Positions 1 to 64,000 of a stretch of 64,000 nt of DNA are shown in pieces. The stretch is from Brachyhypopomus gauderio (Eukaryota; Chordata; Actinopteri; Gymnotiformes; Hypopomidae). Under the pieces are notes generated by a model. That model was not told the DNA's origin. It worked only from the letters and a program-made list of their open reading frames with translations, and ran no database searches. Every line of letters starts with the position of its first letter. The stretch's first letter is position 1. The stretch covers positions 7,201,293 through 7,265,292 of the forward strand of contig NC_135220.1 in NCBI RefSeq assembly GCF_052324685.1, written 5' to 3'. The translations under genes were made by a program, and so were the position numbers.

Positions 1-190
1 GAGTCACTGTGATAGTCTGGGGTCTGGATATACCTGTAGAGTCACTGTGATAGTCTGGGGTCTGGACATACCTGTAGAGTCACTGTAATAGTCTGGGGTC
101 TGGATATACCTGTAGAGTCACTGTAATAGTCTGGGGTCTGGACATACCTGTAGAGTCACTGTAATAGTCTGGGGTCTGGACATACCTGTA
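1..190. repeat. 38-bp minisatellite made of repeated inip exon-3 splice donors
   Basis: Five head-to-tail copies of a 38-bp unit run from base 1 to 190, differing at only two positions (GTGATA/GTAATA and GGATAT/GGACAT). Read on the minus strand, each unit contains CTACAG/GTATGT or CTACAG/GTATAT, a copy of the true inip exon-3 donor TTACAG/GTATGT at 186/185. The array starts at the exon border and continues into the intron to the window edge, so it may be longer. Reading past the true donor in frame meets TGA after ten codons. Confidence 0.95.
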
Positions 191-1418
191 AGGCTGCTTT
201 TTGCTGAGCTGCTATGTGCTGCTGCTCTGCATGGTCCCGGAAGTCCTTGTTTACAGCTGGTCGTGACAGTGGGATACTGAGAGAAAGGTAAGAAAGTTAT
301 TCTGAACTTCAAAATGAAAATCTGAAAATCAGGAACATATGTTAAGGAGTGGGAGAGCTCAATCTATACTTTAAATGAAACCATATTAACAATATTTACA
401 CTGCATTGGGCAATTACATTCTCCCTGGTGTAAGATCTGTCTCTTTGAGAGCTTTATATTAACCTGGTTTGAATTAGCTGGGTTAGAGAAGTGGAACTGT
501 AAACCACTGATATACGTTTTTACGGAGCCCGTAAGGTGACATCATGTTGAAAAAATCATAACGCGTGGACACGACTTATTAACGCGTGGGAACGAGATAC
601 TAATGTCGCCTTTCACGCGCGGCAACAAAGTTTATTTTCACAGCAAAGCAAGCAGATCCCAGGGATGTTCGCGAACTGACTGCCAAGGAGGGGATGTGCA
701 CCAACTGCCTGCCCAAGGAAGGTAAACCTGGCTTTATATAAAGTAATACTTAATTATCTCGTTCGCACGCGTTAATAAGGCGTGGCCACGCGTTATTATA
801 TTTTTTACATTATGTCACCTTACGGGCTCCGTACGTTTTAGACTACACTGGGAATTAATTTTAATTCTGTATGGAGGTCCACAGCATAGCTGTGAGCTGT
901 CTGTTCAAATACGCCCGATGCGGTTATATGGACATTAATAAACGTGCTCATGTATTAAATCATTTGTAACGGTTTACCAGAATACTGAAAATACTATTCA
1001 ACTGAACTCCTTTAGATCCCAAAATAAATCATGCATTTCGAGCAAGCAGAAGGTGGGGTGATATTTACCTTGCCCCAGGACTGTTCATGGACTGGCTTTG
1101 TATGAGACGTCTCTTTTCCTTGTCTAGTTCAGCTAAAATAGCGACCCTGTTTTTATTCTGAAAACCTGTGTGGACAATAAGATAAACGGCTTCTCATGAA
1201 CTGTTCTTAAATGACCCTGTAGCATTGACGGTAAACTCGATCAGACGTGGTTTTAAAACTGACAGCAGAGTAAGGCACAGCCTCACTGCTAAGTTAGCCA
1301 CTAGCTACACCAACCGATCTACACACAGAGCCAAAATGCTACGTCTTCTTTACTGATCCGAGTTTCAAGTGAAACCTCAACATTCAGATTTACCTTGTCC
1401 AGACGTATTTGAAGCCAT
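186..1418 (-). CDS. inip: SOSS complex subunit C (INIP/hSSBIP1), first three coding exons, 3' end outside window
   Basis: Three minus-strand exons join in frame: 1418-1394 (ATG, MASNTSGQ), 1165-1069 and 276-186, giving 71 codons. The product reads through FQNKNRVAILAELDKEKRR and DFRDHAEQQHIAAQQKAALQ, which I recognise as INIP (about 104 residues in vertebrates), so roughly 30 C-terminal residues lie off the left edge. Splice sites are canonical: CAAG/gtaaat, acacag/GTTTTCAG, GCAAG/gtaaat, tctcag/TATCCC, TTACAG/gtatgt. INIP is the small subunit of the SOSS complex (INTS3, a single-strand DNA binding protein, INIP), which acts in the nucleus in double-strand break signalling and repair. The exon 3 donor is followed directly by a 38-bp tandem repeat that copies the donor. 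lin54 lies upstream on the same strand. Identification is firm from sequence similarity recalled, not searched. Confidence 0.93.
521..833. mobile_element. MITE copy 1, TIR TACGGAGCCCGTAAGGTGAC, 6-bp target duplication
   Basis: The left end TACGGAGCCCGTAAGGTGAC is matched by its reverse complement GTCACCTTACGGGCTCCGTA at the right end. The element is 313 bp, has no coding capacity and is flanked by CGTTTT on both sides (515-520 and 834-839). The interior carries repeated ACGCGTG and CGTGGCCACG words near both ends. A second copy lies at 28511-29682. A 6-bp duplication points away from Tc1 (TA), Harbinger (3 bp) and hAT (8 bp); IS3EU or Dada-like superfamilies are possible, but this is inference. 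Confidence 0.88.
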
Positions 1419-1676
1419 CTTACGGGTTTTACTTCTGAACAATAACTAACAGATATGTTCAGGGGAATTAATTAGGCTAACTAGATATCAGCAACATGGT
1501 TTATCGCCAAAACGACAAGTTTGTTTGCATCTTTCTCGATGGGCTTCTCTCTTATGAACGTGGCCTACTCCGCCACCTATAGTACTGGGTTCATTTTGCA
1601 GTTGCCGATTTATTATCAGCCCGAAGTGACGATTACTGTGTTTGCGTTTCACAAATTATCTTTGCGATTTAAACAG

Positions 1677-1736
1677 TAAAATATCACATTTACATGATAT
1701 GAAGCTATGATAAAATATCACATTTTCATGATATGA
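1677..1736. repeat. Two direct copies of a short imperfect palindrome
   Basis: ATATCACATTTACATGATAT (1681-1700) and ATATCACATTTTCATGATAT (1715-1734) lie 34 bp apart, each preceded by TAAA and followed by GA. Each begins ATATCA and ends TGATAT, so each can form a small hairpin. They sit about 260 bp upstream of the inip start codon. No function is claimed. Confidence 0.6.
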
Positions 1737-1984
1737 TGACTTACAAAAGTGTTGTCATCTACTTAGGACGGTAGGTTATAATCAAAGATACCGTTGAACT
1801 AGAGAACTGATTAATACAAGACTCTACTAATGCCTAGAAGGAAGGCAAATGAGCATAAGAACTACATCAGACGACGAGTACCAACACCTGAGTGTTGACA
1901 AAGGACGGAATCCTTCATCAGCTGCAAAAGAAATATATGCATAACTGGGTCAGGTTTGAAACGTGAGTTTGCTGTCCAGAATTA

Positions 1985-2430
1985 CGCAAAAGCTACAAGC
2001 AGCTTCAATGAGACCAGGGAGTTCTCAAAATGATGCTATGGTGAGGACTGGAAGCTTGTTTTTGCCCCTTTAAGTGGTGGGTCATCCAAGAAGTGATGTC
2101 AGCCAACCATGCTGAGATCTAACGGAAAACCAGTGTCAGAGGGTGGGATGGAAAGGGCCTGGTGGGTGGTGTCATCAATATAGCAGTGGTAAGAGAAGCC
2201 AAGAGAACATATTACATCACCAAGAGAGTGAGTGTACAAAGAGCTGATGTCCTAGCATTGAACCATGGAGGATACCAGTGGAGAATCGACAGGTTACCCG
2301 ATAGTGCTGGCACTCCAGATAAGAAGTCAAAAGGTCCAGAAGAATCAAAGACAGATGAGTTTGGCAGCATGAAATTTCTTGGGCAAATGAGGGCTGTTTC
2401 TGTTGAATGTACTGCTTTGTAGGCACTTTG
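1985..2430 (-). mobile_element. Fragment of a dispersed fish non-LTR retrotransposon (antisense copy)
   Basis: The stretch carries phrases I recognise from an abundant fish repeat: GATGCTATGGTGAGG, TGGTGGGTCATCCA, ATAGCAGTGGTAAGAGAA and CCAGTGGAGAATC. It is degenerate, without ends or an intact ORF. The same family is represented at 43255-43745 and 50800-51265. Strand and class are inferred from the related copies. Confidence 0.5.
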
Positions 2431-2434
2431 ATTA

Positions 2435-5400
2435 GGATCCTGGAAATGGTTCTGGGTGAGGAAGAGATCCGTCTATATTAATGTTTCTAGAGTACGCTTT
2501 TGAGAAGAGGAGTGGTATCAATCTAATTTTATTTCAGAGGTGTTGAGTGTGGCCCTTCGATTTATTGGTACTACACTGGAACATTAGTAAAGCATTTGGT
2601 AAAACTAATTTTAGTAAAACACTTTGTAATCTGCTCTTTAGTAAGGCACCTCACTTTACTAAGGCTCCTAAAGCTGCCCTAAGGGTCCACACTGAAGGCT
2701 GGCTAATGTGAAGTCACTTTGGAGAAAAGCCTCACCTGAATGACAAAACCAGAACCTCATGATTTCTTAGCAATGTAGGACACACCCGCGTGCTGTTTTT
2801 AGGACAAAGACCTCTGTGCCTCACATAAAAGTTCAGCCAGAATTCTCACTCCAAATAATTTTTTTCATTATTTTATTTTCAGTCAGAGATAAAGTGGATG
2901 GTGCTTTGACATAAAAAGGGTTTTGCATTTTCCAAAAGAAAACAGACATGACATAAAAATTCACCTATATTTATAGACTAAGTCTCTGCTCAACATCTGC
3001 TCCTCTCATAAATCACCTCTGGACACCTGGACAAGCACCACAGTGAATCCTCATGTAAAAGATAATTGATTTGTAGTGCGTTTACAACAGACTGATTATA
3101 AATGGAACTTTCCAAAATACTTGACAGGAATTTTGAGTTATACTTGGTATCATATTAAGCAGAATAAAATGAGAAATTAAATAGTTAGACAGGAAATAAG
3201 GTTTACAATAATAATGGGGTAAAATGGGCAGGGGCGTAGATTTGCAGTGTACAGAAATACAGGCACACAGTCACACAAACACATAGCAGTTAACAAACCC
3301 AAGACTGTAGAGCTAGTTAACAAACTCTCCTTTCTCACATTCGTCCAAACAATATAACATTTATATAAGAACTAAGGGGATTAATTTGTGGGAAAGAAAT
3401 TCTGTATTGTAATTGAGATACAAAGGAGCACTACAGTTTTCATTTACATTTCTACAAGATTAAATGGTCAGATCACTTGGAAAGAAGCAAGAATTCTGAA
3501 ATAGTTTTCCCGGTCAAAAATCTCTTATTTGTTTACTTAAATAATGTTTAAAGAAAGAAAAAAAAAGCATGTTAATTTCCATAAACCCACTGAAAGATAA
3601 CCCATTATAAGCAAGGACAGGATGGCACAGGTGAAGTACTTTCAAATTTAGTATGCTTCAAACAACATAAAACAAACACTGCATGAGTGTCAGCATGAGT
3701 TTCTGGAGATGAACTGTGTAATGTCTTCAAGGCAGTGATTAATACTACTCTAATCTTTAAAAGGATATTTAACAAGGAGATGCAAAAAAGTGTCAGAAGG
3801 TAGAGAATTTGTCAAGGGTCAGAACATCTTTGCAATACAGACCACTGCATTCCTGTGGACTGTTTCATAAGCATGTACAGCGATCTACAGTATCCGTAAA
3901 CACACTTACAGAGCAGACAGTAAAGTCCTGAGTGTTGATTGGCAATTAAGGCATCCACCAACCACTCATCACATCTCGTTCAACTCCATGTGTTTATTTG
4001 GGCTATGTGAAGATGTAAAGATATTTGCTTAGTCTGATGCAGGGGATACGACCCGGCCTTTTTCCCCAGAGGACGAGTCATACGCTGATGACCAGAGGAG
4101 AAAACAGAAGGTTCTACAATGGCATTATGGTTCAGAACAGAAGTACAAGCATTAAGCATACTCAGATGCTCCACACTAAACCAGCAAAGCTCTCATATGG
4201 TTTTAAAATGTTAACTTCCGGACTGCCCAAATTACATTAGTTAAAATGTAGAAAAAAAGAAGATTAAAAACCAAATCTCTATTTCAAGAAACCACAGTGT
4301 AATCATTTGACCTGGGACATGAAAAGGCACTCTGTACATGTACTAGAGGGAAACAGATACTTGAAGACTTGTTATGGTTGTCAAACAGCTTCATTTACCA
4401 CCTTCCTTTATTCGATAAATTGTTGAATGGTACAAGTTTAATGGATTACTTTGTAAAACTTCATTTGATGCAAAGTTGGAGGTTTGTAAACTAATGTACT
4501 GACCACCTGTGCCAACCGAATCATGATTCGAAAACATTCACACCATCACTATACCAAGATGAACTGGCCGATAGGAGCGTGCGTGCATACACACACGCAT
4601 TCTCGAGCACTTCTGCAGATGCACGCACAGACACACACACACATCTAGTCACCCCTATCTCCTGATGACCACTTCTTTCTTCATTTAAAAACTGCAACCA
4701 ATAATGAGGTTTATAAAACACAACACCCCCAAAACAAACAAAATGCTACACACACAGACCCTGAAATCTCCTAATGGGTTTGATTTCATCGGTTGGCAGA
4801 AATCACTACAGAAGTGGAAAACTAGGGAAACATAATTAAAAATGGTGTCTACAAAATGTGTGGGTTGTCAATAGTAAGTTCCACGGCACCTCATGGGACA
4901 TCCTGTTGGTGTGTCCTGCACAGGCTGGTCCTTCCTTCCAGACCAGTGTCTGTGTGGGTGAACGAGTAAACAGGTTAGTTTGGCCTTGCGTTTTAATGCT
5001 TTTCCCCAGAAGGGCAGCAAGCTGCTCACAAACACCAACTCCAGTACAAATTACTCAATTACCCTCCCTGACAAAGGAGAGCAGCTCAAGGTTAGCTGCA
5101 GTAGGGCTGAAGACCACTGCTCTCACACCAAAGAACAGGAGAAGCAGAACGGTGGGATTCTTGAAATTAAAATGAATGAAAATGTGCAATAATGGTGAAG
5201 CCTTCCTGCACATCAACAGGAACCCAGTGATGTCACCAAACAGGAAGCCCTACCTAGCTCTGGGACTCTTAACACTGTCAGCTTTTTTGGAGAGTTACTG
5301 CTGGTCAGGAAGGAGCACAAGAAAATAACCACTCGAAATGCGTTATAAAGAGGCTACAGTATAGGCTACATATGTACATGTGATTACTCAGCTGAGGTTA

Positions 5401-6030
5401 TTAGCGGTAAATAAAACGGAAGGAAAATGAACTTGAGGAAAACAGAAATTGAATGTTTAAGTGAAAGTCCTGCTCAAGAAGATAAAGAAATTACATGATT
5501 GTGACTGAAATAAGAAGCAAGAGTTTGTGTTGTGAGGAAAAACTTAAAAGTAAAAAAAACACTACCATAAAAATCACTCTAAAATCTAATCTCCAATTAA
5601 GCAAAGTGCACAAGGCCACACAGGAAAGTCAGAGTGGGAGGGGCAGATGCAGGAGGGGGCAGGGCCTGTGGACCTGTCCACTGCTGCACAGGGTCGTCTT
5701 CCCTGGCCCAACGACTCTCCCTTCAGCCACCACCAGAGTCCACGGGGAGGTCTCTCTCTGCACCTGGCACCGTCTCCCACGGCCTCCCTAGCTTCAGCAG
5801 ACGCACAGCCTTGTGGGGCGAGTCTACAGCACGATACATGTCCCACGATACATGTCTACAGCCGGAGGAGAAGTTTGGGGGCTCAGGGAGCCCAGACCGG
5901 GACCCCATCGCCCTAGTAACAGCGAAGTCTCCGGTCAGCTTAGGCCTGGGGGTGGGGCAGAACATCCCAACACCAGCCCTGCAGCGCAGTTCAGCCTGGC
6001 TCGGAAGGGAAGGAGGGGCAAAAGGCAGTC
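2435..6030 (-). other. Stretch without coding exons; probable lin54 3' UTR and intergenic DNA
   Basis: This 3.6-kb stretch lies directly downstream of the lin54 stop codon. I find no conserved coding block or complete transposon in it. Minus-strand AATAAA signals (plus TTTATT) occur, for example at 2872-2877 and near 3990 and 4400, so a long lin54 3' UTR of up to about 3.1 kb is plausible. A short CA-rich patch is at about 4585-4645. A GC-richer block at 5630-6030 holds only short overlapping ORFs on both strands and looks like composition, not coding. The transcript end cannot be fixed by eye. Confidence 0.35.
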
Positions 6031-7850
6031 TTAGCAGTTGATTGGACAGTCCGTCTTTGCTTTGGCGGCAGAGCTGATGATTCGGCACAGACAGCGGCCG
6101 AACTCCTCCAGGACCACCCTCTCAGCCAGCGCCTGTGGCTGATTGGACAGCTCCACCTGCTCCGCCTGCTCCAGCAGGCAGTCGCACGTTGCCTCGGCGA
6201 CCTCTTTTGTGACAAACGTGTACGGCAGCCTGAATGAGAGAGGGGGAGCGGTGAGGCGTGTCAGATAGGAGGACTTCAAACTGAGCCATCCAAAACCACC
6301 AAGCACCTTACAGTACGAGCTCATCTGCACATTGTTGACACCTAGTGGCCCTCAGCTCTCAATAAAGGTATTAACCATGACAGCGTAACGACATACAGCA
6401 AGCCAACGGCTGGTGCGGCAAAAGAGATCTGGGAACAGCATTACTTACTTTCCTCCTCCACTGGTGATGGCTGGGGTGGTCCTCGTGAGCAGGTCTGAGA
6501 TCTGTGAGGACAGTTTGGTCTTGGCAGCTGTCTGCTGCTGCACTCGGACCTCTGCGGCGTCGGCCAGGTGCATGAGGGTCTTGCGTTCTGGGCTCTCCTC
6601 AAAGTTCTTACAGCCCACGCACTTACAAATAGACGAACACATGATCTTCGCCTGAACACAGATGGGGAAGAAAATCTGGGTTAACATTAAACCTAAAACA
6701 TAAAAAAAACATTAAAACATTACTATGCTACACATTACTGTGAAACTTGTAGTGAAACTCAAACTCAGAACACGGTCCCAGTGGTCCATGCTCGGCTCCA
6801 TAGTGCCGGGAACGCTAACCTCATAACACTCGCAGTAGTTCTTCAGACAGCCTGACTTCTTGCAGTTGCAGCCTTTGCTGTGTCTTCTGTCCGATTCACC
6901 CTCTTTCCCTTTACCAATCTTAGGCTTGAAGGCTACCGGGTTTCTGTCCAGACAAGCCTGCCAGGGGTAAACGTTTCACGGATGTTAAACTCCTGTCCAA
7001 GTGTTACATTTTCCTTGTGTTACTCGATCAAATGTGCAGAGTGTAGCAATCTAAAGCACGTCCTTTACTCGACCAATTAAGTGTGTGAATACCTTTATAG
7101 CTTTGAGACGTTCACTCTCATGGTCAAGGTTGTTGAAGCAATTGACACAGTTGCAATTGTTACAAAATTCCCCATTTGCAAAGCAGTCACAGTACCTGCA
7201 GGTAAAAAGGATGTCATTTTATGCAAATGTACTGGGCAGGCGCCAGTGTTACCAGTTCAAGTCCCAGCACTGTTAAGGCCCTTAAACGAGTCACTGCGCT
7301 CAAACTTGCGCACAGCTGTAAGGCACTTTGCATGAGAGCATCGGCTAGGTCAGAGTGCAGGGCTGGACCAGACGGACACTCACAGCTTCAGGCACTGGGA
7401 CTTGGTGCAGTTGCAAGGCTTCCGTGGTCGTGAGGCTGCGTCTGATGTTGATAAACTGCAATGGGGCAAAACATAATGCATTAGCTCTTCGACAGACTCC
7501 CATTTTACATAATTGAGCATGAAAATGGGACTCCTGAGTCAAAGCACACTGAGCCAGACATTGTATAGAGGCGTTACAATGTTCAGCACGCTTCCAAGAG
7601 CCATGTTCTCAAACCACATGTGGAGTTCTGGGAGTGTACTGTTGCAAATGGTGAGATCACCTGACCATCATGCATGCATGATCTCAATCACATGTTCATA
7701 ATTGCATTCACGTGTGCCAGTGCTGTCTGTGCACACGCAGTGGCGCTCACTCACCCGTTGAGGGGAAGTCTGGCCTGCGTCTGCAGGGAGGTGGGGCTGG
7801 AGAAACCCGAGCTGCTGGCCAGAGTGACAAATGCAGACTGAGGCAGCTGG

Positions 7851-7886
<36 letters not shown>

Positions 7887-10800
7887 CAGCATCCCCATCT
7901 TACTAACACAGTCATCAAGAGAATCACACAGCTCAGTCACCACACACACACACACACACACACAGACAGACAGACAGATACATCAGGTACCTGTGTGACG
8001 TATTGGGCCGGCAGCACAGCGTATCCCATGTTGGTGTTGCCGGGGGCGGGGGTGAGCACCGTGCCCGGGGGCAGGTTGGCCAGGCTGGGCTGGATCTGAG
8101 GCAAAGGGGTAGCAGGCATGATGAGGCGTTGCTGCGTCTGGGTGCCGGTGACCACCTGGGCCGCTGACGTCAGGGGCTTCGCCACCACCTGTCAAGAGCA
8201 GCACCACCCCGAGGGCAGAGCGGAAAGAAGATTTTACTGAAGACACACACAAACCAGCACTAGGCCTGCTCCGACACACCCATGTACCCAACTCTATCGC
8301 AAACACATAGTGGCACGAGCAAAAATCGTGAAACAGAAAATGGACACACTGGTGAGCTCACTGGAGTAGTGAGTGGTTACCTGGGTTACAGTATGAAGAA
8401 GTGAGTGGTTACCTGTTTGACAGTCTGTGCTGGGACTATGGGGACAGACATTCTCACTGCAGCAGGGTTCATCACTATGGGCTTGGCTGGAAAAACAGCA
8501 AACACAGGACACCAGTCCACAAACGCCATAATCATTTACCACAATCACTGCCCTCGCACACAAAGGAATGAAGCAAAGTGTTACTCATAAATGAGACTTA
8601 AACGAATCTGTGAACTTACCATAATCACCTAACACAATACTACTGTGTGTGTACGCACAGATGAAACACTGTGTGCATATGCAATACTGTGTATGTGTGC
8701 TTATGCAATAAACACACAAACACACATATATATATATATATATACATACATACATACATACATACATACCGTGTGAGTGCATGTGTATATGTGCGCGCGT
8801 GTGTGTGCGTGTGGTGAAGCAGCACACCTGGTTGGATGGCAGGGTTGGTGTTGATGCTGGGGCTGGTGGTCTGTGCTGCGCTGCCTCCGGTGGTGGTTGT
8901 GACTAGGCGCACATAGTGGAAGCGGCTGCCAGGCACTTGGATTTGCTGCACGTTAGGGGGCGTGGTCAGGGGAATGATGGTCTTGAACTGAGGCGTGCTA
9001 ACCCCACCTACTGCCACCGTCTGCACCGGCTTCACTGCCTGTGAGGAGACCAGAGTCAATGGGGCCCTTCAACACAAATGATATATAAACAAAAACAAAA
9101 AAAATTCATTTAACTTTTTCTATAAGAAAACAGAATTTTTTTCTAATAGAATTTCTAGTATTTAACAAATGATTCAATACTTCAGCTTTTTGCCTTCACA
9201 CAGCACTAAGGATGTGAACGTTAGTTGCAGGGCACCTGGGCTGTGGACGGCCCGGCTCCTGCTTTGGCGGGTGAGGCTGCGGCCGTTGGCTGCACGGTGA
9301 GGATCTGCTGGCCCAGAGTCACGTTCAGCGGGAGAGCCACGGGCTTCTGAGGAGAGGGCGGGGCCACCGACACCACAGTCAGCTACGCGCCACCGTCAAC
9401 ACAGAGAACGGCATGTCAAAAACAAACATCCGTGGATACGGAGCGGTTTAACGAGAACGTGGATGTGACGAGCGGCTGGTGAAACAGCCCTTGCAGGCTC
9501 TGCAAAAGTGCTCCTGGAACACTTAACAGTGCTTTTAATTCCAAAGACTCAAATTTATTTATGTAAAGATTGTAAAGCTGCTTTGTGACAACATGTGTTG
9601 TGAAAAGCGCTATACAAATAAATTTGATTTTATTTATTGTCAAATAATATCTTTTGTCTGTGTGAAATTTTGGATTTGAAATGATAATCTTATAAATGCT
9701 GATAAGTAAGCATTATAAAACCGACTACTTATTCAAATACGCTGAACACACTGTAACCATAAGAAGTCGTCACACACAGTTCAACAAACAGAAACCACCA
9801 GAGGCTATGGTTCGAGAGCCCTGAGGGAGTGGCTGAAGAGTCCCACCTTGCTAGGAGACTTGAGGGGAGAGATGGCCACTTTACTGCTGCTGGCAATGCT
9901 CTGGGCTGCCGTGGTGACGGTCTCCCCAAGCGTGACGCTCCGGGGCGGGGTCCCCGGTGCACTCTGGGTAAGGACCCTCCCTATATGAAAGGAGGACAGG
10001 AACAGGAGCCTCAAGAATCCATACAGCACTGAACAAGAGTGGAAAACTGCAGTGTTGGACAGGTGAGATGCTGGTGGATTAATTTAGTTTCATCCAGTCA
10101 GCAGTGTTGGTTTCTCCTGGTGAAACAGGCAGGAACAGCACGGTGTGTGCAGCAGACAGTGAGAGAGACCAACACATCTAGCTCAAACTTATTTAAGCTA
10201 GATGTGTTGAATATTTTTCTAAAAAGTACATTTCTGCATGTGTAGAAAGAATGATATAATCTTGATTTTTGCATAAACTTCAGCCTTGTGCATGCAGACA
10301 TGTGATATGCATGTGAGACAGAGCCAGAAGGTCCATGTCCATATAGCTGCTGGGGAGTCACCTGTGACGGAGGGAGGCGTGGCCCCGGGGCTGGCCAGTG
10401 CCTTGTTGGTCAGGGCTTTGGTGATGATCAGCTTTGTTATCATGGGCCCTGCCGTAGAGACTGGCGGCTTCTTTGTAAACTGATAGAAACACATCAAAGA
10501 CCCAAATACATTATAAACATTTTACGATCATGAAAACAGAATCACAGTGAAGAAGATTTAAACAACAAACACAAAAGTTTTGAACACTCAAAGCTTGTAA
10601 AAAGGCAAAATTTATTAATTTCTAAATGTGGTAATGAACTGTTATTGTGTAGCAAGAAAACAGGTAGTTTTTCAGACAGCTTTACTACAAGGTAAATACA
10701 TTAGGTAGGAAACTCCAGCAGACTATAGTGAAGTAAATAACCCGTGTCTGTCGAAACAAATCTTTTGCCAATTACTCTGCTTTAATAAACACTGCTTGTG

Positions 10801-12039
10801 TGATTGGTTCATTGTGGCTGCTTCGACATGCTGTTGTGAAGTAACATTGAAATTACATTTTTCATAGATGGATATAGCCACGTGACAACGTTATCATAGC
10901 CATGTGACCACATTAACATCATGTCCCATGTGTCTGTGCAAATTTAATGAGCTCAGAGCGTGCATGGAGAGCCTCGTGCTGCTGTGCACAGCTGGAAACT
11001 CTGCCCAGCAACAACGCACAAGTGAAACGCCATACGGTAAGAACAGAACTCTTCTGTGAAATCATATAATGAGGCCGTCCCCCAGTTGAGCCAGGAACCT
11101 GTCCTGAGTGCGGATTCAAGGCCTGGTCAGACTCATCACAGTGAACCATTCAGAGTCCACTCGAGTGTGATGCAATTTACATTAATACCACAGTCTCTGA
11201 ACAAAAGTAAAATTGAGGTTACTTCCACAAGGTAAGCTCTGCTTAATCAAAATCAATGTGGGCTGGTTCTACCTGTAAACATGTAGTTGCATACATACAC
11301 ATGTGCGAACACACACACACGTGCAGACACACACCTGTACAGTCTTCACTTGCTGGGTCTGCAGAGGTGAGGAGGACCCCAGCAGCTGGCTGGCAGAGCT
11401 CACAGCCTGCACGCCAATCACAGACTTCAGTTCTGCCCTGGCCCCGGATGTCACCACCTTGAACTGCTGCGGCTGGGCGACGGCGTCCACCGAGCCCTGA
11501 GACGTGGCCGGTTTGCTCCAGTTGTGAGGCAGCGCCAACACGACCGGCTGCCCCGTTTTACTCAAACCGGTGACTAATAGTTTGTGGCCTTCCTGCTTTA
11601 GGACAGTGGTGCCCAGAGGCTTGCCCTCCGAGGCCGGGGAGGCAGCCACCTTGTTGAGGATTAGCTGGTGGTTGGCTGGGAGCGTGAGCGGGACAGAGAG
11701 CTTAGGGATACTCTGTCCCGCAGCGGGACTGCTGGGTTTGGCGGTGGGCTTAAGGTCGGCGGAGGAAGACGAGGCGAGAAGAAGCTGTGTCCCAGAGCTG
11801 ATTCGGCACAGAGTCGAGTCTGTGGTGGTGGAGGTGGTCAGAGCTTGGGTCTTCTGCGTTGGCGAACACAAGCTGACAATTTCAGGCACCTCCGTTTCCA
11901 TAGGAACGTGAGGCGGCTGGGGCTGACAGTGGGTGGATGGTGTTGGGGGCTCAGAGGGGTCTTCCTCCATTGCGATGGCCTCCGTGTCCATGATCTCATC
12001 GGGGAGGATGCTGTTCAGATCAGGCGACACCACATCCAT
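6031..12039 (-). CDS. lin54: LIN54, DREAM/MuvB complex DNA-binding subunit, complete coding region
   Basis: Thirteen minus-strand coding exons: 12039-11335, 10479-10362, 9980-9847, 9382-9236, 9038-8828, 8486-8413, 8188-7991, 7846-7755, 7455-7384, 7195-7093, 6957-6820, 6651-6449, 6229-6031. They total 2394 nt, exactly 797 codons plus TAA; human LIN54 has 749 residues. The ATG ([15 protein letters not shown]) is in good context (GAGGATGG). The N-terminal two thirds are Ser/Thr/Pro/Gln-rich. Two cysteine-rich CXC (tesmin/TSO1) domains follow at about residues 570-610 ([20 protein letters not shown]) and 640-685 ([18 protein letters not shown]), each keeping the Tyr (LKLYC, LKNYC) known to contact DNA. 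The C-terminus (EEFGRC) is the helical MuvB-interacting tail. LIN54 binds CHR promoter elements and tethers MuvB to cell-cycle genes in the nucleus. A copy of the exon-2/intron-2 border lies at 21400-22038. Confidence 0.96.
7855..7980. repeat. CA microsatellites in lin54 intron
   Basis: A (CA)n run at about 7853-7882 and a second (CA)n run followed by GACA repeats at about 7941-7978 lie between the lin54 exons at 7755-7846 and 7991-8188. The first begins only a few bases upstream of the acceptor of the 7846-7755 exon. Confidence 0.9.
8725..8816. repeat. Composite AT / CATA / GTGT microsatellite in lin54 intron
   Basis: (TA)n from about 8727 to 8745 passes into (CATA)n to about 8769 and then a GT/GC alternating stretch up to 8816. 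It ends about a dozen bases from the donor of the exon at 8828-9038. Confidence 0.85.
9534..9650 (-). mobile_element. 3' tail of a dispersed fish retroelement in lin54 intron
   Basis: The block containing AAAGCTGCTTTGTGACAACA followed by GAAAAGCGCTATACAAATAA is a tail that recurs across fish genomes next to LINE/SINE insertions. No ORF remains. Family and orientation are inferred from memory of similar repeats. Confidence 0.45.
10941..11576. other. Source segment of the duplication found at 21400-22038
   Basis: This 636-bp segment spans 242 nt of the end of the large lin54 coding exon (11335-11576) and the first 394 nt of the following intron, including the donor CAG/GTGTGT. An almost identical 639-bp copy is present 10.5 kb away in the same orientation, inside a decayed Tc1 transposon. 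The functional copy is this one, because it reads in frame with the rest of lin54. Confidence 0.93.
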
Positions 12040-12066
12040 CCTCACAGGCACTCTACAGACTCCTCA

Positions 12067-14095
12067 CTGAAACAAAGAAATTACCACATTGGAAGGGTGA
12101 CTGCCAGTCATGAAATTACTTACTAAAAGTTACAGCTAAAAGTGCTACCAAAGCTAGCTAGACGGAGTCAGTTTGAATCTTTAATAATGCTGGTGGGCAT
12201 TACTAGTTTTCATTCATAAATAGCTAGCACTTATGTACTTGGAGGGTGCATAATGGTATATTATTACTATAAAACATGAAAATGGAAAGAACAGTAGAAC
12301 AAATGTGCAGATTAGTCATCAGTACTGAAAGATAACCAAAATACCAATAATGTAACAAGAAGTATCAACAAACACATACTCCTCTGACAATGTTCTATTT
12401 CTATTGTGTAACACGATTATTGCCTTCATCTGCAAGTTATATTTGCCACTTGATATAATTACACAGGACATATTCTGTTGTCACTCAGTCTACAAAGGTT
12501 TACTTGCTTATACAGTACATGAATCTGTGCTTTAAACACTAGTAAAGCAAAACAGATTCAATCAAATATGAAAACAGCACTTCAATCCGGTTATGTACAC
12601 AAGCAAGTTGGCTAACAGCATTTCTATCTGTGGAAGCACATAATTATACGCTTCTCAAGGACTGTAATAACCACACAGTCGACTACAGCGCTCACAGTCT
12701 TCCCGATGAACTGTTTAAAGCCAAAACCAAGCTTTCGTTAGGAAGACCACAAGGCGGGTTATTCGAAAACGCAGGATATACACCAGTATACATGAACGCA
12801 CCGCCTTAAGCAGTGTTTTGTAATACCCAAGTGAGTATTTGGTTAGCTAGCAGAGGAAGCAAGATTAACAGTAATATGAATGTAGGCGAGAAGGGAACGA
12901 GCTGTCACACACGGAGCTGCTCAGCTCGCCTGTGAAGTTCACGAAGGTGCGCAACGCACCTCGGACATCTGGTACCATAAACACGCAAAAGATACGTCAC
13001 CTGTAAAGCACGCCTTTGAGGAATTTCCTTTAATACACACTACCAGTACATGCTTAGACTTTAAACGCGACATTAAGATACGATGGACAGCACTCTAGGC
13101 CTCTTAACGTCCAAGAAACAATCTGTCCTAGCTCAGCAGTGCGCTACGGCTACCAAATATGTGACAGTCGGGTTCCGAATTTACCAGCGATCGACCGTGT
13201 AAACTGCAACATTATGCAGCGATTAGACCAAATAAAAGGTGGTAAAACACGTATACATACAGGATGGAAGTGGCGGCACTGATAACAGTCCTAGCTACAC
13301 AAGTGCCGAGGGCGACGGTGTTATTTCAGGCCGGATTGGATTTCGAAAGATCCGCCATTTTCAACTCGTCATCAGTTCGTTTCGAGACGCGAGAAACAAG
13401 CGGGAGGGGGGGGGGGGGTCGGTGCTGTGGCAGAAAAACGGGCCACACGGCAGAAAAACACCAGCACCACGTCGTGTGTACTCGCCCACGACCGCTCCTC
13501 CTTCACCCTACAGATAAGAGAAACTCCCAGCACCGAACCTGCGCAAAAACAGGAACTTCTGAACGAGCCCCACTACACACCTTCCCCCGACACAAGTTAG
13601 TTTATAACTACCTTTTGTAGCCAACCGTCTAATCATGTCTCTAAAAAACCAGCGACAATAACATAATCCGTTTGGTTTCGCCATCAAAACCATGTAAACA
13701 TGGTCAGAAATGTCAGTGTGTAACCAGTTCAGCTTGTTATTAGAACTAGCTTAGTATGTTGTAAGAACTGTTTATGTAACTGGGCTAGCTAAAAATAAAT
13801 ACAAATAGCAAAGTGTTATATATATATATATATATATAATGCTCTGTTAAAAATATGGGCTGCTTAAGTAAAGGAAAATGCATGCAAAAAAATATTTACC
13901 AGAAAATAAACTGAAAACATTTGCTACTTTCTTTTGACTTAAAGAGGGATTTCCTCACCAATACAACCAACCTGCCACAAAAACATCAGTTGCCCAAATG
14001 CAAATATCAAGACACACCAGCAAATTCACAGGTGCAACATATGGCGCAAAAACAAAGCGCTACTTTAACTACTAAGAGCAGGACCACGGTCAGCG
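12067..14095 (-). other. lin54: lin54 5' intron and probable noncoding first exon; no coding gene seen
   Basis: A good acceptor (tgtttcag at 12067-12073) ends 27 nt above the lin54 ATG, so the first exon is noncoding and lies further up. The best candidate is the GC-richer, CpG-containing block at about 13261-13450: read on the minus strand it contains AAAATGGCGG (a common promoter-proximal motif) opening a ten-codon upstream ORF, and ends at a donor CATCCT/GTATGT at 13261. This is inference. A run of G at 13408-13418 and a (TA)n run at 13820-13838 are also present. The rest is unremarkable AT-rich sequence. Confidence 0.35.
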
Positions 14096-14245
14096 TTGCT
14101 GGACCAGGGGGGTCTGTTCTGGACCCGGGGGGAGGACTGTTCTAGACCCGGAGGGGTCTGCTCTGGACCCGGAAGGGGGGGGGGTCTGTTCTGGACCCGG
14201 GGGGGGGGGTGTCTGTTCTGGACCCGGGGGGGGGGTCTGCTCTGG
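14096..14245. repeat. GC-rich short tandem repeat
   Basis: About six imperfect copies of a unit built on GTCTGTTCTGGACCCGGGGG, with variable G-runs, occupy this stretch. The variable number of G residues makes the apparent ORFs across it (on both strands) composition artefacts. Confidence 0.85.
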
Positions 14246-15323
14246 TTCAACATGGAGAAACAGGTCACCAGCTTCATTGTGGGGGACATTGTCAACGTCA
14301 GGTAAACGGCCACCGAACCTACAGCTACTTTAATGATCAATTAACTCATTACGGACAATATTCACCAAAATGACCTTATTAACAGTAATTGTTTGCAATT
14401 TTTTGGATGTCACTTAAACAAAATAAATTAAAAACATAAGACTAGTGTAGCTAGGCTACAGACACACCGCTCGAGCGCCGACATCAGCTGTGCGCGCGGC
14501 GGACTGTTAGCATGCTAGCAGCTAGCTACTATCATACAGCCTCACAGCACAACCGACGAACACAGCGGGATTCTTACACTCTGAAGAACTTTCTGTCTCA
14601 GTGGTCTGCTAGAAATTTGACACGTCTTGTTTCAATCACGCACGGACTAGTCCAGTAGGGTACTGCACCATTTCGACCAGACGTTTCAGAGACGAATACG
14701 ATTGTTTAAAATACCGCGCCTAGCGCCATTTCACCTCTAACATCCCATAATATGGCCACGCCTTCATAGGAAACAATATGTGACGCGTTAATACGACTTC
14801 CGCGAACGACTTCTTTCCCGTTTACGTTAAGAGTTTAACTGAAGCAAAACGCATACACGTTAATGTCGTTGTACATAACTACTTAAGATCAGAAATTATT
14901 TTCAGTCTCCATAATACTTCGTTTAATAATTCGTTTTCAATTAGATTTAATTATACACAGGAGTCTGTATTAGTCAGAAGAAATTCTCGTTCCACTGACA
15001 AATTGAAGGACTTTACACTAAGGAAATTAAAATATTTTATGGCATAAACTGTACTTATTTTTGTTACATACATTTTTCACTCATACTGGTTATTCCTTCT
15101 TTAATCAGATTTTAGAATTTTACCGGATTCGTCTCTTGAAGACATAATTTAAAAATGTTCCCCCAGTTACATCTGTACAAAAAGGAGTGAATTTAAATAG
15201 AATTTAAGTGTATGTCCCAAAGTGTCATCTGAAATGGGCAAACAGTAATTAATATATTATATACTAATATATAGTATATATTAATAATATACTAATATAA
15301 TATATTTCATTTCAGTCCCTGTG

Positions 15324-15357
<34 letters not shown>

Positions 15358-16376
15358 ATGTGTGGGTCATCCAGGAGGATTCTGATTTGCTTAAGTATAT
15401 CAGCCACTTATTTTAGGCATGATACGTCAGTACTGAAATGCTTGTCAAGAGTGTGAGCTGAATGTGTCTCACTGTTTCTATGGCAGCAATGAAATTAGGA
15501 AATTAAAAGAAAATAACTGATCTACATGCCTGAAACTTTAGAACCCCATGAGTGAATGTTGATTTAAATGTTTTCATACAGTATATAAACTGGTTGCTCC
15601 TCCCCCTAATTCAGAGGCCATTTGTGTGAACAGCTGATGAAGGACATCTGCCCAGTTGCTCTGGAAAACAAGTGTACTTCACCACAATTTTAACTGGCCA
15701 TCATCGTATCTCCACCTCTTGAGTCAAGATGGCTTCATAAAATACAATATAGAATACAATATTGCCAAAGTACAGAAAATGTTTACATTTTAACTTCAAA
15801 TAATAATAATAATAATAAAAGCACTGTCATTGATAGCAACAACAACAACAAAAAAATACTAACAATATTAACAGATAACAATTTAATATTTTTAGCGTAA
15901 CTTTAACAAAACAGAATTTTAAATATTATAACTACTTAACTTGTTGCAATTCAGCAAAGAAGACTGTGGAGGGTTAATTAGTTGTAGGAAGTAAGAATGA
16001 AGGGAGACATGGTGTAATATTACGGTAGATGGAGACAGAGACATGTGTAATAGAGAGCAGGCATTAGTGCTAAATGGGCTTATCTCACGTGGCATGATGA
16101 GACAAACAAATATCAAACAAAGACACGCATGAAGGACGATTCCAAATAATGATAGCAAAAGGGGGTTTTAAAAGGGTTTTTTTTAAATGGGTTTAAACTC
16201 AAAAGGATTTATTTATATGTAACATCACTCTCAAGAAACATAAATCATATTTAGCTGGGGCTATAAACAAAGAACCGAACTACACCATAACACAACCTGA
16301 CGACACATACAACGAAGTTACAAACAACATATACTGAGACTGAGAAACAATCATACAATAAAACAAACATAAACTA
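14246..16376. other. Gene-free stretch with microsatellites
   Basis: I see no gene here. The sequence includes a CpG-richer block at about 14455-14760 with repeated GCTAGC words, an AT-alternating patch at 15250-15305, a (TG)n run at 15330-15357 and AAT/AAC trinucleotide patches at about 15805-15850. A 17-codon open stretch starting with ATG at 14252 and ending at a GT is too short to call. Confidence 0.4.
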
Positions 16377-17330
16377 GAGAATCTGAATCTGTCTTTATTT
16401 GCCAAGTATGCTCACACATACAAGGAATTAGTTTTTAGACACAGGAGCCCACAGTGCACAGCAACTGACAACATTACACAAACATTACACAACCTGGACA
16501 CACACACACACACCAGTAAACTTTACATGTGCAGAGTTGTATGTTGCAATAAAGTGCTAAGTGCATCTGCAAAGGACTCCATGCAGACTGCCTTAGAAAA
16601 GGAGTATAAATATAAATATGGAGTGCAGAAGAGTCACTGGTTGAGACTGTAGGTGAGTGTTTCGGAGTCACTATCACCAGATAAATCTTGTGCCGTGCAG
16701 GAGTAGAAGATTCAGAGAGCTGAGTGAGTGAGACGATGTCCCCAGATGTGGAGAGTTGGGGTGTAGGCCGTGTCTGGAAATAACATTGTTATGTCCAACC
16801 GTTCATGAGTGTGATGGCGTGTGGGGAGAAGCTTCTCTGTAGTCTGGTGGTTGTAGTCCTCAGTTGACAAAAATGCCGGCCTGAAGGGAAACGTTGGAGC
16901 AGGTGATGTCCAGGGTGTGAAGGGTCAGAGATGATGTTCTCTGCATACTTCTTGGTTCTGGAGGTGTGCAGAGCCGACAGGGTGGGGATGGTCCTCTCTG
17001 CAGCCCTGATGATGCAATGCAGTCTGTGGGTGTCATGTTTAGTGGCTGAGCTGCCCCACACAGTGAAGGAAGCGGTGAGAACAGATTCTACAGTGGCAGT
17101 GTAGAACTGCACCATCAGCTTCTGGGGTAGATTCAACTTCCTCAGCTGACCCAGGAAGTACAGCCTCTGCTGACACAGGAAGTACATCATCTGCTGTGCT
17201 TTCTTGATGATTTTGCTGATGTTGCAGTACCATTTGAGAGAAGAGCAATGGAGAGAGAACACAGCCTTTTGGAGCTCCTGTGCTGATGGTCCTGGTTCCT
17301 CAGGTGACCTTCTTTCACCAGATAGGGAAT
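16377..17330 (-). mobile_element. Non-LTR retrotransposon, 3' part with reverse-transcriptase C-terminal region
   Basis: On the minus strand the translation includes KKAQQMMYFLCQQRLYFLGQ, LVQF-like FYTATVESVLTASFTVWGSS, RLHCIIRAAERTIPTL and the end DPSHPGHHLLQRFPSGRHF. This is the segment after the reverse-transcriptase domain that is shared by many fish LINEs. The plus-strand left border GAATCTGAATCTGTCTTTAT is the antisense of the usual 3' end (AATAAAGACAGATTCAGATTC type). The 5' part including the catalytic domain is absent, so this is a dead 5'-truncated copy, as expected for LINEs. The exact clade is not determined. Confidence 0.85.
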
Positions 17331-17631
17331 GCGACACACAAACGACATGAATAACCAAGCTGAGTAACATTGATAATAAAAGCATACGTAATATGGAAAT
17401 ATGAGCACAAACCACGAGACTTGCTAACACTAAAATACCATGAGACAGAGTACTACAATGTGAAAGCACAACAATGCAAAAACAACGTTGCCCCAAGACA
17501 GAGACCACAGAGGTGAGCGCTACAATTTGAATCACAATGTTTCGACAAGAATGAGAGCACAGCAATAAGCATAACTATGAAACATTGACCCACAATGAAA
17601 GCAAGAAACAGATTAAATATTTTTGGTGATG

Positions 17632-17760
17632 ACATGGTTGTCTCTGTCTTTCAGGTGATTGTGTGGTTGTCTCTGACTGTCTTTTAGGTGATGACATGGT
17701 TGTCTCTGTCTCTCAGGGAATGACCTGGTCGTCTCTGTCTCTCAGGTGATGACATGACAT
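17632..17760. repeat. Short tandem repeat, about 30-bp unit
   Basis: Three to four imperfect copies of GATGACATGGTTGTCTCTGT followed by CTTTCAG-like bases run head to tail. Copies differ by several substitutions and by length. No coding role is seen. Confidence 0.75.
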
Positions 17761-18462
17761 TTCCAGTGGACACAGGTCCATTTAAAAAGAACTCAAAGTT
17801 TGAGAAGGTAATGGCACTTTTGGTCTTGTTGACATTAGAGTCATTTGATGACTTCTGAGTCCCCAAGTCTTTTGATATTATGTGGTTTATACATTGTTTA
17901 TAAGCTTTTGATAAATTTTTGGCAAAACTATGTTGACTCATCCTTGTTCATAAATTATTAAAAGTCAAAGTTATTATTTTTATGGGTCATCGGAAAGGGG
18001 GGAGCATGGGGGTGGAAACCCAGTTTGATGCCTGGGGTGTCTGAATGTGGGGAGCAGGGGGCAAAGGTGGCAGCAACATGTCTTTACTTTTCATTAAAGC
18101 AACGGACACAACGGAACAGAAAAAGAGCAATTTAATTGCTATCACAACTTGTAGTACATATGTGCATACAACATTCTCTCAAGGCACCAGGAGAGCAGAT
18201 AAAGCAGCACCAGCAGCGTGGCTTGGAAGCACTACTCTTTAGAAATGCACAGCACTGTTGGACTGCACCTGTGGGTTTAATTGTAGAGGAGACAAACAAC
18301 AACAAGAAACGGGTGCAGAGGGTGATTGAGAGGGAGGGAGGGGTGTAGGGAGTGTCAATATGTTGTTGATTGAGAGGGAAGGGCGTGGACATGTGGATCT
18401 CTCTTGAGCAAAGAGGCCGGATCACTGTGACACACAGACTCCACACCAGGGACCGTATATAT

Positions 18463-20349
18463 CAGGGGTCAGCAACCTTTGAGACATGGAGTGCCAACTT
18501 TAACATTTTTAGTCAATGAGTGTGCCGGGGGGGGGGGGGGGGGGGCACTTTTCAAATCTGGAACACAGTGCAACATTAATTTTCGTCAGGTAAATGTTCC
18601 TTCGCCTGTTATTGAGGGGTGTTTCTTTATACTACCACATATCATTTCGGACAACACTGCAAAGAATGTGACGGCGTAAGTATAAACGCCTCCGCCGTTC
18701 GCGCAGGTTCACTCGAGGTGTGCGGAGTCACTTTCGAGTATAATCCATAATAAGTAATCTATGGAGTCAAATTAGGGTCTTTAATGGTGACGAAAAAATA
18801 ATAATATCGCAAATATAAGATTAGCATTTTGCATTTTACGTTCCTAATTTGTTTCTGCAATACTTTCCCTCTTTTGCGTTTCTTTCTTTTCTTTGTGCTT
18901 CACATTTTATTTTGCTGCTTTTTTTTGCAATACTTTCTCCCTTTTGCGTTTCTTTCTTTTGTTTGCGCGTCATTGCTTTTCTTTGCGTCTCGCATTTTAC
19001 GTTCATAATTTTTTTTTGTGCTTCTCTCTTTTCTTTGCTCCGGTTTTACCCTCTGTGTGGGGGCGGGGAAAGAGGCGTGGCCAAGAGCAAAAGGCGTACT
19101 ATGAATGTTCAGCGTCAGTTCAGCTTCCTTCCACTCGCTGAACTGAACTGCTGTTGCAGCGCATCTGGTGTTAAAGGAAGAGAGAGGTTGGGTGTGTGCG
19201 AGGTGGTGGCGCATTTCAGGGCATTGTTTTTATTCGCTCAGGTTTTCAAAAGATCATTTCAAACCGACCTCAGTAAAATGTTAATAATAATAATAATAAT
19301 ATATTTTTTTTAAACGAAGTTTTAAAAGGGCACTTTCGTTGATAAAGGGCAGAGTTGGTGGTGCTTTAGCACCTGATGTCTATGTCTGCACGCATATACC
19401 TGTGGTCCAGCTGGGCGACCGTCTGCCATGATACCGAGGATACCAGTAACCAAATTGCCGCTGTGTGACGGTTCAACTGATGACGCTGAACGTTCACAGC
19501 ACGCCTTTCGCTCTTGGCCACGCCTCTTTCCCGGCCCCCACACAGAGGGTAAAACCGGAGCAAAGAAAAGAGAGAAGCACAAAAAAAAATTATGAACGTA
19601 AAATGCGAGACGCAAAGAAAAGCAGTGACGCGCAAACAAAAGAAAGAAACGCAAAAGGGAGAAAGTATTGCAAAAAAAAGCAGCAACATAAAATGTGAAG
19701 CGCAAAGAAAAGAAAGAAACGCAAAAGAGGGAAAGTATTGCAGAAACAAATTAGGAACGTAAAATGCAAAATGCTAATCTTATATTTGCGATATTATTAT
19801 TATTTTTGTCACCATTAAAGACCCTAATTTGACTCCATAGTAATCCAGCCTTGACGTGGCTCAGGGATTACGTCACACGCAGCGCCGTACGGCCGTAGTG
19901 CCTGTAAATAAAAAATTGAATGGTCCAATGAAGGTAATTTAAAAAGCAGCACATTTCCTCACTTAAAAAAAACCCTGGACAGGACGTGAAATACGGACAT
20001 GTCCCGGGAAGTACGGACGTTTAAGCCTTGTTTATACTTTCGCGAGCAGGGGCGCAGATGGCACTGGGGACGGGGGGACATGTCCCCTCCAGATTTATAT
20101 TGACCCCATCTGAAATCTAGCATCTACAAGCATAAACGTATATATTGTAGCCTACAGCTTGGTCCCCCTCACTTCAGAATTTCCATCTGCGTCCATGTTC
20201 GCGAGTGACCGTAGCGCTTGACTCCGCCCACCTCGCGCGAACGGTGGAGGCGTTTTATACTTTCCGCGTCACATTCTTTGTTTTGCTGATGCTGGTCCAG
20301 CGTGGCGCGAGCCAGCAGTGGCACGCGTGCCATAGGTTGCCGACCCCTG
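18463..20349. mobile_element. hAT-like nonautonomous element (CAGGGGTC...GACCCCTG) containing a nested foldback element
   Basis: The ends CAGGGGTCAGCAACCT and AGGTTGCCGACCCCTG are inverted repeats with one mismatch. The flanks GTATATAT (18455-18462) and GTTTATAT (20350-20357) match at 7 of 8 positions, as expected of an aged 8-bp hAT duplication. No transposase ORF is present. A G-run at about 18526-18545 lies near the left end. A second, partial copy of the family is at about 36430-36900, ending in the same TTGCCGACCCCTG. The nested element at 18761-19838 supplies most of the length. Confidence 0.8.
18761..19838. mobile_element. Foldback element: two inverted arms of about 350 bp around a 380-bp centre
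   Basis: The left arm (18761 to about 19112) begins ATGGAGTCAAATTAGGGTCT and its reverse complement AGACCCTAATTTGACTCCAT ends the right arm (about 19496-19838). The arms are highly similar, so they give near-identical translations on opposite strands (MFLQYFPSFAFLSFLCASHF in both), which is an effect of the inverted repeat, not evidence of a protein. Flanks AGTAATCT (18753-18760) and AGTAATCC (19839-19846) are a probable 8-bp target duplication with one difference. The arms are rich in the word CTTTTGCGTTTCTTTCTTTT, repeated within each arm. Confidence 0.85.
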
Positions 20350-20569
20350 GTTTATATAATGGACGATACGTCACCATTGACTCCCATTGTGAATATTTGA
20401 AGCTACCAGCGTCATGGACGCTACCATCTTGGATGCACTTGCGCAGTAGATGAAAATTGGAGCCAGAGCATGCGCATTAGAACCGGTAGGCAGGACAGTA
20501 TCTCCGCCCCAACTCTGATCACATTCGTTAGGATATAAATTCAAAGTTTATGTTTTTTTTTTATTTAAA

Positions 20570-22661
20570 ATAATTTTCTAATTTAAACTTTGCTTTTGTC
20601 AAAGAATGCTCCCTTAGCAGCAATTACAGCATTGCAGACCTTTGGCATTCTAGCTGTTAATTTGCTGAGGTAATCTGGAGAAATTTCACCCCATGCTTCC
20701 AGAAGCCGCTCCCACAAGTTTGATTGGGTTAATGGGCACTTTTTTCGTACCATACGGTCAAGCTGCTCCCACAACAGCTCAATGGGGTTGAGATCTGGTG
20801 ACTGCGCTGGCCACTCCATTACCGATGGAGTCTGCCTGCTTCTTCTCTAAATAGTTTGTGCATAATTTGGAGGTATGCTTTGGGTCATTGTCCTGTTGCA
20901 GGATGAAATGGGCTCCAATCAAGCGCTGTCCACAGGGTATGGCATGGTGTTGCAAAATGGAGTGATAGCCTTCCTTATTCAAAATCCCTTCTACCTTGTT
21001 CAAATCTCCCACTTTACCAGCACCAAAGCAACCCCAGACCATCACATTACCTCCACCATGTTTGACAGATGGTGTCAGGCACTCTTCCAGCATCTTTTCA
21101 GTTGTTCTGTGTCTCACAAATGTTGGTCTGTGTGATCCAAAAACCTCAAACTTTGATTCATCTGTCCATAACACTTTTTTCCAATCTTCCTCTGTCTAAT
21201 GTCTGTGTTCTTTTGCCCATATTAATCTTTTTCTTTTATTAGCCAGATATGGCTTTTTCTTTGCCACTCTGCCCTGAAGGCCAGCATCCCGGAGTCGCCT
21301 CTTCACTGTAGACGTTGACACTGGCATTTTGCAGGTACTATTTAATGAAGCTGCCAGTTGAGGACCTGTGAGGCGTTGATTTCTCAAACTGGAGACTCTA
21401 ATTTAATGAGCTCAGAGCGTGCATGGAGAGCCTCGTGCTGCTGTGCACAGCTGGAAACTCTGCCCAGCAACAACGCACAAGTGAAACGCCATACGGTAAG
21501 AACAGAACTCTTCTGTGAAATCATATAATGAGGCTGTCCCCCAGTTGAGCCAGGAACCTGTCCTGAGTGCGGACTCAAGGCCTGGTCAGACTCATCACAG
21601 TGAACCATTCAGAGTCCACTCGAGTCTGATGCTATTTACATTTATACCACAGAGTCTCTGAACAAAAGTAAAATTGAGGTTACTTCCACAAGGTAAGCTT
21701 TGCTTAATCAAAATCAATGTGGGCTGGTTCTACCTGTAAACATGTAGTTGCATACATACACATGTGCGAACACACACACACGTGCAGACACACACCTGTA
21801 CAGTCTTCACTTGCTGGGTCTGCAGGGGGTGAGGAGGACCCCAGCAGCTGGCTGGCAGAGCTCACAGTCTGCACGCCAATCACAGACTTCAGTTCTGCCC
21901 TGGCCCCGGATGTCACCACCTTGAACTGCTGCGGCTGGGCGACGGCGTCCACCGAGCCCTGAGACGTGGCCGGTTTGCTCCAGTTGTGAGGCAGCGCCAA
22001 CACGACCGGCTGCCCCGTTTTACTCAGACCGGTGACTACTTGTCTTCTTGCTCAGTTGTGCAGCGGGGCCACTTCTCCTCCTTCTCTGGTTAGAGCCTGT
22101 CTGTGCTCTCCTCTGAAGGGAGTAGTACACACCATTGTAGGAAACCTTCAGTTTCTTGGCAATGTCTCGCATGAAATAGACTTCATTTCTCAGAACAAGA
22201 ATAGACTGTCGAGTTTTAATTGAAAGTTGTTTTTTTTTTCTGGCCATTTTCTGAGTTTAATCGAACCAACAATTGTAATGCTCCAGATTCTCAACTAGCT
22301 CAAAGGAAGGTCAGTTTTATAGCTTCTCTAATCAGCAAAACTGTTTTCAGCTGTGCTAACCTACTTGCACAAGGGTTTTCAAGGGTTTTCAAAATATCCG
22401 ATATAGCCTCCTTACAGAGTTAGCAAACACAATGTACCATTAGAACACTGGAGTGATGGTTGTTGGAAATGGGTCTCCATACATCTATGTAGATATTGCA
22501 TTAAAAACCAGATGTTTACAGCTAGAATAGTCATTTACCACATTAATAATGTATAGAGTGTATTTTTGATGCATTTAATGTTAGCTAAATTGAAAATAAA
22601 ACTGCTTTTCTTTCAAAAATAAGAACATTTCTAAGTGACCCCAAACTTTTGAACGGTAGTG
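20570..22661 (-). mobile_element. Decayed Tc1-like transposon interrupted by a lin54 fragment
   Basis: Minus-strand pieces of one Tc1 transposase are visible in order: MARKKKQLSIKTRQSILVLR and a paired-type helix-turn-helix at about 22247-22040; LRNQRLTGPQLAASLN and TVKRRLRDAGLQGRVAKKKP at 21390-21200; [26 protein letters not shown] and [19 protein letters not shown] at 21180-20760, then the C-terminus to about 20585. The DDE motifs can still be read, but frameshifts and the 639-bp insert at 21400-22038 break the gene. The 5' terminal repeat is present (CCAAACTTTTGAACGGTAGTG ending at 22661, followed by TA). I cannot find its partner at the other end, so that side is probably deleted. Confidence 0.9.
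21400..22038. pseudogene. lin54: Partial lin54 copy (exon-2 end, donor and intron 2) inserted in a Tc1 transposon
   Basis: This segment aligns end to end with 10941-11576 in the same orientation. By eye I count nine or ten substitutions plus two small insertions, about 98% identity. The copied exon part has gained one G (GCAGGGGGTGAGG against GCAGAGGTGAGG), shifting the frame near the donor, and there are no other lin54 exons nearby, so it is a nonfunctional fragment. Both borders fall inside Tc1 transposase codons: the left joint shares AAT and the right joint shares TA between lin54 and Tc1 sequence. There is no target duplication and no poly(A), which argues against retroposition. Confidence 0.92.
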
Positions 22662-22663
22662 TA

Positions 22664-23199
22664 TATACGGTCTCTGCTCCACACACACAGAGCTCCGTTA
22701 CAGATAGTGTCAAATTTATGGAATTGAAGTTGGGGTTGTAATAAACATATGTGAGACTTTGAACGACCTATATTGGTTTTCATTGCACTTTAAATTTATT
22801 TTAATGTGCTACTGTGCTTTAAAGCTCTAGCTTGTCGTTAAGAATTAAAGGAAGATCCTGACCAAAAGGTGAAAAACTTCTGTTTTGTCCAGAAGTGCGC
22901 CCTCTAGCGTTGCGCAGTCAATTTTCTTCAGGGATACATACTTACAATAAAGCCGCACATAAACCGGTTACTTCTCATTTCATCCATACACCTGGTGTAT
23001 TTATTTCCAAGCCATTGCACGGGTACTGACAAAAGTTTAGAAGAAACGAAAGGAGAAACTTGTCGTCCATACGTGTATGAACCTCTATATTTACAGACGT
23101 CAGTAGGACTTGGAGGACTGATCCACGGTGATCTCGGGCACACACGAGACCCTCTTGGTTTAAATCGAAGTCGTTGACGTTGATTTGTTTTCGAGGAAA
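22664..23199 (+). promoter_or_regulatory. cops4: cops4 upstream region and probable promoter
   Basis: This 0.5-kb stretch lies between the old Tc1 element and the cops4 start codon. It has no recognised coding block. The last part, about 22890-23199, is richer in CpG, and the start codon context GAGGAAAATGGCG resembles many housekeeping genes. No TATA box is obvious near the start. The transcription start is not determined. Confidence 0.35.
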
Positions 23200-30816
<7,617 letters not shown>

Positions 30817-31062
30817 ACCTCACACTCAATTAATTCAGTCACATTCTGACATCTTGCCACCTTTTAGGTCAAAAACAGGCACTTTTAAAGGACTTGTTAA
30901 TAACGAGACTGCAGAGAGCAAGCCATCTGATTGATCTCTTATGTTGTTGGATATTTACAGCACATGTGGTGATCACAGATTCACAGTGCCTATCTAAGGC
31001 TTTCAGGCTCATGTTATAATATTCTGGCCATAATTTGTGGAGATGGGTTCATTTCATGTCTT

Positions 31063-31068
31063 AATAAA
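31063..31068 (+). terminator. cops4: cops4 polyadenylation signal AATAAA
   Basis: AATAAA lies 247 nt after the cops4 stop codon, followed by TGTGTAAAAG and a GT-rich stretch (GTGTCTGTCAGTGTACTGGT), the usual arrangement of a cleavage site. Position and spacing support use, but there is no transcript evidence. Confidence 0.65.
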
Positions 31069-31929
31069 CTTGTGTAAAAGCCTGCGTTCTTCAGGTGTCT
31101 GTCAGTGTACTGGTTTTGTTATAAATATGTTTGTGAAATTTGATGTGCTGTAGTTTTTCTTATTTATCTGTTGATTTGCAAATATTTGAATGGTTTATGG
31201 CTGGGGTGTCAAAGGCAATTGCACCGGGGGCCAAAACTCAAATCGCACTTTAGGTCATGTGCCGAACTTTAACTCTTCTACTCTCTGTAGCTTCTGGTCT
31301 ACATTCAGGTTTTTCAGCTTGTCCTGATGTCTTTCTCGAAGTGCCATTTTAGATTAAATTCCTGAATTACAGCCACATTAGCTCCACAAATAAGACTCAC
31401 CAGTTAACCGGAAATGTCAAACGTATTAGGGCGAAATGAAGAAGCCAGAGGAGGGGGAAATTGCTCATTTTAACAACTTATTGAACCCACCACGATACCA
31501 GTTTAATTAAACAGAACAACAGTATCAGGAAAGAGAGAACCACTTTACGGTTGAAAACACACCGACTACTTAAACCCAGCCAGCAAATCAACATAACAGT
31601 GACTTAGTTGGAACCCGGGAGCATTTTGAGCAACATGAATACTCCCTAATTATCAACTGTAGTGCTATGAACACGACGCCACAACATACTCAGCTCAGAA
31701 TCAACAGTTTTCAGAATCAACTTTACTTTTCGTCATTGTTAAGGGCTAGCTTAAAATGATTGCAGATAGTAACAGACATTTGACTTGAATGATGTGGAAA
31801 TGTTGCCAGTAAGGCAAGGCAGCCGTTGTCGCTGGGCCATTAATAACAATAATAATAGATCAATGTAAAATGATCTCGTGAGCCAGATGTAATTGTATTA
31901 CAGGCCGGGTATAATGTGAATAGATTTTG

Positions 31930-31999
<70 letters not shown>

Positions 32000-32207
32000 T
32001 CCTTATGTAGACTTTGATGTTCACTAATTGATAAATGAGTACAAATTAAACAGCCAGATTTGATCCTCAGTATCGTCCAAATCTGTAAAAAGCAGAGAAA
32101 ATTGTGTGTAAACGTTTCTGAAGGGAGAGATTAAACTATAGATTGGTCTGTGTTTGTGAAAGGTATGGTTAACGAGGGGTGTGTGCAAGATGGTTCATGA
32201 TGTGACC
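31069..32207. other. Intergenic cops4-plac8 stretch with a long TA microsatellite
   Basis: No gene is seen between the two convergent genes. A (TA)n run of about 60 bp spans 31934-31996. The sequence near 31205-31290 (GGGGTGTCAAAGGCAATTGC) may be a remnant of a hAT end (GGGGTGTCAAA), with no partner recognised. Confidence 0.4.
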
Positions 32208-32921
32208 TCAGAAGATCTCCTGATCCTTCCTCCTGACAATGTCTCTCTTCAGCTGACACGTAGAGCAAGGCAAACAGAAGACTGAGACCATGTAGTCTTC
32301 ACACATAGACCCCTAGAGACAAAACCATGAACGACTCAGTCCTTGAAATCTGTACACATAGACCTCTAGAGACAAAACCATGAACAACTGGACAACAAAA
32401 TCATCAATAATTAAATATATGTAATTTAATTTAGGTTAAATCTGCAATAAAATTTATTCAGTTTTTGCAATATTAAATAAGTGCCCCAAAAGGAATTTTG
32501 AGAACTTCAGAAGAGGAAGGTTTGATGGAGGGATGACCCTATGTCCTGTGTTTTACAGGTGCTCTCTGGTCCTCTTACCTTAATGTTGTATTTGGTTCTG
32601 TAGACACTCCGCATGGGCATACCCAGACCACACAAGCAGCACTCCCCCATGTGACTGGCAATGTTACAGCCCAGGCAAGGCAGGCAGAAGAATCCACACA
32701 AGCCTGATAGGTGAAAAACACACAGAAGACTTAGGTAGTACAATAATAAACGCAGATGGTCAGATAGGTTAGTGCTTGATGGATCTCCAACACCAGTGCT
32801 AGTTGCCAAGAACTGAGTGGCTTGGTTTTGGCTTACATGTGCTACAGTCAACACAGCAGTCTAGCAGTCCTGTCTGGAAGGTTGAGGGAGAAAATGCTCG
32901 AGGCTGGGTGGTGATCTCCAT
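32208..32921 (-). CDS. plac8: PLAC8-family cysteine-rich protein (placenta-specific 8 / cornifelin-like)
   Basis: Three minus-strand coding exons: 32921-32837 (ATG, MEITTQPRAFSPSTFQTG), 32703-32579 and 32312-32208 (TGA). They total 315 nt, 104 codons plus stop, near the usual 105-115 residues. The core is the PLAC8 domain: LLDCCVDCSTCLCGFFCLPC, GCNIASHMGECCLCGLGMPM, RSVYRTKYNIKGSMCEDYM and FCLPCSTCQLKRDI. The CC-rich blocks and the arginine-tyrosine segment are the family signature. Family members are small membrane-associated or cytosolic proteins with roles proposed in cell size, differentiation and autophagy; the role of the fish copies is not established. Splice sites are canonical (ACAT/gtaagc, ATTAAG/gtaaga, ctctag/GGGTCT). 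It lies tail to tail with cops4, as in human. Fish carry several plac8 paralogues, so the exact symbol is uncertain. Confidence 0.9.
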
Positions 32922-33440
32922 GCTATTCTTAACCTTAATCATGCAATTTTAGCCTTTAGAGAGAGATAGCCTTTGTTCCTTTAAAAAATAAAGTGTTATT
33001 GTTAAAAGATATATCATATAGTAAATTAAGCAACTTGTTGATTTTAAATTGCAGTCAAAGCACTATTACAAATCTATATGTATGCTATCATATGTTTACA
33101 AAACAAATTCCACCACATTTTAATAAAAATATGTACTGTATATTATAAATTGAGAACAAGCTTTACCTGATTAAAGATGTCTAGTTAAATATACAATTAT
33201 GTTGAAGTAAGCAATCCAATGTGTGCCACCAGACAGGAGGTCCTTTATACACAAAGATCCACTGACACGAGAATGAGTCAGGTGGGTTTAAAGTCTCACG
33301 GTGTTGGTATATTGTGCACACACCCACAGTCATTTTCCCAATTTACAGCTTTCCCACCCAAGTTAAACCAAATGACCCTTTTTATGGTGCATTATAAAGC
33401 ACTAGGTAATATATTCATAAAAGCACTGCACTATATTGTA

Positions 33441-33606
33441 CAGTGAGGAAAATAAGTATTTGAACACCCTACGATTTTGCAAGTTCTCCCACTTAGAAAT
33501 TGTGGAGAGGTCTGAAATTTTCATCTTAGGTGCATGTCCACTGAGACATAATTTAAAAAATCCGGAAATAACAATGTATGATAAAAAAATGTTTGAATAT
33601 TATTTT
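33441..33606 (+). mobile_element. Truncated end of a Tc1/mariner element
   Basis: After a TA dinucleotide the sequence starts CAGTGAGGAAAATAAGTATT and continues TGAACACCCTACGATTTTGC and TCTCCCACTTAGAAATTGTG. This is the terminal region of a Tc1 family that is common in fish. The other end and the transposase are absent, so only one terminal fragment remains. Confidence 0.8.
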
Positions 33607-33629
33607 TAATGATTTTTAATGAATTATTA

Positions 33630-33910
33630 TTGGTGGTGTGGTGGTTAGCACTGTCGCCTCACAGCAAGGCAGTCTGGGTTCAATTCTCGGTCTGGGCTGC
33701 TCTGTGCGGAGTTTGCATGTTCTCCCTGTGCCTGTGTGGGTTTTCTCTGGGCACTCTGGTTTTGTCCCAAAGACATGCATAGTTGGTTGATTGATCACTC
33801 TAAAGGTGTGCGTGTGTGTTGGCCATGTGGTGGACTGGCAACCTGCCCATGGTGTACCCTGCCTTCACCCAGAGATTCTGGGATTTCTGGCATTGGCATA
33901 TATGCCAATA
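33630..33910 (+). repeat. Dispersed fish repeat (GGTTAGCACTGTCGCCTCAC family)
   Basis: The sequence GTGGTTAGCACTGTCGCCTC, then TCTGGGTTCAATTCTCGGTC, GGAGTTTGCATGTTCTCCCT and ACATGCATAGTTGGTTGATT matches a very abundant fish interspersed repeat. It is noncoding. GGTTCAATTC has the look of a tRNA B box, but the family assignment as SINE is not certain. Confidence 0.75.
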
Positions 33911-34195
33911 CAATGAATAGACTGGAAGTGTCATTGTTTACGGTGGTGTTAGTCTGTAGCATTCAGTCTTTGGAGGACCACTTTCAGTACACTGAGGGAC
34001 CAGTGTAACATACTTGAGGACAGACTTACCTGTGGAGAAGTGACAGATATTGATGGTAGTTTACTTTGGTTAAATATTGAAAGAAAACGAAATGTTTGTT
34101 TTCATTTATCAACTGTTCAAGTATTTTTTAAATGTATTTTATTACAACTGTTTTGTTTTTACGTAAGGGTACGTGAATTTCATTTATTTTGTATG

Positions 34196-34385
34196 GTGGT
34201 ATAGTGGTTTGCACTAGGTTCTGGGTTTGATTCTTGGTCTGGTCCGCTTTGTGTGGAGTTTGCATGTTCTCCCTGTTCCCGTGTGGGTTCCCCCCCCACC
34301 ACCACCACCACCATCACCACCATCACACACACACCCCTCCGTGACTAATGGGATTAAGCAGTAAAGATAATGAATGGATGGGAGA
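34196..34385 (+). repeat. Second, shorter copy of the same dispersed repeat
   Basis: GGTATAGTGGTTTGCACTAG, GGTTTGATTCTTGGTCTGGT and GGAGTTTGCATGTTCTCCCT repeat the pattern of the copy at 33630. It ends in a C-run, a (CAC/CAT)n run (about 34300-34330) and GATAATGAATGGATGGGAG, the usual 3' end of this family. Confidence 0.7.
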
Positions 34386-35338
34386 TATTACATTGCGCAA
34401 ACCTGTTCCAAATGTTAAAAACAAAAGAAATGAAGGATACAATAACCAGCAGTCAACTGGTATATAGACAGTCAAACAACCCTCAGGTGTCAGGTTCCCT
34501 AATGGCCCACTCCCACCTGAGGGTCGAACACGATGAAAACAACAACAGGACAACATGGAATACTGCTACTTCTGATGGAGCCGGCCGGCAGGGGGCCTCC
34601 GTACCAAGATAGCAATGTCTTGCTGTCAAATACCACACTGTATTTAAAAGTGAAAATTATTAAGAACATTTTTGTGAGTTTTCTGCCCATGTAAGGTTAG
34701 AAACAATAGCAGAATTACACAGATTTGTTAAAATTCTTCATTGAAACAATTGATTAGACCATATGGTTTTACAGTTATGAATATCAGCAACTCCCCTGAG
34801 CTACTCTACCAACATGTTCATGGGGCAAACCTCACTCTTTGCTGAATGGGTGTCAAAGGTCGAAGAAAATACACTACAGGATGTGAGACATTACAGGACA
34901 TGACACACACAATATATTTATTGTTTTGTATCCCTATAAAACATGGATACTGAAAAAACAAACATCATATTTGCACTGTTTCTTATATGCTGTCTTGATA
35001 CAGAGAATACATGTATGACTGAATATGTGTATTATTAGTCTGAAAACACGAGTGTATATATGATGTGTAATTAGTGTGATAACATATATGAGTGTAACTC
35101 TCATGTTATCTGGTTAGCCGGTGTCCTAGATGTGCCATAATTTGTCTTTTCAGATTATGAATATTAGCTCTTCAGACTTTGTTCCTGGACTAGTCGTAAA
35201 CTGTGACCTCAGAGTTCAACCTTCTGATGTCAGCATCGAGAGCACAGAGGGCAAGTGATTTCCTGTAATGTCTTTATTTTCCATGAAGACAAATATAAAG
35301 GGTAGCCATCCAGGTATAGGCCCATAGTCGGCTAGAGG
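34386..35338. other. Gene-free stretch
   Basis: No gene is called. A short open stretch at about 35155-35258 (ATG, MNISSSDFVPGLVVNCDL, ending TGA) follows a CTTTTCAG acceptor-like sequence, but at 33 codons and with no partner exon it is not supported. Otherwise AT-rich intergenic DNA. Confidence 0.35.
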
Positions 35339-35986
35339 TAGTGATGTCAAATTCGAAACTCGGAATCGAACTGTATTTCGATTATCGATTCATTTGAATC
35401 ACGGTGTTCCGAACACTGTTTCGAAGTCTGTATCAAAAGGGGAAAGTCATGTGACTGTTCCAAAAACGGGTTTCGTTACGTCACGCAGTTTCGATATGTT
35501 TCTAATCTTTTTAGTCCGCACTTAAGTTCAAGCAGCTGGTCTGAGATCAGAATATTTACAGATTACTTGTAATTACAGATTACAAATGATTACTTGCAAT
35601 GTTTAATAAATAAAGGATTACACAAGCATTTCCCTACCTTGCAATGTAAAATGAATAATGTCAGCTATATATCAATCCACTGACTAACAGTGTATCATCA
35701 TCAAAAATACATCTTAATGACATTCTTAAAACAACCCTGTTCTCTGCAAAATTATGTTTTTATGACTAAAATTTAGGGACACACTATGCTATGGGGGAAT
35801 ATTTAATTCCATTTTTCATAAAAATAAAAAAAAACATTACTTTTGTTTCTGTTAAGAAAAAGTTGTGGATTTAGGCCCTGGTTGCTCACAAGGCCCTGAT
35901 TGCTTGTTTCACAAGATCGAATTATTTTCTGAATCAATTGGTTCATTTGATTCGATCTCCCAAAAGCCCCACTTTTGCCATCACTA
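35339..35986. mobile_element. Nonautonomous hAT element, TAGTGATG...CATCACTA
   Basis: The 648-bp element begins TAGTGATGTCAAATTCG and ends TTTTGCCATCACTA. Flanks GCTAGAGG (35331-35338) and CCTAGAGG (35987-35994) match at 7 of 8 positions. No transposase ORF. The terminal eight bases are shared with the element at 38407-39415, suggesting the same family of transposase. Confidence 0.87.
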
Positions 35987-36204
35987 CCTAGAGGAGTAAA
36001 CGATGCGCAGAGTTGACCTCAAGAAACGCAGTCTATGCAGCTCGCAGGGAACGCCTCCTTAACGCTGTTGGCGGCGCAATGTGAAGACGTGGACCTGCAG
36101 GCTTAAATAATAAACTGAGAAGTTAGGACAGGTGCACATGATCTCAGTCAATGACTGACTGGGATTGAGTAAGTGGTGGAGTGTGTGTGGGCCAGGGCTG
36201 GCTA

Positions 36205-36430
36205 TGGCGTCAAATCCAATTCAAAAATGGCGAGCGCAGAAAATCACTTAGTGCGAGGAAAACTTATTTTGCAAAAATGCTCTTGCGCACGCAGAGATTG
36301 CTTCCTCGCGCGAGCAAAACTACTCTTGCGCACAAGGAGAGAGTTGCTTACGCGAGGAAAATTTGTCACACCCTTTCTGCTTGCGATTAAGCTCCTGCTC
36401 GCGGAGCAGATCATTTGATTTGACACCTCG
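36205..36430. mobile_element. Possible MITE with inverted GGCGTCAAATC / GATTTGACACC ends
   Basis: GGCGTCAAATCCAATT at the left and TCATTTGATTTGACACC at the right are imperfect inverted repeats. The interior contains three related blocks of GCGAGGAAAA and CTCTTGCGCAC type. No target duplication is clear, so the call is tentative. Confidence 0.45.
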
Positions 36431-36900
36431 CGCGAACCTGCGTTTATACTTGCCGCGTCACATTATTTGCAGTGTTCTCCTAAACGATTTGTGATAGTAT
36501 AAAGTAGAGGTGTCAATTCCAGGTTCAGAGATTAAAAGTCCTCACCAGGATTTTGCTCAGGCTTCCTGGATTGTGTTGATTCCACTAATTTTACCTGGAT
36601 TGCTAATTAGAAAATCTAGCAAGCTTGAGCAAAATCCTGGTGAGGACTTTTAATCTCTGAACCTGGAATTGATACCACTAGTATAAAGAAACACCCCTCA
36701 AAAACAGGGGAAGGAACATTTACCTGACGAAAATGTATGTTCAGCCTTGTTCAGAATGTAGACAGCGTGCCTGTCAGTACGCAACATGCAGCAAACACCC
36801 CCACCCCCCCTTGCTCCAATTTTATTTGTTGGTAGTGGCACACTCATTGACTAGAAATGTTAAAGTTGGCACTCCATGTCTCAAAGGTTGCCGACCCCTG
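36430..36900. mobile_element. Partial hAT-like element, same family as 18463-20349, with nested MITE
   Basis: Reading from the right end, the sequence (CAGGGGTCGGCAACCTTTGA on the minus strand, then the GAGTGCCAACTTTAACATTT block) repeats the left part of the element at 18463. It also shares the AGGTAAATGTTCCTTC and GAGGGGTGTTTCTTTATAC blocks. The other terminus is not found, so this copy is incomplete. A 176-bp MITE is inserted at 36505-36680. Confidence 0.75.
36505..36680. mobile_element. 176-bp near-palindromic hAT MITE
   Basis: The left half beginning TAGAGGTGTCAATTCCAGG is mirrored by the right half ending CCTGGAATTGATACCACTA; the inverted repeats extend over about 55 bp each (through GTCCTCACCAGGATTTTGCT). 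The exact 8-bp duplication GTATAAAG flanks it (36497-36504 and 36681-36688). The pre-insertion sequence can be checked against the related element at 18463 (CTTTATACTA on the other strand). Confidence 0.93.
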
Positions 36901-38406
36901 GTATATACATTGTATACCAATGCTAATGTCGGACTTTAATATGTACAAAGAAACATTTGTAGATGTGCCATTTGGCAAACAGTATAACAATTTTTTTCAC
37001 AAATGGATAGTGGACAGTGAAGCCAAACAATACACGCTCAAAGCAGAGGGATAAATGTGGTTAACTACAGGTACTAGACAGGTTGCAGATATCTTCCCAT
37101 AATTTGGTAGAAAACGGAAATGTTCTCAGGGTGAATTCTGCAGAAAGAGCAATTCGCTTCCATGTCCTTTATAAACCATTGTAAAAAAATGTTTTTGATA
37201 GATAAACTGTATGGATAAACTCATCATGTTTATGTATGATATATATTTTGCTGGCAAGGTCCAGGGGCCTCATGTACAAAGACTTGCGTGGATTTCTTAC
37301 TAAAAATTGGCGTACGTACAAATCCAGAAAATGGCATAAAAAAATTCAGATGTATCAAACTGTGCGTACGACGGAATCCATGCACATTACTTTTGTACAT
37401 GCTAATCAACGTAGAATTGAGCGCACACGGTGACACGCCCCTCTATAAATATGCAAATTCATTTAAATTTGCCCTGCAACGGAGAAGTTTGCTCTCTGAT
37501 CTATCAAACCATGTCTAAACGGGGGAAAAAAGAGGAACTTCACCGAATGTGAAAGTAGAGACGCTCCTGAATGAGGTAGAAGTGCGGAAAAAATGTTTGT
37601 TTGGCACGTTGTGGCATTACGGCAAAACGCAAAAGGTCTGAGTGGGATAGCGTGTGTGAAGCTTTAAATGTTGTGGGATCAGAATAATATAATGCACCTA
37701 AAAATATCAGTGACGCGCTAACTAGCATCAGCGACTCAATAAAATAATTTTGTTGCTTACCAAGTAGCCACCCGTCACGCACTCTGCTAGCTTGTAATCT
37801 TATCCAAACCATGCAGTTTGTAAGGATGTACTAACCATTGGTGTAACGAATCAAGGGAGGGCGGGTGTGACACAAACGCAAGTATCTATGTAATTTATTA
37901 ATTTAAACAAAGACCAAAAGGAACAGGAGAACAACTAAGGACAGGAGAATACACACTAGATCAAACATAAGCTAGACAGCATAGCAACCAAGCAAACACA
38001 CTAATAGAAACACTACTTAAAACACAATGCAAGAAATAGAAACTTTAGACACACCACAGGAAGGACTACTACAATAATGGATGAACAAACAATACTAAAG
38101 CATGACAACCATAACACAAACAGGACTGAAATAACTGAAAGACTAAAAAGCAAGAAGACTAGAACGCACAGGGAATGCATACACAAACTAGAAGCGAAAG
38201 ACAGGCTACAACAGAACCTAACTACTAAGGGGAACAGAATGACAGGGAGAAATATACAAGATGTGAAGGAAAACACAACTACCAAGGAACAACTACATAA
38301 ACCAGCAAAGAGATATGAGAACTAAAACAGGGAAGACAAGACAGAACAAACCAGACCAGCACACAGGAGAAACGAAGGGAGAGTACAGGCTACTGAGCGC
38401 GGAGAG

Positions 38407-39415
38407 TAGTGATGGGACATCTGAAGCTAGGCTTCGAAGCGTGTACCGAGTAAAAAGGGGCGTGTCCGATGAAGCCCCGCTTCGGAGCTTGTGTCATATT
38501 GAGCAAAATCACGTGATCAGCAACAAACGAGGCCTCGCATTACATCGGCCACGTCATTGCTTCATTTTGCGTATCGTTTTTCTAAATAAAAGCGCTATGA
38601 ACCCTGTTGCTTCGTGTTGTAGTAGGTGGTTAAATTTAAAATCTGGAACGTTCTAAATTCTTTTTGTTTGATCAGGATGTACATCAGATTCACACATCAA
38701 AAACAGTCTAAAAACCATTGGAAGAGGCAAACCTTATTTGTAATATTAAAAACATTTTACATTTGGCAGACGCCCTTATCCAGAGCGACTTACATTTTAT
38801 CTCATTTTTATATAAGTGAACAATTGAGGGTTAAGGGGCACCTCAGTCATGGCCTCAGGCCTGGGGATCGAACCCACGACCCTCCGATTACAAGCTCAGT
38901 TCCCTAACCACTTCCCTTCCCTAACCACCAGGTCATGACTGCCAAACCAGATCTAGAAGCCCCAAGAAGCAATTATTTTAAACACATTCTGTTTTTTTTA
39001 AAAATCAGTTTCTAACTCCAAATATTCAGTCACTCAACAATCACTCAATTCCCCATAGTAAAGTACAACATATCTTCATTGTCAAATACGTTCATGACAT
39101 ACAAGAAAACCCAACACAACCACTAATGGTCAAGGATTAGATTGGCTACAAATCATTTTAATAATTAAAACATGACAATTAAGTATGATTTAAATGATTC
39201 TCCTGTTCCTAAACATGAGTTTGATGGAAACTTTGTGACAATATTGCATTTACACATTTTTGAAAGTATGATCCAACTGAATGACGAGGCTGTTACAGTT
39301 TCACCAGCAGATGTCACTAGTGAGTGATGAATGAAGCCTCGAGTAACGAACCTTTTTGCAAAGCAAAGGGTTGGAAAGCTTCATTGCTTCAAGAGGCTTC
39401 ATTTGCCCATCACTA
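38407..39415. mobile_element. Nonautonomous hAT element nested in the solo LTR
   Basis: The 1009-bp element begins TAGTGATGGGACATC and ends TTTGCCCATCACTA, with the exact 8-bp duplication GCGGAGAG at 38399-38406 and 39416-39423. Its subterminal regions contain CTTCGAAGC and GCTTCATTGCTTC words. It has no transposase. It contains a SINE/LINE tail at about 38745-38935. Confidence 0.93.
38745..38935 (+). mobile_element. SINE/LINE tail repeat (GCAGACGCCCTTATCCAGAG)
   Basis: ACATTTGGCAGACGCCCTTA, TCCAGAGCGACTTACATTTT and GGGGATCGAACCCACGACCC mark a well known fish repeat tail. A close relative is at 51310-51515, and the opposite-strand version ends the LINE fragment at 43255-43745. It sits inside the hAT element, so it is the innermost layer of the nest. 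Confidence 0.75.
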
Positions 39416-40589
39416 GCGGAGAGAAGCATAGACCGGAGCGTGCAGGAAACATGGCAAACACAAATACAATGACCGACACAGGAGTGAAAAACTAGGGGGG
39501 TTATATACACAGAAAACAAGACGGTGAAACAAGACTCAGGTGTGTGTATTAATGACGAGGGCGTGACAGACAGGGGTAGGAACGAATGGGAGCGGGGAGC
39601 TAGGCGGGACCAAGGAGGAGGGAGGGGCTGGACGTGACAATTGGGTTGATCCAGGCCAACGTGCCACTACATTAGTAAGTTTTTACATCACAGATTATTT
39701 GCACGTTTATGGAATTAAAGTGCTTTCTATTCACATAAGCAAATTCCTCCTCAGATGGTGCCTTTATAGAAATGTGTGTGCAGTCGATCGCTCCGATTAG
39801 GGTTGCATTATCGCTGCAAATTGCGCTTTAATGTTTGCCTGGTCAACCGCTTCATATGGGAACTTTATATAACTAGCTGACATGCAGATGATCCCATCCA
39901 AAACAGCTGGCATGGCCCGGCTCAGAGATGACTGGGATCTCCCAGACCGGGCTGCCAGTTCGCTTTGAAACGAGCCAGTTGCCAGGAAGCCGAGCGTTGT
40001 CTCTGGCAATGCGCAACTCCTCGCGTTTCTCTCTCCAAAACTGGACCCAACTCAACACAAGAGGACAGTTCTTGGAAATCTGAAACGGTTTATAAGCCAG
40101 TCATCATCATGGGCTAAAGAATCATAATGGTCACAGAAAATGCACTCTTTGTGAATTCGGCCATTAGCAATATCTTCCAGTAATGCCAACGCTGCCATCT
40201 CCCAAGAACTCCAGTGCAACATTTTATGCATGTTTTTATAATATAGGCTAAGTGGAAACACGTTGAATGATTATTTCAGTAAGGCAGTGAAATTGTCTGA
40301 TTAATTTACTGTTTAATTTTTTTATTTATTTACTTTATTTTACCCAATAAGGGCTTACTACAATGTGTGCGTGAAGGATATCTTAAAAGTTGTAGTTTCA
40401 ATGCATCACCTCTAAGTGTCGTTAATTGACGAAAACACATTAGAAACATGCGTACACCAGAGGTGAAGGTGTCGTAGGTGTACGCACTTTCTCACATTCA
40501 AATCACATTTCGTACATCTGACCGTTTGCGTGAAACATAGCGTACACAATGTTTTTGTGCGTACGAACCGTTCGTACATGAGGCCCCAG

Positions 40590-40965
40590 ATCTCCAAACG
40601 CACCGAAACAACACCTCTCTACGTCAACGGAGCAGAGGTTGAGAGCGTGGAGAGCTTTAAGTTTCTGGGGGTGCACATTTCTGTGGACCTCACCTGGGCT
40701 ACCAAGACTGTACTTTCTTAGGAAGCTTCAACAAGCGCACCTCCCTTTACAGTTGCGGATCAATTTCTACAAGGCCACCATTGAAAGCCTTCTGACATAC
40801 TGCTGCACAGTTTGGTTCACCAGCTGCACATCACAGGACAAGAAAGACATGCAGCGAGTGGTCAAAGAGGCAGAAAAAATCTTGGGCACCTCACTTAAAT
40901 ACAAATCCACACACACTGGAGCTTTTACTTTTCATTGTGGCATGTTTTCATCACATCAGTGTTTA
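40590..40965 (+). mobile_element. Non-LTR retrotransposon fragment, reverse-transcriptase C-terminal region
   Basis: The plus strand encodes TTPLYVNGAEVESVESFKFL and GVHIS, then after a small deletion and frameshift LRKLQQAHLPLQLRINFYKA, TIESLLTYCCTVWF and DMQRVVKEAEKILGTSLK. These are the blocks that follow the YADD domain in fish LINEs. It directly abuts the Harbinger right end, so the Harbinger element may have inserted into this LINE. Confidence 0.85.
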
Positions 40966-42349
40966 AATCAATCTCTTGATTATTACATTTAAAGGAGGCA
41001 TTAATGTCTGAAATACCGTATGGTGAAAAGCAATCTGTGCCGTGATTACATTTCGAGCTGTATTATATGCAATTCTGGCACAAATTCAGCGTTTTGGTTT
41101 TGAATGCAAATTTGTGTGTATTGTTTTTCAATAAAGAGATAAAGTGCATTGAAATGTAATGTAATAGTGCTTTTGCATTTCATTTTGGCACGTATTCTGC
41201 ATGTTTGTATGGAAAAGCAATGCATTTTGTGGTTTGCATTTCCATTTTTGCCTAGTAGTGATTATTTTTCAAATTGGCACTGTTTCCTTTCCATACGAAT
41301 CAGCGACTATTGCAGGTCACCCCTAGTGTACGTTTTTCTTAGTGTACTATGTTGTTTTGTGCTGTTCAATAAATGCAATTTTTACACAAACACCATGTCA
41401 TTTGTGTCATGTCATATACCGATGACCCCACCCCAACCCCTGGCAAAAAAGATGTTCTCCTTTTCAGAAACCCAAATCTGTTCACCCCAATTTATATGAA
41501 CGGCTTAAAAATCTGACATGCTACGTCGTTCAACGTATTGCCATTGTTGCATAATGTCCACATATGTGGACACTTGGTTTATGAGGTAAAAATCCTTAGA
41601 TGTTAATGGGAAAACTTTTTTGTGTATTTTTAAATGTCAGACGTTAGCATTGTATACATATACTTAGTTAGCTAGCTAGTCGGACTTATCAATAACTAGC
41701 TAGGGTAGGTAGCTAGATGCTTATTTGTTTTATAAGGTTATTTGTTTTGTAAGTCCTTCCCCTTAAACCACCATACCCCAGGAGCAATGAAATTAGGAAA
41801 TTCAAAAAACTGATTGGAATATTCTACTCTGGTACCTTTATAACTCCATGGAATGATTTTAACATCTACTATTTCATACAAACTGGCTTCTCCTCCTATT
41901 TTATTTTTTAAATTTTATTTATGTCCATGGCCTTTACAAAATTATCAAGCAGGCAAATTTGTTTATCACCATTACTATTTAAGCAATATAGAGAAAGAGA
42001 TTGGAAATTTTGTTCAAATATCTGCTTCAGTACTTGATATTTATTTCACTACATGCTGATATTTAAATGTTAAAAATATGTAAAATTAACATCTGGTATA
42101 CCATAAGTTGTAAGGTGATTTGTTCTTCTTAAGAAATAAGTCAACAATCACTGTATAAAAGAAATCCAGTACCAGCCTTGTAAAGGGACTAACTTCTGTA
42201 CAAAATCATACAATATGCACTATGAAAAACAGTGAAAAGATCATATTCAGCCTCTACTCAGAAAAAAGAAACAAACAGAAAAGAGGTTTGTTTACAAGAA
42301 CATTTCTCCCTAATTCAGGAAAAACCAGAATGACACACAAGCAGTCACC
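40966..42349. other. Gene-free stretch between LINE fragment and srek1ip1
   Basis: No gene is recognised. The sequence is AT-rich, with GCTAGCTAG words near 41660-41720 and several AATAAA words on both strands. ATGCAAATT / TTTTGCATTTC repeats near 41040-41260 suggest an old dispersed repeat, but no ends are visible. Confidence 0.4.
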
Positions 42350-42355
42350 TTTATT
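42350..42355 (-). terminator. srek1ip1: Possible srek1ip1 polyadenylation signal
   Basis: AATAAA on the minus strand (plus TTTATT) lies about 145 nt beyond the srek1ip1 stop codon. It is the nearest canonical signal downstream. Use is inferred only from position. Confidence 0.4.
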
Positions 42356-42498
42356 TACACAAGGCTCTGATATCATCCAGGTGCCAATCTTACAGGCACT
42401 GTTCACACACTGGACTGCATGGTATTCTGAATGGAAGAGCTGCTACCCTGAATGTAGAGTCCCCTCTTAGCTCATGGAATGCCTGGACGTGTCCATGT

Positions 42499-45549
<3,051 letters not shown>

Positions 45550-46041
45550 CGCATCACTTTACGGAGATTTTGCAAGGAAAATGCTTGACTCGTAAACACA
45601 GCCACTTCCTTTAGCTTCGTGTGTATTTATTCCGTCTCCTAAATGAGTCCGATGAGAAACGTTCATGTCCTGCGGAGCCTTCATAAAAGTCCTCAAAGGA
45701 CGCCATAACGGAAGGAGACCATATTGCTACAGATGCTTGGCTAAATTCGTATACGTTTTTACCAGTATCCATTCTACAACGTGCTAAAAGATAAAATATA
45801 ATTTTTAAAGAGTTTACTGCAAACATTCAACATTAGTTCCATACATCTGAGACACTAGGAGGCAAGAGAACCAGTGATCACACAGAAGAAGTCCCACTGC
45901 TGTGGTACTGCTGCGCTCTCATATATCGATATCTTTGCTCGTTGCATTTTTAAAAAGGAATTTCGATTTCCGTGTCTCAATTTTTGGTACTTTGTTGATT
46001 CTGTTTTGTCGAAGGTTAATTTAGAGTAATAATCTCTCAAC
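45550..46041. promoter_or_regulatory. Shared srek1ip1/cwc27 head-to-head promoter region
   Basis: Only 492 bp separate the two divergent start codons, so both genes must start transcription here or use a shared bidirectional promoter. The sequence has no obvious TATA box near either start and is not strongly GC rich. The pair is also divergent and close in other vertebrates. Both products act in splicing, which would fit coordinate expression; that part is inference. Confidence 0.6.
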
Positions 46042-49000
46042 ATGAGCAACATATACATCCAAGAGCCACCAACAAATGGAAAGGTTTGTGGCAGCAGTCG
46101 TACGTTAGCCTACGTTACATTTTACACTTTACTTCTGTGACATCTCTGTAATAACACAGCTGACAGGAATAATAAAATTGCCTTAGTTCATAATGTAGCT
46201 AATTAACTATATTGATTACCTAAGTTAGTACAAAAACCTTAAATTTTGAGTTAATGTTTTGGGGAAGGTAAAGTAATTTGACTGGATGCCATGTAAAATA
46301 AATGTTTTTCTAGTCTCCCACATATTTACTGTGTTTTTATTCTCCTTAAAGGTGTTAATTAAGACTTCAGCAGGTGACATCGATGTAGAGCTGTGGTCTA
46401 AAGAAGCACCCAAAGCATGTAGGAACTTCATTCAGTTATGCTTGGAAGGTAAAACTCCTGCTTCAACAGGAATGGAAACATATAAAAAATTAGAGTAATG
46501 CATAAGTCAGACATCTTCTATAACAATAAGTGAATGTCAGAGTGTTATTACTTGTGTAAGGTGAAACCCATGTTACTTGCTTTTGTCTTAGGTTACTATG
46601 ATGGGACAATATTCCACCGTGTGGTGCCAGATTTTATTATTCAAGGGGGAGATCCTACTGGCACTGGGACCGGTGGAGAGTCTATCTATGGCCGACCTTT
46701 TAAGGTTAAAACACCGCCCTCTCTGTTTTTGGAATGTGTTGTAAATGTATTTAAAACAAAACCCCATCAATTATATCCATAATTATTATCCATCCATAAT
46801 GTTTGTTATGACTCTGAGCTAATGCTCCATGAAATACATGTACACTGGAGTCCATCTGTGCCTAACGGAACTGATTTGAGAGGTACACACCTGTCTGTAT
46901 GAGGTCTCATATTTGATTGTGTGTGTCAGAGGAAAAACCAAGTCATTGCGCAAGAAGAACTGTCTGTGGTGACAGTCTGGGGGAAGATTCAGGAGAATTT
47001 CTGCAGCATTGAGTGTCCAAGAGCATGGTAGCCTCCGTTATTCTCAAATGGACAAAGTTGTGAACCACCAGCAGTCTTCCTAGATATGGCTGACTGCTCA
47101 GACATAGTAATCAGGAATTATCAGGTTTTGGTCAGACAGGTAACTAAGGACCCAATGACCACCATGAACGAGATCATGATTGAATGGATGAGATGCAGAG
47201 TTCCTGTGGGAAGCTGGGAAGTCCCTATATCAGTCCAGCACTCCACTAGTGACGGCTTTATTGTACAGTTGCCAGACAGAAGCTATTCGTCACTAAGAGG
47301 CACATTGGAACCTGCTTTTAGTTTGTCAAAATGCATCTCAACAACTCTCATAAAATGAAAGGCAAGATTATCTGGTCTGATGGAGCAAAAATGAAAGACA
47401 ATCTAAAGGCTAAATGTTTAAGATCTCAAGCTTGGGTGAAGGTTTATATTTCAACAAGACAACATACTGCCAAGAAAAGTGGTGGAAAATTGTGGAAAAC
47501 CTGGAGTGGCCCAACTAGAGCCAGCAGAGCATTTCTACATGGCTAAAAGGGGTTAAAATAGCTAAGCGTGGCTAAGATACTGTAGCTAAAATGACTGTGC
47601 AGTGCCCTTCTGATTTTTAACAATTTTAATTAGAGGAATGAAAAATAAATCCTACAGAGACGTATGCCAAAGCTTGTCAATTCCTTTCCTATTTGTAGTA
47701 TGTTTTTAATGGTGCATTTTGTATGCTTGTGGATGGTTGGAGTGGCTGTACAGCCTCAACACTTTTCCGTTCTTGTTGTATTTGTACGTGTTTTGCTCAG
47801 TAGGTTTGATGTGTATTTGTTTGTCTTTGTTCTGCCTGCATAGGATGAGTTTCATTCCAGATTACGCTTCAACAGAAGAGGTCTGGTTGCCATGGCAAAC
47901 GCTGGACCACATGATAATGGGAGCCAGTTTTTCTTCACTCTGGGACGGGCTGATGAACTCAACAATAAACACACCATTTTTGGAAAGGTTTGTTGTGTAT
48001 AGAGTCTACCTTCAGCCATGTAGATTTAGGTTACATCAACCATTTTACTCTGATAAGTGCATCAGTTAAACTGGTGTGTTAAAGTGATTACAGTTAATCT
48101 AGTATGTTAAGATGACCTTTGGAAAACGTGGAAAAGATGAGATTTAGCTGGTTGTTGGTTTCAGGTCACGGGTGACACGGTGTATAACATGCTGAGGTTA
48201 TCAGAGGTGGACTGTGACGCTGACGAGCGGCCATCGAACCCACACAAGATCCGCTCCACAGAGGTACCGCCGGCTCTTCACAGAGATTACCGGGCCTTTA
48301 GCAGCTTATACTTTGATATCCTGCCACAGCAAACTTCCCAACTTCTCCCCCAACAGGTGCTACATTCTCCTTTCGATGACATCGTTCCGCGTGAAATAAA
48401 AGTGAGAAAAGACAAAGTCAAAGAGGAGGGAAAGAAGTCTCAATCCAGAGCAACAAAGTAAGGAGGGGCGTGTCTCAGGGCGCACTGTATCCCAGACAGG
48501 AGTGGTTTGAAAAACCTGCTCTTCTTAAATCTCAAAAACTTAAATCTTAACTTTTGAAACTGTTCCTAACCCTAACCCCGACACCGTGTCTGCTGTTCCT
48601 AACCCCGACACCGTGTCTGCTGTTCCTAACCCCGACACCGTGTCTGCTGTTCCTAACCCCGACACCGTGTCTGCTGTTCCTAACCCCGACACCGTGTCTG
48701 CTGTTCCTAACCCCGACACCGTGTCTGCTGTTCCTAACCCCGACACTGTCTGTTGACCCTGAGACTGTGTCTGTTATTTGCTCATACTTGTCACAGGACT
48801 CATCTAAAGACACTTTCTTTTCAGGAATTTTAGCCTGCTATCGTTTGGTGAGGAGGCGGAAGAGGAAGAGGAAGTAGTCAGTCAAGTTAGCCAGGTACTC
48901 TTTTACACTTCAGAAATGCCCATATATCAAGCGTGCTTGAAACCAGAAGCTGTTTATCTGTGACTCACTACAAAAGCATATTTGAAATTTGTTTTGAATA

Positions 49001-49956
49001 TAGCCCAGATATAGTGCTATATAGTAACTACATAGTCAGAGACCTTTGACGTTTGCTCGTCTTCTGTCAAATAATTTTGTTTGGAGTGATGCCTGAAGCT
49101 CTGGGCTACAGCTGAAAAGTGCTCGAATTTTTCTGTTTGCAGACCATGAAAGGAAGAAGTAAAAGCAGTCATGACCTGCTGAAGGACGACCCCAAGCTGA
49201 GCTCCGTACCCGCTGTGGAGAGGTTGTCCCACCTGTGTTGCCGTAGTTGCTGCTTGCTGCCATTTGCTTCACACTCCATGGAAGCAGTATGGATATGAGT
49301 AGTGTTTGTATGGATATGAGTAATGTTTTGGCATTTCAGACATAAAACGAATGTGTTTCTTTGTCTCACACAGCAAAACAAGCCAAGGAGACGTTTCTGA
49401 GGTGTGGCCTTAATGATGTTTGGTTTGCTTCAGTTATTTCCAAATTAAGATTGAGAGAGATAGAAATGGAACTCTAACCATTCACAGCAATAATGAATTA
49501 GTCTGATTTTGCTGTGAATATTGGAATGTTGTAATTACATGTCAGACATTTTACAATAGAATATGATGCGTAATGATTGTACATTACTCTGGCAAAGCTA
49601 GTAAACACTTTTGTAACATGAGCCTCTCACTCAGATCTGTTTGTTTTTCTGTAATTTAACATTCTTCAACATGTGTGTTGCATCCTAACGTATTTCTGAG
49701 CCCTGCCCCTACATTCTTTGGAGATTTTTTTTCAGACTACAGATAGAAGAACCTGTTTTGATATGTTGTATCTGACTAAACATTTTGTATAGGGAGCTGA
49801 CGAGGAAGAGGATAACAGTGATGACAGTGGTGATGATGTGGGTTCAGAGAAGGCTGAATTGCGAAAGCGCATCTCCCAGAAGCTGAAGACGGGGAGACCG
49901 GCGGTGGAGGAGAAGGACAATGCAGGAGAGGAGGGGGCGAAGAGGAGCAGCCGCAG
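46042..49956 (+). CDS. cwc27: CWC27, spliceosome-associated cyclophilin, first ten exons (3' end outside window)
   Basis: Exons: 46042-46083, 46352-46448, 46592-46704, 47844-47987, 48165-48263, 48357-48457, 48825-48894, 49143-49222, 49374-49401, 49793-49956, giving 938 nt, about 312 of the roughly 470 codons expected. [14 protein letters not shown] is identical to the vertebrate start. Residues of about 10-165 form the cyclophilin-type domain ([60 protein letters not shown]). A charged linker follows: [37 protein letters not shown] and [18 protein letters not shown]27 joins the spliceosome at the activated (B-act) stage and partners CWC22. Exon 9 has only 28 nt. The exons coding the helical C-terminal tail (ELRKEARQLKREL in other vertebrates) were not found up to 64000. 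Intron 3 holds a dead Tc1, intron 6 a minisatellite. Confidence 0.95.
46929..47565 (+). mobile_element. Decayed Tc1-like transposon fragment in cwc27 intron 3
   Basis: The stretch carries, in order, blocks typical of fish Tc1 transposase genes: GTGAACCACCAGCAGTCTTC, TTTTGGTCAGACAGGTAACT, GATTATCTGGTCTGATGGAG (the DDE region W-S-D-E/G) and GTTTATATTTCAACAAGACA followed by ACATACTGCC. Many substitutions, deletions and frameshifts are present and the middle of the gene is missing. No terminal repeats are recognised. It is in the same strand as cwc27 but has no splice role that I can see. Confidence 0.8.
48566..48750. repeat. 27-bp minisatellite in cwc27 intron 6
   Basis: Seven copies of a 27-bp unit (CTGTTCCTAACCCCGACACC plus GTGTCTG) are nearly identical; the last is degenerate. 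Because 27 is divisible by three, the array is open in several frames on both strands, which explains the repetitive ORFs (LFLTPTPCL and VSGLGTADT). It ends about 75 bp before exon 7. Confidence 0.95.
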
Positions 49957-49964
49957 GTAGAACA

Positions 49965-50345
49965 CTCACTCAATACCCAACACCACCATTCATACCTCCC
50001 CCCCCCCCCCCCAACACCACCATTCATACCTCTCCCCCTCAACACCGCCATTCATACCTCTCCCCCCCAACACCGCCATTCATACCTCTCCCCCCCAACA
50101 CCGCCATTCATACCTCTCCCCCCCAACACCGCCATTCATACCTCTCCCCCCAACACCGCCATTCATACCTCCCCCCCCCAACACCGCCATTCATACCTCT
50201 CCCCCCCCAACACCGCCATTCATACCTCTCCCCCCCCAACACCGCCATTCATACCTCTCCCCCCCCAACACCGCCATTCATACCCCCCCCAACACCGCCA
50301 TTCATACCTCCCCCCCCCCCCCCCCCCCCCCCCAACACCGCCGTT
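49965..50345. repeat. C-rich minisatellite immediately after cwc27 exon 10
   Basis: About twelve copies of a 28-32-bp unit, AACACCGCCATTCATACC plus a C-run of varying length, start within ten bases of the exon 10 donor (49957) and run to 50345. The longest C-run is at 50311-50333. Apparent proline-rich ORFs across it are artefacts of the repeat. Confidence 0.93.
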
Positions 50346-50799
50346 CATACCACAACTCGGACCTCATTCCCAACTCAGACCTTTAACACTAAGCCTTCAT
50401 GGTTTCTTCCTCTTATTTTGTGGTTTCTTTAATGTGTGTGTCTATATGGAGACATTTGGCAGCAACACTGGAATTTCCTACTAGTGTTTCCTACTACTTT
50501 GACACCAAAACATTGTTTGAACATTTAAGATGACATTTTTTCACTGTATGTTCCTGGAAATATTTTCCCACCACTATCCTGCAGGTGGCAGCATTGCAGT
50601 GAGCAGTAAACAAGGCATAGTTCTTTGTCTTTAGGAGGAAAATAAGTAATAGAATTGCAGTCAGGTAAGGGATAGCAGTTTGCTAATATGTGAATACAGT
50701 ACGAAACATTTTTGTATTTAATATTTGTAATAATTTGTAATAATTATGATAACATTATACTCGTGATTGTTTAAGATGTCAGAACTGCCAGGATCGGCT

Positions 50800-51265
50800 T
50801 CCAGGTTAGGGATTGTTGGAAATGGCTAAGAGTGTTTCATCCAGAGAGTAGCTAATGGAAGATCGTTCCACCATCTTGGAGCCAGGACAGAGAATAGTCT
50901 TGAGTTTTGTCTTCCGTGAGATTTTAAGACTTTAAGAGACCCTGATTGAGATTAAGAGTGCTCATGGTATGAATCTGTCTTTGACCATGGACATTATGTA
51001 GCGAGGGGCTAGTCCATTTTTGACTTGGTAGGCAAGCATCCAGGTTTTATATCTGACGTGTCCTGCTACTAGAAGCCAGTGAAGAGAGCATAGCAGAGGA
51101 GTCACAAGTGAAAACTTGGGGAGATTGAAGACCAGTCATGCTGCAGCATTCTGAATTAGTTGTAGAAGTCTGATGACCCATAGAGGAAGAACCACAAGTA
51201 GGGAGTTACATTAGTCCAGCTTTGAAATGACTAGAGACTTCACAAGCACCTGGGTAGCTCCCTGT
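50800..51265 (-). mobile_element. Antisense fragment of the non-LTR element seen at 43255 and 1985
   Basis: GAAGATCGTTCCACCATCTT, GACCAGTCATGCTGCAGCAT, TCTGAATTAGTTGTAGAAGT, CTAGAGACTTCACAAGCACC and TGGGTAGCTCCCTGTGAAAG are blocks of this family on the reverse strand. GATCGTTCCACCATCTTGGA is the reverse complement of the sequence at about 43368-43390. Coding capacity is lost. Confidence 0.8.
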
Positions 51266-51309
51266 GAAAGAAAGGGTCGTATTCACCATATGTTGCAGAG
51301 ATGAAATCT

Positions 51310-51515
51310 GCCTTCATTTACATTTGACATTTTTATGGCATTTGGCAGATGCCCTTATTCAGAGCGACTTACATTTTTATCTCATTTTTTATACAAGTGA
51401 GCAATTGAGGATTAAGGGCCTTGCTCAGGGGCACCTCAGTCATGGCCTCAGGTCTGGGAATCGAACCCATGACCCTCCGGTCACAAGACCAGTTCCCTAA
51501 CCGGCACGATTGCCC
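51310..51515 (+). mobile_element. SINE/LINE tail repeat, relative of 38745-38935
   Basis: GGCATTTGGCAGATGCCCTT, ATTCAGAGCGACTTACATTT and GGGAATCGAACCCATGACCC parallel the copy at 38745. It includes CTTGCTCAGGGGCACCTCAG, which is deleted in the other copy. It sits next to the antisense LINE fragment, so the two may be parts of one insertion. Confidence 0.75.
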
Positions 51516-51731
51516 TTCACTCTCCTCTTTCACATATATATACAAATATAAATATTAAATAACTATACCCTATGTATATTAGTCTAACCCCCCAAAAGAT
51601 CACTACCGTCAGTCAGCAACATCACCATCAGCAACACAGCTGTGAGTAACATCACTGCCAATAACAGTGAAAGTGGTGTTGAAGTGTAGGAGGTGGTGTT
51701 GAAGTATGTGTACAAGGTGGTATTAAAGTGT

Positions 51732-51850
51732 GAAGGTGTTAGTGCTGGGTGATAAAACGATATCAATTTGTTTCACAATACATTTTTCCTCAATGACGAT
51801 GATGAGTTTGGGCAATAGAATTCATTAAACCTTCGTTTCCATTTCCCGTC
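51732..51850 (+). mobile_element. Single end of a hAT-like element
   Basis: TTAGTGCTGGGTGATAAAACG followed by ATATCAATTTGTTTCACAAT matches the terminal pattern of a fish hAT family (TAGTGCTGGGCGATA...). The opposite end is not recognised, so the copy is truncated. Confidence 0.5.
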
Positions 51851-52198
51851 TTAAGTAGCGCTGCCAACGGAAGCAATCTGATGATGTAGTACACTGTCAG
51901 GCGGCATGTTGAATTGCATGCTACGGTGGCCCTGAAAGCCCATCACACTGCAAAAGCAAAATGCGCCATAAAAGCAAAACGCGCTGCAAATTCATCAAAA
52001 TGACAACGCGTACGCTACATTTCAGAACTGCACTGCATATTCAGAAACGCTGCAAATCCAGTGATGACACAAGAGAAGTGTTTCTGGACTAATAATTTTA
52101 TACAGGGACTCTGTAGGGTTTTAGCCATAAACAACAATTTTGTCATACAGTTTCTCATTATGTTGAACGACACTTAATTAATAAAGCGGCTACACTTA

Positions 52199-53816
<1,618 letters not shown>

Positions 53817-55803
53817 TAATAGAGCTTTACTACTTAAGTCCCCTAGCCTGCTATTTAGATTGTGTTAAATGGGATTTTTTTATCAGGGATTTTAATTTCT
53901 CTCTAAATACCTAGCTAACTAGCTACATTTAAAGAGCATTTAGCTTACCTGGGACATAGTGATATCATGAGTAAAATAAATGATGCAGTATGTCTAAAAA
54001 CGAGTCCACAAAATAGACTAAACATAACCTGGTCAGATGAAGGGAATAACACTATAGGTTTTTAACTACAGTATCTCGTTACATAGAACTGGACTAAAGT
54101 AGTAAAGCTCTTTAAATGTAGCTAGCTAGGTAGGTAATTAAGCTTTAAAATGTGTATGCCTTAGTTTTCGTCTAATACATGGGTAGCTGCTCTTAAAGAT
54201 CTTTACTCATGTATTTAATCCTTAAGGTTTTTAAGCCTTAGTTTTCATCTAAACAGCTAGTTATCTAGCTAGCTATATTTAAAAAGCATTATTGACTCCT
54301 GTTGTGCCAAATTCTAACTCCTAGACAGAATCCAACTAGCCTCATTTGCACGCAAATAAAGATGCTACAGATGTTATTTGGATCAAAATGAAACCCTTTA
54401 TTAAAAGGGTTAATATAAAAAGGGTTATATTATAAAAAAAAACCCTTGTTGAATGTAGAAATATGCTTTATGTGGAATAGCTTACACATCCAGAAAAGTC
54501 ACCAAAATAAATACATTAACCAGACATTTCAGTCCTGTGTGTTACAGGGATTATAACTTGGTTCACTGAGCACTTAAGTTTTGTCTAGATAATTAGACAT
54601 AATAAGGGAATATTTGGCAAAAACCGTATTCATAAAGAAATAATTTAGGTTGTCCGTAAAATGTACAAGATGTAAGGTTGACAGTAATGACGAGGAACAA
54701 GGTAATACTGCGAAGTCCCGTGGTCAGAGGTGAACTTCGGTATAGCCAGTGTGTTACTGCTCCAGGCCTGAGAATTAAAAAATATATGTAAAGTGTTTTC
54801 ATAATTCTTGGCATGAAAGACCTTCGATCCCCAAGAATGCTACGGTAACAAGCAAATCTTTGGTACATTTACATTTTATTAAAAACATTTAAACACCCAC
54901 AAATCAGTGTCTTTGTTTGGATATAGATAATGCTATGCCATTTGCTATGATGAATAATTAAAGATTACCCCTTATTTATGCATAGAAACAACAGAAATCG
55001 CTAATGTCATCTGTAGCATATTTATATATGTGCAAACGAGGGGAGTCGGATTCTGCCGAGTAGTCGGAATTCGGAACAGCGCTGTTCACCGTGATGAGAG
55101 ACTCTTTGTATGGGGATTTATGATCCACTGACAGTGACGCTCAATCAGATCACTGACATTCTGTTCATTCCCTTACCCGTGTGTCTGCCCCTCATTTACA
55201 ACTTTTCTTTCTCTCTCTTCTTATTAAATTTTGGAACTCTTTCCTGACACCCGTGTGTTGTGAATCTGTTAACACACTGCAGACTGAACAAATTTATAAT
55301 GCTGTTTATGAACCCTGATGGCTATGATCTATGTCTGAAGACGATATCAAAACCTTTACACTGTATAACAACTCTTATGAATAACAATCTGCAGGTTTTT
55401 ATCCAGAAACAAGAGTTGTTATAGTTGTGTTCATTTCTCATTTAAAATATAAAGGAAATAATGCTTTGATTAGATGTGTGCAGTGTTGTAGGTGGTGTTG
55501 AAAGTGTAGAGAACCATAGATGTAAATGATGACTCTGTCTAGTAAATTTTGGTTGTTTTATTGTGTGAGGTCTGACTCTTCTTTTATCCCTCCTCTTCTT
55601 TTGTCTGTGAAAGATGTGGTCATATGTGAATACATCAGTGTATGAGAACCTTTTAAATCCTAAAGCCTCATTTAACCCTCAGGGACGATATATGCAAGAA
55701 TGCCATACTCATTCCATTCTACATGACATGCTCAGCAGAGTAAATCATTACAAGCAGCTGAGATCTGTTGGGGCTTGTGTACATGGAGCAGTTGTTCAGT
55801 GCA
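53817..55803. other. Gene-free stretch (probable cwc27 intron 10)
   Basis: No exon of cwc27 or any other gene is recognised. GCTAGCTAG-type words recur around 53930, 54120 and 54270; ATTTAAAGAGC / CTCTTTAAATG words near 53930 and 54110 are inverted copies about 190 bp apart, with AGTAGTAAAGCTC / GAGCTTTACTACTTAAG at 53820 and 54095 extending the symmetry, so part of 53820-54130 may be a small inverted-repeat element. The rest is plain AT-rich DNA. Confidence 0.4.
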
Positions 55804-56155
55804 TGCTGTCTTTAGGGGACGGTGGTTGGGGTGTGCTCTTTAGGGGACGATGGTTGGGGTGCGCTCTTTAGGGGACGATGGTTGGGGTGCTCTCTTTAGG
55901 GGACGATGGTTGGGGTGCTCTCTTTAGTGGACGATGGTTGGGGTGCTCTCTTTAGGGGACGATGGTTGGGGTGCTCTCATTAGGGGACGATGGTTGGGGT
56001 GCTCTCTTTAGTGGACGATGGTTGAGGTGCGCTCTTCAGGGGACGATGGTTGGGGTGCTCTCTTTAGGGGACGATGGTTGGGGTGCGCTCTTTAGGGGAC
56101 GATGGTTGGGGTGCTCTCATTAGGGGACAATGGTTGGGGTGCGCTCTTTAGGGGA
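55804..56155. repeat. 28-bp minisatellite
   Basis: About thirteen copies of GGGGACGATGGTTGGGGTGC plus GCTCTTTA (or TCTCTTTA, TCTCATTA) run head to tail. Variants alternate between GTGCGCTC and GTGCTCTC, which gives a higher-order pattern. No gene overlaps it. Confidence 0.95.
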
Positions 56156-57547
56156 TTTAAGGATGAGACTTTACTGATAATTTTATGGGTTTTATTGAAC
56201 TTCTCCTTGAATCCCTATTGCCAACAATTTCTGTAACCATGTGATCACAGTAACCATTTAATCACCATAACCATGCAATCACCGTAAGAGCTGAAACACA
56301 TACAAGACGTAACAGCTAAACTTGCTGCCTTATATTTATGCAAAACGAACACATATACATACAAATACTAAAATATTTCAGCTGTTTTATCTAACAAACC
56401 TTTTACCTCTTCGGAGGGGCTGCCAGTATAAAGTGCAACCTTAGCGAGTCTCCATACCCATTTTTATGTTCGTACGTGAGCCAGCAAGTTAACTGCGCTA
56501 AACAGGAAGTAAACATTCAAAATAAAAGTGCTTCGGTTAAGACAGAAAGTTAACAGTTTCAATACCAATTATTTCATAATAAAATACATTCGCTTCAGCT
56601 TTAACAAAATATACAATATATGGGGGTTATTTACATAGTTTGTCTTTCTCTTGAAAAATGTGTTATGAATTGGCTTTTAAACTGAATTTGAGGTTTGACT
56701 CCCCATCTATTTGTGTAAATACTTTTGTTGTGCCAGAGTGACATGTGTCGGCCTCCAGCGTGCTGCTCTGGAGGAGCCTTTCATGACTAGTGACTGGTTT
56801 GACCAGTGACTGGTGTAAGATAGTCACACAGTCAGCCTGCAGAGAGCACTGTACAGTCACTTGAACCAAAGACCCTGCGGCACATGCCTCGAATGGACCA
56901 CGGTATTAGATACGGCTTCCCTTTATGGAAATGAGACATTGGTCCCTGGAGTGCATGTCTGCAGTTAGCTGAACAAGCTTTCTGTGGATCAGTTTCAGTG
57001 CGAATCCACATTAGAACGGGAAGGTGCAGTGATGTGAGCGACTTTGAGCAAGGCGTGGTCGTCAGTGCTGGACCAGACAGGGCCAGCTTCTCAAATACTG
57101 CCACGCTTGTGGAGTTTTCTCCTGAAGCATTGTGTAGAGTGCATATCCTGTGACAAACTAATTAATGAACAGGATCAGAGGAGGATGGCAGGAGTTATCC
57201 TGACAACAGGAGGTTCACAGTGACACAAACTGCTGCTGAATCCAACCGACATGTTTCAACTCTGCGTTCCTTAGTTTGACTGGCACAACCATTTTGAGTC
57301 TACCATGATGAAGCTCACTGTGGCAGCTCTGATGAAATACTAGAGTGTCACCACACTGATAAAGTGTTATTTTGGAATTTTTTTTATAATTTTATAAGTG
57401 CAATTTATGGCATGCTTATTTTTATCTTGTCTGTAAACGTGTTTTTTCTTTATTGTGTCATACATATAAGTTGTGGCTCAAAGTTTGAGTCTGGTGGTCC
57501 TTTGTTTACAAACGGTGATCTTCACAGCGATGAAAAGATCCGTGCAG
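56156..57547. other. Intron-like stretch with a degenerate Tc1-type fragment
   Basis: No exon is recognised. The part at about 56990-57260 (GAGCGACTTTGAGCAAGGCG, GTCGTCAGTGCTGGACCAGA, GATCAGAGGAGGATGGCAGG) resembles the transposase region of another fish Tc1/IS630-like family, heavily decayed. GTAACCATGTGATCACAGTA / CACCGTAAG-type words repeat near 56230-56290. Confidence 0.4.
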
Positions 57548-58530
57548 GGGTGGGCAATTAATTTTTACAGGGGGCCATACCAACAATAACTTGAACTTAG
57601 TTCTACTCAACTTTCTTCCATTCTAAAATGCACCAAATTATGTATTTTGAATAGTTGGTACTGGTAAAACTATTCTGTAAATATGTATAATTAGGATATA
57701 TGAAATTGTGGTGTAGAGGTCAAATACGAAAACACAATGATTGAATCAGTGCAATACATTTTTAACTTCATCATTCATTTCCACAATGACAAATTCCCAG
57801 TGATGTCCTCAACCCGCCTCGTTATGGTGCGTCGGGAAAGTGACGTTCTCAAACGCGGCCTTTTTCTCCAGACATATCAGTGCAACAGAGTCCAATAAGC
57901 ACTCCTTAATGAACTCGCAATCAGAAAACGCCTTACTTTTTCTGGCGATTTTGTGAGAAATTACATAACTTGTGCTAATGGCTGCATCTTTGGTGGTGTG
58001 AAGTTTGGTAAAAAGGCCTTGTTGGGTTTGCAGTTTTGCTAGCAACACATCAGACTCCTTTGCGCGCTCTTCGTCAGTCAAATTTTTGTATTTCTCCTCA
58101 TGCTTGGTGGTGTAGCGACGATTCAAATTATAATCTTTCAACACAGCGACCTGTGTACCACAAATTAAGCACACAGCGTTACCTTTTATTTCTGTAAAGA
58201 AATACCTGGCAGTCCATGTCTTTTAAAAAATGCGGCATTCCTTGTCAACTTTTCTTTTTTTAGCGTGAGCTGACATCTTGGGGTAATCTAACAAGCATCA
58301 ATTGTTGCTGTTCACCTACTGTGGTCTTACTACACGCACACGCATGTACGTCCACACGGAAGTAACATGAACGTAGCGCTTTCAAAATAAAAGCGGCACA
58401 GTTGTATTGCATGCACGACATAGATATTTGTTTAATTTATGTTATAATTTATGATTGGCCTCTTGTGGGCCGGACAGGGACGCACAAAGGGCCGGATGTG
58501 GCCTGCAGGCCGTGGTTTGCCCAGGTCTGC
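57548..58530 (-). mobile_element. hAT (Charlie-like) element with truncated transposase
   Basis: The left end CAGGGGTGGGCAATTAA and right end TTTGCCCAGGTCTG are imperfect inverted repeats typical of Charlie-type hAT elements, and GGGCCGGATGTGGCCTGCAG near the right end is a familiar subterminal block. An open frame at 57809-58174 on the minus strand keeps the BED-finger region (VCLICGTQVAVLKDYNLNRR, YTTKHEEKYKNLTDEERAKE) and the following block (SYVISHKIARKSKAFSDCEF, IKECLLDSVALICLEKKAAF). It then stops, and the catalytic and dimerisation parts are missing, so the element is an internally deleted, dead copy. No clear 8-bp duplication is seen. Confidence 0.82.
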
Positions 58531-59070
58531 GTTAGAGGATCAGAACACATGAAGTTTCTCTTTCTCTGGTTTCGGCTCTGGGGTTTACACCTCAGTCTAT
58601 GTGTCTGAGCAAGCATACATCCTGTTCTGGTCACAATAGCATCTCCAGTCGTAACAGTGGGCACTTTTGATGGTCTGAAATCCCACGTGACGAGACAGTC
58701 CCCTCATGGACATGCACCCGGTTCGACTGCTGATTGGCGGCTGCCTGCCCAGATTATCTTCCAAGCATAATAAACGTGCTCTTTCACTTGTGTGTAATGA
58801 AGTAATGGCCTGACCCTCAGTGCCCTGCTGTTTTGACTGACAGCATGCGAAATGCAGGCAGACCATAGTATATTAAACACGAGCATAGTGTTTGGCTACA
58901 AGGACTGTAACCCAACACAGTGGTTTGTCTTGGCAGGGCTTCAAAGGCTTGCCTGGTGTGCGACAAAGGGCTTCATTCTTCTAGCCATAAGCTGCTTTCC
59001 AGTGAGGCTCTCAAGGACTTGTAGGTGCAGTGAGCACTTTGGTGGCTGCTGGGCTCCTGGAGGGGAAGCA
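58531..59070. other. Gene-free stretch
   Basis: No conserved coding block, transposon end or repeat array is recognised here. It lies between the hAT remnant and the G-rich minisatellite. Confidence 0.4.
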
Positions 59071-59074
59071 CAGA

Positions 59075-59540
59075 CTGCTAGGGGGAGGAGGTGGAGATAG
59101 GGAGGGGGTTGGATCAGGAGGTGGAGATAGGGAGGGGGGTGGATCGGGAGGTGGAGATTGGGAGGGGGTTGATCGGGAGGTGGAGATTGGGAGGGGGGTG
59201 GATCGGGAGGTGGAGATTGGGAGGGGGTTGATCGGGAGGTGGAGATAGGGAGGGGGTTGATCGGGAGGTGGAGATAGGGAGGGGGTTGATCGGGAGGTGG
59301 AGATTGGGAGGGGGGTGGATCGGGAGGTGGAGATTGGGAGGGGGTTGGATCGGGAGGTGGAGATTGGGAGGGGGGTGGATCGGAAGGTGCTAGATTGAAG
59401 GGAGGGGTGGATCGGGAGGTGGAAGTTGGGCGGGGCAGGGAGAGGAGGTGGAGATCGGGAAGGGGGTGATCGGGAGGTGGAGATCGGAAGAGGGAGGGAG
59501 AGAAGGTGGAGTCTGGAGAGGAGGCGGAGATTGGGCCTGA
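59075..59540. repeat. G-rich minisatellite, about 28-31-bp unit
   Basis: About fifteen copies of GGAGGTGGAGATTGGGAGGG plus GGTTGATC or GGGTGGATCG run head to tail, with increasing divergence at the right. The strand is strongly G-rich and could form G-quadruplexes. The glycine-rich and proline-rich ORFs across it are repeat artefacts. Confidence 0.94.
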
Positions 59541-61785
59541 AACTGGGTAGGATTGACTGCTCTTAGGCCAGTTAAGCTGGTGTTCCCAGCCTGTTTTGAA
59601 CTGGGCACTCTAGCTGCCAGTGAGGCCTCACAAAGAGAATTCCTTCAATGAGTTTTCCAGGATAGCAAAGCTAAGATAGAGATAGAGCTAAAACTTAATA
59701 GTTTTAATAATCAAAAATGGATTACATACTCACAGAGAAACGTGTATATTTATATAAATGTATATGTATACATATATAAAATATTTATGTGAAAAGCAGT
59801 CTGAAAAATCTTTTGTCTATTGTTTCTGAAAAGAGGTAAACACTTCATGTTGTGAGATGGAGTCCCAGAGCCACACATGCAATCGCTGCCTGTTTGGCTG
59901 GTACCAGTGGACCAGGAATGAGGACTCTGTGTGTTTCTACCTGGCACTGTGATATGGTGTTACTGCTACTGCCGGCAGGCTATTGTTGACCTGGGATGGT
60001 GTGCTTACATCATGTCTGCATGTGCCACTGGTACTTTAAACTGCAGCTGTTCTCATTCATAGCATGTCTGATTTTTCTCTGATGGCATGTCTGATTCTTG
60101 TCTGATTGGCATGTATGATACTTGTGCAACTGGTGTTTTGCTTTACAACTGCTGTTATTAATGATGCAGCCTATAATTTTGATTTATGAAGGTTTGAGTT
60201 GGCTTGTCCATCCTTTACCACAAGAACACCCGCTTGAGGTCTAATCTGCAGTGTAACATCCTCTTTTCCAGTGTCAATCTAGTTGGCTTAGTCCAGCAAA
60301 TTATGTTCTTGGACATCTGACCATTACCTTGATCTTGGATAAAGCCTGGAACCCAACTCTGCAGAAGGTTGGATCTCCCAGAGCTGCTTGAACACCATTG
60401 GTTTGCATCTTTGCTGTAGTGTAACTGTTGTAAGGGGGCCATTTAGGTGCAGTTGGAGAGCCCTCACTCCTTGGTAGGAGCCCATGTTTAATGCTGTAAT
60501 TCTTTCCCTGTCATCTGAAGGCCTCCCCTAGTCTTGCATTAACCTGCAAGTCAGTCATTGGAAACACCAGCTTGCACAAAAGTTTTGGATTAAGGGGCCA
60601 ACTGATTTTAATAAGCCTACGGTAATCTTAAGTAGAATTCTGTTTTTGTACACCTCTCTGTAGGGCACAATGCCAGTGAAATTCCTATAGCTTCTCAACA
60701 GCGCCTCTCTAGTGGCTGTCCAAACACCCATTTAAGTTACCCAGGCAGTTTCTCCTGGATCTGGTGGAAGAGCTGCAAATTGGCATCACCTGTCACTTGG
60801 CATCTGTCATAATCCAAAGCTTCCCTGACCTCTCAATGGAAGATGGCCTAGATCAAGAAAAAAACCCCAAACCTGACTACCTTTATTTATTTATATAGCT
60901 TTGATATGGAAGCCCAATGGAGACTCATAATCCAGTTCTTGGCTGCTATGCTGTGTGTGGTCTGGACCTGGTTTATGGATCTCAAGACTGTGTTTAAAAA
61001 AAATTATTGATAAAGGCTCTTTTTTAAAATAGCCAAACTTACCAGAAGACTTAAAAATAAATGTACACATTTCAAGGTCTATTTTTAAGCAAGCACTGGT
61101 TCATACTAATCACACAATCACATTTGCTTTATTTTAAATGACTTTATTTTAAGCTTTATAAAAAACGTCAGTCTTCAGTTTACACTGGAAAGAATTTGGT
61201 GCCTGAAGGAGTGGACTGGCCAAGAAGCTCATTATGGTTTAAGATCTAATGGCTCTGAAATCTATTTTTTAGTCTGGAGTCACTGATAATTATTGGGTTA
61301 CAGTGTACTCCGTGAAAGTTCTGCGCACTTTCTAAGAGGAAATATCTCACAGTAATACATTTCCAAACAAACCCCTCTTATGTTCAGTGCTAATAAGGGT
61401 GAAGACCCGTCTGGCTTTAACCTGCCAGTAACCCTGTGCACTAAATCACAGATCTGTTGCTTGGTCATGAGCTGTTGAATGTGGAACGTGTGCCTCATGG
61501 TCAAATCAGAACTGAAATCTCTGAAGCTACACTGTGGTCTGCATGTGGCTCCATTACAGGTGGAGTTTCAGGTAGAGGAACATCTGGTCATGAATTGTAG
61601 CTTCACAGGCATTTCGAAGAGAGCTTTTAAAATAAAGAAATAAATGTTGTACTATTCGGAGGTTGATGTTTGGAACCTTCATCAACTGAGATCAAGTCTT
61701 TCTTATTTTTACTCTTGTACATTTTTTGGTTATTGTTACTTTCTTATAATTTGCTTCATTCAACACAGGATGTAAAAGTCTTCAG
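59541..61785. other. Gene-free stretch (probable cwc27 intron 10)
   Basis: I find no exon, RNA gene or complete transposon. A TATATA/TGTATA patch lies at about 59745-59785. Parts between 60180 and 60900 have a moderately even base composition but no conserved reading frame. Confidence 0.4.
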
Positions 61786-62790
61786 TAGGGGTGGGTATCA
61801 CCACTGATTTCCCATTTCGATTCGATTTCGATTCACAAGGTCCCGATTCAATTCGATTTTCGATTCGATCCGATTCAATATCGATTCTTGTCGGTACATT
61901 TCAGTTACAATAAAAAGTGTAGTTTGAATGTATTAAGATATTAGTGTTTATACTGTGAACAACAGTTACATTCTTTTTTTAATTAATAATCAATTAATGC
62001 ACACTTCCACAAAGCTCCTGTACTAGAAAAGGCATTGAAAGCGGTTTTGAACAGCCTTTTAAAGTGCAAATTAAGTTTTTTTTTTTTACATGTAACAAAA
62101 ACATTTATGAACATAGTTCTGAATATTGTAAACATTAAGGTCCAAAAAACTAAGATTTATTCATGACTGCTTTTTGACATCTTGGAGATTGTCAAATTTT
62201 TCTGCAAGAAAAGGAGCTGAACAACATGTTGAGGAGTGAGACAGCTCCTTTGTGCAGTAACAATATTGCCAACTGTTGAGAAAACTTCACAGCTTTATAC
62301 TTGACGCGTCGCGACCGGCGTGAGGGTCCGCGCGCCGAAAACTACGTAATCGCGGTGGCTCCGCGCGCTGTCGATTCGCGAGCTCGTGCACCTCTCGAAT
62401 TTTGTAACTTTGCGCGCGCCGCGCTTCAGCGCAATGAACAAAGTCATGTTTGCAGGATTTACAAGGATGCAAGGTTGCATACACCTTTATAAGGTGCAAT
62501 TCAAGCACTTCGGTTATTTTTTTTGCACGGGGAGAACTTGTAGATAGTTTAATCGCAAATGCCTTCTCTAGTAGAGTTTGTTTGGTTTCTGGCGTTTTTT
62601 GAATATCAGGATGGTGTCGCGTTAAATGATTTCTCAGATTTGCGGTATTCCCACAATATTTCACTTCCATGTTGCACAGTTTACACACGGCTCTGCTTTT
62701 ATCCAACTCTTCCCTACCATCATGGTTTCTGAATCCAAAATGTAACCATACATCTGCAGGGTTTCCAACTTTTCAAGATCGCTTGGAGTG
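61786..62790 (-). mobile_element. hAT element end with BED-finger transposase N-terminus
   Basis: TAGGGGTGGGTATCACC at 61786 is a hAT terminus, followed by TTCGATTCGATTTCGATTC-rich subterminal repeats. An open frame at 62287-62706 on the minus strand encodes a BED zinc finger (DKSRAVCKLCNMEVKYCGNT, ANLRNHLTRHHPD: C-x2-C...H-x4-H) and continues QKTPETKQTLLEKAF. Later parts of the transposase are missing and the frame runs into GC-rich sequence. The opposite terminus is not found before the next element. Confidence 0.75.
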
Positions 62791-62892
62791 AGATTTGAAC
62801 CTGGAGGGGGTGGCGGTGTAAAATGGACACAAATTAAGTATTATATCGCGATCGATCGATCGTCAGTGGTTGGCGCCAGAGCGAACTAGTAA

Positions 62893-63951
62893 CAGGGTTC
62901 GTACGGTCATGAAAAACCTGGAAAAGTTATGGAATTTGAAAATAGCAATTTCCAGGCCTGGATAAGTTTTGGAAAAACTAAAAATACTCAAATGTTTTGG
63001 AAAAGTCATGGAAATTTGCTTGACACAATAAATATATGTCGTTCCGATAACCGGAAGAAAAAATAAACATATATAATATAGCCATGTTTTTTCTTTGTGC
63101 GGACCACTAACGTAACTTCACAGGTTAGTGCGCTACGTTAGCGTTGGACTCCAAGCGGAGCTGTAGATTGTACTTTGATGACGTGTAAATCAGCGTAATG
63201 CTGGTAAATGCCGATTCAACTATGGCTGCTTCAGTTGGACAAATACAAGCTATGGCTTGAGAAAGACAAGGACACGGGGCATGCAAAATGTGCACTGTGT
63301 GGTTAACCAACTGGTTAACGTTGGGGTTAGAGACTGAAAAGTCCGACGCAAAGCAGTTTTCGTCGTTAAGCACGAACCTAGATTTAGACACGCCTTGATC
63401 GTAAACACAGAATAGAAAAAAACTAACAATGTTCTCGTGCGTACAGCGTGAGAAAGAGCGACCGCGTTGCCGAGATGGACTGCGGTGGAGGCTGCGCTGC
63501 TTCAGCTTATCGTACACAACACTACACAACACAACACTCCACTACACTCCACAACACTCCACAGAGCTGCCACTGCACCTCCACGCACCGCGCGAAATTA
63601 AGAAAAGTCGGTCGTAACTCCGTCCGTCGTTAACCAGACCCGTCGGTAAAAGGGAACTCACCGGCTTTTAGCCCGGATACGGCTTATAGCTACAACATTT
63701 TCCATTAAAAAAAACTTAGATGCGGCTTATATTGATATTGAAAATACGGTAAATGTTTATTTTTTCAATTAAACCATGTGTCTTTTCATTAATTGATGAT
63801 ATACTGTGGAATTTTAGCCTGGATTTTTTCTTATTTTTCGTGTCTACACATATGTTTAGAGAATGTACAGTCATTGAAATTTGTCTGAAAGTCATGGAAA
63901 AGTCATGGAAAAGTCATGGAAATTAGTTGTCAAAAAAGTGTATGAACCCTG
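62893..63951 (+). mobile_element. hAT-like element (CAGGGTTCGTAC...GTATGAACCCTG) with remnant finger domain
   Basis: The ends CAGGGTTCGTACGGTCATG and TGTATGAACCCTG are inverted repeats with small differences, and TAGTAA lies directly outside both (62887-62892, 63952-63957). Both ends carry many GGAAAAGTCATGGAAA words. On the plus strand at about 63215-63305 the frame KYKLWLEKDKDTGHAKCALC is the start of a zinc-finger domain found in related elements; a TAA follows, so the gene is dead. An ACAACACT/ACTCCACA-rich patch is at about 63515-63560. Confidence 0.78.
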
Positions 63952-64000
63952 TAGTAACTCATTGAATCATAGATGTGGATCAGAGGTACATTTTTTTTTT

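Follow-up and report, generated by a model that had tools for sequence, protein, structure and literature searches.

In the available part of the report on class 2 templated insertions (PMC5110952), such insertions are described as keeping their donor, lacking a target duplication and poly(A), and showing microhomology and microdeletion at their joints. Among end-joining scars in human cells, 31 of the 63 inserts of at least 45 bp were partial duplications of neighboring sequence, and microhomology-mediated template switching was proposed in the excerpt available (PMC5087911). The captures in maize Ds, as presented in the accessible text of PMC3260210, place exon and intron inside a cut-and-paste DNA transposon. 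Finally, the available text on short-range template switching (PMC7954356) explains a cluster of changes by one local inverted copy. No fish Tc1 element with a captured gene piece was found in the searched literature, as far as the available portions of those sources go; this is no proof of absence. How, then, does a piece of lin54 that lies inside a Tc1 element of Brachyhypopomus gauderio compare with these systems?

The stretch of DNA that was analyzed (the window, 64,000 nucleotides; C10:7201293-7265292) belongs to a 797-Mb assembly of 840 contigs. The original prediction held that a 639-bp segment inside the Tc1 element was about 98% identical to lin54 at 10941-11576, in the same orientation. 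Self-BLASTN of the window and a base-by-base alignment bore this out: 10941-11576 and 21400-22038 (the latter with the overlap bases AAT and TA counted in) matched on the plus strand of the comparison at 98.12% identity over 639 columns, with nine mismatches and two gap openings. Chance cannot be the origin of this likeness. The source, read on the minus strand, comprises the end of a lin54 coding exon (approximately 11335-11576) and the start of the next intron (approximately 10941-11334); the boundary between them was placed by eye from the reading frame and a CAG/gtgtg donor. In the copy, also read on the minus strand, the exon part occupies approximately 21796-22038. The donor lin54 DNA is still in place on the same contig, about 10.5 kb from the copy and in the same orientation. 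The copy does not look like a processed pseudogene or a LINE-mediated insertion: its exon-intron boundary is unspliced and the intron is kept, and, in agreement with the earlier claim, neither a target duplication nor poly(A) was seen at 21400-22038 in the self-comparison or the base-by-base alignment.

The lin54 gene runs on the minus strand. Its downstream exon at 6715-6975 matches PDB entry 5fd3 (‘Protein lin-54 homolog’, E = 3.5e-29) and the Pfam family TCR (PF03638). The copied exon, which sits in a 264-aa frame at 11269-12063 (minus strand), gave sub-threshold Pfam matches only; from its position and from what is known of LIN54, we take it to be part of the same gene. The source frame is open, and the copy carries one extra G near the donor site that shifts the frame there. 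Four of the 11 differences inside the insert fall within 26 bp, a clustering with a probability of 0.057.

The host element is divided by the insert into two parts, both delimited by alignment to fetched Tc1 copies, both on the minus strand and both colinear with the family. The left part (20550-21402) holds the 3' part of the transposase frame; the right part (22037-22664) holds its 5' part, with a start codon near 22247, and the right terminal inverted repeat. The first look for relatives drew on the best 40 of 705 candidates for the left part and the best 40 of 1032 for the right. In one fetched copy, L035, the frame is intact (349 aa from stop to stop) and carries the Pfam domains HTH_Tnp_Tc3_2 and DDE_3, which places the host family in Tc1/mariner; a 138-aa piece of the window copy gave no Pfam match when it was searched alone. 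In 17 of the 19 other aligned copies, the left end reaches out to the inverted repeat, about 130 bp further than in the window copy, in which Tc1 similarity begins at 20550 and the left terminal inverted repeat is missing. The original prediction had overlooked this loss.

Both joints carry short overlaps. At the left joint, AAT (21400-21402) is common to Tc1 and lin54 and continues into lin54; at the right joint, lin54 leaves through TA (22037-22038), again common to both, into CTTGTC. Relative to the usual empty site of the family, GACTCTAATGTACTTGTC (with A in place of G in one group), the target lacks one Tc1 base, the one that separates AAT from TA. The joint position follows residue 72 of the family transposase frame, and it is uninterrupted in 58 of the 58 other fetched Tc1 loci, which include tandem-array and near-identical copies and so represent fewer independent insertions; the joint sequences were listed for 54 loci in one comparison and for 19 in another. 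When 100,000 random insertions with one base lost were simulated, overlaps as long as these (at least 3 and at least 2 bp) arose in 1.6% of them. The AAT and TA overlaps are thus modestly above chance. Being short, and equaled by that fraction of random insertions, they may also reflect blunt end joining of the patch. From these data, the central claims of the original prediction stand: the segment entered a Tc1 that was already there, with colinear halves, the joints share AAT and TA with loss of about one Tc1 base, and they are of microhomology type with their source in the neighboring lin54.

We also searched the whole assembly for further copies. In a search that skips very common words, a 681-bp query retrieved source and copy and, beyond these, a single match of 43 bp at 88%. 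A 22-base pattern for the left joint, searched with up to two mismatches, was found at one exact place and at one place with two mismatches (L071), where the match to lin54 covers only 14 bp. For the right joint, the 21-base pattern (at most two mismatches) likewise had one exact place and one two-mismatch place (L073), and its reversed control also gave one match. Because the empty site is uninterrupted in all of the other fetched loci, each joint has one exact place and the long matches are the source and the copy alone, we conclude that the lin54 segment was added to a pre-existing Tc1 and was not amplified. Spread of the segment by transposition is accordingly rejected for this assembly. 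The element is no Pack-type mobile gene-capturing transposon either, with its left terminal inverted repeat missing and a single copy bearing the capture. For the same two reasons, there is no support for the earlier suggestion that the exon might move on.

In our judgment, the locus is very probably a germline templated insertion, in which repair of a break or fork copied nearby lin54 DNA into an existing Tc1 by microhomology. A Tc1 copy would already have been inserted between the lin54 and cops4 start codons when its transposase frame was hit by a break or a stalled fork, at the point that follows residue 72 in the family; repair would then have copied about 0.64 kb of lin54 DNA from about 10.5 kb away, and the Tc1 would have been rejoined with 3-bp and 2-bp overlaps and the loss of one base. 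The route may have been microhomology-mediated end joining or polymerase template switching (MMBIR/FoSTeS or Pol theta type); the latter is somewhat favored, since the donor is near and in the same orientation and the element bears a fold-back scar (see below). The break or fork stall, the enzyme, and the use of DNA rather than pre-mRNA as template are what we infer from the product. In that product the donor is kept, the overlaps at the two joints are short and the target has lost little; it is a real and well-preserved templated insertion of a kind already known.

In lacking a target duplication and poly(A), the insertion behaves like the class 2 events. In the available part of PMC5110952, however, the donors of these events (TSI/TSIP) are distant and measure 73-414 bp in the experimental set, whereas the lin54 segment measures 639 bp and its donor lies on the same contig at a distance of about 10.5 kb. 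Because the donor is this near, we do not class the insertion as a TSIP but treat it as one that works in a similar way. The human-cell scars, according to the accessible text of PMC5087911, include copied inserts from local donors, as in the lin54 case, and from ectopic chromosomal sequences. They were recovered with a reporter after induced breaks, often with deletions, whereas the lin54 insertion is a natural germline event with one base lost.

Might excision of the Tc1 itself have opened the gap, with incomplete repair from the sister chromatid and lin54 as filler? Gene fragments with introns in maize Ds have been ascribed to excision-break repair in the available text of PMC3260210; in contrast to those, the lin54 host is a Tc1 with one end missing, the donor is nearby and the assembly has no other copy. 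The lin54 joint adjoins a TA, so that excision of a nested element there is conceivable, but no footprint of such an element was seen by eye. TA is the target dinucleotide of Tc1/mariner elements, and Tc1 excision cuts at the element ends. Because the joint is instead internal and only one base is missing, the simple excision model fits poorly; moreover, gap repair from both ends would rarely lose a single internal base and leave both parts colinear with the family. We therefore regard excision as improbable.

An assembly error that joined lin54 sequence into the Tc1 is more doubtful still. Source and target do lie close together, but the two copies differ by nine substitutions, two indels and a frameshift, and both joints resolve exactly onto the family empty site. 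Equally hard to credit is an RNA-templated patch, in which reverse-transcribed lin54 pre-mRNA filled a break or was inserted by a LINE. The segment does lie within the transcribed part of lin54, and RNA templates have been proposed for class 2 templated insertions in the part of PMC5110952 at hand. Against a LINE-type insertion stand the retained intron and the absence of poly(A) and target duplication; as for a pre-mRNA patch, which keeps a small probability, a DNA template would suit the nearby donor and its shared orientation equally well.

A further change in the lin54-bearing Tc1 copy, which the original prediction had missed, hints at template switching. Where the family reads GATAAAACACCAGCTGCC, the window copy reads GATGGAGTCTGCC, with ten bases replaced by GGAGT; the change from AAAACACCAG to GGAGT at 20827-20831 is private to this copy. 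GGAGT and the preceding AT form the reverse complement of ACTCCAT five bases upstream, so that comparison with the family delimits a fold-back scar, ACTCCAT-TACCG-ATGGAGT, at 20813-20831. The scar pattern was found once in the assembly (up to one mismatch). Random 5-mers at this site would yield a primed fold-back in 0.8% of cases, by a test made after the scar was seen. In a search of the window for an alternative template, there was no 11- or 12-base match and one 10-base match, at 58854. One local inverted copy would account for the cluster, as in PMC7954356; the available text of that work uses a pair-HMM test, whereas the present scar was judged by eye and with a small simulation. Clusters of at least three substitutions also occur in three of the 17 other copies (L038, L048 and L062; L005 and L007 end early), and the scar therefore need not belong to the lin54 event.

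Within 45 bp of the right joint, the copy also has two substitutions and a deletion of 4 bp. The lin54 patch, the fold-back about 570 bp away, these changes and perhaps the loss of the left end might all stem from serial template switches in one germline replication-repair episode, a reading that we consider unlikely. If it were true, transposon copies would record whole multi-switch repair tracts, readable against known pre-event sequence. A break hotspot near the joint was considered as well, as several fetched copies end or change near 22055-22150; it was dropped, for both queries ended at the joint and so biased the sample.

The order of events follows from the nesting: the Tc1 came first and the lin54 segment second. 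The window copy differs from the majority of 17 other copies by 16 substitutions in 828 positions on the left and by nine in 599 on the right, and the insert differs from its source at nine of about 636. These 17 come from the 19 aligned copies, with L043 and L056 omitted as near-duplicates of L039 and L048; the right-half values of L005 and L007 are meaningless, as both end early. If both copies changed at the same rate, the Tc1 insertion is the older of the two events (0.011), and the value becomes 0.03-0.04 if the scar is counted once or omitted. If all changes are assigned to the insert, the ages are indistinguishable (0.37-0.55). The copies were chosen by their similarity to the window copy, which makes the comparison a rough one.

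The genes lin54 and cops4 are divergent, and the interval between their start codons holds the Tc1. From the end of the lin54 piece it is about 1.2 kb downstream to the cops4 start codon (23200, plus strand). A fusion gene was considered and rejected from both sides: the frame from the Tc1 start runs over the right joint and meets a stop no more than a few lin54-derived codons later, and the lin54 frame, followed upstream into the Tc1 part, is closed there. Judged from its sequence, the product looks inert, with an interrupted transposase, a frameshifted exon copy and one transposon end missing. The lin54 gene itself retains the exon, and this single case appears to alter no gene.

Its value lies in the high copy number of the Tc1 family, which supplies the pre-insertion sequence, and this makes it possible to read the joints, the lost base and the mutations close by with no need of an outgroup. 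If Tc1 copies were scanned across the genome for single-copy inserts, patch frequency and donor distance could be gauged. Another Tc1 copy (L006:2360-2925) contains about 570 bp of other sequence, some 20-40 bp away from where the lin54 joint lies in the window copy. On C31, at approximately 1.28-1.38 Mb and 2.83-2.84 Mb (L016-L033), the left part of the Tc1 repeats at steps of about 3.6 kb, as would be seen if a truncated copy belonged to an array of tandem repeats. Within the window, a short dispersed repeat at 20350-20536 lies beside the truncated Tc1 end (many copies at 87-94% among the best 40 of 3736 candidates), and a 360-bp inverted repeat (18759-19117 and 19481-19840, 97% identity, about 360 bp apart) lies just outside the Tc1. 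A 348-aa open frame at 52421-53464 (minus strand) resembles, by eye, another Tc1-type transposase.
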